Assembly: GCA_022821275.1 (NCBI GenBank)
Contig: JAJEDY010000059.1
Location: 62,001-126,000 of the forward strand
Direction of reading: 5' to 3'
Origin: Candidatus Latescibacterota bacterium
GTDB taxonomy: Bacteria; Latescibacterota; UBA2968
DNA length: 64,000 bases
This document shows, in pieces, positions 1 to 64,000 of this stretch; position 1 is the stretch's first letter, and each line of letters opens with the position of its first letter. The position numbers and the translations under genes are program-made. The notes below the pieces were generated by a model. The model was not told the origin of the DNA. It searched no databases and saw only the letters and a program-made list of their open reading frames with translations.

Positions 1-301
1 TTTCCCCACGAAAAAAATCAAACCGATAGGTCATGGATTTGGTGCCCTTGCGTATCACCTTCAGATGAATATCCAGCACATCTTCAAATACGGCTGGACT
101 GAGATATGTACATGTCGCCTCCAATCGCGGCCATCCGATTTTATTCCCATCCCATTCTGTTGAAACACTCGTACCCAACGAACGCAAAAAAGCATGCTCA
201 GCAGCTTCCATAAACACAAAAAACCGGGAAAAGTGTACAATCCCGGCCATATCTGTATCGGAAAAGGCGACTCTGCGGGTAGTGTGAAATTCACTGTGCA
301 T
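1..301 (-). CDS. Acyl-CoA thioesterase, 4HBT/YbgC hotdog family (3' end outside window)
   Basis: The minus strand reads as a hotdog-fold thioesterase that hydrolyses acyl- or aryl-CoA thioesters in the cytoplasm. It begins MHSEFHTTRRVAFSDTDMAG, followed by IVHFSRFFVFMEAAEHAF. This is the 4-hydroxybenzoyl-CoA thioesterase signature, with the catalytic Asp at residue 17 and the G-x-V-H-F stretch after it. The ATG at 299-301 is preceded by an in-frame TGA, so this is probably the true start. About 100 residues are visible of a family usually 130-150 long; the C-terminus lies beyond base 1. It is the last visible gene of a minus-strand block that also holds a CoA ligase and a halogenase-like enzyme, which fits a role in releasing an aryl or acyl acid. 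The substrate is unknown. Confidence 0.85.
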   Translation of the reverse strand, partial: MHSEFHTTRRVAFSDTDMAGIVHFSRFFVFMEAAEHAFLRSLGTSVSTEWDGNKIGWPRLEATCTYLSPAVFEDVLDIHLKVIRKGTKSMTYRFDFFRGE

Positions 302-404
302 AGTTTTTATACGTCAAAAAAAGCGATCTGCCAAACCAGTCCCCAGCCTCCAGCCCCTTTTCATCTAAACTCAAATTATTCTCTATCTTCTGTCGCACTT
401 TCAA

Positions 405-896
405 TTATGACGAAGGTTTAAATAAGGTCACCAGACACCCTCCCAGCGCAGCCAGTATAATACCCAGCACAAATTGCCAGTTCAAACCACCCCACCCACC
501 TGCTGGCGGATGCATAATAAGAGAGACGATAGCATTGACCATAGGCGCGCCAGCAAAAACAATGGACATAACCACAGGCGGCGTTCCCTTTGCACCAAAG
601 GCGAGAAGTACGCCAAACGCGCCGATGGCTCCCACAATACCAGCCAGCAGCGACCATGTCAGCCCCTTTGTCGGAAATGACCAGTCCGACCCGTTGATCG
701 CGAGTACGATGAGAGAGCCAATAACGGCAGTCAAAAGATAGGCAATGCCCACAAACAGAAACGCCTTGTAACGTCCATTTTCGGGATCGCCCATAGCGAT
801 CTGCCCGGTATGCAGAAAAATTCCGTACAACCCCCACGCCCCCACAGTCATCAACGCAAAAATCAACCACGTAAGTCCAGAAGAAGAAGTCGGCAT
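405..896 (-). CDS. Half-size EamA/DMT-type membrane transporter
   Basis: A 163-residue protein with five predicted membrane helices, near residues 8-28, 43-67, 79-102, 107-129 and 138-159. Its glycine-rich helices, including GIVGAIGAFGVLLAFGA, are typical of one EamA repeat of drug/metabolite transporters. Full-length relatives have ten helices in two repeats, so this half-size form would have to dimerise, as small multidrug resistance-type proteins do. A strong Shine-Dalgarno (GGGAGGG) precedes the ATG. It lies 21 bases downstream of the glycosyltransferase and is probably co-transcribed with it. Substrate unknown. Confidence 0.7.
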   Translation of the reverse strand: MPTSSSGLTWLIFALMTVGAWGLYGIFLHTGQIAMGDPENGRYKAFLFVGIAYLLTAVIGSLIVLAINGSDWSFPTKGLTWSLLAGIVGAIGAFGVLLAFGAKGTPPVVMSIVFAGAPMVNAIVSLIMHPPAGGWGGLNWQFVLGIILAALGGCLVTLFKPSS

Positions 897-917
897 TTGC
901 CCTCCCGTGTTAAGTTT

Positions 918-2210
918 TTAATCCGTCACATACTGACGATATACCGCCAGTGTTGCTTCCGCCATATCGTCGTCGCTAAAATTTTGATGTACAGCTTCTT
1001 TTCCTTTTTGCCCCATCGCCTCTCGCCCTTCTGCGTCATTCATCATCCGCAGCAACCCCGCCGCCAGCGCCTCTGAAGAATCTGGCTCTACCAGAATCCC
1101 CCCACCCGTTTTTTCAATCCATTCTGGAAAAATACCGTGCCGGGGCTGAACAACGGGAACGCCATTGGCCATAGCTTCAAGAAGCGATAGCCCCTTGGGT
1201 TCTTTATAAGGCGTTGGCACAGACAAGATATGAATGCTATTCAGGAATGCAATTTTTTCTTCTCGATTGACTTCCCCGCGATAATCAAAAATATCGGAAA
1301 GTCCCCGGGATGCGATTTGTTCGCATACTTCCTGAAAATATGTCGCATCTCTTTGTCCCAGATAACCGGCAACACTGAGTTTCACGTTTTCTTTGCCGAC
1401 TTGCTCCGCCAATTGATGAAACGCATCAACCAGCACATGCAACCCCTTCTCGGGACATATTCGGGCGAGATAACCAATCGTAAAAGGCAGCGGACCTAAC
1501 TTTACATCGCTTTCTCCATGCCCGTCTAATTTGATACCCAAAGGCGCGACGTGAATGCGATTGCGCGGTACATCGAGATAACCAGCCATAAAATCGGCAT
1601 AATACTCACAAGTAGCTACAAATCCATCGACATCCCTTGCTCGATCTCGCAAACACCGCCGCGCGTCCGACTTGTACGGTTCTATCAATCCTTCGAGGAA
1701 GATATCTTCGCCTTGTAGAGAACACAAAACGGGAATACCGAGTCCCCGTTTTATTTCTCTGGCCATGCCCAAAAACATCGAATTGGTCAACTGAACAAGA
1801 TCTGGCTGAAAATCCTCTTTCAACCAGCGCACCAGCTTTGCGAGTTCTTTTTTTTGCGCGCCATCTTCCCCCTCTAAAACCGACACAGTAAGCGCGCCGA
1901 GGTCTTCGGCGCGGGTTGATCCACTAAAACGTGCGAGACTATTGAGCAGTGTTCGGCTATTCAATAATCTATCGACAAAAGAGGGCGTATGCCGAAAAAT
2001 CCCCATTTTCTGCTGGAGATAAACATTTATGCCACCGTAAAACACCCGATCAATACTCGCGCCCGGTTCATCGGTGCGCAGGGGCGTGTACGTCGGAACA
2101 AGCGCGAAGTCTATCCCTTTGCGCTGAAGCGCAGAGGCCAGCGCATTATCGTGAATACAACTGCCACAATACATGCCCGCCGCACCCGCGGCAATATAAG
2201 CAATTCGCAT
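918..2210 (-). CDS. Glycosyltransferase family 4 (GT-B fold)
   Basis: A 430-residue GT4-type glycosyltransferase that would transfer a sugar from a nucleotide sugar to an acceptor. The N-terminal Rossmann lobe starts MRIAYIAAGAAGMYCGSC. The C-terminal lobe shows IGYLARICPEKGLHVLVDAF and the donor-binding E-x7-E region in KEPKGLSLLEAMANGVPVV (roughly residues 335-355). No signal peptide or membrane helix is seen, so it should act in the cytoplasm or at the inner membrane face. It sits 12 bases from the flavin enzyme gene upstream. Donor and acceptor cannot be read from the sequence. Confidence 0.88.
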   Translation of the reverse strand: MRIAYIAAGAAGMYCGSCIHDNALASALQRKGIDFALVPTYTPLRTDEPGASIDRVFYGGINVYLQQKMGIFRHTPSFVDRLLNSRTLLNSLARFSGSTRAEDLGALTVSVLEGEDGAQKKELAKLVRWLKEDFQPDLVQLTNSMFLGMAREIKRGLGIPVLCSLQGEDIFLEGLIEPYKSDARRCLRDRARDVDGFVATCEYYADFMAGYLDVPRNRIHVAPLGIKLDGHGESDVKLGPLPFTIGYLARICPEKGLHVLVDAFHQLAEQVGKENVKLSVAGYLGQRDATYFQEVCEQIASRGLSDIFDYRGEVNREEKIAFLNSIHILSVPTPYKEPKGLSLLEAMANGVPVVQPRHGIFPEWIEKTGGGILVEPDSSEALAAGLLRMMNDAEGREAMGQKGKEAVHQNFSDDDMAEATLAVYRQYVTD

Positions 2211-2222
2211 AATAATTAAGAA

Positions 2223-3485
2223 TTAGGAATAGTGATCTACTGTTTCGGGCAGATCGCACATTTGCCCCATAGGCTCAAAAATAGGCGTGACATCTTCGCG
2301 ATAGACATTGCCTTTTAAGATATTGATAACACCATCTATACATTCTGGATGCGCTTTCAAAAATTTGGCAAAACTAAAATCTTTGGTATAAAAAGCATAG
2401 ACCAATTTGCGAATCGCCTCCATGCCCGGAAGAAATTCTGGTCCCCATTTGCCGAGTTGCCCGGCAGAGAAATCGCATTTTTCAATGCCCTCGTGTATCG
2501 CATCAGCGGCCATCTCGCCCGATTTGAGCGCGAGAAACACACCCGAAGAATAAACGGGATCGATAAAACCAAAAGCATCGCCCACCAGCACCCATCCCTC
2601 ACCCGCAACCGTATTGGATCGGTATGAAAAGTCCTGCGTGACTTTCATGGGAAACAACTGCTCAGCTCCTGCGAGCCGTTCTTCCATGCGGATGCACTTT
2701 GCCAGTTCCTCTTCAAAAATTTCCTGAGGAGTTCTCTTGCGGTTTTGCAGCAGATAATCCAATCCCCCAACAACGCCCACGCTGGCCACATCATCTGCCA
2801 GCGGGATGTACCAGAACCAGGAATCCTTATCTTGCGTATGTAAAATCAGCGTTGCACCTTCGTCAATACCCTCATCGCGGAACGCGCCTTTGTAGTGCGT
2901 GAAAATAGACGCCTTTTTGAGCTTTGGTTCAATCGTCTTGGTCTTTAGTCTTCTCGAAATAAGCGCGCTTCGCCCCGTCGCATCTACGATAACACTGGCA
3001 GACATATCTTTGATCTGCCCATCGCGGTATCTTATCTGAACACCCGTTGCCTTATCCCCGGAAAAATGTACCTGATGCACACTCGCCCCTTGTTTGACCT
3101 CGGCGCCCTTCTCCCGGGCATTGTCCATCATCATAAGATCAAATTCGCTGCGCAATACCTGATACGTGATGGAACTTTCATGGGGATCGTGTAAATGAAA
3201 ATAAAATGGCGCAGAGCCTTTTCCCGATCCACTGAAAAACTGAACACTGTATTTTTTTACAAACGCACTTTTTTTCAGTTTTTCGAGCAGCCCCAGTCGC
3301 TTAAACGACCAGTACGTACCCGGCATCAGAGATTCACCGATCTGAAACCTGGGAAACTCCTCTCGCTCCAGCAGCAGCACGCGGTGCCCGTATTCAGCGA
3401 CCAGCGCGGCAGTCGTGCTTCCCGCAGGTCCCCCGCCAATGACAATGACATCGTAATGATCTGAAATCATAGAAATGCTTTCCAT
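2223..3485 (-). CDS. FAD-dependent oxidoreductase resembling flavin-dependent halogenases
   Basis: A 420-residue flavoprotein. The FAD-binding GGGPAGS is at residues 17-23 and the second FAD motif GWVLVGDAFGFIDP near 297-310. Two signatures proposed for flavin-dependent halogenases are visible: W-x-W-x-I-P (WFWYIP, 223-228) and F-x-x-P-x-x-S-x-G (307-315). GESLMP (50-55) is followed by a lysine pair at 77-78, in the place of the catalytic lysine of phenol/pyrrole-type halogenases. The alternative is a geranylgeranyl-reductase-like oxidoreductase, which shares the fold. It overlaps nothing and lies 4 bases after a CoA ligase, which suggests action on a CoA- or carrier-bound aryl substrate. A second ATG at 3470 has a better Shine-Dalgarno (GGAAAG), so the protein may start five residues later. 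Confidence 0.72.
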   Translation of the reverse strand: MESISMISDHYDVIVIGGGPAGSTTAALVAEYGHRVLLLEREEFPRFQIGESLMPGTYWSFKRLGLLEKLKKSAFVKKYSVQFFSGSGKGSAPFYFHLHDPHESSITYQVLRSEFDLMMMDNAREKGAEVKQGASVHQVHFSGDKATGVQIRYRDGQIKDMSASVIVDATGRSALISRRLKTKTIEPKLKKASIFTHYKGAFRDEGIDEGATLILHTQDKDSWFWYIPLADDVASVGVVGGLDYLLQNRKRTPQEIFEEELAKCIRMEERLAGAEQLFPMKVTQDFSYRSNTVAGEGWVLVGDAFGFIDPVYSSGVFLALKSGEMAADAIHEGIEKCDFSAGQLGKWGPEFLPGMEAIRKLVYAFYTKDFSFAKFLKAHPECIDGVINILKGNVYREDVTPIFEPMGQMCDLPETVDHYS

Positions 3486-3489
3486 TAAA

Positions 3490-4761
3490 TTAAACTCGAT
3501 GATCCGTAAACCGTCTCGCTTTAAGCTCGAATCGCGGCAACGTATTGTGCGGCACGGTTTGAACGCCGGCGCGTATGCCCAGAATATGTCGCACTTCTCT
3601 ACCTATCGCCTCAGAAATTGCATCTGATTCTCCGCCATTTAACTCAATCCGAATTTTCATATCATCCATTTCGCCCTGGCGGTAAATATCCACCGCAAAC
3701 TCGGTCACTTCGGGAAATTCCCGCACGATATTTTCAATCGCGCTGGGATAAAAATTGACACCGCGGATAATCAACGCATCGTCAATACGTCCAATCACGC
3801 CCCCTTCAAGACGCGAGAAACTCGAACCGCAACCACAAATTTCTGTATTCAGCTTTACGCGATCGCCCGTGCGATAGCGAATAACGGGCATGCCAGCGCG
3901 TCCCAAATTGGTGAGCACCAACTCCCCCTCTCTCGCCTGTTCGCCCGTATCGGGATCGATCACTTCAGAAATAAATTCGGCTTCATTGATATGCATGCCA
4001 TCTCGAAAAGCACATTCAAATCCCCACGCACCCACCTCAGTCGCCCCAGCGTGATCGTAACAACGCGCGCCCCATGCCTGCTCAATGCGCCGTCTGGTCG
4101 CAGGCAATCCCGCGCCGGGTTCGCCTGCGTGAATCGTGGTCTGAACACTTCCGCTTGCAATATCTATACCTTCTGCCTCAGCTACCTCTGCCAGATGCAG
4201 GGCATACGTCGGCGTACTGACAAGAACAGTAGCCCCATGATCCCGAATTGCTTGCAAACGCTGAATTGAGGACATAGCTCCCCCAGGGATGGCCATTGTC
4301 CCCATTAAACGCGCACCCTCATGCCCGCTCCAGAATCCGATAAAAGGGCCAAAGGAAAAAGCAAAAAACAATCTATCATTTGCCGTCACGCCCGCCCCGC
4401 GATACACATACGTCCAGCAACGCGCAAACCAATCCCAACTCTCTACCGTATCCAACCAGTTCAATGGATCTCCCGTAGTCCCCGACGTTTGGTGGACGCG
4501 GATATAGTGATCTGGCGGAAAAGTCACATTGCTGCCATAAGGGGGATACGCCATCTGATCAGCCGATAATTCCTCTTTAGTCGTGAAGGGCAACAGCCTG
4601 TAATCATCGCGCGTCTGAATATCCTCGGGCCGATAAATACCCGCCCGATTCAACTTCTTGCGATAAAAATCATTGCCATTCAGCACTGGTGACAGCATAC
4701 CGCGCAACCGCTTTAACTGCCGCTGCCAGAGCGCGTTTCGGTCTGGGGTCAAGTTGGGCAT
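3490..4761 (-). CDS. Phenylacetate-CoA ligase family (PaaK-like) adenylate-forming enzyme
   Basis: A 423-residue ANL-superfamily enzyme that would activate a carboxylic acid with ATP and load it on CoA. The ATP-binding loop is HQTSGTTGDPLNW (near residue 90) and the adenosine-contacting segment is YDHAGATEVGAWGFEC. The RYRTGDRVKL hinge and a C-terminal domain with IIRGVNFYPSAIENIV follow the PaaK pattern. Its length equals that of PaaK (about 430). It starts 3 bases after the TonB-receptor stop and is followed by the halogenase-like gene, so a single transcript is likely. No phenylacetate degradation genes are nearby, so the substrate may be another aryl acid. Confidence 0.85.
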   Translation of the reverse strand: MPNLTPDRNALWQRQLKRLRGMLSPVLNGNDFYRKKLNRAGIYRPEDIQTRDDYRLLPFTTKEELSADQMAYPPYGSNVTFPPDHYIRVHQTSGTTGDPLNWLDTVESWDWFARCWTYVYRGAGVTANDRLFFAFSFGPFIGFWSGHEGARLMGTMAIPGGAMSSIQRLQAIRDHGATVLVSTPTYALHLAEVAEAEGIDIASGSVQTTIHAGEPGAGLPATRRRIEQAWGARCYDHAGATEVGAWGFECAFRDGMHINEAEFISEVIDPDTGEQAREGELVLTNLGRAGMPVIRYRTGDRVKLNTEICGCGSSFSRLEGGVIGRIDDALIIRGVNFYPSAIENIVREFPEVTEFAVDIYRQGEMDDMKIRIELNGGESDAISEAIGREVRHILGIRAGVQTVPHNTLPRFELKARRFTDHRV

Positions 4762-4764
4762 AGT

Positions 4765-6888
4765 TTAAATATTGACTTCAAAAGCACAGTACAGGCCAAA
4801 TGGATTGGCCGGAATAACTGAGGTAGGAGCGCCAAGGCTACCCTGTGTTTCGTATTCCCGATTGGTCAAATTTTTGGCATTGATGCGAAATTTCATCTGC
4901 TTGTACGTATAAGACGCGGATGCATCCAGCGTCAGCACATCCCCAATCTGAAATTGATTATCTGCAGCAATAAACTGGTTGGTAACATAGCGCGCGCCAA
5001 TTCCAAATTCCAACCCATTGTCAAATCCTCTCGCCGTCCACACATTGAAAATATGGCGCGGCGAAAAAGCCGCCCTATTTCCCGAACGGTCCATAAGCTG
5101 GTATGTAATACCCGTTTGCGTGAACACGGGAACAAACTCGGCAAAGCGCGTGAGTGTGGCATTGGAAAATGCGTAGGAGAAAAATGTATGCCAATTTCTC
5201 ACGGGACGCATCATCACCTCGAGCTCGACACCGCGAGACCTCTGGTCCCCATCTTGCTGTGTGACACCCGTCGCATCGGGGATTCCGATGTTGTCTTTTG
5301 CCAAATGATAAACTGCGAAGCTCGCGTGCAGGCGGTCGTCTATCAGGAATTTTTTCGCGCCCACTTCCATCTGAAAACTCTCCTCAGTCTCTCGCGGACC
5401 TGCGACCAGGCTCGAAGGAGGCGCAAATGCTTTACCCACATTGGCGTAAAACGAGAGATCCTCCGTAAATGAAACCACCATGCCAGCCATAGGACTCAGT
5501 TTGTTGTAATCGCGAGACGTAGAAGTCACGGGATCATCGTAATCGATGCGGTCGTATCGCACGCCTACAAATGCCTCATAGCAGGGACAAAAGACAATGC
5601 GATCCACGATATATGGCGCGACAACGCGGCTTTTTGAATCTGCTCCCTGCGATTGCCCCGGAATAATAAAAAATGGCCGACTCGCGGTTTCCATGGGATT
5701 GAACACATCGATATTGGGCAAGGCCGCCACATCTAAGGTAAACTTATCTTTCCACTGCATCAGTTCCAGTCCGGTGAGCAAGGTGTGTTCAACGTGCCCT
5801 GTGCGGAATGTAGATAAAAACTCAAACTGATTACCCAACACTTTCTGGCGATCATCCAAAAGAACGAGAGAGCGCAGAATGTCCAGGCTCCCCTGAGCAT
5901 TGGGGAAAACGCCACTGAATAATGTGCCCTGAGATACCCATGAAAAATCGGTATAATAGAGCTTGTTGCGCAGCGTGACCTGTCTCGACAAGCGAGAGTG
6001 AAGATCTACGCGCGCCCGATAAATATCTTGATCTGACGAATCAAAAGGCGATTGATACGATTGCGTGCGCGGCACATCTGCGACCACCCCATTGATAATG
6101 GGAATACCCGCATCCGATTTGTACCTGCTGGTGACATACTCAAAATTGGCGGTCACTGTGGTTTTGTCACTGGGCCGCCATGTCGCCGCGGGATTCACAG
6201 CCCACAAACCGCTGTCTTTATCGTCTCTATAACTATCAGATACCTGCCGTAGTGCATTGACGCGCACGGCAACACCCTGATCGACATCCGCCCAATTTGC
6301 ATCTACTGTTCCGCGAACCGTGTTGTACGGACCGTAAGAACCCCCAACCTGGAACGCATTGGTAAAAATCGGTTGTTTGCGACTCAGATTCACCGATCCA
6401 GAAAGCGGATTCCCTCCGTATAAAAATGCCCCCGGTCCCTTGAGCACCTCCACGCGCTCCAGATTGTAAAGATTGTAAAACGTAGCTTCTGGCTCCGATG
6501 CGCCATCGGTGAGCACCAGCCCGCTGGAAAGCGAATCGAACCCGCGAATGACGAAGAAATCCGTAACCCCAAATACAGTCTGTATATTGACCCCGCTCAC
6601 ATTTCGCAGCGCATCCCCCAAAACCACGCCGCTCTGGTGTTGAAACAACCCGTGATTGACAACCCCGATACTCGCCGGTGTCAAACGGATGGGGACGGGG
6701 ACCTTCATTGCGATAGTACTCACCGTGGGGACTTTTTCCTTGCTCTCCGTCACCACGATCTCTTCCCCAGCATAAACGGGCAGTTCTTCCTCCTCCTTCT
6801 CCGCCTCTTCTGTATTCTGCGCGAAAATGGGACTGCCAATCATACTCAAAACACAGACAAAAATCAAAAACTGTCGAAAATAACGCAT
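4765..6888 (-). CDS. TonB-dependent outer-membrane receptor, siderophore type
   Basis: A 707-residue outer-membrane receptor. An N-terminal signal peptide of about 23 residues ends at SPIFA. The plug domain has LGDALRNVSGVNIQTVFG, FFVIRGFDS and ERVEVLKGPGAFLYGGNPLS, all standard for TonB-dependent siderophore receptors. It is followed by a long barrel rich in alternating aromatic strands. The TonB-box region is probably EEIVVTESKEK. A good Shine-Dalgarno (CTGGAGAAG) precedes the ATG. The N-terminal part resembles FhuA/FpvA-type ferric siderophore receptors, but the ligand is not readable; in this gene context it may import a siderophore, heme or another small molecule. Confidence 0.9.
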   Translation of the reverse strand: MRYFRQFLIFVCVLSMIGSPIFAQNTEEAEKEEEELPVYAGEEIVVTESKEKVPTVSTIAMKVPVPIRLTPASIGVVNHGLFQHQSGVVLGDALRNVSGVNIQTVFGVTDFFVIRGFDSLSSGLVLTDGASEPEATFYNLYNLERVEVLKGPGAFLYGGNPLSGSVNLSRKQPIFTNAFQVGGSYGPYNTVRGTVDANWADVDQGVAVRVNALRQVSDSYRDDKDSGLWAVNPAATWRPSDKTTVTANFEYVTSRYKSDAGIPIINGVVADVPRTQSYQSPFDSSDQDIYRARVDLHSRLSRQVTLRNKLYYTDFSWVSQGTLFSGVFPNAQGSLDILRSLVLLDDRQKVLGNQFEFLSTFRTGHVEHTLLTGLELMQWKDKFTLDVAALPNIDVFNPMETASRPFFIIPGQSQGADSKSRVVAPYIVDRIVFCPCYEAFVGVRYDRIDYDDPVTSTSRDYNKLSPMAGMVVSFTEDLSFYANVGKAFAPPSSLVAGPRETEESFQMEVGAKKFLIDDRLHASFAVYHLAKDNIGIPDATGVTQQDGDQRSRGVELEVMMRPVRNWHTFFSYAFSNATLTRFAEFVPVFTQTGITYQLMDRSGNRAAFSPRHIFNVWTARGFDNGLEFGIGARYVTNQFIAADNQFQIGDVLTLDASASYTYKQMKFRINAKNLTNREYETQGSLGAPTSVIPANPFGLYCAFEVNI

Positions 6889-6933
6889 AGCGACTTCTCC
6901 AGTAGTCAGTTATCCCCCGGCCTTTTCCGATTA

Positions 6934-8175
6934 TCACTCGCTCTCAGTGTCCGCAGGCTTCGCCCATGCGCCCGATACATCCATGCATACAATCCTGTGC
7001 ATATCGCGCACAAAAATTTTCCCATTGGCAAGTGTTGGTGGCGTCCAGCATTTGCCCGAAAGCACCTGTGCACTGACGTTTTCACGGAAACTCGTGGGCG
7101 ATGCATCTGCCAATGCGAGTTTGCCTTTATCGCTCAAAATGATCAACTGTCCATCGGCATAAATAAGCGCCCCTTTGCCATACCCCCGGCGTTTCCACTG
7201 CTCTTTGCCGGTTTTTGCTTCAATACATTTTAAGATCGCATTGTCAAAACCGTAGATATAGTCACCGATCAGGAGCGATGTTCCAAAATGATTTTTCATG
7301 CCGCGGCTTTCCCACACCTTTTTAACGCTCAGACCCTCTCCCTCCTGGGAGATTTGCAACAGGGCTGCGCCGTGGTCATAACCCGAAGAAATAAATATGC
7401 GATCTGGAGCCACAAAAATTGGCGTGGCAATATTCAGATCATAAGATGTGGACCAGGGCAATCGCCAGTAGAGCGAACCATCCTCGGGAGAAAGCCCAAC
7501 CGCGGCTTCGCCCGAAACAAAAACCACCTGGCGAATACCCGCAATATTGACGACAATAGGCGACGAATAAGACACGATATCGTTTTGAGACGCCCACTTG
7601 ACAGCGCCATTTGTCTTATCCAGAGCGATAAACGTCCCTTGCCGTGTGCCCACCTCTAAGAGCAACAAATCGCCTTCGACCAGCGGCGAAGTCGAAAACC
7701 CGAATTTTGGCACGCGACTGCCCAACCCATCGTAGAGATCGACCAGCCACAGTTTTTTTCCATCTTTTGCATTGAGCGCGTACAACCAGCCTTCGGCACT
7801 GAGAACAAAAACCCGCTCGCCATCTACAGTAGGCTGAGAACGGGGACCGTTCCCACCTTGACGCTCATAGAATTTGTCACCGGTTCTAAAACGCCAGATT
7901 TCCTCACCAGTTTTTTCTTCCAGACAAATGACAAATTCGTCCTCCCCAGCAGAAAACATCGTATAAACCCGTCCATCTGCGACCGAGATACCGGAAAACC
8001 CCTCACCGAGTTCTTTTTGCCACACAACCGTTGGCCCATCTTTTGCCCAGGTCGTCAACAATCCCGTTTCAGAAGAAATACCCGTCCGGTTGGGACCCAA
8101 CCACTGGGGCCAATCTGCGTGTGCGGAAGAAAAGCACAACACAACAGCGATTAACAAATAATACCTGTATTTCAT
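6934..8175 (-). CDS. Secreted PQQ-type beta-propeller repeat protein
   Basis: A 413-residue protein with a signal peptide cleaved near SSAHA/DWPQW. It is followed by repeated blades such as ADGRVYTMFS, GEEIWRFRTG and LYALNAKDGKKLWLVDLYDG, the PQQ_2/BamB-like pattern of A-x-D-x-x-T-G-x-x-x-W. No quinoprotein catalytic disulphide or metal motif is visible, so enzymatic activity is doubtful; a scaffold or binding role in the periplasm is more likely. A near-perfect Shine-Dalgarno (AAGGAGGA) precedes the ATG. It is the first of four such proteins within 13 kb and lies just upstream of the TonB receptor in the same direction. Confidence 0.85.
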   Translation of the reverse strand: MKYRYYLLIAVVLCFSSAHADWPQWLGPNRTGISSETGLLTTWAKDGPTVVWQKELGEGFSGISVADGRVYTMFSAGEDEFVICLEEKTGEEIWRFRTGDKFYERQGGNGPRSQPTVDGERVFVLSAEGWLYALNAKDGKKLWLVDLYDGLGSRVPKFGFSTSPLVEGDLLLLEVGTRQGTFIALDKTNGAVKWASQNDIVSYSSPIVVNIAGIRQVVFVSGEAAVGLSPEDGSLYWRLPWSTSYDLNIATPIFVAPDRIFISSGYDHGAALLQISQEGEGLSVKKVWESRGMKNHFGTSLLIGDYIYGFDNAILKCIEAKTGKEQWKRRGYGKGALIYADGQLIILSDKGKLALADASPTSFRENVSAQVLSGKCWTPPTLANGKIFVRDMHRIVCMDVSGAWAKPADTESE

Positions 8176-8206
8176 AAATCCTCCTTAGTTAGTAGAAATT
8201 GATCGC

Positions 8207-9553
8207 TCAGGTATAACGCGAATTGCGATATTTTTCGTGGTAAAATTCGGGTAGCAGTTGATCAACGCGCAAAAGGCCCTCCCGGCTCAGAGTGACACTT
8301 TGCGAATCGAAATCCAGCATCTCATAATCTCGGAGTCTTTGATAAGCTTCACCAAATTGGTGCAGAATATTGACACCAAATTTATCCTGAAAATACGCTG
8401 TTTCAATCCGTCCCAGCTTGAGTTGCAAAATCATCTCTCTGATCAGCCGCTCTTCCTTTGTCGGCACAAAAGAGCGATTGATCGGAAGTTGCCCTTTGTC
8501 AATGGTTTCGATATAGGGATCCCAATGCGTCTGGTTTTGAAAATGCATACCACCCACATGAGAAAAAGAAGCCACACCCGTACCGATGAGGTCCGCGCTG
8601 CGCCACAGGGCATCTCGATAGACGAATTTATTCAAGCGACCTTTTTTCACCAGCGTATAAGCACTCGATGTTTCATAGCCCGCTTTGGCGAACTCTTCAA
8701 TCGCATAATTGTGCCACGCGCGCTTGGTAGCCCAATCTGCGACCGGCAAACCTCCTCCATCGCGTATGGCTTTTGAATACGTCGTATTAAACGGCAATTC
8801 CATCTGATAGATAGTAACGCTATCCGCGTCGAGATCAATGGTGCCCTGCACTGTATCTCGCCACGTCTCCCACGATTCCCCAACCATACCGGAGATTAAA
8901 TCCACATTGACCTGTGCAAATTCCTGCGCCTTGACCCAGGGCATAGCCCTGTAAATTTCTTTGCTGACGTGTGCGCGACCATTCTCCCGCAAAATATCGT
9001 CATTTAAGTTCTCCAAACCCAGGCTCAAGCGCGTGACGCCAATTTCCCGAACAGCCTCAACTTTGGATTGTGAAAGCGTACCCGGCTCACACTCAAACGC
9101 CACCTCTTCCGCATCATCCCACGGCATCACAGCCTTGACCCTGTCAACCAGAGCCTTTAAGTGTTTGACACTAATATAAGACGGCGTACCACCGCCAAAA
9201 TAGACAAAGTGCAATTTTCTACCTGCAACACGCGGCAAGGTACTATACGTTTCCACCTCTTTTGCCAAAGCATCTAAATACGTTTGAATTTCAGCACTGT
9301 TGCGATCTGTATAAACCCGAAAATAACAGAACTTGCACCGCTTTCGACAAAATGGAATATGCATGTAAAGGCCCAGAGGTATTTCTCTATCCCCCGAATC
9401 GGATGTGTGCAACATCTCTTCAATCTCTGCTGTGTTTTCATCGCGCCAGAAAGAGTAAGGCGGATAATTGGAAACAAACACGCTTCCAACATCTGTTTCC
9501 TTCCACACTTTACGGGTCGTTGCCGGCTCTGGAATCTGGATTTGCTCGCTCAT
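8207..9553 (-). CDS. Radical SAM protein, HemW/HemN (coproporphyrinogen oxidase-like) family
   Basis: A 448-residue radical SAM enzyme. The 4Fe-4S motif C-x3-C-x2-C appears in LYMHIPFCRKRCKFCYF, the SAM-binding GGGTPS follows, and the C-terminal HemN_C domain includes YEMLDFDSQSVTLSREG. The ATG at 9551-9553 overlaps the preceding stop as ATGA and has a good Shine-Dalgarno (AAAGGCGG), so a longer 485-residue reading starting at 9664 is rejected. HemW-type proteins insert or handle heme. ChuW/HutW relatives of similar length open heme in anaerobic iron uptake, and the nearby TonB receptor makes that an alternative. The N-terminal extension of about 60 residues before the cluster is longer than in HemW. 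Confidence 0.85.
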   Translation of the reverse strand: MSEQIQIPEPATTRKVWKETDVGSVFVSNYPPYSFWRDENTAEIEEMLHTSDSGDREIPLGLYMHIPFCRKRCKFCYFRVYTDRNSAEIQTYLDALAKEVETYSTLPRVAGRKLHFVYFGGGTPSYISVKHLKALVDRVKAVMPWDDAEEVAFECEPGTLSQSKVEAVREIGVTRLSLGLENLNDDILRENGRAHVSKEIYRAMPWVKAQEFAQVNVDLISGMVGESWETWRDTVQGTIDLDADSVTIYQMELPFNTTYSKAIRDGGGLPVADWATKRAWHNYAIEEFAKAGYETSSAYTLVKKGRLNKFVYRDALWRSADLIGTGVASFSHVGGMHFQNQTHWDPYIETIDKGQLPINRSFVPTKEERLIREMILQLKLGRIETAYFQDKFGVNILHQFGEAYQRLRDYEMLDFDSQSVTLSREGLLRVDQLLPEFYHEKYRNSRYT

Positions 9554-10695
9554 TCTTCCGCCTTTCCAAAACAATATAACGTACCATCTGTCGTGCCAAT
9601 AATCAGCCGCTTGCGCGCCACACTCGGCGAGGCGACAAATTCCGATCCGGTTACAAATTCCCAATTGAGTTCACCGGTCTCGAGATTTAATGCCACGAGT
9701 TTTCCATCCATTGTACCTGCAAAAACGCGATCTCCCACCACAACGGGAGACGCTTCAAACCGGGAGCGGGATGTATAGGTCCACAACACATCCCCCGTAT
9801 CGGGATCAAGCGCGTGAACCATCTTGTCGCGTCCCGCAACAATAACCCGCTCTGGGGTCACGGATGGCGATGCGACATAGGGAAATTTCCGCTGTGGATG
9901 TTCGTAGCTCCAGGCAATTTCTTTTGCATTTAAATCAAGGCACAAAATCTGGCTTTCATAAGTTCCCACATAAGCGTGCGTCTGATGAACGGCAGCACTG
10001 GCACCCACATAAGCGCCGAGTTCAATTTGCGATTGCTCTTTTCCACTGGCAATATCGATAACGCGCAAAAGGCCATCACAACCCGCGATCAGCGTATGCG
10101 CTTGTGCGATAGCCGGCATACCGTGAACATAACCATCCGTTTCTATCTTCCACAATAAAGCCCCATCGTCCGACGCGAGGCAGTATAAGAACTGATCATA
10201 AGACCCAAACAGGATGCGCCCCCCGGTTGCATTCGCCGACGAGATAATCTCCCCATCCGTTTGAAATGTCCACACTGCCTTCCCTGTTTGTGCATCAACA
10301 GCGTGAAAAACCCCATTGCCATCGCCGAAATACACGGTTTTTTCAAAAACCAATGGCGATGATTTGATCTCACCCGTAGCCACATACGTCCACTTGAGCA
10401 CACCGCTGTCAAAATCAAAAGCATACAGCTTTTCATCCACCCCGCCCACATACACCGCGTCTTGCCAAATCGCGGCGGTGGATTCAATCCCTATTTCGAC
10501 CTGTGCCGTCCACAACACATCCAGTTCAGCGGACAGGCTGCTATTTGCAACACCCGTAGATTGTGCATCCCCGCGAAATCGGCTCCATTCTTCTGCATGG
10601 ATGGGAATTAAAAATAAAGTCAAAAAAGCAACCACAGATAAACACAGATGAACACAGAGGGTTACATTGTTACCTGTTTCATCATGTATGTGCAT
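9550..10695 (-). CDS. Secreted PQQ-type beta-propeller repeat protein
   Basis: A 381-residue propeller with regular blades: LYAFDFDSGVLKWTYVATG, FHAVDAQTGKAVWTFQTDG, LYCLASDDGALLWKIETDG and VHALDPDTGDVLWTYTS. This is an eight-blade BamB-like pattern. The ATG at 10695 has a Shine-Dalgarno (AAAGG, 5 bases away). The predicted signal peptide (cleavage near IPIHA/EEW) is encoded across an intergenic-type repeat at 10630-10660, which is unusual. The stop overlaps the radical SAM start (ATGA), so the two are translationally coupled; this suggests a shared process. No catalytic residues were recognised. Confidence 0.82.
   Translation of the reverse strand: MHIHDETGNNVTLCVHLCLSVVAFLTLFLIPIHAEEWSRFRGDAQSTGVANSSLSAELDVLWTAQVEIGIESTAAIWQDAVYVGGVDEKLYAFDFDSGVLKWTYVATGEIKSSPLVFEKTVYFGDGNGVFHAVDAQTGKAVWTFQTDGEIISSANATGGRILFGSYDQFLYCLASDDGALLWKIETDGYVHGMPAIAQAHTLIAGCDGLLRVIDIASGKEQSQIELGAYVGASAAVHQTHAYVGTYESQILCLDLNAKEIAWSYEHPQRKFPYVASPSVTPERVIVAGRDKMVHALDPDTGDVLWTYTSRSRFEASPVVVGDRVFAGTMDGKLVALNLETGELNWEFVTGSEFVASPSVARKRLIIGTTDGTLYCFGKAEE
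10630..10660. repeat. ACAGAT-type short repeat, located inside a coding signal peptide
   Basis: Three tandem units of the form A-A-C-A-C-A-G-A-T-G/A, beginning AACCACAGATAAACACAGAT. Near-identical runs occur at 61200-61230 and, inverted and shorter, at 33811-33833; a related run CATCTGCGTCATCTGCGGA lies at 10704-10722. Elsewhere these are intergenic. Here, read on the minus strand, the run encodes the hydrophobic LCVHLCLSVV core of the signal peptide of the downstream propeller gene. Confidence 0.7.
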
Positions 10696-10724
10696 AAAAG
10701 CCTTTCATCTGCGTCATCTGCGGA

Positions 10725-11840
10725 TCAATACACAGATTCGTAAAGGGCGAGAAAATCATCTTCATCCACGGGTCTCGGATTAAAAGTACCCGTCCATTGT
10801 TCGGTTGCATCTCTTGCCAATACCGGGAGGCTGTCGCGCGCTATGCCGAGGTCGCGCAGTTGAAAAGGCAGATTTGCGCATTCTTTAAAAAAAGCGACCT
10901 TCTCAATGAGTTCCGCAACATCGGATTCAAGTCCGCGATAGCGCGTACTTTCGGTTTCTCTATTAAATTGGACGACAGCGGGCAGCATAAGTGCCACAGC
11001 AACGCCATGTACAATACCAAAATGCGCGGTCAATGGATTGGCACACGCATGGGCTGCACCCAACATGGCATTCTCAATAGCCGCGCCAGCGAAGTGCGCG
11101 CCCAAAAGCATTTTGCTCCTCGCCTCGCTATCGGAAGCATCCTTCAGCACACTTTCAAAACTCGATGAAAGCAATAGCCAGGCCTTTTGTGCAAACATCA
11201 TAGAAATAGCATTGCGGCGCGTGCAAACATAACTCTCAATGGCATGTGCGATGGCGTCTATACCCGTTGCTGCTGCGACATTTTTCGGCACACTTTCGGT
11301 CAGAGAAGGATCGAGAATAACACTGCGAAACCGCGCTTTCAGATCGCCACAGGCCATCTTGACATGCGTTTTTGCATCGGAAATAAGCGCGTAAGACTGC
11401 GCTTCGCTCCCCGTGCCCGCAGTCGTTGGAATCCCGATAGAAGGCAACATGGGTTTTGCCGCATGGCCCATACCCAGATAATCTTCCATCTGTCCGCCGT
11501 TGGTCAGGATAAAATTGATCCCTTTGGCGCAATCCATCGCACTGCCCCCACCCATCCCGACGATCAGATCGATATTCCCATGTGCTTTTGCAAACGCAAC
11601 ACCGGCCTCTACATGCGCGGTCGTGGGGTTTTCATCCACGCCGTCAAACACAAAAAAATCCAGGGAAGCGCTTTGAAGTAGCGCAATCGCACGGCCTGTG
11701 AGCTTGGCACTTACAATCCCTGGATCGGTCACAAAAAGAATGCGGTTTCCGCCCAATTCTTTTGATAAATTCCCCAACTGCGCGAGTGTGCCCTCCCCAA
11801 ACACCACGCGCGTAGTAGGACAAAAATCAAATGCTTTCAT
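10725..11840 (-). CDS. Iron-containing alcohol dehydrogenase (group III)
   Basis: A 371-residue NAD(P)-dependent Fe-type alcohol dehydrogenase that interconverts an aldehyde and an alcohol in the cytoplasm. The cofactor segments are VGMGGGSAMDCAKGI and IPTTAGTGSEAQ. The metal ligands lie in TGIDAIAHAIE, LGAAHACANPL and FGIVHGVAVALML. Its length matches the family. It starts 3 bases after the stop of the aldehyde dehydrogenase-like gene, so the pair forms an operon. With the LuxE-like enzyme beyond the inserted ATPase gene, it would complete a route from acid to alcohol. Confidence 0.9.
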   Translation of the reverse strand: MKAFDFCPTTRVVFGEGTLAQLGNLSKELGGNRILFVTDPGIVSAKLTGRAIALLQSASLDFFVFDGVDENPTTAHVEAGVAFAKAHGNIDLIVGMGGGSAMDCAKGINFILTNGGQMEDYLGMGHAAKPMLPSIGIPTTAGTGSEAQSYALISDAKTHVKMACGDLKARFRSVILDPSLTESVPKNVAAATGIDAIAHAIESYVCTRRNAISMMFAQKAWLLLSSSFESVLKDASDSEARSKMLLGAHFAGAAIENAMLGAAHACANPLTAHFGIVHGVAVALMLPAVVQFNRETESTRYRGLESDVAELIEKVAFFKECANLPFQLRDLGIARDSLPVLARDATEQWTGTFNPRPVDEDDFLALYESVY

Positions 11841-11843
11841 CTC

Positions 11844-13268
11844 CTAAGCCTGTTTCGCCCATTGCAGCGCGCGCTGCCGGTACAGGTGCTCGAACAAGTT
11901 GCCCTCGTGTGGTTGATCCCATGATATCTGATGCGTGGGAATCGCACCCACATTGAGTCTTTCCACATGGGGAGAATTGAGCAATTTATCGATAAATACA
12001 CGGTCTTCTGTTATGGCTGTCACCACAAGGCTCGGTCCAATCTTGTCCAGAATTTCCGACTGAGAAACCTCGACCACGCTCGCATATGGGAACAAATATT
12101 CGGTATTTGCAAGAGGATGTTCAAAATCGTCACACCAGACAACTGTGGGATTTAAGAATTTCAACCCATCGATCTCGACCAGCCGATCACCGCGCAATTT
12201 CTCGGTCAGTTCTTCGGCCCCTGGCGTTTTCAGGTTGATATCTATAGCCAGCGAAATTTGATCGGCGAATGCGGGGTTGGTAAATGCCGCGATCTGCGCT
12301 TCTGGATCATCCAGAGGTCTCCCGACGATTTTTGCAAATAGCTCTGCAAGCGCTTCGGCAATCTCCCGACCATGCGCGGGAACCCACACGCCCGACGCAT
12401 TGATACAGGAACGACCGCCATTTGCAGTAATTGAAGCAACCGCAATGTCGAGATAGTCTTCCCAGCGATCTATCACATCTTCGCCAATAATGACCTTACT
12501 CTGCCCAGGCCCGTGAATTTCCACTCGGGGATCGCTCAGCCAGGGCGCGACCGTTGCCCCGCCTCCAAAGAGCATAGAGCGACCGCAGCGAAGCAAAATT
12601 TCAGTGGCACCACCGTGATCTGTGGGATAGAACCCAAACGCCTCTGGCGGGCACCCGGCTTCTATAAACGCCTGTGCAATTCGGAACGGCGTCCAGGGCT
12701 CTTCGCGTCCGGGTTTTAGAACGAGAGGAACTTTGAGCGGTATGGCTGGAACCCACAGGGCGTGTACCCCCGGCGAATTACTCGGCAATATGGCGCCGAG
12801 GGCATCGGCCTGGCAAATATAGCTGAGAGAGCGGCCATCCTGATCGTGCCACCCCTCATCGAGCACAGCGAGATCTAACCCGCGCGTAAGCCCCCCTAAA
12901 ATAGCTTCGATCTCCGTACACACGAGTTGAATTTTTTCCATATTCGCGCGGCAGAGCGCTTCGGGCATTCCCGTTGTGCCAGATACCTGTTTGACATAAT
13001 CATCGGGCGTCTGAATATGGTCACCAATGGGCAAATCAGCCTCTGCAAATAAGCGCGCGGCTTCGCGGGTCATATCCACGAGTTCCGACACACTCAGCCT
13101 GTCGAGCACCCGCTTGTTCGCCGCGGACGCATTTAAGTCCTTAGCGACCAACCCTCGATTTGCCTGACTGACCTGAACGAGCGGCTCGCCAGTTTGAATA
13201 TGCGACACTTCCTGAACGCTCAAACTCGTGTACGGTTCCCCCGCGCGTAAAATGGGTAAGTGAATCAT
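11844..13268 (-). CDS. Aldehyde dehydrogenase-superfamily protein, acyl-CoA reductase/LuxC-like
   Basis: A 474-residue ALDH-fold protein. The cofactor-binding region is AILPSNSPGVHALWVPAIPL, then PLVLKPGREEPWTPFRIAQA, FGGG near residue 230, and the putative catalytic cysteine in TANGGRSCINASGVW (about residue 288). The Glu of classical ALDHs is not clearly placed, and the overall pattern is closer to acyl-CoA or acyl-enzyme reductases (LuxC, EutE) than to NAD-dependent aldehyde oxidation. A Shine-Dalgarno-like GAGGCGAGAT precedes the ATG. Together with the iron alcohol dehydrogenase it would reduce an activated acid to an alcohol. Confidence 0.78.
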   Translation of the reverse strand: MIHLPILRAGEPYTSLSVQEVSHIQTGEPLVQVSQANRGLVAKDLNASAANKRVLDRLSVSELVDMTREAARLFAEADLPIGDHIQTPDDYVKQVSGTTGMPEALCRANMEKIQLVCTEIEAILGGLTRGLDLAVLDEGWHDQDGRSLSYICQADALGAILPSNSPGVHALWVPAIPLKVPLVLKPGREEPWTPFRIAQAFIEAGCPPEAFGFYPTDHGGATEILLRCGRSMLFGGGATVAPWLSDPRVEIHGPGQSKVIIGEDVIDRWEDYLDIAVASITANGGRSCINASGVWVPAHGREIAEALAELFAKIVGRPLDDPEAQIAAFTNPAFADQISLAIDINLKTPGAEELTEKLRGDRLVEIDGLKFLNPTVVWCDDFEHPLANTEYLFPYASVVEVSQSEILDKIGPSLVVTAITEDRVFIDKLLNSPHVERLNVGAIPTHQISWDQPHEGNLFEHLYRQRALQWAKQA

Positions 13269-13420
13269 ATATCTCGCCTCTTTGAAAGACTAATTATCGC
13301 CTCTCTGCAACATTTTGGGAAGGGATTTATAGTCATAAAATTAGGCACAAGTGTGATTTTAAATCGCGTTGTAGAACATAAAAAGTAGCTTTTCACCCAA
13401 ATAAAAGCAAGCGCAATAAT

Positions 13421-13488
13421 GTGAGTATTTTCATATTGACTCTAAAATACTCACGAGTATATTGTGGTTTAGTCTAAAATACTCACGA
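13421..13488. promoter_or_regulatory. Direct and inverted repeats around the DUF4143 gene promoter (likely operator)
   Basis: The word AAAATACTCAC occurs at 13444-13454 and 13476-13486, within a 16-base direct repeat TCTAAAATACTCACGA spaced 32 bases apart. Its exact inverse GTGAGTATTTT lies at 13421-13431, making a palindrome with the first copy. One copy falls in the spacer of the predicted promoter and the other just after its expected start point. That arrangement suggests autorepression, probably by the gene downstream or a small partner. Inference from spacing only. Confidence 0.55.
13436..13463 (+). promoter_or_regulatory. Sigma-70-type promoter for the DUF4143 ATPase gene
   Basis: TTGACT at 13436-13441 and TATATT at 13458-13463 are separated by 16 bases. 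The predicted transcription start is near 13470, about 40 bases before the ATG. The element overlaps the direct repeats described separately. The 13269-13509 interval otherwise holds only the divergent leader of the aldehyde dehydrogenase gene. Confidence 0.5.
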
Positions 13489-13509
13489 CATGCCAGAAAG
13501 GTAATAAGT

Positions 13510-14649
13510 ATGGAACCCCGCTACATCATGGATCATATTGAAGCAGATATCGCAGACAGAATGATATTCATCGGCGGTCCGCGCCAGGTTGGAAAAACAA
13601 CACTCGCAATCTCACTGTTGGGGCAAGGCCAAAATGAATCCTCACCGGCCTATCTGAACTGGGATGTACTGGCCGACCGCGAGGACATTCTGGCGGGAAG
13701 ACTCCCCTCTGGACAGACCCGCGTCATTTTCGATGAAATTCACAAGTACGCGCAGTGGCGAAATCTAATGAAGGGATTATTCGACAAAAACAAGACATCC
13801 GTTTCTTTTATCGTCACTGGTTCAGCACGGCTGGACTACTATCGCAAAGGCGGCGACTCCTTGCAGGGGCGATATCACTACTACCGCCTTCACCCCTTCA
13901 CGCTGATGGAATGCGGACGGGAGTCAGATAACGCGCTCGTGGCACAACTGCTCAGATTTGGCGGTTTTCCGGAGCCTTTTCTCAGGGGGGAGACGCGATT
14001 TCACCGCAGGTGGCTGCGCGAACATTCCGCAAGAGTCATCTATGAAGACCTCCGCGACCTGGAAAATGTGCGAGAGGTATCCATGCTGGACCTGTTGCTG
14101 TCTCACCTGCCCGCTTGCGTGGGATCCCCGCTTTCTGTCAACAGCCTCAGCAAACTCTTACAGGTGGCTTACGAAACTGTCGAACGCTGGCTCGCGATCT
14201 TTGAAAGGCTATACATGTGCTATCGCATCCCACCATTTGGAGCAAAGAGAATCAGAGCTGTACGCAAGGAAAAAAAACTGTATTTCTGGGACTGGTCGCG
14301 CGTAACAGACCACGGTGCCCGGTTTGAAAACCTGGTAGCCGGACACTTGCTTAAGTACTGCCACTATGTCGAAGACACTGAAGGATATGACATGGAATTG
14401 CGCTTCATCCGAGATACCGACAAGCGCGAGGTAGATTTCGTCGTTCTCCGCGATGGATATGCGGAATTTGCCGTCGAGTGTAAAACCGGCGAGCGCGGTA
14501 CTTCTCCCGCATGCAGGTACTTCAGGGAGCGAACAGATATTCCGCGATTCTACCAGGTACATCTGGGCACAAAGGATTTTGGTAACGCAACAACCAATAC
14601 CCGTGTACTGCCATTTTCTACCTTCTGCCAGGAGGTCGGGCTACCCTGA
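13510..14649 (+). CDS. AAA ATPase with C-terminal DUF4143 (nuclease-like) domain
   Basis: A 379-residue protein of the AAA_14/DUF4143 family. Walker A is GGPRQVGKTT (near residue 23) and Walker B RVIFDEIHKY. Sensor-like FIVTGSARLDYYR follows, then a winged-helix stretch (VNSLSKLLQVAYETVERWL) and a C-terminal EVDFVVLRDG-x-AEFAVECKTG that matches a PD-(D/E)xK-like core. The ATG at 13510 is preceded by AAAGG. Function of the family is unsettled; members are scattered accessory genes. It is the only plus-strand gene in the first 19 kb and splits the acid-reduction genes, so it looks inserted. It carries its own promoter and repeats. Confidence 0.85.
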   Translation: MEPRYIMDHIEADIADRMIFIGGPRQVGKTTLAISLLGQGQNESSPAYLNWDVLADREDILAGRLPSGQTRVIFDEIHKYAQWRNLMKGLFDKNKTSVSFIVTGSARLDYYRKGGDSLQGRYHYYRLHPFTLMECGRESDNALVAQLLRFGGFPEPFLRGETRFHRRWLREHSARVIYEDLRDLENVREVSMLDLLLSHLPACVGSPLSVNSLSKLLQVAYETVERWLAIFERLYMCYRIPPFGAKRIRAVRKEKKLYFWDWSRVTDHGARFENLVAGHLLKYCHYVEDTEGYDMELRFIRDTDKREVDFVVLRDGYAEFAVECKTGERGTSPACRYFRERTDIPRFYQVHLGTKDFGNATTNTRVLPFSTFCQEVGLP

Positions 14650-14667
14650 GGAGATAACGCACCTGAT

Positions 14668-15756
14668 TTAATACACCCCTACAACCACGGATTCCTGCAA
14701 TTCGGAGAACAGACCCAGGTTTCTCACGCCATCCCAGGGGTAGGCCTCAATGGGTTTGGCGCGTTCGGCCTCATCGCGTTCGAGAAAGCGGGGCATAAAA
14801 AATTCTTTCGTAAGCGTCGTCAGCATCACGCGCCCGACTTCGTCGTAATCGACTTCTTCATCGGGATTATCTGGATTCACCAGTTCGATAAACGCGCGGG
14901 GCACGGGCGGATAATAGGTAATCGCGTAATTGTCTTCGGGTTCGAACGGCTTGGAATAAGCCAGCCCCATCAGAGTATTGCCGTAGGTAGGAACAAAATC
15001 GATGCCGGGAATCAGCTCTTCTCTCGCAAAGCGATTGAATTGTGCGTTCATCTCTGTACCACCGCAAAAAATGCCACTGATCCCGGCTTTTTGCAGAGAA
15101 ATTTTTTCACACAATTCTTCGAGAAGCTTGGGGGTCGTGAACATACACTTCACATTGTCATTGGCGCGCAAAATCGTGAGTGCCTGATCGATGACATGGG
15201 CTTTGTAGAGTTCCAATTCCTGAAGGGCGCCGCGCTTGATCAACTTGTTGACCCATCGGGGATCGAGATCCACGAGAAAGCAAATCCCACCGCGAATTTG
15301 ACAGAGATATTCGACAGCCAAACGCAATCGCCGGGGACCTGTGGGTCCCAGCATCAACCAGTCCGCACCCTTTGGAAATGTTTCTTCGGAGAGGTGCTCG
15401 CTAAACATCTCATAATCGATCTGAAAATCGTTTTGACTGATCCGATATTTGGGAACCCCTGTTGAGCCACCCGTCTCAAAGACATAAGTCCGCTGTTCCT
15501 CACTCCCCCTCGGGATCCATCGCCGCACGGGGCCACCGCGCAACCACTCGTCCTGGAAATGTCCGAGATATTTCAAATCGCCGTACCCACCGATCTCCCG
15601 CCGCGGATCAAAATCCAGTTCCCCTGCGAATTCCAGCCAAAATGGGCATCCCGTATTGGGATCAAAATGCCACGCGACCATATCTCGCACATGTGCATCG
15701 AGATTGTCCCGTGCTTCTTTGGCCTTATCGACAATAGGTGTTGCCAGAACTTCCAT
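14668..15756 (-). CDS. LuxE/PaaK-like acyl-adenylating enzyme
   Basis: A 362-residue adenylate-forming protein. The ATP loop is VFETGGSTGVPKYR (near residue 88) and the second ANL region includes GIFCGGTEMNAQF and PTYGNTLMGLAY. The C-terminus is short and lacks the full ANL lid domain, as in LuxE acyl-protein synthetases. It probably activates a carboxylic acid for transfer to the LuxC-like reductase encoded beyond the DUF4143 gene. The ATG at 15754-15756 has the Shine-Dalgarno GAGGGG and starts after the upstream propeller's stop; the longer reading from 15834 would overlap that gene and is not preferred. Substrate unknown; aryl acids are plausible given the PaaK-like ligase nearby. Confidence 0.75.
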   Translation of the reverse strand: MEVLATPIVDKAKEARDNLDAHVRDMVAWHFDPNTGCPFWLEFAGELDFDPRREIGGYGDLKYLGHFQDEWLRGGPVRRWIPRGSEEQRTYVFETGGSTGVPKYRISQNDFQIDYEMFSEHLSEETFPKGADWLMLGPTGPRRLRLAVEYLCQIRGGICFLVDLDPRWVNKLIKRGALQELELYKAHVIDQALTILRANDNVKCMFTTPKLLEELCEKISLQKAGISGIFCGGTEMNAQFNRFAREELIPGIDFVPTYGNTLMGLAYSKPFEPEDNYAITYYPPVPRAFIELVNPDNPDEEVDYDEVGRVMLTTLTKEFFMPRFLERDEAERAKPIEAYPWDGVRNLGLFSELQESVVVGVY

Positions 15757-15769
15757 ATTGTGATCCCCT

Positions 15770-17197
15770 CTACTCGCCTTTAATCGCATACAGCGTATTG
15801 CGCGTGCCAATGTAGAGCATGCCGTCTTTTGCAATAGGTGTGGTATATACGGCGCTGCCCATATTGATTTCGTTGATCAGTTCAAATTGCGTTCCGGCTT
15901 TCAAAATCGCCACATCGCCATCTTCATCGCCGATATATACCTTCCCATCGGCGACAAAAGGCGATCCCCATATCGCGGCAAAAGTATCGTATTTCCAGTG
16001 CTGTTTGCCAGTTTTTACGTCGAGGCAATAGACAAACCCACTCAGATCTGCCGCATAGAGCAGGCCATCGCTGATACCCACCGTGGAAATAGTCCGGTTG
16101 TAATTTTCATTGCCAAAATGCCACACGGCATGGCTACCCGTCACATCTCCTGTACCCGTCGCATCAATAGCCCACAAATGACCAATGCCCTCGCCGTGTT
16201 CCGGGTCTTGCCCAACGCCGATAAAAACCTTGTTATCGTAAATAACGGGCGTAGAGATAATCGCATTGCGCGTACCGCGCCCGCCCAACTCCCACATAGA
16301 GTCTTTTGGGTTGCAGTCAAATTTCCAGATCAGGTCGCCGGTCTCGGGATCCAGCGAATAAACCCAGCCATCGCCCCCGGGGCAGATCACCTGCGGCTTG
16401 CCATTGATAACGCCATAAGCGGGATTGGACCACTGTCCGTGCAAGATACTTTCACCCGGATAGGCTTTTTCCCAAACCAGTTCACCCGTATTGAGATCAA
16501 CTGCAATAAAACTGGGCGACAGAGGTGAAGGGATGGCAATGTGACCCTCGTCAACACCATTGGCGGTGATGACAAACAGGAGATTGCCCGCCCCCACGGG
16601 CGAACAGGTCGCCAAATTGTGAGGGAACACATCCAGTTCTTCCATCATGTCGTATTCCCAGATAATATCCACACCGATGTCGCTCGTATCCTCTTCCCCA
16701 GTATATGGACCGTCATTTTCCCCATCCAAAAATCCCTCTGTATCCGCACACACAATGCGACATTGATTCGAGATATAATACATCCGATCTCCGCGAATAT
16801 AAGGCGTGGAGCAAATGCCCTGCTGCGGCCAGTCATTGACGCGCCCCGCGGGCAGCTTGGGATGCGCTGCTTGCCAGAGAAATTTTCCATCGGATTCCTG
16901 AAAAGCCATGATCACGCCCTTGTCACCTGTAATTTTGGGATTGCGCTCAATCTGGTTATTTGTACCCATGAATATTTTTCCACCAATCCTGATGGGACCG
17001 GCGTAGGACTGCGAACCGAGATCTGCTTTCCAGACGATATTTTCACCCGTTTCTACATTCCAGCTCATCGGCAAATTTTTTGCGTCTGATACGAGGTTGC
17101 GATCTGGAGTAAATCCCCACATAACCTCTTCAGCAATACCAGTCGATACGATCAAACCAGCGATGACACATCCGCTCAAAAGTCGTTTCAATTTCAT
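15770..17197 (-). CDS. Secreted PQQ-type beta-propeller repeat protein
   Basis: A 475-residue protein with a signal peptide ending near STGIA. Its blades resemble those of quinoprotein alcohol dehydrogenases in outline: FIAVDLNTGELVWEKAYPG, VYSLDPETGDLIWKFDC and VYCLDVKTGKQHWKYDT. An insertion rich in acidic residues lies around 140-170. The adjacent-cysteine disulphide and calcium ligands of true PQQ dehydrogenases were not found, so cofactor binding is doubtful. AAAGGAATAAA precedes the ATG. It lies 32 bases downstream of another propeller gene and just upstream of the LuxE-like gene, all in one direction. Confidence 0.83.
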   Translation of the reverse strand: MKLKRLLSGCVIAGLIVSTGIAEEVMWGFTPDRNLVSDAKNLPMSWNVETGENIVWKADLGSQSYAGPIRIGGKIFMGTNNQIERNPKITGDKGVIMAFQESDGKFLWQAAHPKLPAGRVNDWPQQGICSTPYIRGDRMYYISNQCRIVCADTEGFLDGENDGPYTGEEDTSDIGVDIIWEYDMMEELDVFPHNLATCSPVGAGNLLFVITANGVDEGHIAIPSPLSPSFIAVDLNTGELVWEKAYPGESILHGQWSNPAYGVINGKPQVICPGGDGWVYSLDPETGDLIWKFDCNPKDSMWELGGRGTRNAIISTPVIYDNKVFIGVGQDPEHGEGIGHLWAIDATGTGDVTGSHAVWHFGNENYNRTISTVGISDGLLYAADLSGFVYCLDVKTGKQHWKYDTFAAIWGSPFVADGKVYIGDEDGDVAILKAGTQFELINEINMGSAVYTTPIAKDGMLYIGTRNTLYAIKGE

Positions 17198-17229
17198 TTT
17201 ATTCCTTTACCTGTAAGGGGTTATAAAGA

Positions 17230-19386
17230 TTACCACATTTTCACATTATCGTAGTAAATCGTGGCGGGTGAATAGCCGTAAAGCGCGGGGCTGCCCTCTT
17301 CTATCGGCAGGGGATCCTCTACTTCAATACTCCACGCATCGGGTTCGGGATCGCCTTTTTTCCAGACTTTGCCCCGAACGATAGCTTTGCCGCCTTCGAT
17401 ATCAACTCTCATTTTCATGGTGTACCACACCCCCATGTCCCAGTGGAAATCGATGCGTTTTGCCATGCGTAAATCCGACGACCACGACCGAATCTCAAGG
17501 CGCTGGTGAATGCCTTGAAGGTCGAGGATATAGCGGTGCGCGACAAGGCCCATGTCGGGACGGCGCCGCTTGTTTTGCGTACCCATGAGATCGGCCTGAA
17601 TAGTATAACCACTGAGTTTGTACGGCGCCACATAGAGATTTGAGCGGTCTAAGCCGCGCGCAGCCGGCGGTTTTGCCAGGACCTTATTGCCATCTTTTTC
17701 CTCCACCGCAAACCCCCTACCTCCCCACACCCAGTGCAATGGATTTTTGCCGACTTCGACATTTTCAAAATCCTCTGTCCAGGGCACATCGGGCACCACG
17801 CGCACCCATGTCTGTCGGGTTAATTCACCCAGCTTGGCCGTGATCCAGCCGCCCTGTCCCGGTCGGGATGGTACAAACTGATTATTCTTTATTTCTCCAT
17901 CCAGGCCATTCAACGACCACTCGGCGTCGGCATTGCCGATCAAGCGACCCTTCTCGTCATAAGCCTCTGCCCGCAGGGGCAGTACCTCGCCCTGTTGTAT
18001 GGTCGCCTCAGCCGGAATAGAAAGAATAGATGCTGGTTCGGCACTCGAAGGCGCGCTTTCGTGCTTTATATGAGGAGTAGGCGTGGCTTCAAATCGCGCG
18101 TTTTTATCGCCCAGACAAAACAACCCGGCTTCGGTCGCAAAATAGATGCGGCGATACGCAACGGCGGCTGACCCGTAGATCTCGGCATGCCCACCTTCGG
18201 GCATTGCGATTTTCTTTTTGTCGAGCACTTCCGCGCCCATATTGCCCGTTTTGAGAATCTGGAAGCCGCCATTGACCTCAGTAACATAGAGTTTTCCATC
18301 GGCCCAGGTCGGCGATCCCTTGCCCACAGTCCCAATATTTTGCTCCCAATATTGCTTTCCCGTTTTGGCGTCTAAACAATGCACATTGGCCGAATTGTCG
18401 ATCACATAGACGCGCCCCGCGTGAACCGCTGGCGAAGCATAGCCCGCGGTCATACCGTCTTGTCGCCAGATTTCTTTGCCAGTACGCGCATCCAGACATG
18501 CAACGCGACCAAGAGAGGTATTATCGACATTTTCTTCGCTATGTGCGACAAAAACGCGATTATCAGCCACGACAGGCGAGGTGTTGATGCCGCGCTTACT
18601 GAATGGAAAACCCCATACTTTTTCGCCCGTTGCGACTTTGAAGGCAAAAATACCGCCATTGCCATTGCCAGCAACCAACACGCGCTGCCCGTCAATTGTC
18701 GTGACAACAGGCGTAGAGTAAACGGTTAAATCAACCTGCCCACCGCCGCCCGGACGAGCCATCCACGCGGTTTCACCCGTGTGTTTATTAAAGGCAACAT
18801 ATCGATGAGAAGGCGGTGCGCCAGCCCATCCGCGATTGCCCATGCTGATGATGACCAGATCGCCATCGACAACGGGCGTGTGCAATCGCCCGCCATAACC
18901 GGAGAATCGGTTAAATTCTTCGGTTAGAGACCGCTGCCACTGGACATAGCCATCGCTATCAAAACAGATCAATAGCCCACTAACGAGATGGGCGTAAATA
19001 TTACCGGTCTCGCCATCGGCTCCCAGGCTTGCCCATCCCAGACGATTGAAGGTTATGGTTGAGTGCCAGACATTGAATTTCTTTTCCCAAATGAGATCAC
19101 CCGTTTCCGCATCAAAGCACGCGATGTGTTCCTGCTCGGTTATGTCTTTACCGGTTCGCCCGATGACATAAACCCGACCATTTACAACAATCGGCGTAGA
19201 TCTGCCGATAAACTCGCGGCGCCAGATCAGATTTTCCCCCTCCAGAGACCAGGAGGAAATAAGCCCCGTCTCTGGCGAAGCGCCATTTTGCATAGGACCG
19301 CGCCAGTGCGTCCAATCAGACGCCTCGGAAATACTTCCCAAAAGAGAAATACAGAACAAAAAAGCAAAAAGAGTACGTATATTCAT
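17230..19386 (-). CDS. PQQ-type beta-propeller with C-terminal Ig-like and lectin-like domains
   Basis: A 718-residue secreted protein with a signal peptide ending near SISEA. Residues about 25-420 form a BamB-like propeller with blades such as VACLDARTGKEIWRQDG and VHCLDAKTGKQYWEQNIG. A bacterial Ig-like segment follows (about 450-530, from LSIPAEATIQQGEVLPL). The final 180 residues resemble a concanavalin/laminin-G or DUF1080-like jelly roll, ending SPATIYYDNVKMW. The combination suggests binding to a carbohydrate or surface ligand. It is divergent from the PhyH gene across 19387-19634, an interval with no other gene seen. Confidence 0.8.
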   Translation of the reverse strand: MNIRTLFAFLFCISLLGSISEASDWTHWRGPMQNGASPETGLISSWSLEGENLIWRREFIGRSTPIVVNGRVYVIGRTGKDITEQEHIACFDAETGDLIWEKKFNVWHSTITFNRLGWASLGADGETGNIYAHLVSGLLICFDSDGYVQWQRSLTEEFNRFSGYGGRLHTPVVDGDLVIISMGNRGWAGAPPSHRYVAFNKHTGETAWMARPGGGGQVDLTVYSTPVVTTIDGQRVLVAGNGNGGIFAFKVATGEKVWGFPFSKRGINTSPVVADNRVFVAHSEENVDNTSLGRVACLDARTGKEIWRQDGMTAGYASPAVHAGRVYVIDNSANVHCLDAKTGKQYWEQNIGTVGKGSPTWADGKLYVTEVNGGFQILKTGNMGAEVLDKKKIAMPEGGHAEIYGSAAVAYRRIYFATEAGLFCLGDKNARFEATPTPHIKHESAPSSAEPASILSIPAEATIQQGEVLPLRAEAYDEKGRLIGNADAEWSLNGLDGEIKNNQFVPSRPGQGGWITAKLGELTRQTWVRVVPDVPWTEDFENVEVGKNPLHWVWGGRGFAVEEKDGNKVLAKPPAARGLDRSNLYVAPYKLSGYTIQADLMGTQNKRRRPDMGLVAHRYILDLQGIHQRLEIRSWSSDLRMAKRIDFHWDMGVWYTMKMRVDIEGGKAIVRGKVWKKGDPEPDAWSIEVEDPLPIEEGSPALYGYSPATIYYDNVKMW

Positions 19387-19634
19387 CGGCTTTCCTTATT
19401 TTAGTGCCCAATTGGGCGGTGAAAAAAGGTCGGACTTTTCTCTAAAATAATCATACCCCAGATCGTGCATAGGGCAAAAACGCATCAATCTTATTAAGAC
19501 GTTAATCATTCTCTCTCTGTTCCCAATTTCCACAGTGCATTATCCTTTTGCACGATACAATATAATTGATTTTGCAAGAGTGCGTCATAATTTGTAAATT
19601 AGGTATGGGTTCAAAATATACCAAGGAGTGTCCA

Positions 19635-20369
19635 ATGGGGCTAACGGATGCAGAACAAAAATTCTACGACCAAAATGGATATGTATTAAAAAAGGGATTA
19701 ATCGCACCCGATGAAATTTCCCATATCGAAGGCGAAATTGCGGGCTTACACGATCGAATGGCAGAAAACGCGCCCGATGGTATCGGAATTTCCTGGGAAG
19801 AATTTGAAGATCAGCACCTGCCCAAACGCATCCGACAGTTGATGCACAGCGAAGTGATCAGCGAGGGATTAAATCGCGCATTGCGCTGTGATGACATGTT
19901 GGATATTATAGAGGCACTGATCGGGCCAAATATCTCGCTGTATCACAGCAAGCTTTTGATGAAAGCCGCGAGCGATGGCACGGCAATACCCTGGCATCAG
20001 GATTACGCGTATTGGAAACGCGAAGACAATCGGCCTTTGATGGTAAATTGTCAACTCGCCATTGATGGCGCAGATGATGAAAATGGTTGTATTCAATTCA
20101 TCCCCGGCAGCCACCAATGGGGCTTGCAAGAACACGAACGCGCCCAAACGAGTTTTGGCGTCTTCTTGCCTGGGCACTATCGCCAACGAGAAGACGCGGT
20201 GCCCGTGGATATGGAACCGGGCGACGGGGTCTTTTTCAGCGCATTGACTATCCACGGATCGGGTCCAAACACATCGCACCGAGACCGCCGCATGAATACC
20301 TTTGCCTATAATGTGACGGGCAATAGCGAGGGGCAGTGCCGCGAAGTTTTGCGCGGACATGCACTGTAG
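19635..20369 (+). CDS. Phytanoyl-CoA dioxygenase (PhyH) family protein
   Basis: A 244-residue Fe(II)/2-oxoglutarate-dependent oxygenase-like protein. The iron facial triad is intact: H121 and D123 in IPWHQDYAYW and the distal H207 in ALTIHGSGPN. A following arginine (HRDRRMNTFAYN) would bind 2-oxoglutarate. The ATG at 19635 has the Shine-Dalgarno AAGGAG, 7 bases away; an upstream in-frame ATG at 19566 has none. It is followed after 31 bases by a DUF6785 membrane protein, suggesting coupled uptake and oxidation of a small molecule. The substrate is unknown; PhyH proteins are numerous and diverse. Confidence 0.88.
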   Translation: MGLTDAEQKFYDQNGYVLKKGLIAPDEISHIEGEIAGLHDRMAENAPDGIGISWEEFEDQHLPKRIRQLMHSEVISEGLNRALRCDDMLDIIEALIGPNISLYHSKLLMKAASDGTAIPWHQDYAYWKREDNRPLMVNCQLAIDGADDENGCIQFIPGSHQWGLQEHERAQTSFGVFLPGHYRQREDAVPVDMEPGDGVFFSALTIHGSGPNTSHRDRRMNTFAYNVTGNSEGQCREVLRGHAL

Positions 20370-20400
20370 ATTCGCTGAATTTCTTTAAGGAACACTAAGG

Positions 20401-22389
20401 ATGGCAACACAAGTACCAACTATTGGACGCGAAGCCGAACAATCCCCGCGCGGGGGTATTACGCCGCGGGCTATTGGATTGGGACTGCTCCTGGTGATAC
20501 TACTGGATGTGATAGCGGTCTATGTGCGGTTTCATTATCACGGCTCGCGCATGGTGCTGTCGCACATTCCAATGGCCATGCTCATCGTGTTTATTACCAT
20601 GCTCATCGCGATAGCCGTGATGGGCAGGCTTGCGCGATTCTCACTTCAATCCGGAGAATGGCACACCATTTTATCGATGGGTCTCGTGGGCGCAACCATA
20701 CCGAGCTGGAGCAGCACGGGATATTTGATCGGGTATATTTCTGCACCTTATTTTTACGCGACGGAAGACAACAACTGGGCCGAATTACTGCACCCGCATC
20801 TGCCCGATTTTATGATTCCCACCAATGCTGGCAATGGAATCGCCTGGTTTTTTGAAGGCCGCCCCGAAGGCGCAGCTATCCCCTGGGATATATGGGTACT
20901 TCCCTTATTCTGGTGGTTTATGGCTTTTACGGCAGCGTTTGTCGTGCTGGTCTGTATAGGCGTCATCTTTAGAAAACAGTGGGTGCAAAACGAACGCCTG
21001 GCATTTCCGGCTATGGCCCCCCTGATCAATATGGTGTCCGAACCCGGAGGCGACAAACGCGCATTGCCCGGCTTTATGTACAATCGCCTGTTCTGGGTTG
21101 GATTCGCCCTGGCATTTGGCATGATCGCCTGGAATTGTATGAATTATTTTTTGCCAAATTTCCCGCGCTTTCCCATTCACGGGGGCAGATGGCATACGAT
21201 TGACCCACAATTTCCGCGCATTCGGGCATCGGTGGGTTTGTTTTCCATCTTCTTCTCTTATTTTGCCAGTCTCGATGTGTTGCTCAGCTTATGGATATTC
21301 GATCTCCTTTTCATCGTCGAAGGCGGCTGGCTCAATAAATTGGGATATAAATCCATGGTCCCCGTTGCCTATCGCGGTGTGTACCAATGGCAGACGCGCG
21401 GCGCATTCGTCGTGCTGGTGATTTCGATGTTCTGGGTGGCGCGGCTGCATTTGCGGGATGTGATAATGAAAGCCCTTGGCAAAGACGACAGCGTAGATGA
21501 CCGCGATGAACTATTGTCCTATCGCGCCGCTGTGGTCGGCGTGGTAGCGGGCCTCGCATTTTTGTTTATCTGGATGATGCAGATGAACATGGATCCCATC
21601 ATCAGTGCCCTGCTGCTCATGGCGTGTGTGTGTGGATATATTGGAATGGCAAAAATTCTGTCAGACACCGGCATGCCCTACACGCAGATACCGGGAATTG
21701 CCTGGAATTACGTGGCGCCATTTTTCGGCAATGTCGGGATTCCCTCCACCACACATGTGGCATTTCGATTCGCCAATTTGATTACGGGGAATGCCAAGGG
21801 TTTGTTTTTGCCAGCAACCGCACAGGTCGGCAAGTTGTCCGAGGGCATCACCGACAACCGCCGCAAGTTAATAGCCACGCTTTACATGGCTTTTGCGGTG
21901 AGTTTTGTAACGAGCATATTTCTCACTTTGAACCTGGGCTATAATGAAGGCGCGTTTAATTTTAACGTCGCCGAGATTCCCAGAAGTGCGCGCAATTATT
22001 TCAGGAATTCTGCCAACGCGGTCAAAAATGCCGACAATCCGCCCTTTTACGTGGATAACCCCGAAAATCTGGTCTTTTTCGGCATAGGCGGTCTGGCGAT
22101 GATTGGCCTCATCTTTATGCGCCACCGGTTTGTGTGGTGGCCCCTGCACCCGGTGGGCCTCGCGCTTTCTGGAACGCCATTGATTCGCGCTAGCAGCTTT
22201 ACACTATTTATCGCCTGGCTGATTAAGCTGATCATGCTCAAAGTGGGCGGCCCCTCTGTATATCACAAATCTCGGCCCTTCTTCATCGGCTTGCTCGTCG
22301 GTTATGTCCTGGGCGTAGCCCTGTCCTTAATGCTGGACGTAATCTGGTTCCCAGGAAAAGGCCACGCCGTACATTTCCGCGCGGCCTGA
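20401..22389 (+). CDS. DUF6785/DUF6784-type polytopic membrane protein
   Basis: A 662-residue inner-membrane protein with roughly a dozen hydrophobic helices. It is homologous by eye to the minus-strand gene at 59121-61076: shared features include FxxGRxxGxxxPW, LFWWF, FRKQWxxxERLxFPM, a tail with FIGLLVGYVLGVALS, and a final VIWFPGKGHAVHF. It follows a PhyH gene with a 31-base gap and is probably in the same operon. The family resembles transporters in architecture (oligopeptide-transporter-like length), but no substrate is known. No signal peptide; the first helix begins near residue 27. Confidence 0.75.
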   Translation: MATQVPTIGREAEQSPRGGITPRAIGLGLLLVILLDVIAVYVRFHYHGSRMVLSHIPMAMLIVFITMLIAIAVMGRLARFSLQSGEWHTILSMGLVGATIPSWSSTGYLIGYISAPYFYATEDNNWAELLHPHLPDFMIPTNAGNGIAWFFEGRPEGAAIPWDIWVLPLFWWFMAFTAAFVVLVCIGVIFRKQWVQNERLAFPAMAPLINMVSEPGGDKRALPGFMYNRLFWVGFALAFGMIAWNCMNYFLPNFPRFPIHGGRWHTIDPQFPRIRASVGLFSIFFSYFASLDVLLSLWIFDLLFIVEGGWLNKLGYKSMVPVAYRGVYQWQTRGAFVVLVISMFWVARLHLRDVIMKALGKDDSVDDRDELLSYRAAVVGVVAGLAFLFIWMMQMNMDPIISALLLMACVCGYIGMAKILSDTGMPYTQIPGIAWNYVAPFFGNVGIPSTTHVAFRFANLITGNAKGLFLPATAQVGKLSEGITDNRRKLIATLYMAFAVSFVTSIFLTLNLGYNEGAFNFNVAEIPRSARNYFRNSANAVKNADNPPFYVDNPENLVFFGIGGLAMIGLIFMRHRFVWWPLHPVGLALSGTPLIRASSFTLFIAWLIKLIMLKVGGPSVYHKSRPFFIGLLVGYVLGVALSLMLDVIWFPGKGHAVHFRAA

Positions 22390-22412
22390 TAAAATTCTGA
22401 ACAGGAGTCCAA

Positions 22413-22643
22413 ATGGCAACGATTCACATACAATGTATTGGTGAGAAAGTGCTGGTTCCGCAAAGCGAACTCGAACTGCTGGTGAAACTGGCACAGCGCT
22501 ATGAAGAGATTACCGTGCAGAGGCAGGAAGATGATGTGACAACAGAGGACCTCATGCGCCTATCAGAAGAAAGTGGCGCATTTGACTTTTGGCAGGAGGA
22601 AGGAGAAGATATTTACTCCTCCAAGGATGGGGAATCCGTGTGA
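22413..22643 (+). CDS. Small antitoxin preceding PemK/MazF-type toxin
   Basis: A 76-residue acidic protein. The C-terminus FWQEEGEDIYSSKDGE is typical of antitoxins paired with PemK-like toxins. The N-terminus (IQCIGEKVLVPQSELELL) may form a small beta-rich DNA-binding or dimer domain. It overlaps the toxin gene by four bases (GTGA). AGGAG precedes the ATG. It should bind the toxin and repress the operon. The pair follows the DUF6785 gene by 23 bases, so it may be co-transcribed. Confidence 0.78.
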   Translation: MATIHIQCIGEKVLVPQSELELLVKLAQRYEEITVQRQEDDVTTEDLMRLSEESGAFDFWQEEGEDIYSSKDGESV

Positions 22644-22993
22644 CGCATCCAGCACTCTCGCGTGGTAATATAGTCCTGACGCGATTTCCATTTACCGATT
22701 TGGCCGGTACCTCCCTTCGCCCTGCAGTAATCGTATCTCAGAGACAACTCGGAGACGACATAGTACTCGTGGCGATTTCCAGCGTTGTGCGCGGTACGCT
22801 TGCTCCCACCGACTACACCGTTGAGTCTAATCATCCGGAATTTATCTCGACAGGCTTGCGCGTTACGTCCGTCATCCGAACACATAAATTAGCTACAGTA
22901 GAACGATCCGTCATCGTCCGTCGTCTCGGAAGTCTTGGTCCGGAATTGCAAGCCGAAGTAGATAGGCTACTCCGTGTAGTGCTGGCACTCTAA
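22640..22993 (+). CDS. PemK/MazF-family mRNA interferase toxin
   Basis: A 117-residue protein with the PemK/MazF fold signature: GNIVLTRFPFTDLAGTSLRP then AVIVSQ. ISSVVRGTLAPTDY and a SVIRTHKLATVERSVI strand pair follow. Family members cleave mRNA at short sites. The start is the GTG at 22640, overlapping the antitoxin stop as GTGA, which is the usual coupling. A start at 22589 inside the antitoxin gene is less likely. The module is complete and looks functional. Confidence 0.85.
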   Translation: MTHPALSRGNIVLTRFPFTDLAGTSLRPAVIVSQRQLGDDIVLVAISSVVRGTLAPTDYTVESNHPEFISTGLRVTSVIRTHKLATVERSVIVRRLGSLGPELQAEVDRLLRVVLAL

Positions 22994-23074
22994 TAACTGG
23001 CTGGAAGATGAAACCGGCTCCACGGCATTGTAATGTAATAACTGGCCTTCCGGGTCCTACCGAAAACGGTGGAC

Positions 23075-23102
23075 GTAGGTGCGGTTCGCGAACCGCACCT
23101 AC
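23075..23102. repeat. Perfect 28-base palindrome between toxin gene and purC
   Basis: The left arm GTAGGTGCGGTTCG (23075-23088) is followed at once by its exact reverse complement (23089-23102). Transcribed, it would form a loop-poor cruciform or hairpin. It sits 68 bases before purC and 82 after the toxin gene. It has no T-run on the plus strand. It could be a bidirectional transcription barrier, a dispersed palindromic repeat or a protein site. Confidence 0.75.
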
Positions 23103-23169
23103 AAGGAAACGTGTCCTTATGTAAGACAGTTCAAATTATTCACTATTTTTTCCAAGGAGTGTACCAACC

Positions 23170-24135
23170 ATGATTTCTCAAGACCAAATCCGTTCACAAC
23201 TGAATAACTGTTTGTTAGAGGCCAAATTTGGCCGTTGGGTGAATAAATACCAAAAAGGGAAAGTGCGGGACATCTATCTCCTCGACGACAAACGCATTCT
23301 CATCACCACAGACCGCCAGAGCGCGTTTGACCATGTACTCGGTGCGATCCCCCTGAAGGGACAGGTATTGAACAAAACGGCAAAATACTGGTTTGATCAG
23401 ACCGCAGACATCGTGCCCAACCAGGTGCTCGACGTACCGGACCCCAATGTGACGGTTGCGCGCGAACTCGACATGTTACCCGTCGAAATCGTCGTGCGGC
23501 GGTACCTGACCGGCAGCACAGACACCTCGGTGTGGACAAATTACAATAACGGCGTGAGAAAATTCTGCGGCGTTGATTTGCCCGATGGTATGATAAAAAA
23601 TCAGAAATTTGACGAACCGATTATTACGCCGACCACAAAAGCAGAAGATCACGACGAATCGATCTCGCCGGAGGAAATAGTCGAGCGCGGTCTCGTCGAT
23701 GCAGACAGGTGGGCAGAAGTCGAGAACGTGGCCCTGAAATTATTCGCCCGCGGAACAGAACTGGCTGCACAGCGCGGTTTGATTCTCGTAGATACAAAAT
23801 ACGAGATGGGTCTGGATCCCGATGGCAATCTCACCGTTGCCGATGAGATTCACACACCCGACTCTTCGCGCTACTGGATCCTGGATTCTTATGAAGACCT
23901 TCATGCGCGCGGCGAAGAACCCGAAAGTCTGGACAAAGAATTTTTGCGCCTCTGGCTCGTGGATAAGGGAATTTCCGACGATAATATTCCCGAATTGGAT
24001 GACGAAATTCGCACACAAGTCTCCGCGCGATACATCGACCTGTTCGAGCGCGTAACGGGCGAAAAATTTGAGACCGAAGTGGATGACACGCCCATACTCG
24101 AGCGCATCGAAAAAAATATCGAACCGTATTTTTAA
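23170..24135 (+). CDS. purC: Phosphoribosylaminoimidazole-succinocarboxamide (SAICAR) synthase
   Basis: A 321-residue enzyme of purine biosynthesis that ligates aspartate to CAIR using ATP. Signatures: KYQKGKVRDIYLLDD, ITTDRQSAFDHVLGAIPLKG, PVEIVVRRYLTGSTDTSVW, GLILVDTKYEMGLD and ADEIHTPDSSRYW. At 321 residues it is the longer form (yeast Ade1-like, about 300) rather than the short 240-residue E. coli form. The Shine-Dalgarno CAAGGAGTG precedes the ATG. No other purine genes are in the window, so it stands alone. Confidence 0.97.
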   Translation: MISQDQIRSQLNNCLLEAKFGRWVNKYQKGKVRDIYLLDDKRILITTDRQSAFDHVLGAIPLKGQVLNKTAKYWFDQTADIVPNQVLDVPDPNVTVARELDMLPVEIVVRRYLTGSTDTSVWTNYNNGVRKFCGVDLPDGMIKNQKFDEPIITPTTKAEDHDESISPEEIVERGLVDADRWAEVENVALKLFARGTELAAQRGLILVDTKYEMGLDPDGNLTVADEIHTPDSSRYWILDSYEDLHARGEEPESLDKEFLRLWLVDKGISDDNIPELDDEIRTQVSARYIDLFERVTGEKFETEVDDTPILERIEKNIEPYF

Positions 24136-24149
24136 GGAAGTGACCCCCC

Positions 24150-24368
24150 GTGGAAGATCTGATTAACAGTTTGCTCAAGAGTCTCGAAAGCGCCAGTGGT
24201 CGCAGCATTGGGATGGTGATGGCCGTAATTGGGGCGATCGTCTGGTGGGGTGTCCACCTGATTCGCAAGCTGGGGCGCAAAATGCGCAATGACGTTGGCG
24301 TGCCAGAAAAACCCAGAGACATCCAACGACCGCGAAAGCGTTTGTCTTTGCGCGAATATCACCGGTAA
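24150..24368 (+). CDS. Small single-pass membrane protein, unknown
   Basis: A 72-residue protein starting with GTG, 14 bases after purC. One membrane helix lies at about residues 20-38 (GMVMAVIGAIVWWGVHLI). A strongly basic tail (RKLGRKMR and RPRKRLSLR) is probably cytoplasmic. Not recognised. Its position between purC and a TPR gene, with short gaps, argues for translation. Confidence 0.5.
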   Translation: MEDLINSLLKSLESASGRSIGMVMAVIGAIVWWGVHLIRKLGRKMRNDVGVPEKPRDIQRPRKRLSLREYHR

Positions 24369-24374
24369 GTTTAT

Positions 24375-25535
24375 ATGAGCGAACAGGTTATACAACAGTG
24401 TGCCGTGATGACCGATCGGGAACTTGTGCGTACACTGACGATTGACCGGGAAAATTTTCAGGAGACTTTTCTCGTTATTGCAGAAAGCGAACGAGAAAAA
24501 CGCGCATTGTCCATAGAAGCCTTTATCGACGATGTACATCTGGCACTGAATGATGCGGAAGGTGCGTCGTGTACCATTGATCAGGCGCTGGCAAAAGTAC
24601 ATTCGGATATTTCTCTCTGGTCGATTATCACACTCACCAACTGCATGGAGGACGCCTGGGTTATTCAGCGCGAGGTCAGCCGATGGCTCGTTCACCACTA
24701 TGTAGAAGAAGGTTACGCAACGTCGTTTTTCTTTGACGCCACAGAACAATTACAATCAACGCTCCAGCGTTTTTTATCTCTCGAATTGTGGACCGTTGAG
24801 GTATCGCATGACCTCAATACCTGGAAACCCGTTTTTCAATCGCGATCACCTGCGTTTTTGAACAAAATTATTTTGGAATTGGGCGACATTTTGCACACAG
24901 TTAAAACGCCCTTGTTTTCACAAGATCAAAAAGGCCAACTCGTCTTGCTGGTACATCCAGAATTTGAGAAGCAAGCGCAAGAGATCGTGGCGGAAAATCA
25001 TACTAAAATTGAGCAACTCTACGACCGAGCTGAACATTTGGCCGAGACGGAAAATGCTGAGCGTGAACTGAGGATTTACGACATCTTATCTGAACTGGTA
25101 CCCGATAATCTCGCTGTACATTATAACCGAGGCAATATTCTACTTGAACAGGAACGGTTAGATGAAGCGACGGAATCCCTGATTGAAGCCATTGTCCTCG
25201 GTCTTCCCGAAATTATGGATAAAGTCGATCTCAAACCGCGTCGAGGTGGTGGCGTTGCTGGCAGTGTCAATCCGCTGTTAAGTCTCCTGGTATCGTCTCA
25301 AACAAATAATGAACCGCTGCGTTATCCCGACTATATTGATGATGTTGAAATACTCCTGCAACGCATTCGAGAACAGCGTCCGGGAAATACCCGCATCCTG
25401 CACGGATTGGCCATCATTGCAGAACAAAAAAACGATATCGCGGTAGCCTGTCAGCACTACCGCGATATGCTCGCCATTGATCCTCAAAACAAAGCTGCCC
25501 AAATCCATCTTACCTATTTGGAACAAATACAGTGA
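24375..25535 (+). CDS. TPR-containing hypothetical protein
   Basis: A 386-residue cytoplasmic protein with no signal peptide. Two tetratricopeptide-like stretches are visible: residues about 236-285 (ERELRIYDILSELVPDNLAV, then HYNRGNILLEQERLDEATES) and 338-385 (ILHGLAIIAEQKNDIAVACQ onward). The N-terminal 220 residues, helical and acidic, were not recognised. It begins 6 bases after the small membrane protein gene, so the two are likely coupled. TPRs suggest a protein-binding role. Confidence 0.6.
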   Translation: MSEQVIQQCAVMTDRELVRTLTIDRENFQETFLVIAESEREKRALSIEAFIDDVHLALNDAEGASCTIDQALAKVHSDISLWSIITLTNCMEDAWVIQREVSRWLVHHYVEEGYATSFFFDATEQLQSTLQRFLSLELWTVEVSHDLNTWKPVFQSRSPAFLNKIILELGDILHTVKTPLFSQDQKGQLVLLVHPEFEKQAQEIVAENHTKIEQLYDRAEHLAETENAERELRIYDILSELVPDNLAVHYNRGNILLEQERLDEATESLIEAIVLGLPEIMDKVDLKPRRGGGVAGSVNPLLSLLVSSQTNNEPLRYPDYIDDVEILLQRIREQRPGNTRILHGLAIIAEQKNDIAVACQHYRDMLAIDPQNKAAQIHLTYLEQIQ

Positions 25536-25549
25536 ATTGAACAGCGCAC

Positions 25550-27028
25550 TTACGCCAACAGTGTTCGCTCTACTGCTTTGTGCCAGCCCGCCAGCAATGC
25601 TTCGCGCCGATCCTGCGACATCGCAGGTTCAAAGGTGCGTTGCGGTGGGTTAATATCGGCAAGCGCGGCGGCATTGTCCCACACGCCCGTTGCCAATCCC
25701 GCCAGCATCCCCGCCCCCAATGCCGTCGTCTCCACGTATTTTGGACGAATCACCGGCACATCCAGAATATCCGCTTGAAATTGCATCAAAAAATCATTCA
25801 CCACAGCCCCCCCATCCACGCGCAAACTCGTTACAGCCTGCCCGGCATCGGCGACCATCGCCTGGACGAGATCGGCGGACTGATAGGCAATGGACTCCAG
25901 TGCTGCGCGTGCCAGATGTGCGCAACCGGTGCCGCGCGTAATTCCCACAATCGTCCCCCGCGCATCCGCATCCCAGTGCGGCGCGCCCAAACCGGTAAAT
26001 GCGGGAACAAAATACACACCCCCCGTATCATCAATCGCCTGGGACCAGGCCTCGGTCTCAGCGGCCGTATCAATAATCCCCAGCCCATCGCGCAACCATT
26101 GAACCGTTGCCCCCGCGCTAAACACCGAGCCTTCAAGCGCGTAGGATACGCGCCCAGAAGGTCCGCACGCAAGCGTCGTCAACAAACCATGCGCGGATTG
26201 TACAGCCCGATCACCCGTTTGAAAAAGCGTAAAACACCCCGTGCCATACGTATTTTTAATATCACCTTTGAAAACGCCGCGTTGCCCAAAAAGCGCGGCT
26301 TGCTGATCGCCCGCAATCCCGCCAATGGGAATGCCCGCAGGCAAGACGCCCAAATCCACAGTAGCCCCAAAGTCGCCAGCCGATGATCGCACATCGGGGA
26401 GTATCCCTGCGGGAATGTCAAAAATTTCCAACAACTCGCCATCCCACTCCCCCTTGTGAATATTGTAAATCATCGTGCGCGATGCATTGGTATAATCAGT
26501 CGCATGAACAGCCCCATCTGTGAGTTTGTACAACAAAAAACTATCCACAGTGCCAAAACACACCTCGCTCCGCTCTGCGCTCTCACGCAGGCCATAGATG
26601 CGATCGAGCAACCATGAAATTTTACTCGCCGAAAAATAAGCATCAATGACCAATCCCGTCTTTTCACGCACCAGATCTTCGAGACCATCTGCGCGATATT
26701 GGGCACACAAGTCCGCCGTGCGTCGGCACTGCCAGACAATCGCATCGTGAACGGGTTCTCCCGTTCTCCGATCCCATAAAACAGTTGTCTCGCGCTGATT
26801 GGCAATGCCAATGCCTTTTACGTCTGAGGAATCTATACCCGCCTCTGCCATTGCGATGTCAATAACTTCTATGGTCGTATCCCATATCTCCGTTGCGTCG
26901 TGCGATACCCATCCGGGGCGCGGAAAAATTTGCCGAAACTCCGAATATCCCCGCCCCAAAATTTCTCCCTGAGGACCCAACACCAACGCAGTTGTCCCCG
27001 TAGTGCCCTGATCAATACTCAAAATCAT
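25550..27028 (-). CDS. glpK: Glycerol kinase
   Basis: A 492-residue FGGY-family kinase that phosphorylates glycerol to sn-glycerol 3-phosphate. It starts MILSIDQGTTGTTALVLG and shows GIGIANQRETTVLWDRRTG, AGDQQAALFGQRG, NTYGTGCFTLF and the C-terminal signature GGAVVNDFLMQFQADIL. The ATG at 27028 has AAAGGCGG 7 bases upstream; the further ATG at 27046 would add six residues lacking support. Neither glpF nor glpD is adjacent. The upstream leader lies in an ATCCG-type repeat. Confidence 0.95.
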   Translation of the reverse strand: MILSIDQGTTGTTALVLGPQGEILGRGYSEFRQIFPRPGWVSHDATEIWDTTIEVIDIAMAEAGIDSSDVKGIGIANQRETTVLWDRRTGEPVHDAIVWQCRRTADLCAQYRADGLEDLVREKTGLVIDAYFSASKISWLLDRIYGLRESAERSEVCFGTVDSFLLYKLTDGAVHATDYTNASRTMIYNIHKGEWDGELLEIFDIPAGILPDVRSSAGDFGATVDLGVLPAGIPIGGIAGDQQAALFGQRGVFKGDIKNTYGTGCFTLFQTGDRAVQSAHGLLTTLACGPSGRVSYALEGSVFSAGATVQWLRDGLGIIDTAAETEAWSQAIDDTGGVYFVPAFTGLGAPHWDADARGTIVGITRGTGCAHLARAALESIAYQSADLVQAMVADAGQAVTSLRVDGGAVVNDFLMQFQADILDVPVIRPKYVETTALGAGMLAGLATGVWDNAAALADINPPQRTFEPAMSQDRREALLAGWHKAVERTLLA

Positions 27029-27039
27029 ACCTGATCCGC

Positions 27040-27082
27040 CTTTCATCCGTGCAATCCTTAAATCCGTTTAATCCGCGATCGG
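27040..27082. repeat. ATCCGTTTAATCC-type short repeat in the glpK leader
   Basis: Tandem units of the form AATCCTTAAATCCGTTTAAT occupy the glpK-lpxH junction and run into the last codons of the lpxH-like gene. The same words, inverted, occur at 42751-42774, and a diverged version at 61085-61125. All three are at gene junctions. Confidence 0.5.
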
Positions 27083-27838
27083 TTTTTCCGGCGCTGTATG
27101 CCAGTGTTTTAATGCAATCTCGCCATTTTCGAGCACAGCATAAGCGTCGTATCTCATCCAATCGCCCAACACGACAAGTGTCCCGCCGCCCAACGGCTCA
27201 ACACTCAGCGCGTGATAGTGTCCACAAATCACAAAATCAAATCCCTCGGCAATTTTCTCTGCCGCGCTTTTAAGAAAATATAAAGGCAGAGATGTTTTCC
27301 CTGTCTTTCGCGTTCCTTCTTTGACGCCAACATCCGAAGCCCTCGACACAATACGCGCTACATAAGCGCCGATATCTGGATGTAACCACCGAAACAGAGC
27401 GATACAAAGTGGATGCTTCAAAATGCGTCGCCGCAGTTCAAATTTCCAATTTTGCTGAAAAATATCGCCGTGTGTCACATACAGACGGCGATTCTGGTGT
27501 ACGACATCGCAAAAAGGCCCGGGAAGCTCCGCCCCCACCTGCTCTGATAAGTAGCTCCCCAACCAGCTATCGTGATTGCCCGGCAGATAAATGATGCGCG
27601 TTCCACTTTGAACGAGATGGTAGAGTTCAAAGAGCACGCGCGCGCCATGTGCGGGAACGACAGATCGATATTCAAACCAAAAATCGAACAAATCTCCCAC
27701 AATATACAGACACTCGGCATCTTTGTGAATGGCATGCAGAAAATCGATCAATGCGTCTTCACGAACGCGCGGTGAACGGATATAGCTGCCCGCACCTATA
27801 TGTGCATCAGAAATAAAATAAATTTTGTCTTTTTTCAT
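27068..27838 (-). CDS. lpxH: UDP-2,3-diacylglucosamine diphosphatase-like metallophosphoesterase
   Basis: A 256-residue calcineurin-like phosphoesterase. All five metal motifs are present: DAHIG, GDLFDFW, GNHD, THGD and GHYH. The FDFWFEY following GDL is typical of LpxH, which makes lipid X in lipid A synthesis at the inner membrane. The start MKKDKIYFISDAHIG at 27838 matches family N-termini; a longer reading from 27895 would overlap the helicase gene. No other lpx genes are nearby, so LpxH is likely but a related UDP-sugar pyrophosphatase role is possible. Confidence 0.85.
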   Translation of the reverse strand: MKKDKIYFISDAHIGAGSYIRSPRVREDALIDFLHAIHKDAECLYIVGDLFDFWFEYRSVVPAHGARVLFELYHLVQSGTRIIYLPGNHDSWLGSYLSEQVGAELPGPFCDVVHQNRRLYVTHGDIFQQNWKFELRRRILKHPLCIALFRWLHPDIGAYVARIVSRASDVGVKEGTRKTGKTSLPLYFLKSAAEKIAEGFDFVICGHYHALSVEPLGGGTLVVLGDWMRYDAYAVLENGEIALKHWHTAPEKPIAD

Positions 27839-27860
27839 CGGCAGATTAGGGAAAGAGATT

Positions 27861-30857
27861 TCATGCCGTTGGGGTGGTATCCACGCCGCGATCATCGCGT
27901 TCTAAGCCGAGTTCATCCCAAAATCGAGAGGGCGCCATATTTCTGCCCGGACGATGCCGCACACAGGAAAGCGTGAGGCGATCCATAGCGCGGGTGATCC
28001 CCACGTACAACAACCTGCGTTGTTCGGCTAAATCTGCGCTGTTCAGAGCGCGTGCATTGGGCAAAATGCGATCTTCGAGGCCGCAAATATAGACCTCCCG
28101 AAACTCAAGCCCCTTTGCCGCGTGCAACGTCAGCAAATGCACGGCATCGCGGTCTGGGGTATCCAATTCGACTTTGTAGAGATCGGCAAAATCGAGCAAA
28201 TTGCGAATACCCTCCTGAAGGGACGGCGCAGCAGCCCCGTGGCGTTCGCACAGATCTCGAAATCTTTGAATTTGATCCGGGGCGTGCAACGCGAGCACCT
28301 CTGGACGGGGATCTTCGCCGAGCAACATCCGCGTCTGCCCTCGCAGCCGGTCGGCATCCAGTCGAGGAAACTGCTGCACGAGATTGCGAATACACAAATT
28401 GGCTGGCCCCAAAAGACGCTGCGCCCCCAGGTTGAAATGTACGTGTTCTTCGCGGGAAAATGCTGTATCCCTTGCGCCATCGCGCGCGTGAAAAAGCAAG
28501 CCCAGAGCCACTTGATCCAAAAGGCGTTCATGCGTCATGCGCCGGTAGCGAGAGGCGCGTTCTTTCTTCATAGCTTCAAACACGCGGTACAAAGCCAGTG
28601 CGCGCGCGCGTACCGGTGGATCGTTTGGATCTGACGCAATATCATACCGCTCGCAAAGAGGATGCAGATCGCGTGTAGAAGTCGCGCCATAGCTTCGCGC
28701 CATAGGCAATATATCAACCGTCGGATTGGGCATGCGGGACCTGCCATTGCGACGGGCCTCGCGGTGCAAAACCTGAAAATCAAAGGCATAGCCATTGTGC
28801 GCGACCAGAATGTCAATACCGGCAAAGGCCTGAAACGCGAGATAAATTTCCTGAAATGTAGGCGCCGTGCCTTCGTCCTCTCGCAGGCGCACGGGCGAAT
28901 AAAATGTATCGACAACGCGCCCATCTCGCACGCGCACAGCACCCAGGCCCGTAATTTGTGCCTGCTCGGGATCGTCACCCGCGGTTTCCAGCGCAAATGC
29001 CGTGTATTCCGGCATATACGCCGGCAAATCGGCACAGCGGATCGCCTGGCATAGTTTGAGAGCAGCGAGCATCGCACCACATGCCAGGCCTCCCAGGTGC
29101 AAAAAGTGTTCGGGCGTTTTCGGTGGATCTTTGTCAAATGACAAGACCAGAGTATCGGATAAAATATCCAATCGGCTGCCGGGCACAGCCTCTCGAATGA
29201 TAAGCCCCGGCCGCGCCAGTGCATCCCTTATCAGAGTTGTGAGCAGGTGGCGCAGCACCTCGTCCCGACACGCCACATACAAGGTGCCGCCCCTGCGCCA
29301 AAGTGGCAACACGCGATTCAGGGCGGTGTCGAGATCCGAAAGTTCGAGCGGATCTACAATATCATCGAGATGATTTTTGAGAGAGGGCAACTCCGATGTG
29401 TTCAATTGATCCAGAATATCATCCACCAGATGGGGCAAAGATGCGACCGCGCCTCTTTGCACGGCATTGTGTACCACACCTGCCAGCCCCAGTGCGCGTT
29501 CCACATCCATGCCCTCTTCTTCCGAAACAGTTCGCGGATACAGAAAAGCAGCCTGTTTGAAACTCCCAATATTTTTTTGTTTCTGAAATCCCCGCACCGC
29601 CGGATATAACTTTGGATTCACAGCTTCGAGTTCGCGCCGCAAAAACAACTCGAGACTCGCATCATTCGCGCCATCGAGTGCATAGCGCAACACCGACAGA
29701 GCGCGGCGGATCACGGGCTGGTCGAACAAACCCCTGCGATGAGCCATCAGGCAGGGTACATTGGCGCGCATAAAAATGCGCTCGAGTTCGCTGCCTATTG
29801 CATGTTGGGGATAAAGCACCGCAATATCCCGGTGAACCAGATCGGGCGTTTCCCGGATGCGGTCCCAGACATCGCCCGCAATAAACTGGCCCTCTTCCTC
29901 AAACGTATCAAACGCCATCCCCCGCACGCGGCGCCCCGATCTCTGGGTGCTAATGCTGCGTTCAAACAACACGTCATTATTGGCGATAAACACGCGCGCC
30001 AGCCGCAAAATTTCTGCGGATGATCGGTAATTTTCCTCCAAAAAAATGGGGGGATGACCTTTGAGAAAGTCATCTCGAAATTGTTCGATATGTTCTGGCC
30101 TGGCATAGCGCCAGCCGTAAATGGATTGCTCGTCATCTGCAACCACAAAAACGCTGCGGTGAGCCGCGCCCAATAAATAAACGAGGGCGTATTGAACCGG
30201 ATCGGTATCTTGAAACTCATCGACGAGGATGTGTTGAAACTGTGCGCGGTAATCCGCCAAAATCTGGCGATGCGAATGAAGCAAGTCATGCGCGAGAAAG
30301 ATGAGATCGTCAAAATCGATCAATCGATTTTTTTTTAGCTCGGCTTCGTACTGATCGAGCAATGCCGCATCCCCCTTTTTCATCGGAACATGCGGTTTGT
30401 ATCGCCGCTGCCACTTCAGGCGATTCACATTTTGCATCACATTGTTCAAATTGCTTTCATTGGGATTCAGGCGTGGAAATGCGCGATAGATCAGCGTGCG
30501 CTGGAGATCTTCATCGGCAATGCCAAAATGCGGCGGCAACCCAACCGTTTCGCGATGCTCGCGCAAAATCGAGATACAAAACCTGTGAAATGTACCTGCC
30601 GTGACGGCCTCCGCAGAATCTTTGCTCAATGTGCGCGATAGGCGGATTTGCAGTTCTGCCGCAGCCTTATTTGTAAATGTAAGCGCCAGGATATTTCCCG
30701 GATGGACGCCGCGACGCGAGACCAGATACGCAATGCGTTCGGTCAGTACCCGCGTTTTTCCCGTACCCGGTCCCGCCAGCACGAGAACGGGACCTATCGG
30801 CGCGGTGACAGCTTCGCGTTGACGTGCGTTTAATGTGATGGGATCAGGGTCTGGCAT
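27861..30857 (-). CDS. UvrD/Rep-type superfamily 1 helicase with embedded, degenerate DnaQ-like exonuclease domain
   Basis: A 998-residue protein. The SF1A helicase motifs are complete: Walker A LAGPGTGKTR (28-37), LVDEFQDTDP (211-220), VVADDEQSIYGWRYA, EENYRSSAEIL, and near the C-terminus HLLTLHAAKGLEFREVYI and LLYVGITRAMDRLTLS. Between the two halves, about residues 617-765, lies a DEDD-exonuclease-like domain. Its ExoII motif VAHNGYAFDF keeps D693, but ExoI reads FALETAG (Ala replaces the first Asp) and the ExoIII His and Asp are replaced by V749 and L754. The domain therefore looks catalytically dead. Likely a DNA repair translocase; the exonuclease remnant may bind DNA. Confidence 0.88.
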   Translation of the reverse strand: MPDPDPITLNARQREAVTAPIGPVLVLAGPGTGKTRVLTERIAYLVSRRGVHPGNILALTFTNKAAAELQIRLSRTLSKDSAEAVTAGTFHRFCISILREHRETVGLPPHFGIADEDLQRTLIYRAFPRLNPNESNLNNVMQNVNRLKWQRRYKPHVPMKKGDAALLDQYEAELKKNRLIDFDDLIFLAHDLLHSHRQILADYRAQFQHILVDEFQDTDPVQYALVYLLGAAHRSVFVVADDEQSIYGWRYARPEHIEQFRDDFLKGHPPIFLEENYRSSAEILRLARVFIANNDVLFERSISTQRSGRRVRGMAFDTFEEEGQFIAGDVWDRIRETPDLVHRDIAVLYPQHAIGSELERIFMRANVPCLMAHRRGLFDQPVIRRALSVLRYALDGANDASLELFLRRELEAVNPKLYPAVRGFQKQKNIGSFKQAAFLYPRTVSEEEGMDVERALGLAGVVHNAVQRGAVASLPHLVDDILDQLNTSELPSLKNHLDDIVDPLELSDLDTALNRVLPLWRRGGTLYVACRDEVLRHLLTTLIRDALARPGLIIREAVPGSRLDILSDTLVLSFDKDPPKTPEHFLHLGGLACGAMLAALKLCQAIRCADLPAYMPEYTAFALETAGDDPEQAQITGLGAVRVRDGRVVDTFYSPVRLREDEGTAPTFQEIYLAFQAFAGIDILVAHNGYAFDFQVLHREARRNGRSRMPNPTVDILPMARSYGATSTRDLHPLCERYDIASDPNDPPVRARALALYRVFEAMKKERASRYRRMTHERLLDQVALGLLFHARDGARDTAFSREEHVHFNLGAQRLLGPANLCIRNLVQQFPRLDADRLRGQTRMLLGEDPRPEVLALHAPDQIQRFRDLCERHGAAAPSLQEGIRNLLDFADLYKVELDTPDRDAVHLLTLHAAKGLEFREVYICGLEDRILPNARALNSADLAEQRRLLYVGITRAMDRLTLSCVRHRPGRNMAPSRFWDELGLERDDRGVDTTPTA

Positions 30858-31018
30858 GGCGAGTCAAAATGCAGATATGAGATACAAGAGGCCTGGTCTA
30901 AACAGTGGGGTATATAATGATAAACAAATAAAAATAACTCCAATTGTCATAAAAAAAAACAATAGGCCATTGCGCTATATCAGCACAATGACCTGTAGTG
31001 AAATACGATTTAAATTTT

Positions 31019-31504
31019 TTATAAATTTTCTTCCTCAAGCAAATTCAATTGTTCTGCGACATCGGGAACTTCTTCTACGGAGATTTTATTTTGCACAATG
31101 GATTTCAGGTACTTGTCGTGAGAGATAATTTTCTCAGCTCCATTGACAATTGCAATACCAGCAATTTGGGCATCTATTTTTATATGCTCTCTCCTTGCCC
31201 CACTATCTCTCAAATTTTGAATGACTTCTCGATTATTCAACAGACTTGCAGCCTCTACCGAGGCGGGCAGATCAAATGAGGCAATAAAAAAACGACTTTG
31301 AAGTAACTCTTGTGGTTTCTCTATCTCTTCATCTGAAAGGGTCAATAAAGATTCAAGCACAACAGGTGATGGAATCATAATTTGTTCGCCCTTTTCAGAA
31401 ATATCTTTCAGAAAAGCTCGTGTGCGATTGATCATCGCCTCTTGTCCTTCAGATGCAAATGCTTGAATCCCCCAAAGCACGGGTTGTGTATCGAGACAGA
31501 TCAC
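31019..31504 (-). CDS. PIN-domain protein (VapC-like ribonuclease toxin candidate)
   Basis: A 161-residue PIN-like protein. The acidic active-site residues are in place: D5 (MICLDTQPVL), E in IPSPVVLESLL, D in IKIDAQIAGIAI and D in IISHDKYLKS. It starts with GTG at 31504, sharing one base with the upstream stop (TAGTG), with GGAGAG as Shine-Dalgarno. PIN proteins cut RNA. The upstream 257-residue gene is its partner by position, which is much longer than usual VapB-type antitoxins. Confidence 0.75.
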   Translation of the reverse strand: MICLDTQPVLWGIQAFASEGQEAMINRTRAFLKDISEKGEQIMIPSPVVLESLLTLSDEEIEKPQELLQSRFFIASFDLPASVEAASLLNNREVIQNLRDSGARREHIKIDAQIAGIAIVNGAEKIISHDKYLKSIVQNKISVEEVPDVAEQLNLLEEENL

Positions 31505-32277
31505 TATTCGCTCTCTCCGGATCTCATTTCTTCCACAAATCGCTCAACGTCTATGCCTTTCCATTTTTCTCCTACCATCTCACCGAGTTCTTTGAATGCT
31601 TGCAATGGTGTTCCGCTCTGGATATTCACTACAGACGTCGCTCTAAAATTGACAATAAACCAGGTATCTCGTTCCCACGTTGCTTCTCCCGTCATTGCAA
31701 CATTGTCATACAAATTTCTCGCAAGTCTTCTGGCCATCTCCTCGGTCACTTCTACATGCAAAAGTCTTGATCGGTTTGGCAATCTAACATCGACTTTGGG
31801 TTCGGATCCGCCTACTCTGATACACCTCCCGAAAATAGTAGAAGTGCCTTTAACATAAGGAGATACGGGATTAGGGATGGGTTGTTCATTAGAAATGATT
31901 GCAACCTCAATATTCTGGGCTTTGTCCGCGATAAAATGGATTTCCCAATTCCTTTTTTTTGCCTGTTCATAAATTCCGTATAGTGATCGATGTGCTCTCT
32001 CGGGAATATTGGAGAACTCCTGAGTGGCTACAGTCCGGGTGATTTGGGCAATTGCGGGTAAAAACAGTGGTGAAACAGCAAGCCCAAGTCTGTTGCTGCC
32101 TTCCTGGATTTCGACCAGACTTACGATACCTTCTTGAATATCTACATCCTCGGCCTTAGCCGTTTCCAAAAGAGTCACTTCCAGGTTCGTTAAGAAATCA
32201 ATCAACTCTTTTAGAGGAGTTGTCCGGGGATAAACGTCAGACCCTCGCATCTCAATATGGAAAATTGATTTATCCAT
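31504..32277 (-). CDS. Uncharacterised protein paired with a PIN-domain gene
   Basis: A 257-residue soluble protein, not recognised. It is rich in beta-strand-like segments in the second half (PYVKGTSTIFGRCIRVGG, VDVRLPNRSRLLHVEV and WERDTWFIVNFRATSVVN) and has a helical N-terminal third. GGAGAT precedes the ATG. Its stop overlaps the PIN start by one base, so the two are translationally coupled. It could be an atypical antitoxin or a partner targeting the PIN nuclease. No DNA-binding motif was identified. Confidence 0.6.
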   Translation of the reverse strand: MDKSIFHIEMRGSDVYPRTTPLKELIDFLTNLEVTLLETAKAEDVDIQEGIVSLVEIQEGSNRLGLAVSPLFLPAIAQITRTVATQEFSNIPERAHRSLYGIYEQAKKRNWEIHFIADKAQNIEVAIISNEQPIPNPVSPYVKGTSTIFGRCIRVGGSEPKVDVRLPNRSRLLHVEVTEEMARRLARNLYDNVAMTGEATWERDTWFIVNFRATSVVNIQSGTPLQAFKELGEMVGEKWKGIDVERFVEEMRSGESE

Positions 32278-32375
32278 TGTAAGATCTCCAAAAAAGTAAT
32301 GTCACGCCTTTATAATACTATACAAATGTTTACGTTGGATGTCAACGGTTTGCCGGAATTTTCCATTGACATCGC

Positions 32376-33749
32376 TCATCGGTCATAAATCTCAGGCGAC
32401 CAGTCAACGACATCGAGTTCCTGCTTGACAAGTACGGCTTTGTACGGCGGCACATTTTTCATCAGCACCACGCCCGCACCCACCATCGCACATGGCCCCA
32501 CAATGCGGCCGGGCATAATCATCGCGCCAATACCCGTGCGCGAATAATCCCCAAACAACACGCCGGTAAAACCGGGTGCTTTTCGGCGAATACCCTGAAC
32601 TTCGACCTCAATCTCCGCATCGTCAAAACGCAGTGTGCCCACCTGTGTACCCGCACCTATTTCTGCGCGCTCGCCAAAAATACCCGAAAGCTGGATCTGA
32701 TGGGTCACGCGACCTTCTTCGAGCATAATACCGCCAAACTCGCCCAAATAGGTGATGTGGCAGTTGGTATCTACCGTACCCGATACCTTGGCAAAAGGAC
32801 CAATTTTGCAGCGGTCGCCGATCACAGTACGGGATGCGATGTGAGAGCCTTCTAATATCTCCGTATTTTTTCCGATCCAAACCGGCCCCTCAATATAGGC
32901 ATCTCGGGCAATCGCGGTATTTTCATCGACAAATATGGGACCATGAATGCGGGCGTCGGGATCGACCGTAGCCGTTGGTGCAACAACAGATTCCGTCAGT
33001 GTATCAGCCATTTCGGCAAGCGCCATAAGCGTGACATTTTTCGGATGCCAGGGCAAGTCCATATCGAACCAGGCCCCGGGCAAATCGGCCGCAATAAGCG
33101 CACGTCCTTCGCCGTAGAGCAATGGGATAACATCGCAAATTTCCTGACCCTCAGGCGGGAAAATACCAAATTGGGTACGCGGCACAAAATCGGAAGTATT
33201 GTCCAGATCGGGCAAAATTTCATTTTTGAAAACATAGAGACCAGATAGCACCTTGCCCGATCCCCCCCGGGGTTTATAAGTGTAAGAAGACAAGCTCTGG
33301 TCCTTTTCTACGTGTGCGCGTATATGAGATGAAAGATCATCAACCTGGACAATGCCAGCCACACCAGAACAGTTTCTATCTCGAAACACATCTAACAGGT
33401 GCGAGATTGCATCGCCACCAAAAAAAACATCTCCAAAAATGACCAGAACATCATCAGTACCAATAAAATCTGCCGCCAGCCCCACCGCATGCGCCGTGCC
33501 CTTTGGTTGCGGTTGCTCAATATAAGTAATGCGACAGCCAAAACGCTGTCCACTGCCAAAATAATTGCGCGCCCGCCCCCCCCGATGCCCCACCACAATG
33601 CCGATATCCGCAATACCCGCATCGGTCAGACGCGAAACAGTCCACTCCAAAAGTGGGCGATTGCATATTGGAAACATCGGCTTGGGACGAAAGACATTAA
33701 ACGGAAAAAACCGCTCGCCCTTCCCCGCCGCGAGAACAAGTGCTTTCAT
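32376..33749 (-). CDS. NDP-sugar pyrophosphorylase-like nucleotidyltransferase with left-handed beta-helix
   Basis: A 457-residue GlmU/GlgC-like protein. The N-terminal nucleotidyltransferase domain begins MKALVLAAGKGERFFPFNVF and has RPKPMFPICNRPLLEW, GTAHAV and VIFGDVFF. From about residue 250, hexapeptide repeats form a left-handed beta-helix (PIFVDENTAIARDAYIEG, GPVWIGKNTEILEGSHIA). It would make an NDP-sugar from a sugar phosphate and NTP. Compared with GlmU the helix is followed by a different C-terminus (KAVLVKQELDVVDW). GGAG lies 6 bases before the ATG. The exact sugar is not readable. Confidence 0.8.
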   Translation of the reverse strand: MKALVLAAGKGERFFPFNVFRPKPMFPICNRPLLEWTVSRLTDAGIADIGIVVGHRGGRARNYFGSGQRFGCRITYIEQPQPKGTAHAVGLAADFIGTDDVLVIFGDVFFGGDAISHLLDVFRDRNCSGVAGIVQVDDLSSHIRAHVEKDQSLSSYTYKPRGGSGKVLSGLYVFKNEILPDLDNTSDFVPRTQFGIFPPEGQEICDVIPLLYGEGRALIAADLPGAWFDMDLPWHPKNVTLMALAEMADTLTESVVAPTATVDPDARIHGPIFVDENTAIARDAYIEGPVWIGKNTEILEGSHIASRTVIGDRCKIGPFAKVSGTVDTNCHITYLGEFGGIMLEEGRVTHQIQLSGIFGERAEIGAGTQVGTLRFDDAEIEVEVQGIRRKAPGFTGVLFGDYSRTGIGAMIMPGRIVGPCAMVGAGVVLMKNVPPYKAVLVKQELDVVDWSPEIYDR

Positions 33750-33810
33750 AAAAACTCCGGAATAAAGTGTAAAGTCCCCAGCCCCCAGTCTCCAGCCCGC
33801 CTGTCACTTT

Positions 33811-33862
33811 GTTTTTATCTGCGTTCATCTGCGAAAAACGCTCAAATTACTCGCGTTTTTTT
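33811..33862. repeat. ATCTGCG repeat followed by a symmetric hairpin in the transglycosylase leader
   Basis: TTTTTATCTGCGTTCATCTG (from about 33812) is the inverted ACAGAT-type repeat. It is followed by AAAAACGC (33834-33841), an 11-base loop and GCGTTTTT (33853-33860), then more T. On either strand this hairpin ends in a U-run, so it could act as a bidirectional terminator or attenuator between the divergent nucleotidyltransferase and transglycosylase genes. It lies about 80 bases before the preferred transglycosylase start. Confidence 0.4.
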
Positions 33863-33943
33863 CTGCGGATGCTTTTGCATCTTGACATTGCCTGCATTAT
33901 GGACTACAATTTTTTCAGGACCACATCGCAAAGGTTTTTTGCA

Positions 33944-36130
33944 ATGACATTTTTCAAAAATAGATTTGATCTCCTATTGAGCCGCATCGCGTTATTTGCT
34001 CTCCCCATTATCGCCGTATTTGTAATCGTGGGATATTTGGGAATAGGAGAACAACGCGATCCCATTTTTCGGGTTGCAGAACTAATTGCACAGCAAAATT
34101 TTGCCGACGCATTATCTGCACTCGACAATATGGATTCTACCCAGAACGATACCTGGGATATTCATACTGCCGCGTTACAACGCGCGATTTGTCTGATGCA
34201 TCAGGGCAAATACTCAGACGCACGAACAATATTTCAGTCTTCGGGCACCACGCGCCCGGAAATTGCCGATTATGTCGCCTTCTGGACGGGACAGTGCGCC
34301 GAGGCTTTGGGACAAACCAAAGAAGCCGAAAATCATTATGCAAAAATTTTGCACATGAAGCCAATGAGTTTGCTTGGCGAACAGGCTACACTCAATGCCG
34401 CTCGAGTCGCGCTTGCCCAGGGCAATGCGGAAGGAGCTATCGCATATTATCAAACACTTGTTGGCAAGCGCCTGCGCGAAGGCGATGCACTGGCCGGGCT
34501 GGTCAAAGCGCAGACCGCTCTGGGCGACTCCATTGCCGCACGCGAGACGTGGTCGCAATTTGTCAAAAATTATCCCAAACATCCAGCCATACTCGAAATG
34601 CTTCCCGCGCTCAGTGATATGCGCGATGTCGAAGAATTATTTTATACAGGTGTGGCTTGTATGCATGCCGGAAAATATCAACAGGCTATCGTTTTATTGC
34701 GCCGCGTGATCGATGAAGCTCACGATGCCACATGGCGCGGAAAAGCGCAATACGAACTGGGGCATGTGTATTATCGCACTCGAAAATATCTCAAAGCTGA
34801 AAACGCATTTGACCGCGCCTTCAAAGTGTATCACAGGCCCGAAGCGCTTTTTTATCTGGGCCGATGTGCCATCAAACGCGGGCAAGATTTGACGGGAACA
34901 ACGCGATTTCGAGAATTTGTGCGTCGCTATCCCAACTCAAGACTCGCATCTGAAGCACTCTGGCAGGCCGCCATGGCCTATGAGCGGCGGGGGCGTCATA
35001 GCGATGCGCGCAAATTATTTCTAAAACTGGCAACAAACTATCCCAAAAGTACTTATGCCGATCAGGCGGCGTGGCGTGCGGGATTCGCGCTTTATCAAAC
35101 GCGACAATACACGGCTGCCTCCAAAGCCTTTTTACGCCTATCGCGCCAGACTACTGCAAGCCATCTGCGCGACCAGGGATATTACTGGGCGGGCAAAAGT
35201 TATCAAAAATTGGGACAAGAAGCAGAAGCGCGATTCTGGATTGAACGTGCCTCTGAAGGTTTCCCTACCTCTTATTACTCGGCACGCGCGCGTGCGGTCC
35301 TGGGCAAAACAGAAAATGTTCATGTCGAGGTGCCTCAACCGGGCGAGCACCTATCGGTTAATCAATCCTACACGCCTTCGACACATATCCCAAAAGGAGA
35401 TGTACTCGCGTCTATCGGATTATATCGAGATGCCGAGCGGGAATACGACCACGCGCGGCGGATTCTCGGGCGCAATTTGTTTGCCCTGGATGATTTGAAG
35501 CTGCGTTACGAGCGCGTTCGCGCCATGCACAAAGCACTTCAAATTTCCGCACAGATTGTAATGCTGGAACGCGCACATGGGATATCCATGACGCGGGCTT
35601 CATTCCGGCGGTTGTACCCAACGTATTATTGGGGCGAAATCAATCAGGTGGCACAAAAAATGAATCTGGATCCCAATCTCGTGATCGCCATCATGCGCCA
35701 GGAAAGCGCGTTTAATGCAACCGCTATATCTCGCGCAGGTGCACGCGGATTGATGCAGGTGATGCCGCAAACGGGACGAGACATGGCCCGACTTGTCAAG
35801 CTCAAAAATTTTTCAACCGAAGACCTGCACGATCCCCAAACGTCAATTTTGTTGGGCGGAAAACATCTCTCCGACCACATGGTGGCATTTCAAAAAGATA
35901 AGCAGAGACAACTGAGCCTGGCACTATCGGCTTATAATGCGGGGCTGGATGCTGCAAAACGGTGGTCAAAAGCCCTGACCAGGCACGATGTCGATGTATT
36001 TATAGAGCGCATACCCTATAAAGAAACCCGCAATTATGTAAAACTCGTATATCGCAACTATCGCGTTTATTCTTACCTCAACAATGCACAGCCAGAGGTA
36101 GAAATATCATTGGGATATGAAAATGAATGA
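33944..36130 (+). CDS. Soluble lytic murein transglycosylase (Slt70-like) with TPR superhelix
   Basis: A 728-residue periplasmic enzyme from the preferred start. An N-terminal hydrophobic segment (IALFALPIIAVFVIVGYLGI) serves as signal or anchor. Residues about 45-480 are TPR-like helical repeats (GKYSDARTIF, GKYQQAIVLLRR, RKYLKAENAFDRAF). The SLT domain near residues 560-720 has the catalytic Glu in IAIMRQESAFN, RAGARGLMQVMP and LALSAYNAG. It cleaves peptidoglycan with anhydromuramyl products. The ATG at 33944 has AAAGG upstream; a start at 33809 would run through an intergenic-type repeat and is rejected. An ATG at 33899 is possible but has no Shine-Dalgarno. Confidence 0.9.
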   Translation: MTFFKNRFDLLLSRIALFALPIIAVFVIVGYLGIGEQRDPIFRVAELIAQQNFADALSALDNMDSTQNDTWDIHTAALQRAICLMHQGKYSDARTIFQSSGTTRPEIADYVAFWTGQCAEALGQTKEAENHYAKILHMKPMSLLGEQATLNAARVALAQGNAEGAIAYYQTLVGKRLREGDALAGLVKAQTALGDSIAARETWSQFVKNYPKHPAILEMLPALSDMRDVEELFYTGVACMHAGKYQQAIVLLRRVIDEAHDATWRGKAQYELGHVYYRTRKYLKAENAFDRAFKVYHRPEALFYLGRCAIKRGQDLTGTTRFREFVRRYPNSRLASEALWQAAMAYERRGRHSDARKLFLKLATNYPKSTYADQAAWRAGFALYQTRQYTAASKAFLRLSRQTTASHLRDQGYYWAGKSYQKLGQEAEARFWIERASEGFPTSYYSARARAVLGKTENVHVEVPQPGEHLSVNQSYTPSTHIPKGDVLASIGLYRDAEREYDHARRILGRNLFALDDLKLRYERVRAMHKALQISAQIVMLERAHGISMTRASFRRLYPTYYWGEINQVAQKMNLDPNLVIAIMRQESAFNATAISRAGARGLMQVMPQTGRDMARLVKLKNFSTEDLHDPQTSILLGGKHLSDHMVAFQKDKQRQLSLALSAYNAGLDAAKRWSKALTRHDVDVFIERIPYKETRNYVKLVYRNYRVYSYLNNAQPEVEISLGYENE

Positions 36131-36323
36131 GCGACCGCTGTGGCTAATTTTAGAAGACGCATTTATCATTATGTGCATCGGGGCACTCTGGCCGGGCATC
36201 CTGGGCTGGCAGGGCTGGATCTGGGATATGGTGCAATATATCGCACTCATTGGACTCGTGTGGATTTTGATACGGCGGATTGGTCGCTATCGGATGAGGC
36301 GGGACGAAGGTGACGACAATTAG
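36123..36323 (+). CDS. Small two-helix membrane protein overlapping the transglycosylase gene
   Basis: A 66-residue protein with two hydrophobic segments (AFIIMCIGALWPGILG and YIALIGLVWILI) and a basic tail (RRIGRYRMRRDEG). It overlaps the end of the transglycosylase gene by 8 bases, so it is probably translationally coupled; an in-frame ATG at 36117 adds two residues. Not recognised. The position suggests a role at the envelope. Confidence 0.55.
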   Translation: MNERPLWLILEDAFIIMCIGALWPGILGWQGWIWDMVQYIALIGLVWILIRRIGRYRMRRDEGDDN

Positions 36324-36359
36324 TAGATCTTCTCCCCAAACCAAATAGGAATCCCGAAC

Positions 36360-37166
36360 ATGGACGAACACGAAAAATTCTTCTTTGACCTCAACGGCTA
36401 TCTCGTCGTCGAAAACGCTTTAACACCCGACGAAATTGCCGCCTGCAACAAAGCCATTGACCACAACCCCGACAGGATGCGCATTCGCCCACCAGAGCAA
36501 TCTCTCTCCGGCGAATCCAGAGCACTCAAAGGCAAACACGGGCGCACCGATTTAGGCGGCATGCTCACCTGGCCCAAACCCTGGTGCCAACCCTTTCGCG
36601 ATTTACTCGCCCACCCAAATATCGTACCCTACCTCGCAGAATTGCTGCGCGAAGACTGTCGTCTCGACCACCTCTATGGCATCATCATGGAAAAAGGGGC
36701 CGAAGGCCATGTCATGCACGGCGGGGGCACGGCTGACGACCTGACGCACTTCTACCAATTTCACAACGGGCGCATGCGCTGTGGCCTCACCGTAGTCTCG
36801 TGGGTACTCACCGATTGCAATCCCGGCGAAGGCGGATTTGCCTGCATTCCCGGCAGCCACAAATCCAATTACAAAACACCCCGCGATGTCGCACTTTTGG
36901 ATCGAGATATGGGCGTTGTACAACAGGTCTCGGCAAAAGCGGGGGCGGCCATCATCTTCACAGAAGCACTCGCACATGGCACGCTCCCCTGGACAGCCGA
37001 CCACCAACGCAGATCCATTCTCTACAAATACTCGCCCGGCACACTGACCTATTCAGCGCGGTATTTGCCGCCAGATGTGGAAAAAACACTCGACGAATTT
37101 ACCCCCACACAACGCGCCCTGCTCGAACCGCCTTACCGCACAAATCGCCCGCGCGTCACCCAATAA
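36360..37166 (+). CDS. PhyH-family protein lacking the HxD iron ligand pair
   Basis: A 268-residue double-stranded beta-helix protein. Family features: FFFDLNGYLVVENALTPDEI, the CIPGSHKSNYKTP segment, the distal His (H206) in TEALAHGTLPW and the 2-oxoglutarate arginine in QRRSILYKYSPG. The usual H-x-D pair is replaced by H120-G121-G122 (GHVMHGGGTADDL). In PhyH-type iron halogenases the Asp is replaced by Ala or Gly, leaving a halide site. The change could alternatively reflect a subfamily with another ligand (DD at 126-127) or inactivity. AGGAATCC precedes the ATG. It is followed after 4 bases by an epimerase gene. Confidence 0.82.
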   Translation: MDEHEKFFFDLNGYLVVENALTPDEIAACNKAIDHNPDRMRIRPPEQSLSGESRALKGKHGRTDLGGMLTWPKPWCQPFRDLLAHPNIVPYLAELLREDCRLDHLYGIIMEKGAEGHVMHGGGTADDLTHFYQFHNGRMRCGLTVVSWVLTDCNPGEGGFACIPGSHKSNYKTPRDVALLDRDMGVVQQVSAKAGAAIIFTEALAHGTLPWTADHQRRSILYKYSPGTLTYSARYLPPDVEKTLDEFTPTQRALLEPPYRTNRPRVTQ

Positions 37167-37170
37167 TCCC

Positions 37171-37896
37171 ATGAACATCCTCATTCTCGGTGGCAATGGT
37201 TTTCTCGGTCCTTATGTCGTCAAAGCACTCGAAGCCCACCACCAGCTTCGCGTCACCGACCTCCTGCCCATCGATACCCCGCACGACACGCGGCAGGTCA
37301 ATGTATCCGATTTTGCTCAAGTCATGTCCGCTGCAGAGGGCATGGACGTCATCATCAACTGCTCTGTTCAGCGCACCCATCGCAAAATTGCTTTTGGCGT
37401 GAACACAATGGGAACACACAACGCACTCCGCGCCGCAGTTGCCTGTGACATGAAACGCTTTATCAACACAGGACCGCGCTTTTCACTCGTCGGCCCTTCC
37501 TATCTCGATTACGACCATACCATCTCTGAATATATCCCCCCACAACCCGGCACGGAACTCTATGCAATGAGCAAAGGACTCGGTCTCGAAATCTGCCGAC
37601 TCTTCAGCGAACAGTTTCCGCTACACATCCTCTCGCTCATCTTCTCGCGCTTTCGAGAACCCACCGCCGATCCACACAACACAGACGACAGCACCCTCAG
37701 CATATCGGCCAGAGATGCCGCACAAGCCGTTAAGTGCGCCATAGAAGTCGATCTTCAAACGCTCCCATCGCGCTTTGAAGTCTTCTTCATCACCACAGAC
37801 CTGCCGCACAATCGCTTCCCAAACGCGCGCGCACGCACAATCCTCGGCTTTGATCCCCAGGACAAACTCGAAGCCTACTGGACAAAACCCACCTGA
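37171..37896 (+). CDS. NAD-dependent epimerase/dehydratase (extended SDR)
   Basis: A 241-residue SDR-fold enzyme. It begins MNILILGGNGFLGPYVVKAL (G-x-x-G-x-x-G) and has the catalytic Y-x3-K in LYAMSKGLGLEI. It is shorter than usual extended SDRs (300 or more), with a compact C-terminal substrate domain. The ATG at 37171 is 4 bases after the PhyH stop; a reading from 37075 would overlap that gene. It probably acts on a nucleotide sugar or related keto compound. The pairing with a PhyH gene suggests a shared pathway. Confidence 0.82.
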   Translation: MNILILGGNGFLGPYVVKALEAHHQLRVTDLLPIDTPHDTRQVNVSDFAQVMSAAEGMDVIINCSVQRTHRKIAFGVNTMGTHNALRAAVACDMKRFINTGPRFSLVGPSYLDYDHTISEYIPPQPGTELYAMSKGLGLEICRLFSEQFPLHILSLIFSRFREPTADPHNTDDSTLSISARDAAQAVKCAIEVDLQTLPSRFEVFFITTDLPHNRFPNARARTILGFDPQDKLEAYWTKPT

Positions 37897-37907
37897 ATCA
37901 CACATCA

Positions 37908-39533
37908 TCACCCGGGCAAATCCCGGCCCTTTGTACAACCGGGACCACCGGCTGCCAGATATCCAGAACTCGCCCCATTGGGATCATCCGTAACCCAAAA
38001 CGAAAATAATCGCCCCGACCGCAAATAAAACCTGAACACCACGGGACGCCCAGCAATCGAAGACAGATTTTTGCCAGAAGCCCACAAAACCTCGCAACGG
38101 GTGCGATCCACACAAAGCGGCACGCACTGATCCGCACTTAAACCTTCGACCGTTCGCCCATTTTCTTCTAATACTTCCACCCGCAATTCACCCCTCGGCG
38201 TCTCCACATTCACAAATAACCTATGTCCCTTAAAAACCACAGGGCGCGTGGTCAGAACGCCGCCATCGGCACCTGCATCCATAGATGCAAAACCGTCTCT
38301 CCGAATAGTTGCCAACCCCGTACTCGCGCCCGCATACATCACGCGCCGACTTCGCCCAGACGCCCCCACATCTGTCTTGCCGAGCTTTGGCGACTGACCG
38401 GAAAAACCCGTGAAATAAATCCACACTTCATCCACCACCACCAGACAAACGCCGCCCACCGCGTGTAAATACGCCCGATTCCAATCGCCAATACGGCGCG
38501 ACGACGCGAGAAAAGGCGTGCGGTTTGGGCGGCTAAAATGAAACCCATCGCGACTATATCCCAATTCCAAATCCATTGTTTTGGGCACGCCCCTCTCCGC
38601 ACAAATATCATTTTCAGGCCCGCGAAAAATTGCGAACAGTCCCAGCATCAAACTCTCATAAGGCGTTGCATTTACATCGTAAAGTGCGACCCGGTGATCG
38701 GGGAGTGCGGGATCGGGTAAAGCGAGATTATCTATGCGCTGCCAGAGAACCTCATCTCGATCCCGATCCCATGTAGGCAAAAAATCATCGCACTCCCGAT
38801 AAAATCGCGCGCGCAAATTGGCACTCTGTCGCCGAATACTCATACACCACTTTTTGCGAAATGGATTGTAAAAAAATGACGTATTATCGCCCACGGGTGT
38901 TGTCACAAGGGGATCAGACCAGTGAATCCCATCGGGCGATGTGTGCAACCAGCCCTCTGAAGCAGTCCCATTACCCCCTGTGTCATACCGATAATATTGA
39001 AACATCTTAAAGCGTTCTTCGGGTCTTTCCGCATCGTGATCCAGCCACACCAGACACCCGTCTCTATCGTATCCATCCCGATTGGGCCATACGAGATTCG
39101 TACCGCGCACAACATCGAAATCTGGACGCTCCCAGTGGATGCCATCTCGACTTATCGCCAGCGCCGTACTGTGAAACCAGCCCGGCATGTACCACAGCTT
39201 AAACAATCCATCTTCGGGATCGTACCACGCGCCATCATTAAACGGTGCAGCCATCGGACAATAGCCATTGTCCATCTCTTCATCCGTCTCAGGGCTTAAA
39301 ACGGGACTCGCCTCGTGGATTTTTGCCTCGCCAAAAACCCTTGTCAGAGAAGTAGATGCAATCAAAAAATCATCCACAAACAACTGCCTGCCCAGATCGA
39401 TGCAAATCACTGCTGGCGGATCGTCTAAATAGGGAACGGGAAGAGGTGCCGTGCCTTCTTCATCCACATCGCGAGGCGGCCAGACCTCTGGCAACACAAT
39501 CCCATTGTACAGCGTTTCACCTGATGCATTCAT
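37908..39533 (-). CDS. Glycosyl hydrolase-like five-bladed propeller protein (GH32/GH43-type fold)
   Basis: A 541-residue protein without a signal peptide. Repeated W/Y-rich blades with D-G-I-H-W motifs (ISRDGIHWERPDFD, HTSPDGIHWSDPLV, YSRDGFHFSRPNRT) are typical of GH32/GH43-like propellers. A C-terminal beta-sandwich begins around residue 410 (GGVLTTRPVVFKGHRLFVN). Acidic residues in DGAWYDPEDGLFKLWY are candidates for the active site. It probably handles an oligosaccharide or aids sugar breakdown. It converges with the plus-strand epimerase and starts upstream of the dehydrogenase stop in the same direction, so one operon with the genes up to 41431 is likely. Confidence 0.65.
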   Translation of the reverse strand: MNASGETLYNGIVLPEVWPPRDVDEEGTAPLPVPYLDDPPAVICIDLGRQLFVDDFLIASTSLTRVFGEAKIHEASPVLSPETDEEMDNGYCPMAAPFNDGAWYDPEDGLFKLWYMPGWFHSTALAISRDGIHWERPDFDVVRGTNLVWPNRDGYDRDGCLVWLDHDAERPEERFKMFQYYRYDTGGNGTASEGWLHTSPDGIHWSDPLVTTPVGDNTSFFYNPFRKKWCMSIRRQSANLRARFYRECDDFLPTWDRDRDEVLWQRIDNLALPDPALPDHRVALYDVNATPYESLMLGLFAIFRGPENDICAERGVPKTMDLELGYSRDGFHFSRPNRTPFLASSRRIGDWNRAYLHAVGGVCLVVVDEVWIYFTGFSGQSPKLGKTDVGASGRSRRVMYAGASTGLATIRRDGFASMDAGADGGVLTTRPVVFKGHRLFVNVETPRGELRVEVLEENGRTVEGLSADQCVPLCVDRTRCEVLWASGKNLSSIAGRPVVFRFYLRSGRLFSFWVTDDPNGASSGYLAAGGPGCTKGRDLPG

Positions 39534-39549
39534 AATCTCATCCCATATT

Positions 39550-40488
39550 CTATTTCAGCGTCACAACCCCTTTGATATAACCCTCATCACCCGCCAAAAT
39601 CTGCGCCATCAAAGTCGGATAATCTTCGAGCGCTGCCGTATGTGTCACCAGCGGTTTGAGATCGATAATACCTTTGTGAATAAGGCGAATCGCAGGTTCA
39701 AAAGTATCTCGCAATTTGGAAGCCGGCGCGGAATTTACAACGGTAAATCCCCCCAAATGCCACTTTGTGGGATCAAAAGAGGCCCTCTGCCCTTTGAGCC
39801 AGCCAAAGAGATTGATGCGCCCGCCGCGTTTCACAATATCGGTGGATAGATCCAACCCGGCCTGGCTGCCAGAGGTATCGACAACAACGTCAATCTCTCT
39901 GCTCTTGAGTTCGCGCGATAGTTCTTGTAGATCAGCCTCAGCCGTGTTATACACCTCGCCAACACCGAGTTGTTGTGCCAAATCCAGACGGCTTTGAACA
40001 ATATCCAGCACAATCAAATCATCGAGCGGATAGCGCAGAAGCCCTTGCAGGATCAACAAGCCCATAAATCCACAGCCGACGACCACAATGCGATTCCCGG
40101 GCTGAATCTGGCAATGGTCAATACCCGTAACAGCGCAGGATACGGGTTCGACAATCCAGTATTCATCCGGCAAATCGGACTCTGGAATTTTAAAAACGCG
40201 CTGTGAGGATAAATTGCGGACATTGGCAAAACCACCACCGGCGACCCGGTCCCCCTCTTTGAAACCCGTGACATCAGCACCAATTTTGGCGACATAACCA
40301 ACACCTTCGTGTCCCGGAGGTGCCATCGGATGCATCTGATTGCCGAGTTTGGCCGTAACCACATCCCACGAACATATCCCACACGCGCCGCCTTCAATTT
40401 GAATTTCATCCGTGCCCGGGTCGGGCACTTCCCTTTCAAACAGTTCAATGCTACCATCGTCTAAGTAGCGAAGGGTTTTATTTGACAT
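39550..40488 (-). CDS. Medium-chain zinc-binding alcohol/polyol dehydrogenase
   Basis: A 312-residue MDR-family oxidoreductase. The catalytic zinc site is indicated by GACGICSWDVV (Cys) and PPGHEGVGYVAKIG (His-Glu), and the nucleotide-binding motif is VVGCGFMGLLILQGL. The four-cysteine structural zinc loop of classical ADHs is absent, and the protein is short. The ATG at 40488 has AGGAG upstream; a reading from 40749 would run 87 codons into the neighbouring epimerase gene and is rejected. It lies 16 bases after that gene. Substrate probably a sugar or polyol. Confidence 0.85.
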   Translation of the reverse strand: MSNKTLRYLDDGSIELFEREVPDPGTDEIQIEGGACGICSWDVVTAKLGNQMHPMAPPGHEGVGYVAKIGADVTGFKEGDRVAGGGFANVRNLSSQRVFKIPESDLPDEYWIVEPVSCAVTGIDHCQIQPGNRIVVVGCGFMGLLILQGLLRYPLDDLIVLDIVQSRLDLAQQLGVGEVYNTAEADLQELSRELKSREIDVVVDTSGSQAGLDLSTDIVKRGGRINLFGWLKGQRASFDPTKWHLGGFTVVNSAPASKLRDTFEPAIRLIHKGIIDLKPLVTHTAALEDYPTLMAQILAGDEGYIKGVVTLK

Positions 40489-40504
40489 GATCTTCTCCTG
40501 TTGT

Positions 40505-41431
40505 TTACACACCCCGCTGATCAAACCAGGCGCGATAAGTCCGCACGCCGGATTCGAGATCGTATTTGGGCTCGTAACCGAGTTGGTCTCGGGCAAGGGT
40601 AATATCGAGTGGCGCGCCGCGCTCGAGATTGACACCCGGACCAACTTCATACCGGGGATTGCCCGGAGAATGCCGCCGCACAACTTCGATAATTTCGTCA
40701 ATGGGATTGTACGTGCCCGTGGCAATATTAAAAGACCGACTGGCGACATTTGTCGCCCTGATCATGAGCAAAACACCCTGCGCTGCGTCTTCGATATAAG
40801 TCCAATCCGCCTTTTGATCACGACCTTTCGGCAGGTTTACGTCCTGCCCACTCAACCCGGCAAAAATGCGCGTATTAAAACCCGCATCAGGACCGGGTGC
40901 ATTGGGAGGACCATATAAAAAAAACAGGCGAGCGCACAGAACATCGACGCCATAAGTCGCGTAATACTGATGGCAAAGATGTTCCGACATAGCCTTGGTC
41001 GCGCCATAGGGATCGCTGGGAATCATGGGCGTGTCTTCCGTCAGCGGTCCGTCTTGCTTGCCATAAACCGCGCCGCTGGATACATAGACGACCTTCAGAC
41101 CACCAACCTGTCGCGCAACTTCGAGGATATTGTGCGTCCCCCCCACATTGACCTGTGTTGCAAAATGAGGGTTATCGCGCACATCTCCCCCCAAAAGCGC
41201 GGCAGTATGGACAATACCCGTGAGACCCGGATTATTGCGCACAATCTCATTGATATGTGCAAAGCCCAGAATATTGCCTTCCACAAACGTGATGCGATCA
41301 GACACATGGGACAAAAAATCGTCGCGCCGCTCAAACATGTCAAAAGCGATGACGTCTTCGCCCTCTTCGGCGAGGAGTTTGGCGACCCAGGAACCGACAA
41401 AGCCAGAGCCGCCAGTGACGAGAATGGACAT
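40505..41431 (-). CDS. NAD-dependent epimerase/dehydratase (nucleotide-sugar type)
   Basis: A 308-residue extended SDR. MSILVTGGSGFVGSWVAKLL carries the Rossmann motif, and the catalytic Y-x3-K is in DPYGATKAMSEHL. It resembles UDP-glucose 4-epimerase-type enzymes and shows FNIATGTYNPIDEIIEVV near the C-terminus. The ATG at 41431 has GGAG upstream; the longer reading from 41560 starts in the divergent leader and is rejected. It heads a minus-strand group with the dehydrogenase and the propeller glycosidase-like gene. It is divergent from the DUF6807 gene over 160 bases. Confidence 0.87.
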   Translation of the reverse strand: MSILVTGGSGFVGSWVAKLLAEEGEDVIAFDMFERRDDFLSHVSDRITFVEGNILGFAHINEIVRNNPGLTGIVHTAALLGGDVRDNPHFATQVNVGGTHNILEVARQVGGLKVVYVSSGAVYGKQDGPLTEDTPMIPSDPYGATKAMSEHLCHQYYATYGVDVLCARLFFLYGPPNAPGPDAGFNTRIFAGLSGQDVNLPKGRDQKADWTYIEDAAQGVLLMIRATNVASRSFNIATGTYNPIDEIIEVVRRHSPGNPRYEVGPGVNLERGAPLDITLARDQLGYEPKYDLESGVRTYRAWFDQRGV

Positions 41432-41592
41432 AGTAATCTCCAGATGGGTTAAAAATAACGGTTTTTCAGCCCTATGATAATTGCCCCCATGGGGGATGTC
41501 AACGGCTTTGTGCGAAAGGCTTGACTTTGGCAATAGATTTCGTAACCTCATACGCGACATGTATTCCTATATCACTATTTCGGAGAATAACA

Positions 41593-42762
41593 ATGGCAAC
41601 AGTAAAACTAACCGTTCACGCAGGCCCTCACAATCGGATCAACTGTCCAGTCTCAGCAGTGGTCGAAACAGCAGAAAGCGCGACAACTGCGACCTTGAGC
41701 GCGGGAGATAGCAAAATCCCCTGTCAGGTGACGCCCGTAAGTGGAGGTTTGCAGGTCAATTTCATTATCGATAATCTCGAAGCGGGACAAACCGCTGAGT
41801 ACGAACTCGCAATAGGAAAAGATTCCGAAGATCGCGGACACGGTGTGGAAGTCACACAAGGTGAAAATGAAGTATCTGTCTCGATTGGCGGCCAGCATTT
41901 TACGACCTATTGCTATGGTGCAGAACTCGCGCGACCACTTTTGTATCCCGTCATCGGGCCTTATGGCGATCCGGTAACGCGGCGGTTGGCTACCCCAGCA
42001 GACGGCCGGGAAATGGATCACCATCACCATCGCTCCATCTGGATTGCACACGGAGAGGTGAACGGCGCGGACAACTGGTCAGAAGGCGAATCTCACGGAC
42101 GGATTTTGCACCGGGACTTTGAATCGCTCGAAAGCGGACCCGTATTGGGGCGGATTGTATCGAATAGCGATTGGGTGGGCATGGATGGTTGGACGGGTCC
42201 TCCGGGTAGAAATCGCGAGATTTTGGATCAGCGCGCTGAGTGGGTTGTGTACAACACGCCCTCTTCCGTGCGAATCATGGACTTGCACCTCACGCTCACC
42301 GCCCGAAATATGGATGTGTTATTCGGTGACACCAAAGAAGGCGGTCTGGCGTCTATTCGCGTAGAAGAGACAATGGAGGTCAAACGCGACCTGGGTGGCA
42401 AAATCGAGAATGGCATTGGCGGTATCGATGAAGACGAGACCTGGGGAAAACGCGCGCCGTGGTGCCATTATTCAGGTCCAGTAAACGGCAATATAACAGG
42501 CGTTGCCATCATGGATCACCCCGACAGCTTCCGACACCCCACGCACTGGCACGTACGCAATTACGGGTTGATGACGGCCAATCCTTTTGGACACTCGTAT
42601 TTTTACGGCGATGAAAGCCGGCGCGGGCATCACACACTCTCGCAGGGCGAGTCGCTCGTCGGCATTTATCGCTATTATTTTCACAAAGGCGACGCCACCG
42701 ATGGCAATATCCGGGAGCGGTATCACGACTTCGCCCACCCACCGAAAGTTGATCAGGATTAA
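41593..42762 (+). CDS. DUF6807 (PmoA-like) family protein
   Basis: A 389-residue protein. The diagnostic central part has EMDHHHHRSIWIAHGEVNG, FGDTKEGGLASIRVEETM and GPVNGNITGVAIMDHPDSF, ending with SYFYGDESRRGHHTLSQGES. The poly-His stretch is native to the family. The N-terminal 90 residues form an unrelated beta-rich segment. The ATG at 41593 follows CGGAG by 7 bases. Function is uncharacterised; members often accompany sugar-oxidation genes, as here. Its stop and the next start lie in a repeat. Confidence 0.82.
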   Translation: MATVKLTVHAGPHNRINCPVSAVVETAESATTATLSAGDSKIPCQVTPVSGGLQVNFIIDNLEAGQTAEYELAIGKDSEDRGHGVEVTQGENEVSVSIGGQHFTTYCYGAELARPLLYPVIGPYGDPVTRRLATPADGREMDHHHHRSIWIAHGEVNGADNWSEGESHGRILHRDFESLESGPVLGRIVSNSDWVGMDGWTGPPGRNREILDQRAEWVVYNTPSSVRIMDLHLTLTARNMDVLFGDTKEGGLASIRVEETMEVKRDLGGKIENGIGGIDEDETWGKRAPWCHYSGPVNGNITGVAIMDHPDSFRHPTHWHVRNYGLMTANPFGHSYFYGDESRRGHHTLSQGESLVGIYRYYFHKGDATDGNIRERYHDFAHPPKVDQD

Positions 42763-42774
42763 AGGATTAAAGGA
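42751..42774. repeat. GGATTAAA repeat supplying stop codon and Shine-Dalgarno
   Basis: GATCAGGATTAAAGGATTAA (42751-42770) is the same word family as the repeats at 27040-27082 and 61085-61125. It contains the TAA stop of the DUF6807 gene (42760-42762) and the AAAGG before the SDR ATG at 42774. Confidence 0.5.
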
Positions 42775-43553
42775 TGGACCTCAATCTCACCGATAAAGTC
42801 GCCCTCATCACCGGGGGCAGTCGCGGCATTGGCCGCGCAACCGCATTGCGATTTGCCGCAGAAGGTTGCAACATCGCCTTGTGTGCACGCGGGCAAGCGG
42901 GCATTGACAAAACACTTGAAGAAATTCGCGCACACGGCGTCGAGGTATTTGGAATCGCGCTCGATGTAGCCGAACCCGGCGAAACCGAGCGATTTGTCAA
43001 TGCAGCCGCAGATGCACTCGGCGGCGTTGATATCCTCGTCAACAATGTGGGCGGCACAGCGGGATCGCGCGAACTCCTCTCCTCCACAGACGCCGACTGG
43101 CAACAAACCTTTGACCTCAACCTTTTTCACGCGGTCCGCGCCAGCCGCGTGGCAGTTCCCCACATGACAAAAAGAAATGGCGGCAGTATTGTCACCATCT
43201 CTTCCATCTCCGGCTGGAAACCCGCAAACCGGGGCGCGCAATACGGCGCGACCAAAGCGGCTGAAATATTTCTCGCTGGCGCGCTCGCGTGGGAATTGGC
43301 AACCCACAACATCCGCGTCAACACCGTCTGCCCGGGCTCGCTCCTCTTCCCCGGCGGCGGTTGGGAACGCTTTCAAAACGAAACGCCGGAAGAATACGAA
43401 ATATTCCGCACGCGCGAATTTCCCGCACAGCGACTCGGCACGGACTTTGAAGTCGCCGATGTCGTCGTATTTCTCTCATCCGACCGCGCGAGCTGGATCA
43501 ATGGCGCATCCATTCCCGTAGATGGCGCGCAGGGAAGACCCACGGTATTTTAA
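42774..43553 (+). CDS. Short-chain dehydrogenase/reductase (SDR, FabG-like)
   Basis: A 259-residue classical SDR. The NAD(P) motif is TGGSRGIGRATAL, then LVNNVGGTAG, the catalytic Ser in VTISSISGW and Y-x3-K in QYGATKAAEIFL. The C-terminus WINGASIPVDGAQGR is typical of 3-oxoacyl or sugar-alcohol dehydrogenases. It follows the DUF6807 gene by 11 bases and is probably in the same operon. Substrate unknown. Confidence 0.92.
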   Translation: MDLNLTDKVALITGGSRGIGRATALRFAAEGCNIALCARGQAGIDKTLEEIRAHGVEVFGIALDVAEPGETERFVNAAADALGGVDILVNNVGGTAGSRELLSSTDADWQQTFDLNLFHAVRASRVAVPHMTKRNGGSIVTISSISGWKPANRGAQYGATKAAEIFLAGALAWELATHNIRVNTVCPGSLLFPGGGWERFQNETPEEYEIFRTREFPAQRLGTDFEVADVVVFLSSDRASWINGASIPVDGAQGRPTVF

Positions 43554-43554
43554 A

Positions 43555-43653
43555 GAAGTGTGAAGTGTGAAGTATGAAGTGTGAAATAGGACGAGGCACC
43601 AGCTTTAGGGTGGTGTTGGGGGGCTTTCTTACTTCTCACTTCTTACTTCACAC
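43555..43653. repeat. Imperfect palindromic element of GAAGTGTGAAGT units
   Basis: The left arm holds four units of about 8-9 bases (GAAGTGTGAAGTGTGAAGTA from 43555). The right arm (about 43626-43653) is the complementary CTTACTTCTCACTTCTTACT. Between them is a small hairpin, CACCA (43597-43601) with TGGTG (43611-43615). A single complementary arm also occurs at 56048-56085. It could fold into a long hairpin after the SDR gene. Confidence 0.55.
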
Positions 43654-43757
43654 CCCCAGTCCCAGTTTTTTTTAGAACTTTGTGATTTTTCAGGTGTTGC
43701 TTATATTAAACGTATGTTGCAGATCGTATTTCTGACCCCGTCACAAGGAAAGACATT

Positions 43758-45683
43758 ATGTCTCTTCTCGAAACAATCAATTCACCTGACGACTTAAAGT
43801 CCCTGTCAACAGAAGAATTGCACCAGGTCTGTACAGAACTGAGGCAATATATCATTGACGTGGTGACAGAGATTGGTGGGCATTTTGGATCCAGCCTGGG
43901 GGCGGCGGAATTGACAGTGGCACTGCACCATCTATACAACACGCCACAGGACAAAATTGTGTGGGATGTAGGACATCAGGCTTATGGACACAAAGTGCTT
44001 ACCGGGCGGCGCGAAGCACTCAAAAATATCCGTCAGCCGGGCGGTATCAGCGGGTTCCCACTGCGATCAGAAAGCCCGTACGACACATTTGCCGTAGGGC
44101 ATGCGGGCACGTCGATCTCCGCAGCATTGGGATTTGCGACACAGCGCGATTTGATGGGCGAAAAACACAAAGTGGTCGCCGTTATTGGCGACGGTGCCAT
44201 AACGAGCGGGATCGCGCTTGAGGGATTGAACAATGCCGGTGCATCCAATCGCGACCTGCTGGTCATTCTCAATGACAATCGCATGTCAATCTCGCCCAAT
44301 GTCGGTGCTATTTCGCATTATTTGACGCGCATTATCACCGATCCGATTTACAATCGCGTGAGAGATCGGATTACAAATGATCCGCTTTACAAAAAAATCA
44401 AAAGAGAAGTCTGGAATTTGGCCGGGCGCATTCCCGTTGTCGGCGAAAATCTGCGCCGTGCGTTGAGTGGATTCGAAGAGGGGTTGAAGGGCCTGCTGGT
44501 ACCGGGTATCCTTTTTGAAGAACTGGGATTCCTATACCTGGGACCTCTGGATGGCAATAATCTGGAAGAAATGGTAAAAACCCTGAAGAATGTGCGGGAT
44601 CTGAAGGGTCCTGTGCTATTGCACATACACACCATTAAGGGCAAGGGCGCGATTCAAGAAGATGAGGAAGACCCGTATAGTGCCGATTCGATAAAATACC
44701 ATTCAATCAGTCCGCCATCCCCCAAAACCCCGCTGCCCAAATATCAGACTGTTTTTGGCGAGGCAATGATTGAACTCGCCAATAATGACAGCCGCATTGT
44801 AGGCGTGACAGCCGCGATGTCCGAGGGCACGAGTCTGGACATTTTTTCCGAAGCGCATCCCGACCGCTTTTTTGATGTGGGCATTGCCGAACAGCACGCC
44901 GTGACGTTTTCAACCGGAATGGCACTCGAGGGCATGCGCCCCGTCGCAGCGATTTATTCCACATTCTTGCAACGGGCTTACGACCAGATCATTCACGATG
45001 TGGCACTGCAATCGGCACCGGTGATTTTCTGCATGGACCGCGCCGGGCTGGTAGGCGCAGATGGACCCACGCATCACGGCGATTTTGATCTGTCCTATCT
45101 AACCTGCGTGCCCAATATGATTGTATCCGCACCCAAAAATGGCGACGAATTGCGCGATTTGTTATACACGGCAGTGCAGCAAGTCGATAATCCCTTTGCC
45201 ATTCGGTATCCGCGCGGCAATGTGCATACCCCCCTTACAGGCCGCAATCCCGAAGTCTTAAAAATCGGTTCCTGGGAGGCATTGGTCGATGGCGAAGATC
45301 TGGCATTCCTCGCAGTGGGCACAATGGTAGATCACGCCTGTCAGGCGCGTGAAAAACTATTGGAAGCTGGCATTTCTGCCGCAGTAATCAATTGCCGGTT
45401 CGTCAAACCCATGGATCTGGAAATGCTCGACGATCTGGCCGACCGCTATCAGATTTTGATTACCGTTGAAGAAAATACCATTGAAGGAGGATTTGGATCG
45501 GGCGTTGCGCGTTATTTGAGTGACCAGATGCGAGAGGGCCAGCGCGTACACACCCTGGGCATTCCCGATCGCTTTTTCCAACACGGCTCACAGGGCGCGC
45601 TGCGCGACGAAGCGGGCATCTCACCCGAAGCAATTGCGGTAACCGCCCAGCGCGTTGTCGCACGAGAACCCGTTGGGTATTGA
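43758..45683 (+). CDS. dxs: 1-deoxy-D-xylulose-5-phosphate synthase
   Basis: A 641-residue thiamine-diphosphate enzyme that condenses pyruvate and glyceraldehyde 3-phosphate, the first step of the MEP isoprenoid pathway. Signatures: GGHFGSSLGAAELTVALH, VWDVGHQAYGHKVLTGR, the TPP motif AVIGDGAITSGIALEGLNNA to NDNRMSIS, and in the transketolase domain DVGIAEQHAVTFSTGMAL and DRAGLVGADGPTHHGDFD. Length matches the family. A weak promoter (TTGTGA, 16 bases, TATATT) may lie near 43690-43717. It is not linked to other MEP genes here. Confidence 0.96.
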   Translation: MSLLETINSPDDLKSLSTEELHQVCTELRQYIIDVVTEIGGHFGSSLGAAELTVALHHLYNTPQDKIVWDVGHQAYGHKVLTGRREALKNIRQPGGISGFPLRSESPYDTFAVGHAGTSISAALGFATQRDLMGEKHKVVAVIGDGAITSGIALEGLNNAGASNRDLLVILNDNRMSISPNVGAISHYLTRIITDPIYNRVRDRITNDPLYKKIKREVWNLAGRIPVVGENLRRALSGFEEGLKGLLVPGILFEELGFLYLGPLDGNNLEEMVKTLKNVRDLKGPVLLHIHTIKGKGAIQEDEEDPYSADSIKYHSISPPSPKTPLPKYQTVFGEAMIELANNDSRIVGVTAAMSEGTSLDIFSEAHPDRFFDVGIAEQHAVTFSTGMALEGMRPVAAIYSTFLQRAYDQIIHDVALQSAPVIFCMDRAGLVGADGPTHHGDFDLSYLTCVPNMIVSAPKNGDELRDLLYTAVQQVDNPFAIRYPRGNVHTPLTGRNPEVLKIGSWEALVDGEDLAFLAVGTMVDHACQAREKLLEAGISAAVINCRFVKPMDLEMLDDLADRYQILITVEENTIEGGFGSGVARYLSDQMREGQRVHTLGIPDRFFQHGSQGALRDEAGISPEAIAVTAQRVVAREPVGY

Positions 45684-45703
45684 GCGCACCAAAAGGCTAT
45701 CCA

Positions 45704-46984
45704 ATGCACCAATTCATCGTTTTCAAAGGCTTCAAAGATGTTAGTATTAATTTGTTCCGACCATTCACACTGCTGATCGGACCAAATGGCTCGGGCAAGA
45801 CCAACGTCATTGAAGCAATCGAGTTGCTTTCCTTTATCGCCCGGGGTCAGTCTCTCTATGAAGTTGCCGATGTTGGTCGCACGGAAACAGGTCTCCAGGT
45901 TCGCGGCGGACTTCAGGCTTGTCGTCGCCAAGACCGAAACATCTTTATGTTAGGATTTAGTGCCAGCGCAAAATTTGATGGCGCATCTAAGCCTGTCGGA
46001 TATGAAATATATATCAGTACTGAACCGCATCCTCAAATAATGTATGAGGAGTTGAAAGTCGATAACCGAGTTATCTACGAAACCCTGCCTAAAGACCCTG
46101 GTTCAGTATCGCGCGACTTAATGGTGAAATATGACAACTTTGCCCGCGGTGGCAGAAAACCCCAAACAGCGGCTTCGTCAGAACGTTCTGTCCTATCTCA
46201 GTATCGAGAAATAGCACAAAAGAATCTCAAGATTACAGAGTGCAATCGGCTGGTGCAGGCAGTCATGCACCACTTGCAAGCCTCATTTGTCTTTGATCCA
46301 AATCCAAAATCAATGCACGGCTACGAGCGAATCGGGAACAATGTGCTCGCTAAAGATGGCGCAAACCTATCGGCGGTGCTTCACTCGCTTTCCGTTGGAG
46401 ATGAGACACAGAAAGCATCGTTAGATCGGTTACTCTCTCAAATCAGCCAACTCCCGGATGAGCCGTACGAAGAGTTCGACTTCACGACAACAGATCTCGG
46501 TGACGTGATTTTCGGCCTGCGCGAAAGAACGGGTTATACTATCGATGCCCGTTCATTGTCAGACGGCACATTGCGAACACTTGCCATCCTGACGGCTCTG
46601 GAGACAGTCCAGGAAGGTTCGCATGTTATTGTGGAAGAGTTTGATAATGGCCTTCATCCAAGCCGGGTAGGCGTTCTGACCTCTGCAATAGCGGATGCGA
46701 CCGAACGCCGGAACCTGCGTGTCCTTGTCACAACGCACAATCCCGCTACCATGAACAATTTGACACCTGAACAGATGAAAGGGGTCGTTCTTTGCACATG
46801 GAGCGAGGAAAAACAAGCCGCCGACCTTGTCGAATTAGACAGCCTGCCGAGATCCGATGAATTACTCGAGCGCGGACAGTTAGGAGATCTCGTATCGCGC
46901 CGTGTTATCGAGCAATATCTCGCGCCCGAGTTTGAGGAACAGCAGCGTCAAAAGGTACTGGATTGGGTTGAGGCTCTCGCATGA
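45704..46984 (+). CDS. AAA ATPase of the OLD/RecF (AAA_21) type
   Basis: A 426-residue SMC-like ATPase. Walker A is LLIGPNGSGKTNVIEAIE (near residue 22), the ABC-like signature SLSDGTLRTLAIL, Walker B VIVEEFDNGLHP and the H-loop VTTHNPATMNNL. It has no Toprim nuclease domain as OLD proteins do. The ATG at 45704 follows AAAGG; a TTG start at 45680 is not needed. Its stop overlaps the next ATG (ATGA), so it is coupled to a PIN nuclease. Such ATPase-nuclease pairs are common in phage-defence loci. It lies right after dxs and begins the island. Confidence 0.87.
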   Translation: MHQFIVFKGFKDVSINLFRPFTLLIGPNGSGKTNVIEAIELLSFIARGQSLYEVADVGRTETGLQVRGGLQACRRQDRNIFMLGFSASAKFDGASKPVGYEIYISTEPHPQIMYEELKVDNRVIYETLPKDPGSVSRDLMVKYDNFARGGRKPQTAASSERSVLSQYREIAQKNLKITECNRLVQAVMHHLQASFVFDPNPKSMHGYERIGNNVLAKDGANLSAVLHSLSVGDETQKASLDRLLSQISQLPDEPYEEFDFTTTDLGDVIFGLRERTGYTIDARSLSDGTLRTLAILTALETVQEGSHVIVEEFDNGLHPSRVGVLTSAIADATERRNLRVLVTTHNPATMNNLTPEQMKGVVLCTWSEEKQAADLVELDSLPRSDELLERGQLGDLVSRRVIEQYLAPEFEEQQRQKVLDWVEALA

Positions 46985-47481
46985 ATTTGTCGCGAGTATA
47001 TGTGATTGATACGAGTTATTTGCTGGAGATATTTGCTGTCCCGAGTCACTCTACCAAAGAAGCAAGAGATGAGATAAAAAACCGCATCGCCGCCGCTGCC
47101 AAAAACGGCGCACGTCTATACGTCACTGTACCGTCCATATACGAATTGGCTAATCATATCTCTCATGTCTCTAACGGCAACGCACGTCGGTTATTGGCAA
47201 AACAGATGCGAGATACCGTTCTGTCGAGCCTTGACCAGGGAACGCCGTGGACGATCATCCCCTCTCAACAGCTCGATACATTCAGAAATCTGATCGTGAG
47301 CTTTATAGATAATCACGTCATTCAGGGCATTGGTTTAAGCGACAGCACCTTAATTGACGAAGCCCGCAGACTCAAGAACACCACATATCGAGGACCAAGC
47401 TGGCGCGTACATATCTGGACTAAAGACAAAAATCTGAAAGCACTGGAACCAGACAACGAACCTGATGCTTACCTGGGGTAA
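46981..47481 (+). CDS. PIN-like nuclease coupled to an OLD-type ATPase
   Basis: A 166-residue PIN-like protein. Acidic residues are placed as in PIN domains: D9 in YVIDTSYLLEIF, E in TVPSIYELANHI, D in GLSDSTLIDEA and D in HIWTKDKNLKAL. It overlaps the ATPase gene by four bases (ATGA), so the two act together. In this pairing the ATPase may sense or process nucleic acid and the PIN domain may cut RNA. The combination differs from the OLD/Toprim pairs of known systems. Confidence 0.72.
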   Translation: MNLSRVYVIDTSYLLEIFAVPSHSTKEARDEIKNRIAAAAKNGARLYVTVPSIYELANHISHVSNGNARRLLAKQMRDTVLSSLDQGTPWTIIPSQQLDTFRNLIVSFIDNHVIQGIGLSDSTLIDEARRLKNTTYRGPSWRVHIWTKDKNLKALEPDNEPDAYLG

Positions 47482-47526
47482 TAGGCTATCCTCCGAACCC
47501 CGAAGTTACTATCTGAAAAGCAAGCA

Positions 47527-48153
47527 ATGAAATCGTTTATCAAAAAATTCGCGAGCATCCTTTTGGGACTTGCTATAGTCGGTGCCTTTATCTGGGGGAT
47601 ATATTGGATTATCTCTTCAATATGGGATGCCCTCGTATCAGTTGACACAAAACTCGCTGTTGGGATAGTAGCAGCAGTCACCACAGTAATCGGTGCGACT
47701 CTCACTGTTACGATAGGCAAGTACTTTGAGCGAAAACAGGCAGTCGAAGCGGATTTTAGGGAACGTAAGGTAGAGATCTACGATGAGTTCTTGGGAGAAT
47801 TCTTCAAGCTATTTGAAAGCCAAAACAATATGGATGACTCCAGATTAGTTTCCTTTCTTAAGGAGTGGAATCGGAAGGTGGTAGTGTGGGGCGGATCGGA
47901 AGTTCTCCGATCCTATATTAAATGGATGAGCCATTTAAAAAGCAGCGAGCCTAATGCCGAATCAATGTTTTTGATGGGCGACTTTGTGCTTGCCGTACGA
48001 AAAGATTTAGGTCTCTCGAACAAAGGAATTGACCGCAAAACCTTTGCGTCTTTGATACTGAAAAACCCGGATTTGTTTCTCGAGATGGCTACAAAGAATC
48101 CCAGAGTAACCTTAGCAGAGTTGGCAATTGAGGAGCAAAAACTTGGACTCTAA
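47527..48153 (+). CDS. Membrane-anchored protein of unknown function in the defence island
   Basis: A 208-residue protein with two hydrophobic helices at about residues 8-31 (SILLGLAIVGAFIWGIYWII) and 42-64 (LAVGIVAAVTTVIGATLTVT). It is followed by a charged cytoplasmic helical domain (ERKQAVEADFRERKVEIYDE). It resembles the two-helix proteins often seen beside restriction genes, but the family name is not known to me. It starts 45 bases after the PIN gene. It may act as a membrane effector or sensor. Confidence 0.6.
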   Translation: MKSFIKKFASILLGLAIVGAFIWGIYWIISSIWDALVSVDTKLAVGIVAAVTTVIGATLTVTIGKYFERKQAVEADFRERKVEIYDEFLGEFFKLFESQNNMDDSRLVSFLKEWNRKVVVWGGSEVLRSYIKWMSHLKSSEPNAESMFLMGDFVLAVRKDLGLSNKGIDRKTFASLILKNPDLFLEMATKNPRVTLAELAIEEQKLGL

Positions 48154-48194
48154 CCAGGCACTTAACGCGCCGTTATAAAGTAAAAGTAAGTTCT

Positions 48195-51100
48195 ATGGGT
48201 AATAAAACCATCTTTTCAAAGTATTTGAACGATCTAACTGCTGTAGCCCAACAAGGTGATGCACGGGAGGAAAGTTACTACCCAGCACTGGCAGATATGC
48301 TAAAGAAAATGGCTGACGCGACTGATAGGCCACATGTACACGTCACCACCCTTCCCAGACCCACCGAAGGCGGGAATCCAGATTTTCGACTCTGGAATGG
48401 AACAGATCGCATTATCGGCTATATTGAAGCCAAGAAGCCTGACGAACGATTGGATAGAATCGAGAATTCCGAACAACTCAAACGCTACCGCGAAACCTTT
48501 CCAAATCTCATCCTCACCAACTTCCTCGAATTTCGCCTGTACCGAAATGGCGAACGCGTCGAGACCGTCCTATCTGGCCGTCCCATCGTGCTCAACAAAC
48601 TGGGTACAACGCCACCGCTTGAAAATCAGAATGATCTCTATGCCCTCCTCAACCAATTCCTGGACTTCGCACTGCCCCAAACATTTACCGCTGAATCCCT
48701 CGCCGTTGAACTGGCAAAACGCACGCGCCTCCTCCGCGATGTAATCGGCGAGCAGTTGCGCGATGAACAGGACAGCAGGATCGCTGGCTTCTTTGAAGCG
48801 TTTCAAACCTACCTCATCGGATCGCTGACACCCGAAGACTTCGCCGATTTGTTCGCGCAGACCATCACCTACGGCCTGTTCGCCGCCCGCACCCGATCTG
48901 GCGATGGCTTCAATCGGCGGATTGCATTCGACAATATCCCGCACACCATCGGCGTCTTGCGCGACCTGTTCCGGTACATCTCACTCGACGAATTGCCCTA
49001 TCAACTCGCGTGGTGTGTCGATGACCTCGCCGAAGTTCTCTCCGTAGCCGACGCGCCCAAAATCCTCGGGCACTACTACCGCGAAGGCAAGGGCAACGAT
49101 CCCATCGTGCATTTTTACGAAACCTTTCTGGCACAATACGATCCCGACGAGCGCGAGCGACGAGGCGTTTATTACACACCCGAACCCGTCGTCGGCTATA
49201 TCGTGCGATCCCTCCACAACCTGCTCAAGACAGAATTTGAGAAACGCGATGGTCTCGCCTCCGATGGCGTCACCCTGCTCGATCCCGCAGCCGGCACCAT
49301 GACCTTTGTGGCTCGCGCCGCTCAACAAGCGGTCGCCGAGTTCGAGGACAAATACGGCAGCGGCGGACGCACAGACTTCATCCGCTCCCACATTCTCAAA
49401 AATTTCTACGCCCTTGAACTGATGATGGCACCTTATGCCGTCGGACATCTCAAGATGAGCTTTTTCCTCGAAGAACTCGGCCACCGCCTTGACGACAACG
49501 AGCGCGTACCCTTCTATCTCACCAACACTCTCGACACAGAGGAACTGGAACAGAGCCGCTTGCCCGGCCTCTCTGCGCTGGCAGAGGAATCGCGTCTGGC
49601 TGGCGCGGTCAAAAAGCAAACCCCGATCCTCCTCATCTTGGGCAATCCACCCTATTCGGGGCATTCGAGCAACACCGGCGATTGGATACGAGAATTGATT
49701 GATGGCAAGATGGTGGAAGGCGAATTGATCGGCGGGTACAAACAAGTAGATGGGCAACCACTCGGCGAAAAGAATCCCAAGTGGCTTCAGGACGACTACG
49801 TCAAATTCCTCCGTTTTGCCCAATGGAAAATTGAACGTGCCGGGCGAGGCGTCGTCGGGATGATCACCAATCATAGCTACCTCGACAACCCCACCTTTCG
49901 CGGCATGCGCCAAAGCCTAATGCACACCTTCGACGACATCTATATCCTCGACCTACACGGCAATTCGTTAAAGAAAGAGACTTGTCCAGGCGGCAGTCCC
50001 GATAAAAACGTCTTCGATATTCGACAAGGTGTGGCAATCGCTTTTTTCGTCAAGCGCGGCGCAAAGAAAAAGCACGATGCAATTATACATCACGCCGAAC
50101 GCTACGGCACACGCGAAAACAAATATGACTATCTGGACGATCATGACCTCGGCAGCACGGAATGGCAAAAAATAACCCCGCACTCGCCATTCTATATGTT
50201 CATCCCCCGCGACGACGCACGCGAAGCCGAGTATCGCCAGTTCCCTTCTGTTTCCGATATATTCCCAATCAACAGTGTCGGCATCGTAACCGCACGCGAC
50301 CGCCTGACAATTCGCTGGTCAGAGCAAGAGGCGTGGGATACGGTACGCGCTTTTTCGGGAATGGACCCAGAACTGGCGCGACAGGCGTACCAGCTTGGCA
50401 AAGATGTACAAGATTGGAAGGTTGAATGGGCGCAAAAGGACTTACTAAATTCTGGTCCTTCACATGAAAAGATTGTCCCGGTATCGTATCGACCTTTTGA
50501 CACGCGCCACACGTATTACACGGGCCGGTCACGGGGATTTATCTGCCGCCCTCGCTCCGAAGTTATGCAGCACATGCTGGCTGGGGAGAATTTGGCGTTG
50601 TGTATTGGACGTCAAGGGCATGTTGTCGGTGCTGGTGAATGGAATCTGATCTATTGCTCACAGAGTATAGAGGACTTCAATCTGTTCTATCGCGGAGGCA
50701 ATGTGAACTTCCCCCTCTACATCTACCCCACCGCTGACCGCGATGACCTCTTCGCGCAACTCGAACCAACAGAGCGACAGCCTAACCTGAACCCGAATCT
50801 GATTGCGGCACTGGAAAGCACGCATGGTAGCGACCCATCGCCCGAGGCGATCTTCCATTACATCTACGCCATCCTGCATGCCCCGACCTACCGCGAGAAA
50901 TACGCCGAGTCCCTGCGGATTGACTTTCCGCGCATACCCTTCACATCTGACAAATCGTTGTTCACCAAAATCGCATCTTTGGGCAAACGATTATCCGACC
51001 TCCATCTCCTCACATCGCCAGAACTCGATCCGCCCGCTTGCCGCTTCGAGGGCGAAGGCGACTCGGTCGTTATGCGGACAAAAGCGCAAGGCTTCCGCTA

Positions 51101-51365
51101 CGACCCTGATGAATGCCGCATGTATATCAACAAAACGCAGTATTTCGACCCCATCTCGCCAGAAATTCACGCATACCGCATCGGCGGCTATCAAGTCTGC
51201 GACAAATGGTTAAAAGATCGCAAAGACCGCCCTCTCGAACTCCACGACATCCGCACCTATTGCCAAATGGTAACAGCCTTATGGCGCACACTTGAGATTC
51301 AGCAAGAGCTTGGTATATTGTATGATGATACGAAAAAAAATCTGGTGACAATCCCGGCTGAATGA
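48195..51365 (+). CDS. Type IIG/ISP-like restriction-modification enzyme (nuclease plus N6-adenine methyltransferase)
   Basis: A 1056-residue single-chain enzyme. The N-terminal nuclease core has D63 and E78-x-K80 in NPDFRLWNGTDRIIGYIEAK. A helical linker follows, then RRGVYYTPEPVVGYIVRSL. The methyltransferase has motif I LLDPAAGTMTFVARA (near residue 360) and motif IV LGNPPYSG (near 483), which methylates adenine N6. The C-terminal 450 residues are the likely target-recognition region (GRSRGFICRPRSEVMQHML, RFEGEGDSVVMRTKAQGF). It lacks the central SF2 helicase motifs of full type ISP enzymes, so type IIG or an ISP-like variant is inferred. No separate specificity subunit is present. Confidence 0.87.
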   Translation: MGNKTIFSKYLNDLTAVAQQGDAREESYYPALADMLKKMADATDRPHVHVTTLPRPTEGGNPDFRLWNGTDRIIGYIEAKKPDERLDRIENSEQLKRYRETFPNLILTNFLEFRLYRNGERVETVLSGRPIVLNKLGTTPPLENQNDLYALLNQFLDFALPQTFTAESLAVELAKRTRLLRDVIGEQLRDEQDSRIAGFFEAFQTYLIGSLTPEDFADLFAQTITYGLFAARTRSGDGFNRRIAFDNIPHTIGVLRDLFRYISLDELPYQLAWCVDDLAEVLSVADAPKILGHYYREGKGNDPIVHFYETFLAQYDPDERERRGVYYTPEPVVGYIVRSLHNLLKTEFEKRDGLASDGVTLLDPAAGTMTFVARAAQQAVAEFEDKYGSGGRTDFIRSHILKNFYALELMMAPYAVGHLKMSFFLEELGHRLDDNERVPFYLTNTLDTEELEQSRLPGLSALAEESRLAGAVKKQTPILLILGNPPYSGHSSNTGDWIRELIDGKMVEGELIGGYKQVDGQPLGEKNPKWLQDDYVKFLRFAQWKIERAGRGVVGMITNHSYLDNPTFRGMRQSLMHTFDDIYILDLHGNSLKKETCPGGSPDKNVFDIRQGVAIAFFVKRGAKKKHDAIIHHAERYGTRENKYDYLDDHDLGSTEWQKITPHSPFYMFIPRDDAREAEYRQFPSVSDIFPINSVGIVTARDRLTIRWSEQEAWDTVRAFSGMDPELARQAYQLGKDVQDWKVEWAQKDLLNSGPSHEKIVPVSYRPFDTRHTYYTGRSRGFICRPRSEVMQHMLAGENLALCIGRQGHVVGAGEWNLIYCSQSIEDFNLFYRGGNVNFPLYIYPTADRDDLFAQLEPTERQPNLNPNLIAALESTHGSDPSPEAIFHYIYAILHAPTYREKYAESLRIDFPRIPFTSDKSLFTKIASLGKRLSDLHLLTSPELDPPACRFEGEGDSVVMRTKAQGFRYDPDECRMYINKTQYFDPISPEIHAYRIGGYQVCDKWLKDRKDRPLELHDIRTYCQMVTALWRTLEIQQELGILYDDTKKNLVTIPAE

Positions 51366-51404
51366 CCGAACAAGAAAACCCTAAAAACGGAGAAGTATTT
51401 TACG

Positions 51405-52070
51405 ATGTCCAACAAATTTTACGTCCACATAGTCGAATCACCATCGCCTGATGAACTGCTTGATGGCATTACGGAAGGCAAAGCTCTGTGCTCATTTCTC
51501 GACATTGCCAAGATTCCATACTCGTATAACCTCGCCGTTGACTTGAATCATTTCAATATAGCAATGGGCGATAGAATTTGGGAAAGTATCAATAAATTCC
51601 AAGTATGGCCAATTTTGCATCTCAGTACACACGGGGGCCAAGACGGAATTCAGCTTACTAACCAGCGTGATACTGGAGACTTTCTCGCGTGGTCTTATCT
51701 TGCCACATATCTTCGTTCCATTCAGGATGGACTCATGGGTGGCATAGGTGTGTGTATGTCATGCTGCGGTGGTGCTCATGGCACACAAATGGCAAGGGTA
51801 ATTCCCAGCAATTTGATCCCTTTTAGCTGGATCGTAGGTACATCAACAGTAGTTGATGTACCCGATATTGCTTTGGCATATTCCATCTTTTATCGTCAAT
51901 TTCATAGCGGGGTCTCTGGCCAGCCTTTAATTGAAGCCATGCGGGCCGGATCTGGCATTACCGACTTCGGTATATGGAACGGCGAACTTATACAAGCAGA
52001 ACACCAAAATATCCACAAGATTCTTGAGCAAATCCACCAGCATTATCCTACAGCCTCTAACCCTACTTAA
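51405..52070 (+). CDS. CHAT/caspase-like cysteine protease
   Basis: A 221-residue caspase-fold protein of the CHAT type. The catalytic His is H76 in ILHLSTHGGQDGIQL and the likely nucleophile C120 in GIGVCMSCCGGAHG, the position of the LSACxSG cysteine of the family. The tail DIALAYSIFYRQFHSGVSG, followed by QPLIEAMRAG, is typical of CHAT domains. It has no extra sensor domain, so activation would need a partner. It lies 17 bases before the Mrr-like nuclease gene in the same direction, which suggests that the nuclease is its substrate or co-effector. Confidence 0.75.
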   Translation: MSNKFYVHIVESPSPDELLDGITEGKALCSFLDIAKIPYSYNLAVDLNHFNIAMGDRIWESINKFQVWPILHLSTHGGQDGIQLTNQRDTGDFLAWSYLATYLRSIQDGLMGGIGVCMSCCGGAHGTQMARVIPSNLIPFSWIVGTSTVVDVPDIALAYSIFYRQFHSGVSGQPLIEAMRAGSGITDFGIWNGELIQAEHQNIHKILEQIHQHYPTASNPT

Positions 52071-52087
52071 CTCTCGGAGATTTTGGC

Positions 52088-53314
52088 ATGAGTAAGACAG
52101 TTTTCCTTTCTCGCAATAAACCACAGAATTCGGATGCGGTAGATATTTGCCTCAAATATCATCGCACTTTTATCGGCTATCCAGCATTAAAGAAGGACTA
52201 TTCGAATTTATCCGTAGATATGATTAACCTGAGCCTTAAGAGAGATGAGTTTGAACAAGAGCTAAACCATCTAGATGCAAGCTGCAGCAGTGATACTTAC
52301 CGGAAGCAAATAACCACAAATCTAAATCTTGTCCACGAAATCGAACCTGGCTGTATTACTCTGATTCCGCGGCCAGAAAGAGGCTTGGTCTATGCGGGGC
52401 GGGTCGAAAAATTTTTCTTTGATGGGGACCCAGCATGGGCAAAGAATTATCTTGAGTTGCGCGAGAAGCAAGATCTTGGAATTGACAATGATAACTGTAT
52501 TTCGCATGTGGCGGATGTTGCACAAGGCTGGAAGGTAGATAAATGGCGGGAAGTACCATTTTCTTCTTATCCTGCCTGGATCCGAAGATCATTCTTTGGT
52601 CGAAGCACAGTGGCTCGCATACATCCCTCGCCGTTTGGCAAACCACATGAAGTGCTTGATAAATTGATAGATAATTTTCAACAACCATCGCTCGACTGGA
52701 CAATGAATATATCGGAGATTGAACAAAGACTTGTATCAAATATCGGACCCAACGAGTTCGAGCATCTGGTTGTTGATTTACTCCAACTTGAGCAACCTGA
52801 CCGTATTTGGCATCATGTTGGTGGTAGTGGCGATGGAGGTGTGGATGGCATGGGCTTAGGGTCTAAGGGCGACCTTTGTGCCATTCTTCAGTGTAAATGG
52901 AATGGCAGTAGTTCAAAGAAGCCTGAACATTGTCAAGGGGAGTACTATTTTGCATCATTATTGGTGGAACAGCCCCATACAGACGACAGTTCTGTCCATA
53001 TTTGGAATCGCCGTAAAATAGCGGAACTCGTTAAGAAGCATGCACAACGGTTGCCTCGGGCACTGTCTATGAGGATTGGAGTCGAAATGGAGCGCGTTGT
53101 CTCGTGTGATCCTGAAATTCACAGCGGAGATCTGGTATTTTCGGGCACGCGAGTTCCCGTTGATACGCTCGTGGATTATCTCAAAGGGGGGGATAACATT
53201 GAAGAATTTCTAAAGGATTTTCCCACTGTCACACGTTGGCAGGTCAAGTCCTATCTCGAAATCTCATCCAAAGCCATAGATCATTTGGGAACACAAAGTG
53301 CGAATCCTACTTGA
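52088..53314 (+). CDS. Mrr-like restriction nuclease fused in frame to a DUF433 antitoxin domain
   Basis: A 408-residue chimeric protein. Residues 1-205 are not recognised. About 207-300 form an Mrr-like PD-(D/E)xK nuclease core: NEFEHLVVDLLQ, then GGSGDGGVDG (D253) and AILQCKW (Q268-x-K270). From about residue 334 (MERVVSCDPEIHSGDLVFSG) it is a DUF433 domain, the antitoxin that normally pairs with DUF5615. An ATG at 53087 with GGAG 5 bases upstream could start the antitoxin on its own. The nuclease part may be truncated by the junction. The DUF433 part is nearly identical to that of the gene ending at 55242. GGAG precedes the ATG at 52088. Confidence 0.78.
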   Translation: MSKTVFLSRNKPQNSDAVDICLKYHRTFIGYPALKKDYSNLSVDMINLSLKRDEFEQELNHLDASCSSDTYRKQITTNLNLVHEIEPGCITLIPRPERGLVYAGRVEKFFFDGDPAWAKNYLELREKQDLGIDNDNCISHVADVAQGWKVDKWREVPFSSYPAWIRRSFFGRSTVARIHPSPFGKPHEVLDKLIDNFQQPSLDWTMNISEIEQRLVSNIGPNEFEHLVVDLLQLEQPDRIWHHVGGSGDGGVDGMGLGSKGDLCAILQCKWNGSSSKKPEHCQGEYYFASLLVEQPHTDDSSVHIWNRRKIAELVKKHAQRLPRALSMRIGVEMERVVSCDPEIHSGDLVFSGTRVPVDTLVDYLKGGDNIEEFLKDFPTVTRWQVKSYLEISSKAIDHLGTQSANPT

Positions 53315-53423
53315 CGAGGATATACCCATTCGGCTCAGGTTTCATTACGAGAAGCATAGCACAATATGCCAGAACTCCTGGAAACGCCCGGAGGAGAGCT
53401 ATGAAACACAATCCCATTGTTGA
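53298..53423 (+). pseudogene. Vestigial DUF5615 PIN-like toxin start
   Basis: A GTG at 53298 overlapping the end of the DUF433 fusion reads VRILLDEDIPIRLRFHYEKH, which matches the conserved N-terminus of DUF5615 toxins (MRILLDEN-x-P-x-x-L). After about 20 codons the similarity ends and the frame runs to a TGA at 53421-53423, 41 codons in all; full toxins are about 110-120 residues. The remnant stands exactly where the toxin should overlap its DUF433 antitoxin. Confidence 0.65.
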
Positions 53424-53598
53424 AGAAATTCACCAGATACGGCAGAAACTCTTGGATGAGTGCGGTGGCGATCTCAACCAATTGATGGAACGCTATAAAG
53501 CCGCTGAAACACAAGATCGTGATCGCTTGGTAAGCACCATCTCTCCCCGCAAAAACCTGCGTCGTGAAAAGGAACGAAAAGGAGCACAACATGGCTAA
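53401..53598 (+). CDS. Small antitoxin-like protein preceding a PIN toxin
   Basis: A 65-residue charged helical protein (MKHNPIVEEIHQIRQKLLDE at its start, a basic tail KNLRREKERKGAQHG). A strong Shine-Dalgarno (GGAGGAG) precedes the ATG. It overlaps the PIN gene by 8 bases, the usual arrangement of a toxin-antitoxin operon. It is the likely antitoxin, but no DNA-binding motif is evident. Confidence 0.65.
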   Translation: MKHNPIVEEIHQIRQKLLDECGGDLNQLMERYKAAETQDRDRLVSTISPRKNLRREKERKGAQHG

Positions 53599-54421
53599 GA
53601 CAGTGATTCTTGAGACGAATGTGCTTTACGACATAGGGCTGAATCGCATCCGCATTGAGGATGTTAGACAACCTGGCGAGCACCTCTGTTACTCTCCCAT
53701 CTCAATCATTGAGTTGATATCTAAACTCAATGACCGATCTTTTGAAGATCGAAAGGCTGCGGCTAACGTCATTCTCAAGCACCGGATAGACGAACTTCCG
53801 GATCCCGAATCGCATCTGACGAGATTATTTGGCTACAAGTTGGCGGAACCTGCGCCCTCATACTCCGATGCTGTCCGTGCCCTGGCAACAGGTCAGAGCC
53901 TTGAGGAGGTTCGTAGAGGCGTACCGGACGACGAGGCCCTTGTCCGACATAGTTTGCATGTACCGTTTACAGCGACATGGCGCGAGAAAGCCGAGCAAGA
54001 ATGGGTGGATTCTCTCATCTCCCTAATGGAGGAGAACATCTCGGGGTTTCGAGAGTGGTACGCAAAAGATCCAAAAAAGCGGTCTTCTTCTGTGCCTAAA
54101 TTGCGAGGCGAAAAAAAGAAAAAGTTCCTCTACGAAATGAAGTCGAGAGAGTGGTTTTCCCAGGTTATATCCGCCTGCCAGATGCGTGCTTTCTTTAAGG
54201 CAGACAATAATGATCTCCGTGTGGTCACCAAACAGAAAATAAATAAATTAACTGATGCTATTACCAGGATAGAGTTCTACGCCCACATGTACACATACTA
54301 CTTGATCCGTCTCATGACGGAAGGGCTTTTGCCGAAAAAAAACGATAGTGGAGATATTGATTTCTTTCTCTACGCAACTGATGATGACCACGTCGTGGCT
54401 ACCAATGAGAAGCTGTTTTAA
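53591..54421 (+). CDS. Large PIN-domain toxin candidate
   Basis: A 276-residue protein, long for a PIN toxin (about 130). Its N-terminus has VILETNVLYDIGLNRI (E in place of the first Asp) and YSPISIIELISKL, and the C-terminus has DIDFFLYATDDDHVVATNEK with acidic residues of the PIN core. A helical insertion of about 130 residues (residues 90-220) separates them. The start at 53591 overlaps the small upstream gene. The Asp-to-Glu change at the first position may still be active. Confidence 0.65.
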   Translation: MAKTVILETNVLYDIGLNRIRIEDVRQPGEHLCYSPISIIELISKLNDRSFEDRKAAANVILKHRIDELPDPESHLTRLFGYKLAEPAPSYSDAVRALATGQSLEEVRRGVPDDEALVRHSLHVPFTATWREKAEQEWVDSLISLMEENISGFREWYAKDPKKRSSSVPKLRGEKKKKFLYEMKSREWFSQVISACQMRAFFKADNNDLRVVTKQKINKLTDAITRIEFYAHMYTYYLIRLMTEGLLPKKNDSGDIDFFLYATDDDHVVATNEKLF

Positions 54422-54690
54422 AATTATCGGTAAGCCCTGAATCGGAGCAAAAAATTAGGCAAATAGGGTGGATATATCGGCGATATGGGGCGTTTTGGCT
54501 AGCATCAGGCGGTTGATTTGACAACTTTTCAAAGACTGTTCGGGTTTTTAAAACAGCTTCTGAGAAGAAATGGCGTGCCCTCGCGGATACCGCAGGTTTC
54601 TCCCAGAGGATACGCAAGTATGGACACAGTGAAGTTACACTGGCCGGAGATAAGAGACATCCAGAGGAGAATGCTGCAAGATATCGCATC
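54422..54690. other. Gap without a convincing gene; possible decayed coding sequence
   Basis: No RNA gene or convincing open frame with a start was found. In the frame of the following DUF433 gene, codons from about 54512 read TVRVFKTASEKKWRALADTA without a stop but also without an in-frame start. It may be the decayed 5' part of an earlier gene. A third, diverged copy of the 39-base repeat at 54700 begins near 54672. Confidence 0.4.
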
Positions 54691-55242
54691 ATGCGCGATG
54701 CCGCGAAGTATCGCAAAATGCGCTTTGAAGACTACATTAAAGTTACACAGGCTGAGGACTGGAATTGGATAAAAGAAAGTGCCGCGAAGTATCGCAAAAT
54801 GCGCTTTGAAGACTACATTGAGCCACAACCTTTTGTTCGCAGTGGCAAGTTCTGCTTCAAGGGTACCCGAATAACCGTCTATGACATATTGGAATACTTG
54901 GCCGGGGGAATGACTGAGGATGAACTATTAGTTGATTTTCCGGATCTGACGCCTAAACATATCCGCGCTGCGCGGGATTTTTCTGATCTCCATAACCTCC
55001 AACTTGCACCCGGTTCTAACGATCTGGAACGCGTGGTCTCGCGTGATCCTGAAATTCATAGCGGAGATCTGGTATTTTCGGGCACTCGTGTTCCTGTTGA
55101 TACGCTCGTGGATTATCTCAAAGGGGGTTATGACATTGGAGAATTTCTAAAGGATTTTCCCACTGTCACACGTTGGCAGGTCGAATCCTATCTCGAAGTC
55201 TCATCCAAAGCTCTGGATCACTGCGGAGACAATCATGCCTAA
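54691..55242 (+). CDS. Tandem DUF433 protein
   Basis: A 183-residue protein with two DUF433 domains: about residues 45-105 (EPQPFVRSGKFCFKGTRITV) and 112-178 (LERVVSRDPEIHSGDLVFSG). DUF433 proteins are antitoxins of DUF5615 toxins, but no toxin gene follows; the HAD gene starts at once. The second domain is nearly identical at DNA level to that of the fusion at 52088-53314. The N-terminus carries two copies of AAKYRKMRFEDYI. The true start is uncertain: ATGs at 54691, 54718 and 54799 are in frame and none has a strong Shine-Dalgarno. The 54799 start fits a DUF433 protein best. Confidence 0.7.
   Translation: MRDAAKYRKMRFEDYIKVTQAEDWNWIKESAAKYRKMRFEDYIEPQPFVRSGKFCFKGTRITVYDILEYLAGGMTEDELLVDFPDLTPKHIRAARDFSDLHNLQLAPGSNDLERVVSRDPEIHSGDLVFSGTRVPVDTLVDYLKGGYDIGEFLKDFPTVTRWQVESYLEVSSKALDHCGDNHA
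54700..54819. repeat. 39-base direct repeat at the start of the tandem DUF433 gene
   Basis: Two identical copies of a 39-base word that begins GCCGCGAAGTATCGCAAAAT lie at 54700-54738 and 54781-54819, 81 bases apart. The spacing is a multiple of three, so the frame is kept. A third, imperfect copy appears near 54672-54697. This looks like recent tandem duplication of the gene start. Confidence 0.75.
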
Positions 55243-55909
55243 ACCATACCAGGCCGTCATATTTGATATGGACGGCCTGATTGTTGATACGGAAAATATT
55301 TATTATAACACCTATAACCAGACACTCAACGAACTGGGGATCGACATACCCCGCGAAGGTTATGTCCGCTGTGTTGGACACCCCGTGGAAAGCAACAGCG
55401 CAGACGCTGTCGAACGCTACGACTTGCCGATCCGCCCCGAAGACTTCCACGAAGCGTGGATGACCCGTTTTGAAAACGCGATCTCAAACCCCGATCAAAT
55501 TGACCTCATGCCCGGCTTTCTCGACCTGCTATCACACCTTCAAAACAAGCACTACAAACTCGGCATCGCATCATCCACGCCGCGCCAGCGCATGCGCATC
55601 ACGCTTCAAAATGGCGTCTTGCCACATATAAATGCCAACACACTCCACGACATATTTGGAGCTATCTTTTCGGGTAGCGACGTCATCCATACCAAACCCG
55701 ATCCAGAAATCTACTTCAAAACCGCAGCAAAACTCAATGTCCCCCCTGAAACCTGTGTCGTATTTGAAGACAGCGAGGCTGGTGTGCAATCAGGAAAAGC
55801 CGCTGGCATGACCGTCTTCGCCGTGCCCAATTTCTTCACCGCACATCAAAACCACGATGCAGCAGACCACATCCTCCCCCACCTCACCGCAGCAATTGCG
55901 GTATTGTGA
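55235..55909 (+). CDS. HAD-superfamily phosphatase, beta-phosphoglucomutase-like
   Basis: A 224-residue HAD hydrolase. Motif I is FDMDGLIVDTE, motif II IASSTPRQRM, motif III KPDPEIYFKTAAKL and motif IV VFEDSEAGVQSGKAAGM. The cap between motif I and II is the helical type of beta-phosphoglucomutase or phosphoglycolate phosphatase. GGAG precedes the ATG, which overlaps the DUF433 stop by 8 bases. It acts on a small phosphorylated metabolite that is not identifiable. Confidence 0.9.
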   Translation: MPKPYQAVIFDMDGLIVDTENIYYNTYNQTLNELGIDIPREGYVRCVGHPVESNSADAVERYDLPIRPEDFHEAWMTRFENAISNPDQIDLMPGFLDLLSHLQNKHYKLGIASSTPRQRMRITLQNGVLPHINANTLHDIFGAIFSGSDVIHTKPDPEIYFKTAAKLNVPPETCVVFEDSEAGVQSGKAAGMTVFAVPNFFTAHQNHDAADHILPHLTAAIAVL

Positions 55910-55987
55910 AGCTGCGATCAGCGGTCAGCACAAACCTTCTGGGTCGCGGCTTACACCCTGCCGCGATGACAACCGCTTGGGAGCCTG

Positions 55988-56035
55988 CCCCGTAATGCTC
56001 TTATACGGGGTCACGCCTGCATGCTTTAAGCAGGC
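55988..56035. other. Two hairpins downstream of the HAD gene
   Basis: CCCCGTA (55988-55994) pairs with TACGGGG (56004-56010), and GCCTGC (56015-56020) with GCAGGC (56030-56035). Neither is followed by a T-run, so they are not classic terminators. The rest of the 55910-56087 gap holds a repeat arm and nothing coding. Confidence 0.4.
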
Positions 56036-56047
56036 GGCCAGGATTTG

Positions 56048-56085
56048 AAGTCACACTTCATACTTCCTACTTCACACTTCTTCCT
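56048..56085. repeat. Single arm of the GAAGTGTGAAGT-type repeat
   Basis: GAAGTCACACTTCATACTTC and the following CTACTTCACACTTC are in the same word family as the palindromic element at 43555-43653, here without the opposing arm. It lies between convergent genes, just beyond the stop of the isomerase gene. Confidence 0.5.
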
Positions 56086-56087
56086 TC

Positions 56088-56882
56088 TCATGCCTTTTCC
56101 CACGTCTCATACCACTTCCGGTACCCCGTCTCAACAGGCTCGATATCGCCCACTTCAAATTCCAGTGCATAGTCCCGATCATAACCCAGTGCTTCCACCT
56201 GATCCCACACCCAGTGATAATCGATAATACCGTCCCCCAGCATGCAGCGCTCCCACTTGCCTTCCGAGTTGTAATCGCCATCCTTGATATGCACATGCAC
56301 GATGTGATTCTTAAACACATCAAAAGCGGACTTGTAATCTGCACCTGCAGCCATCAAATTGCATGGCTCGTACAAAATCCCAAAATACTTTGAATCGACC
56401 TTCTCACAAATCTCCTGGCACGCCTCTGGATTGCCAGAAATTTCGGTGCCGTGGTTCTCTATCCCCATATAAATACCCAATTTCTCGGCGTATTCCGCAG
56501 ATTCACGAAAATAAGGTACTATCGCATCAATCGAAGCGCGCTTGCCATCACCCGGCATAATGCGAATAGACTTTGAACCAAACGCCTTTCCCACATCCAG
56601 CGTCTTCTTCATCTCATCCATTGCCGCCTGTCTCTCAGCCTCTGAGGCAGCAATAAAATCTCGCCCACAGTACGACCCGATATTTGCCAATCCCACGCCG
56701 TACTTATCGCATACCCGACGCAGTTCATCCATATCGTAATCGGGATCCGTCACCGAAAAATGCGGCATGCGCCCCACCAGATCAATTTTGTCAAACCCCG
56801 CCTCGGAAATCACCTTAAACGTATAATCCAGATCCCTTTCCCGAAGCGGAAAACTACACGCTGAAATGCGCGTCACATCCAT
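56088..56882 (-). CDS. Sugar phosphate isomerase/epimerase-like TIM barrel (AP_endonuc_2 family)
   Basis: A 264-residue TIM-barrel protein. It starts MDVTRISACSFPLRERDLD, with metal-site elements MGIENHGTEISG (Glu), ILYEPCNLMAAGADY (Glu and Asn), HVHIKDGDY (His-x-His) and YALEFEVGD (Glu). This fits hydroxypyruvate or sugar isomerases and 2-keto-myo-inositol type enzymes. The start at 56882 has GGAGGA and stands one base after the DUF3604 stop, so the two genes are coupled. It may isomerise a sugar released by the DUF3604 or membrane partner. Substrate unknown. Confidence 0.85.
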   Translation of the reverse strand: MDVTRISACSFPLRERDLDYTFKVISEAGFDKIDLVGRMPHFSVTDPDYDMDELRRVCDKYGVGLANIGSYCGRDFIAASEAERQAAMDEMKKTLDVGKAFGSKSIRIMPGDGKRASIDAIVPYFRESAEYAEKLGIYMGIENHGTEISGNPEACQEICEKVDSKYFGILYEPCNLMAAGADYKSAFDVFKNHIVHVHIKDGDYNSEGKWERCMLGDGIIDYHWVWDQVEALGYDRDYALEFEVGDIEPVETGYRKWYETWEKA

Positions 56883-56883
56883 T

Positions 56884-59106
56884 TCAATCCTCCTCCACGG
56901 CATAATCTACAAAAATTGGACTGCTCCAGGCCATCTCCATATCGGTTTGCACCACGCGAACATAATACGGATTGATACCCGGCTTTGCGTTCTCATCGGT
57001 AAAATCGAACGACACCTCACCCGCGACCTGCGCCTCGGGCGCATAGTCGATTGTCACGCGCCGATTCAATGGCCCCAGTTCCATTGTCACCGCGCCATTT
57101 TCCAGATCACTTGACCCCACGTGAAAGCCGACCTTTTCAGCCGGTGCATAAGACATGCGTCTCGGCGGTTTGATACCCTGATCACCAAATAAGGGACCGG
57201 TAATCACCGAAGTATTCACCACGCATTCGATATCCACATCGCCATCGCCCGGAAGATCGAGAATAATACCACTGCGATACCCACACGCCACAGAATACCA
57301 GCGCAATCCCTCATCGGTCACATCAAAAACGCGAGAGCGCGGACTGTCAAACCGAATCTTTTCAACGCCATTAATTGCGCGCCCAGAAACCCTCAGCGTT
57401 CCCTCCCAGATCACACCGGAATAACTGCTCTTGCGACTTGCGCCCTCCCACAAAATACGCACGCGATTGCGGTCTTTTTCTCCTGCAATCGGATGGCTGT
57501 AAATCCTTTCCAATCCGCGGTACAATTCCACAGACTCATACGGCGCAGTACCCGCCACAAAAGCCGAGATCTGCGGCGTATTTTTCGTTGTAAATTCCTC
57601 CCCCATCCAATGGTCTTCGCACGCGGTATGCAGCAAAATCCGCGCACCAGTCGTCGCGTAAATGCGCCTTGCTTTGTACGCGTCCAGAACACTATCAATC
57701 GTCAACTCGGGCGCATAAACCGCGGCCAATCCCGCCTTGGCATAACGGCGATGCTGAAAACCCGGCGTATCCCCGCCCGGTCGTCCGTTGTGGCTATCGC
57801 TTCCGCCGAAAAATCCCATGCGATAATTGCGCTCCAACGTCTCCTGCAAAATCCACTCAAATGTCCCGTGATCCGAGGTCACTTCCACAGCGGGTTCCTG
57901 ATAGGGATCGTGGTATTGCAAATCGGAATGTTCGCCGCCCACATGAGCCGTAATCACCGTATCCGTCCCGCGATACGCTTCATAGACCTCGGTAATATGC
58001 CTCAAATCCGTATCTTCGTCCGATTTGTCATCCAATCCCTCATGTCCAGATCGACGGACCGGCTGATCGTGCCGCCGAAAATACACGTTGTGATGCCCGC
58101 CCCGCGTGGTTTGCGCCGACCACTCAAAGCCCGGCAAAGCGACAAATTGCCCCGGCTGATTATACGCGCGTTCCGTCTCTTGTTGCAACACCCAATCGCG
58201 TTTGCTCAAAACGTGATCATTGCGCTGGTATCCCGCAAAGTGAATCGCTGCCACATCTCGCGCATACCTGAAAAAATCGGGAATCTTCTCTGCCATAGCC
58301 ACCTGACCGCCGTGTGAGTCGCCCCAATACAGCGCGAATTGCGGTGCTGCATTGCGGCACGCAATCGGATTGCTCTGCGCGACCAGCGCACCATCTTCGG
58401 CATCGATACGGTGAATCCCCCCACGCTCCACCACACACTCATCCACCCACCGCACGCCCCCGTCTGCATCGCCAAAGCTCACGGTTTGCGGCACCTGCAC
58501 ATCATTGCCGTTGAGCGCCACATCCCCGCGATAAGAGACCGAGGGATTGCCCCAGGCATCCTCGGCCTTGACCTGAATGCGAAACGGTTTGCCAGACTCG
58601 ACAATGGACGGTGCATTGACCGTCAGCCTGACGGCCTCCCCCCCCACAATGCGCAAAGACGGAGGATCGGGCAGTGTCGCGGTCTCGCCATCTCCCGCAT
58701 CGACATCCACCCAGAAAAAGTGCTGCGCCTCGGCAAAAGTCTGCGACCGAAACCCCGGTCCCCCACCAGTCGTATCGCCATAAGTCACCGAGACCTGCTC
58801 GCCCGCTACCAGAGCGCGCCCATTTACAGTCAGCAAAAGCGACATCATGCTCTGCACCAGCGTCCCCACACGCACTTCTCTCGGCGCGTCAACAGTCAAA
58901 TAATCTGCTCCTGCGGGATCATCTATCTGAGGGGTTGCGCGGTCCGAATCCGCATCCGTATAAATCCGAATCGCCCCCCCTCTCGCAATCCCTTTTTCGC
59001 CTGCCGTATAAGTCAGCGTCCATGTGCCATAGGACCCTGCCACCACATCCTCCGGCGGACTCACTGTCGCACTCCCATATAACTTTTTTACTTCTGCATC
59101 AGACAT
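56884..59106 (-). CDS. DUF3604 family, PHP-like metallohydrolase with beta-sandwich domains
   Basis: A 740-residue protein without a signal peptide from the preferred start (MSDAEVKKLYGS). The N-terminal 200 residues are beta-sandwich-like. The PHP-like core has FALYWGDSHGGQ, VITAHVGGEHSD and GFFGGSDSHNGRPGGD, motifs expected to bind metal. The C-terminal 180 residues are again beta-rich. DUF3604 proteins are uncharacterised hydrolases found with sulfatases and sugar genes. The ATG at 59106 has GAGGAG; a reading from 59127 overlaps the next gene's end. It is grouped with the isomerase and a DUF6785 protein. Confidence 0.83.
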   Translation of the reverse strand: MSDAEVKKLYGSATVSPPEDVVAGSYGTWTLTYTAGEKGIARGGAIRIYTDADSDRATPQIDDPAGADYLTVDAPREVRVGTLVQSMMSLLLTVNGRALVAGEQVSVTYGDTTGGGPGFRSQTFAEAQHFFWVDVDAGDGETATLPDPPSLRIVGGEAVRLTVNAPSIVESGKPFRIQVKAEDAWGNPSVSYRGDVALNGNDVQVPQTVSFGDADGGVRWVDECVVERGGIHRIDAEDGALVAQSNPIACRNAAPQFALYWGDSHGGQVAMAEKIPDFFRYARDVAAIHFAGYQRNDHVLSKRDWVLQQETERAYNQPGQFVALPGFEWSAQTTRGGHHNVYFRRHDQPVRRSGHEGLDDKSDEDTDLRHITEVYEAYRGTDTVITAHVGGEHSDLQYHDPYQEPAVEVTSDHGTFEWILQETLERNYRMGFFGGSDSHNGRPGGDTPGFQHRRYAKAGLAAVYAPELTIDSVLDAYKARRIYATTGARILLHTACEDHWMGEEFTTKNTPQISAFVAGTAPYESVELYRGLERIYSHPIAGEKDRNRVRILWEGASRKSSYSGVIWEGTLRVSGRAINGVEKIRFDSPRSRVFDVTDEGLRWYSVACGYRSGIILDLPGDGDVDIECVVNTSVITGPLFGDQGIKPPRRMSYAPAEKVGFHVGSSDLENGAVTMELGPLNRRVTIDYAPEAQVAGEVSFDFTDENAKPGINPYYVRVVQTDMEMAWSSPIFVDYAVEED

Positions 59107-59120
59107 AATCGCACTCCTCT

Positions 59121-61076
59121 TTACCAACCGTGAACAAAATGCCTGCTATCTGGAAACCAGATCGCATCCACAAGACTCGACAGCGCAATGCCAAATAAAT
59201 ACCCGACAATTGCGCCATACCAGAACGGCAGCGACCGCCTGTAAAGCTGCACGCCCCCAAATCGCAACACAACCACCTTCACCAGCCACACGAGCAACAA
59301 ACAAAACGCGTATCGCCCGGGCGGAAACGCAATAGCGACTGGATGAAAAGGCCACCACGCAAACTGCGAACGCAAATAAGTCAAAATACCCGCTTCTGCA
59401 AACCCAAATAACCATACACCGAGCTTTTGCGTATCAAAAACCGATATTTTACTGCCCTCAATATAGGGCACTCGCGAAATAAGTGAATCCATAGGCCACG
59501 ACACCAGCAGCCCGTTCAACCCGCCCTCGTCATAACACCGGAACAGATAAAAACCACCCGCACTCATATACCCGATCAAATACGCCAGCGGAACCATCCC
59601 CCATATCCACGGATGCCGGCGCAGCGAATTGCCAAACATGCGAAAAATATGCGGAATAGCAGCCAGGCAGGTCGTTCGTATGGAAGCCCCTAAAAACACA
59701 TTGCGATTGAACAGAATCAGCATCGACTGCGACGTGGGCGAAAGTCTCGACGTACCAATCACAGAGTGAATCAGCGCCACGCCCTTACCACCAGCGGGAT
59801 TGAGATAGGTAAATCCGGTTGCAGCCGCGTATTTCGCAATGCCAAAATAACACATAAACATCAAAATGAGTTGCCCCGCCATCGCCCAGAACCCCACCCC
59901 CGAAGACATCATCCAGCCGCCGACACCAACCGTTGCCAAACCCAGGCCCATCCAGGCCGTGCGATACGTAACGGGTACGCCGTCATCAACGGCGCGAGAT
60001 CGGTTTAATGCTTTTTGAACCGTCTCCTTCAGGTGTTTCCGCGCAACCCACACCGACCACAGCACCAGACACGCCAGCGCGCCGTGCATCTCGAGCATCG
60101 CAATCTCGCCAGCCTTGGCGGGTTGCCCCTCTAATCCCACCGTAAAGCCCGTTCGATTCAGCAGTCCCACCTTAAAAATATTGATCACATTGTAAAACCA
60201 CACACTGAACAAAATATCGGCCGGACAGAGATATGCCAGGCCCATAATCAGCGGTTGCACGCGCAAATAATACGCAGGAAAATACGGTCCCAAATCCACG
60301 GCTTTGGTGAGATAGTGATCAAAAATCGTAATCCGGGGCATATTGAGCTGAAAATAGCCCACGATATTCCAGCAAATCACACCGGCCACACACCAGAACC
60401 CGATCCAGAAAATTTTATCTTGCAACACAGCGGGCACGCGGCCTTCATCAGCGCCCTCGATCAAAGCCACGGGAAATTCGGACATGGGAAAGACCAGACG
60501 CTCTTTTTCCTGCCACTGCTTAAAGAAGAGTACGCTGCCGAAAAATCCCGCCATCACCGCGCTGATACAGCCGACAAACCACCAGAAAAAAGGCCGCACC
60601 CACAGCAACCACGGCACGGGATCGCCGCGGTGTCGCCCGGTGTACACCGCCCGCACATCGGGTATATTGGCGTCCAAAAAGAACCACCCGGGCAAAAAGG
60701 GAATCACCGCATCTCGCAAGCGATTTTCCGGCGATGCGAAAAACTCTGGCGACGGAATCAGACTCACCGCATAAAACCCCCACCCCACCGCGGGCAAACT
60801 TCCGACAATCCACATCATCGAAAATATCGTGAGCAACTCAATGCGGGACAACGCGAAGCGCGGCGCGAAATGAATCAGCCCCACATTGATCCCCACCCAC
60901 ATCACAAAGGGAATCAAGGCAGCCACGGGCAAATAGCTCTTGACCAGATTCCCCGCAAAATAGCTCATATACCATGTCGCAACCGCAATGGTCACCAACC
61001 CCAACAAAATAGACCGAAACGTTATCGTATCCGGCGCAGGAGCGGTTTCAGCTTGTATTTCGGATGAAAGGGCCAT
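59121..61076 (-). CDS. DUF6785/DUF6784-type polytopic membrane protein (second copy)
   Basis: A 651-residue inner-membrane protein with about a dozen helices, paralogous to the product of 20401-22389. Shared landmarks: GDPVPWLLWVRPFFWWFV, FFKQWQEKERLVFPM, and the tail SLVDAIWFPDSRHFVHGW. It ends 14 bases before the DUF3604 gene starts, so the three genes to 56088 form an operon. It may move the substrate of the DUF3604 and isomerase genes. Function of the family is unknown. Confidence 0.75.
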   Translation of the reverse strand: MALSSEIQAETAPAPDTITFRSILLGLVTIAVATWYMSYFAGNLVKSYLPVAALIPFVMWVGINVGLIHFAPRFALSRIELLTIFSMMWIVGSLPAVGWGFYAVSLIPSPEFFASPENRLRDAVIPFLPGWFFLDANIPDVRAVYTGRHRGDPVPWLLWVRPFFWWFVGCISAVMAGFFGSVLFFKQWQEKERLVFPMSEFPVALIEGADEGRVPAVLQDKIFWIGFWCVAGVICWNIVGYFQLNMPRITIFDHYLTKAVDLGPYFPAYYLRVQPLIMGLAYLCPADILFSVWFYNVINIFKVGLLNRTGFTVGLEGQPAKAGEIAMLEMHGALACLVLWSVWVARKHLKETVQKALNRSRAVDDGVPVTYRTAWMGLGLATVGVGGWMMSSGVGFWAMAGQLILMFMCYFGIAKYAAATGFTYLNPAGGKGVALIHSVIGTSRLSPTSQSMLILFNRNVFLGASIRTTCLAAIPHIFRMFGNSLRRHPWIWGMVPLAYLIGYMSAGGFYLFRCYDEGGLNGLLVSWPMDSLISRVPYIEGSKISVFDTQKLGVWLFGFAEAGILTYLRSQFAWWPFHPVAIAFPPGRYAFCLLLVWLVKVVVLRFGGVQLYRRSLPFWYGAIVGYLFGIALSSLVDAIWFPDSRHFVHGW

Positions 61077-61084
61077 TGGAAACT

Positions 61085-61231
61085 GTCAGAATCAGGATTC
61101 GCAGGATGAAAGGATGATCAGGATAAAACCCGTAGGGTCAGAGTAATAAGCGGATAAAAGGCCACAAAAAACACAGAAGTCAGAAAAAAAGCGAAAAGCA
61201 ACCACAGATGAACGCAGATGAACACAGATTA
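61085..61231. repeat. Cluster of GGATGAAAGGAT and ACAGAT short repeats
   Basis: The gap 61077-61346 contains no gene. It holds AGGATTCGCAGGATGAAAGG (from about 61090) and the run ACCACAGATGAACGCAGATG (61201-61220), followed by another unit. These are the same families as at 27040, 42751, 10630 and 33811. Confidence 0.5.
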
Positions 61232-61346
61232 AATGCGAGAAGCGCACAGGCGCAACCTACAATTCAGCAGCAGAGTGAGTAGAAAAATCCGTTTAACACC
61301 ATTCCAAGTTAGTTGTAGGGGTGCCCCCTGTTGTCGCCTGTTGTGA

Positions 61347-62312
61347 TCATGGAATGCGAACTTTGAATTGGGCGGGGTCTTGGTCGACATGCTGAATGAG
61401 GTATTTGCTCCTATTGATTAGAGTCCTGGCATTGCCATGTATATCAATGTATAATGAACCTACTGATTTGCAATTGAAGAAAGAGGTTCCATCTGAATGA
61501 ACAGATTCGATATCCACCAGAGATTTCTTTGAACGAGGCCCCCTCAAAATAGGACATCGGCTCTCAGATAAATGATCATTCTCCACAAGCCAACGTGCGA
61601 TTTCCGTCAATATTTCATACCAGCGTTTGGGCAAAGCATGTGAGCCATCGGGAAACGTGATTTCACCTGGTGGTTGAGTCTTTGGCTCTGGATTATACTC
61701 TGATAACGGCTGCCATCCATCTTCATCCAAATCAAGTGAAATTGGCTGAACGGTGGTTTCTTCAGCGGGCTGAGGATCGGTTGTACGTGTCTGATTATCA
61801 GGCAATCCAATAACGGGCGTTGCTCCAACAGCAATCTGACCTGAAATTACGCTGGGCCTCCACAAGGCCAACGCCTTCAGGCACGCATCTGCCGCCGATG
61901 GATCTTTCAAATCGAATTGAACTATTCGCTTATCATCTATGGGAACAGGTTTATGGGTTTCGTAGGTTTCCCAACGCCTGCCATCTGTCACCACGAAGTA
62001 TTCGGTCCCCTCCACAAGGCAGTATTGGATGCCTTGACCGATTGCATCATTCAAGGGGGTATCCAATTTTTTGGCTTCCAGCATGATTACGGATTTGCCA
62101 TTTTTACATAGCGCATAATCTACTCGACCACTGCCCGAACTATACTCAGGCACAACCATATTCGGATCTTCGGTATCCCACCCCAGTTCTCGCAGGAGGG
62201 GGTCAATCAGCGCGTAGCGGGTCAATGCTTCGCTTTGTCTGAGCGCATCGCCATGGCGGTCAATTCGCTTTCGGAGCTTTTCTATTAGTGTCAGAAGGTT
62301 TTCCAGTGGCAT
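61347..62312 (-). CDS. Orphan HsdR N-terminal-like PD-(D/E)xK nuclease
   Basis: A 321-residue protein. The N-terminal domain resembles the nuclease domain of type I restriction HsdR: ESSGSGRVDYAL-like D65, then SVIMLEAKKLD with E79-x-K81, and YFVVTDGRRWETYE. The remaining 150 residues include an acidic linker rich in Pro and Thr and a C-terminal segment (ALPKRWYEILTEIARWLVEN, NCKSVGSLYIDIHGNARTLI) not recognised. No helicase, HsdM or HsdS gene accompanies it. It may be a stand-alone nuclease or inactive remnant of a restriction system. Confidence 0.75.
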   Translation of the reverse strand: MPLENLLTLIEKLRKRIDRHGDALRQSEALTRYALIDPLLRELGWDTEDPNMVVPEYSSGSGRVDYALCKNGKSVIMLEAKKLDTPLNDAIGQGIQYCLVEGTEYFVVTDGRRWETYETHKPVPIDDKRIVQFDLKDPSAADACLKALALWRPSVISGQIAVGATPVIGLPDNQTRTTDPQPAEETTVQPISLDLDEDGWQPLSEYNPEPKTQPPGEITFPDGSHALPKRWYEILTEIARWLVENDHLSESRCPILRGPRSKKSLVDIESVHSDGTSFFNCKSVGSLYIDIHGNARTLINRSKYLIQHVDQDPAQFKVRIP

Positions 62313-62376
62313 AACAGACCTTTCTCAATACTTTGAACGGGTTATAGCTTATGTCTCAGATATTACTTTTCGCCAA

Positions 62377-62405
62377 TTGACATTACACAAGAATTGCGTT
62401 ATAAA
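62377..62405 (+). promoter_or_regulatory. Near-consensus sigma-70 promoter for the DUF2442 gene
   Basis: TTGACA (62377-62382), a 17-base spacer and TATAAA (62400-62405). The expected start is near 62412, about 20 bases before the ATG at 62431. This shows that translation begins at 62431 and not at the in-frame TTG at 62377. Confidence 0.65.
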
Positions 62406-62430
62406 ACTACAAAAATCTGGAGTAAATCAA

Positions 62431-62715
62431 ATGCCCACTTATCCAAAAGTAAAATCTGTTACTGCTCTCCCAAACCTGAAGCTCAGAGTAACTTTTGTCT
62501 CTGGCAAAGTAAAAATATACAACTGTGCGCCGCTTATCACAGAAGACGCATTCCGTCCGTTAAAGGACGAAGCGTTCTTCAAAAACGTGCGCGTAGATGC
62601 AGCCGGTTATGGCATTAGTTGGAATGACTATGTCGATCTCAGTGAATCAGAACTCTGGGTTAATGGGACCGCCGTCAGTGACATCGCAGCCCATATAGAT
62701 GAACGTCATGTGTGA
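62431..62715 (+). CDS. DUF2442 family protein
   Basis: A 94-residue protein with the DUF2442 pattern: KSVTALPNLKLRVTFVSGKV, then DEAFFKNVRVDAAGYGISWN and DLSESELWVNG. Members often form two-gene units with DUF4160 and are suspected toxin-antitoxin parts, but no partner is seen here. CTGGAG precedes the ATG, and a near-consensus promoter lies directly upstream. It is divergent from the HsdR-like gene. Confidence 0.87.
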   Translation: MPTYPKVKSVTALPNLKLRVTFVSGKVKIYNCAPLITEDAFRPLKDEAFFKNVRVDAAGYGISWNDYVDLSESELWVNGTAVSDIAAHIDERHV

Positions 62716-62742
62716 CTTCAAGATCAGAGGTCAAATGAGCAC

Positions 62743-62845
62743 TGTCATTCTGAGCGGAGCACAGCGGAGTCGAAGAATCTGCTGCCTCAACAGTGTGTAT
62801 GGGTAACAGATGCTTCGTCAGCCTATCGGCTTCCTCAGCATGACA
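62743..62845. repeat. Palindromic MITE-like element, about 103 bases
   Basis: Ends TGTCATTCTGAG and CTCAGCATGACA are inverted with one mismatch, and inner words GAAGAATCTG and CAGATGCTTC are also inverted with one mismatch. It occupies much of the 62716-63118 gap; the rest of the gap holds only the terminator described next and no gene. Similar elements starting GTCATTCTGAGCG are widespread in many bacterial genomes (general knowledge). Confidence 0.7.
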
Positions 62846-63041
62846 GGGTGTAGTAGCACATTTATTTTTAAGTCACACATCACGTATAGATGATTAAGAG
62901 CCTACAACTTGACCGCTCAATATAACACGGAACACACGGAGATTCAAGGATGAGATTGGATATGGAAAACTTCTAAAATTGAAGTACTAATTACGAACTG
63001 CGTCTATCTCTCCAAATTGTCACCGAACCGCAACACAATTT

Positions 63042-63082
63042 AACGGGACGCATGTTCTTTTGAGCACACGTCCCGTTTTTTT
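63042..63082 (+). terminator. Rho-independent terminator
   Basis: AACGGGACG (63042-63050) pairs with CGTCCCGTT (63069-63077), with inner pairing and a loop, and is followed by TTTTT (to 63082). It would stop transcription coming from the DUF2442 side before the methyltransferase gene. Confidence 0.75.
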
Positions 63083-63089
63083 GTATAAT
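63060..63089 (+). promoter_or_regulatory. Possible promoter of the methyltransferase gene, overlapping the terminator
   Basis: TTGAGC (63060-63065), an 18-base spacer and TATAAT (63084-63089). The minus-10 is perfect and the minus-35 weak. The minus-35 lies within the terminator stem-loop. Confidence 0.4.
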
Positions 63090-63118
63090 AAAGGGAGGGT
63101 TTATTCACGGAGGTCACT

Positions 63119-63649
63119 GTGTTAGATTTACAAATCTTAGAGCAATTGCCGCGAGAGACCGTATGGGAAGATGTAGCAAGCCCACTGGGACCGTTGACCG
63201 TATTGGTCTCAGATGATGGCGTACATGCGATTGCATTTGAAGGTACTCAAACGGAACATGGGAAGACAAATTTGCCGCGCGCGGTAAATCATCCAATCAT
63301 AGATGCAACGATCAAACAACTCGCGATGTATTTTGCGGGGACGCTGAAAACTTTCGATTTGCTACTGGACCTGCGCGGAACAAATTTTCAGAAGCGCGTG
63401 TGGAACTTATTGCTGGAGATACCTTTTGGAGAGACGCGAACCTATGGCGACATCGCCCACACATTGGACAATGCAGGCGCGTCGCAAGCCGTGGGTGCGG
63501 CCAATGGGAAAAATCCCGTGGCAATAGTGGTACCCTGTCACCGCGTGATCGGCGCGTCTGGCCATCTAACGGGATATGCAGGCGGGATGGAGAAGAAAAA
63601 ATTTCTACTGGCGCATGAAGGTATAATTCAACCAACGTTGTTTGGATGA
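63119..63649 (+). CDS. ogt: Methylated-DNA-protein-cysteine S-methyltransferase
   Basis: A 176-residue DNA repair protein that moves the alkyl group from O6-alkylguanine to its own cysteine. The active site is PCHRVIGASG in the C-terminal helix-turn-helix domain, preceded by FQKRVWNLLLEIPFGETRTY and NPVAIVV, and followed by LTGYAGGMEKKKFLL. The start is GTG at 63119 with GGAGG upstream. N-terminal domain about 80 residues, as in Ogt. It has no Ada regulatory domain. Confidence 0.93.
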   Translation: MLDLQILEQLPRETVWEDVASPLGPLTVLVSDDGVHAIAFEGTQTEHGKTNLPRAVNHPIIDATIKQLAMYFAGTLKTFDLLLDLRGTNFQKRVWNLLLEIPFGETRTYGDIAHTLDNAGASQAVGAANGKNPVAIVVPCHRVIGASGHLTGYAGGMEKKKFLLAHEGIIQPTLFG

Positions 63650-63679
63650 TATCTGATAACTTTTTTAAAGGAGTTTAAA

Positions 63680-64000
63680 ATGGCTGCAGGACATAAATTG
63701 ACCATGTTGGGAACCGGACTGATCGGAATGTTTTACACCATGGCCTTGCACAGACATCGGGGAATTGATCGCGTACAGGTCGTGTATTCGCGGACCGAAG
63801 AACGCGCCAGGACATTTGCGGAAGAATGGGACATACCAAAATGGACAACAGATCTCAAAGCCGCAATTGAAGACGAAGAAACCGACGGCGTGGTAATCGG
63901 CTTACCCAACGACCTGCACCTCGAAGCCGCAACACTCGCGGCACAGGCGGGCAAAGCCGTATTGTGTACCAAACCCCTCGGACGCACCGCTGATGAAGCC
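63680..64000 (+). CDS. Gfo/Idh/MocA-family oxidoreductase (3' end outside window)
   Basis: The first 107 residues are visible. The Rossmann fold begins [20 protein letters not shown], and [20 protein letters not shown] then [14 protein letters not shown] match the dinucleotide-binding and catalytic-lysine segment (CxKPL) of the family. Members oxidise or reduce sugars and inositols with NAD(P). AAAGGAG precedes the ATG at 63680. It follows the methyltransferase by 30 bases. The missing C-terminal domain prevents a substrate guess. Confidence 0.9.

Follow-up and report, generated by a model that had tools for sequence, protein, structure and literature searches.

A gene in the window, by which we mean the whole stretch of 64,000 nucleotides analysed here, encodes a UvrD-type helicase that carries, within its 2B region, a DnaQ/DEDDh-type exonuclease domain with a dead catalytic site (Table 1). 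Judging from sequence comparisons and structure models, the protein is probably a former helicase-exonuclease that would now unwind DNA without cutting it, its pseudo-exonuclease being kept in 2B as a structural part or a contact.

Table 1. Positions in the window of the gene, its domains and the residues of the former exonuclease site.
Feature	Residues	Positions	Strand	Basis or remark
Complete gene, a UvrD-type helicase containing a pseudo-DEDDh insert	998 aa	27861..30857	-	
Helicase core 1A/1B and first part of 2A	9-380	29718..30833	-	boundary at 380 approximate
Enlarged 2B region, first part	381-614	29016..29717	-	AlphaFold2 model, PcrA alignment
Pseudo-exonuclease domain, DnaQ/DEDDh fold	~615-765	28563..29015	-	Pfam, profiles, Foldseek
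2B region, helical second part	766-898	28164..28562	-	AlphaFold2 model
2A, second part; motifs LLTLHAAKGLEF and LLYVGITRA	899-980	27918..28163	-	Pfam, PcrA alignment
In place of first catalytic Asp (ExoI), present in 23/23 other fusions	A622	28992..28994	-	
ExoI Glu, kept in all fusions	E624	28986..28988	-	
Cap-segment remains after beta-3, 15 residues shorter in the genus	657-665	28863..28889	-	
Conserved His of the AHNGY motif, unchanged in every active and dead copy	H687	28797..28799	-	
ExoII Asp, kept in the window; Ala in genome G008	D693	28779..28781	-	
In place of ExoIII catalytic His	P747	28617..28619	-	
In place of ExoIII catalytic Asp	R752	28602..28604	-	

Searching the 998-residue ORF against Pfam identified UvrD-helicase at residues 9-264 (1.9e-76) and UvrD_C ending at residue 966, and inspection of the core motifs found AGPGTGKT, VDEFQDTD, QSIYGWR and LEENYRSS intact. 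Both profiles, together with the Walker A, DEFQDT, QSIYGWR and GLEF/TRA motifs, assign the protein to the UvrD/PcrA-type SF1A helicases, bearing out the original prediction of a UvrD helicase with intact motifs. Its scores miss the NCBIfam equivalog cut-offs for canonical PcrA (379 bits vs 911) and UvrD (348 vs 1144), and an ordinary PcrA (L092) is encoded separately in the window's genome. The fusion is 37% identical to this PcrA over 402 residues, with residues 8-414 and 901-992 of the fusion aligning to PcrA residues 3-413 and 540-640; its 2B region holds ~360 residues more than that of PcrA, ~150 of which make up the exonuclease fold. The AlphaFold2 model of the whole protein (pLDDT 74.7, the models being built from 10 sequences) showed structural matches to UvrD, Rep and PcrA. 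UvrD-type helicases move 3'-5', and from its family the window protein is predicted to be an active helicase of 3'-to-5' polarity. An alpha/beta segment in front of the pseudo-exonuclease (residues ~516-614/620, window 28998-29312) had no Pfam match; it is common to the fusions and poorly conserved. The 3'-terminal 35 bases of the gene (window 27861-27895) are shared with the beginning of an LpxH-like ORF.

The inserted domain combines an RNase H-like fold with DnaQ profile matches. Pfam RNase_T matched residues 623-742 with 1.6e-9, exceeding its cut-off, and was likewise found in 10/10 fusion members tested, while comparing a profile of the domain with the PDB retrieved the PolC exonuclease (1.7e-30), Pol III epsilon and Staphylococcus aureus DinG (SaDinG). 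In the full AlphaFold2 model, residues 617-774 follow the DnaQ order, beta-beta-beta-alpha-beta and then helices. A Foldseek search with the model of the isolated domain, which is of moderate confidence (pLDDT 66.5; TM 0.5-0.6 to its matches; ExoII segment poorly modelled), returned only DEDDh exonucleases as top matches (Pol III epsilon best at 8.7e-7; PolC, SaDinG). Sequence, profiles and models thus support the predicted placement of a broken DnaQ-type domain between the helicase halves.

Mapping the catalytic positions on an active-site relative (L033) and confirming A622, E624, H687, D693, P747 and R752 on the DNA showed that the window protein lacks the active DEDDh set (D, E, D, H, D), whereas this set is complete in all 23 fusions outside the genus (20 from Calditrichota and three sister-genus proteins). 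The residues named in the original prediction, an Ala for the first Asp, a lost ExoIII His/Asp pair and a remaining ExoII D693, were all correct; it had missed the invariance of E624 and the deletion of ~15 residues from the cap segment, which in active relatives contains an H-x-I motif. Also invariant in the active copies yet lost in the genus are T626 (all but one), E637, H662 and D732. From its motif, H687 is probably the equivalent of the phosphate-contacting H90 of SaDinG. In SaDinG the cap helix, positioned after beta-3, holds the 3'-terminal base, and changing D10, E12, D95, H149 or D154 to Ala nearly abolishes nuclease activity (PMC12345164).

Two of the four metal ligands are kept, and the genus conserves the acidic residues D629 and D715, as might be expected if the domain still cut DNA, either through E624, D693 and further acids or with its metals arranged in an unusual way. 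D715, however, occurs in every active copy and D629 in the majority, and they are therefore not replacements; searching the alignment for acids that could complete the site revealed none shared by the whole genus and missing from the active copies. The domain has lost the catalytic His and Asp along with the cap segment, the copy in G008 lacks D693 too, and single Ala changes suffice to nearly silence SaDinG (PMC12345164). We consider continued cutting highly improbable.

Searches of 64 whole Latescibacterota genomes detected the full-length fusion in 13, comprising 10 of the window's genus and three of sister genera, whose proteins are 70% (G013), 62% (G019) and 45% (G011) identical to the window protein; G010, represented by a contig-end fragment only, was left out of the analysis. 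The nine other genomes of the genus carry the fusion with open frames at 84-96% identity. Of 40 Calditrichota genomes, 22 gave a match, which spanned the whole model in 20, and a wider contig scan with two family-specific peptide patterns had a Calditrichota locus among the matches listed. A further match, in Agromyces (L042), looked like a chance match. Homology extends over the helicase, the enlarged 2B region and the exonuclease, and the window protein belongs to this UvrD-DEDDh fusion family, which on sequence grounds is a standing family of its own in at least two phyla. A tree of the helicase core separates the fusions, with full support, from the resident PcrA proteins. Since the helicase parts of the fusions form one clan apart from resident PcrA, a single fusion event, inherited or transferred, is favoured over separate fusions in the two phyla. 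Collections of plasmid, phage and viral contigs yielded no full-length fusion that would point to a mobile or phage origin. Several Latescibacterota retain the order fusion-LpxH-glycerol kinase, which agrees with vertical descent; in G008 (L039) the fusion lies apart from LpxH and glycerol kinase, and this is the copy that has lost D693 as well.

Aligning the homologues showed that the site is dead in 10/10 fusions of the genus and that active-site versions exist in the sister genera and in Calditrichota. An open, dead version common to 10 assemblies rules out an assembly or frameshift artefact. The genus is nested among active-site fusions, its stem having 100% support in the tree, indicating that the loss is derived and genus-wide; it probably occurred once, on the genus stem. 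Along this stem the rate of change in the exonuclease was 3.6-4.5 times that in the helicase parts (branch lengths: exonuclease 0.557, helicase core 0.153, 2B 0.123), whereas on the branch of an active sister (L013) the order was reversed (exonuclease 0.054 vs 0.161). Counts of changes on stem and sister branch were 34 vs 4 for the exonuclease and 26 vs 17 for the core (Fisher p = 0.005), counting and branch lengths serving here as an approximation to a codon-model test. Within the genus, dN/dS of the exonuclease was 0.094 in a nine-species core and 0.117 against G008, that of the other protein parts being similar at 0.05-0.10 (0.05-0.08 beside the exonuclease value of 0.094); these values come from pairwise counting, and their low level may in part stem from antisense or codon constraints. 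From the fast stem and the low dN/dS within the genus we conclude that constraint was relaxed at the loss of the site but not abolished, and by these sequence measures the domain is still constrained.

The acceleration on the genus stem also fits a domain that has become a neutral relic, devoid of function and persisting since its clean removal from 2B would break the helicase. The exonuclease has the lowest share of invariant sites in the genus (66% vs 77-87% in the other parts), and the loss of D693 in G008 is what continued decay would give and counts against a kept role. A dN/dS of 0.09-0.12 is nevertheless not near 1, all 10 species retain an open frame with no stop, frameshift or further length change in the domain, and the ExoII segment (residues 686-700) is nearly invariant, at 93% of its sites compared with 45% in the former ExoIII segment. 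Taken together, these observations make a neutral relic unlikely.

The explanation that we favour, loss of cutting with retention of the domain in 2B, begins with a separate family of UvrD/PcrA-type SF1A helicases, of predicted 3'-to-5' polarity, that have a DEDDh 3'-5' exonuclease inside 2B. DEDDh domains trim 3' ends using two metals, and in the active-site members a single chain would probably both unwind DNA and shorten the 3' tail it leaves behind. On the genus stem the site then lost three of its five catalytic residues, together with most of the segment that caps the 3' nucleotide, and the window protein would most likely still unwind DNA and no longer cut it. The remnant would persist because it is built into 2B, either lending structure or contacting nucleic acid or a different part of the protein. 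This role is the weakest step of the explanation; the earlier suggestion that the remnant is kept for DNA or protein contact fits the residual purifying selection.

Inactive nuclease-like parts of RecC serve Chi recognition, and by analogy the domain could have turned into a sensor or regulator, for instance one that binds single-stranded DNA or a 3' tail to control 2B. Its location in 2B, the conservation of H687 and of the ExoII segment and a more basic character in the genus (net charge 0 to +4 vs mostly negative in active copies) would suit such a role. The charge shift is, however, partly a mere loss of acids, DNA binding by the domain is putative, and the cap segment for the 3' nucleotide is lost; we regard a sensor as quite improbable.

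Helicases with dead exonuclease domains are already described in another family. In pExoDinG, e.g. of Caulobacter vibrioides, a DnaQ-superfamily domain has two acidic residues left and has lost the others, and a binding or structural role was suggested for this pseudo-exonuclease (PMC11981726). As a helicase with a dead DnaQ-type domain, pExoDinG is the closest precedent for the window protein. It is, however, an SF2 DinG/XPD helicase with an N-terminal, DEDDy-like domain, whereas the window protein is of the SF1A UvrD type, carries a DEDDh-derived domain inside 2B and, unlike pExoDinG, has close active-site relatives. The UvrD-type helicase and the internal position of the domain place it outside pExoDinG, which it would nevertheless resemble in its way of working. 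The original prediction had called the arrangement unusual; this should be put less strongly, given that the fusion family occupies two phyla and that dead helicase exonucleases are known as pExoDinG (PMC11981726).

The active fusions resemble ExoDinG, a known exonuclease-helicase fusion (PMC12345164, PMC4636137), in joining a helicase and a DEDDh 3'-5' exonuclease in one chain, for which it offers a model, and differ from it in that ExoDinG/SaDinG is an SF2, 5'-3' helicase with an N-terminal exonuclease (PMC12345164). The window's genome itself encodes, outside the window, a 955-aa ExoDinG-like protein (L095, G000:C66:17000-23000), the exonuclease site of which is apparently intact. With UvrD, PcrA and Rep the fusion has in common the helicase motifs and the 1A/1B/2A layout; they lack its ~360 additional 2B residues with the exonuclease fold, and the fusion forms a separate clan. 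RecB and AddA likewise unite a UvrD-type 3'-5' helicase and a nuclease in the same chain, but their nuclease is a C-terminal PD-(D/E)XK domain and not a DnaQ fold within 2B.

In the open-access literature searched we found no description of a UvrD-DnaQ/DEDDh fusion architecture, and the present analysis provides an example, a UvrD-type helicase whose 2B region contains a DnaQ nuclease. Our boldest interpretation, which we consider rather doubtful, is that the fusion is an undescribed single-chain 3'-strand processor of Calditrichota and Latescibacterota, which would couple a 3'-5' helicase to 3'-tail trimming by the logic of RecB with a DnaQ nuclease, and that in one genus the nuclease would be switched off, leaving 3' tails intact with the dead domain binding the tail. 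The finding alone leaves known DNA repair pathways unchanged. It does provide a matched set of close relatives, some with the nuclease site intact and some without it, for testing directly what the loss of a built-in exonuclease does to one helicase. The window's genome also encodes another nuclease-helicase fusion, a 1089-aa ORF outside the window (L094, G000:C46:50000-56500) in which, as assigned by eye, a PHP/Cys-rich, endonuclease Q-like N-terminal half is joined to a UvrD-type helicase.
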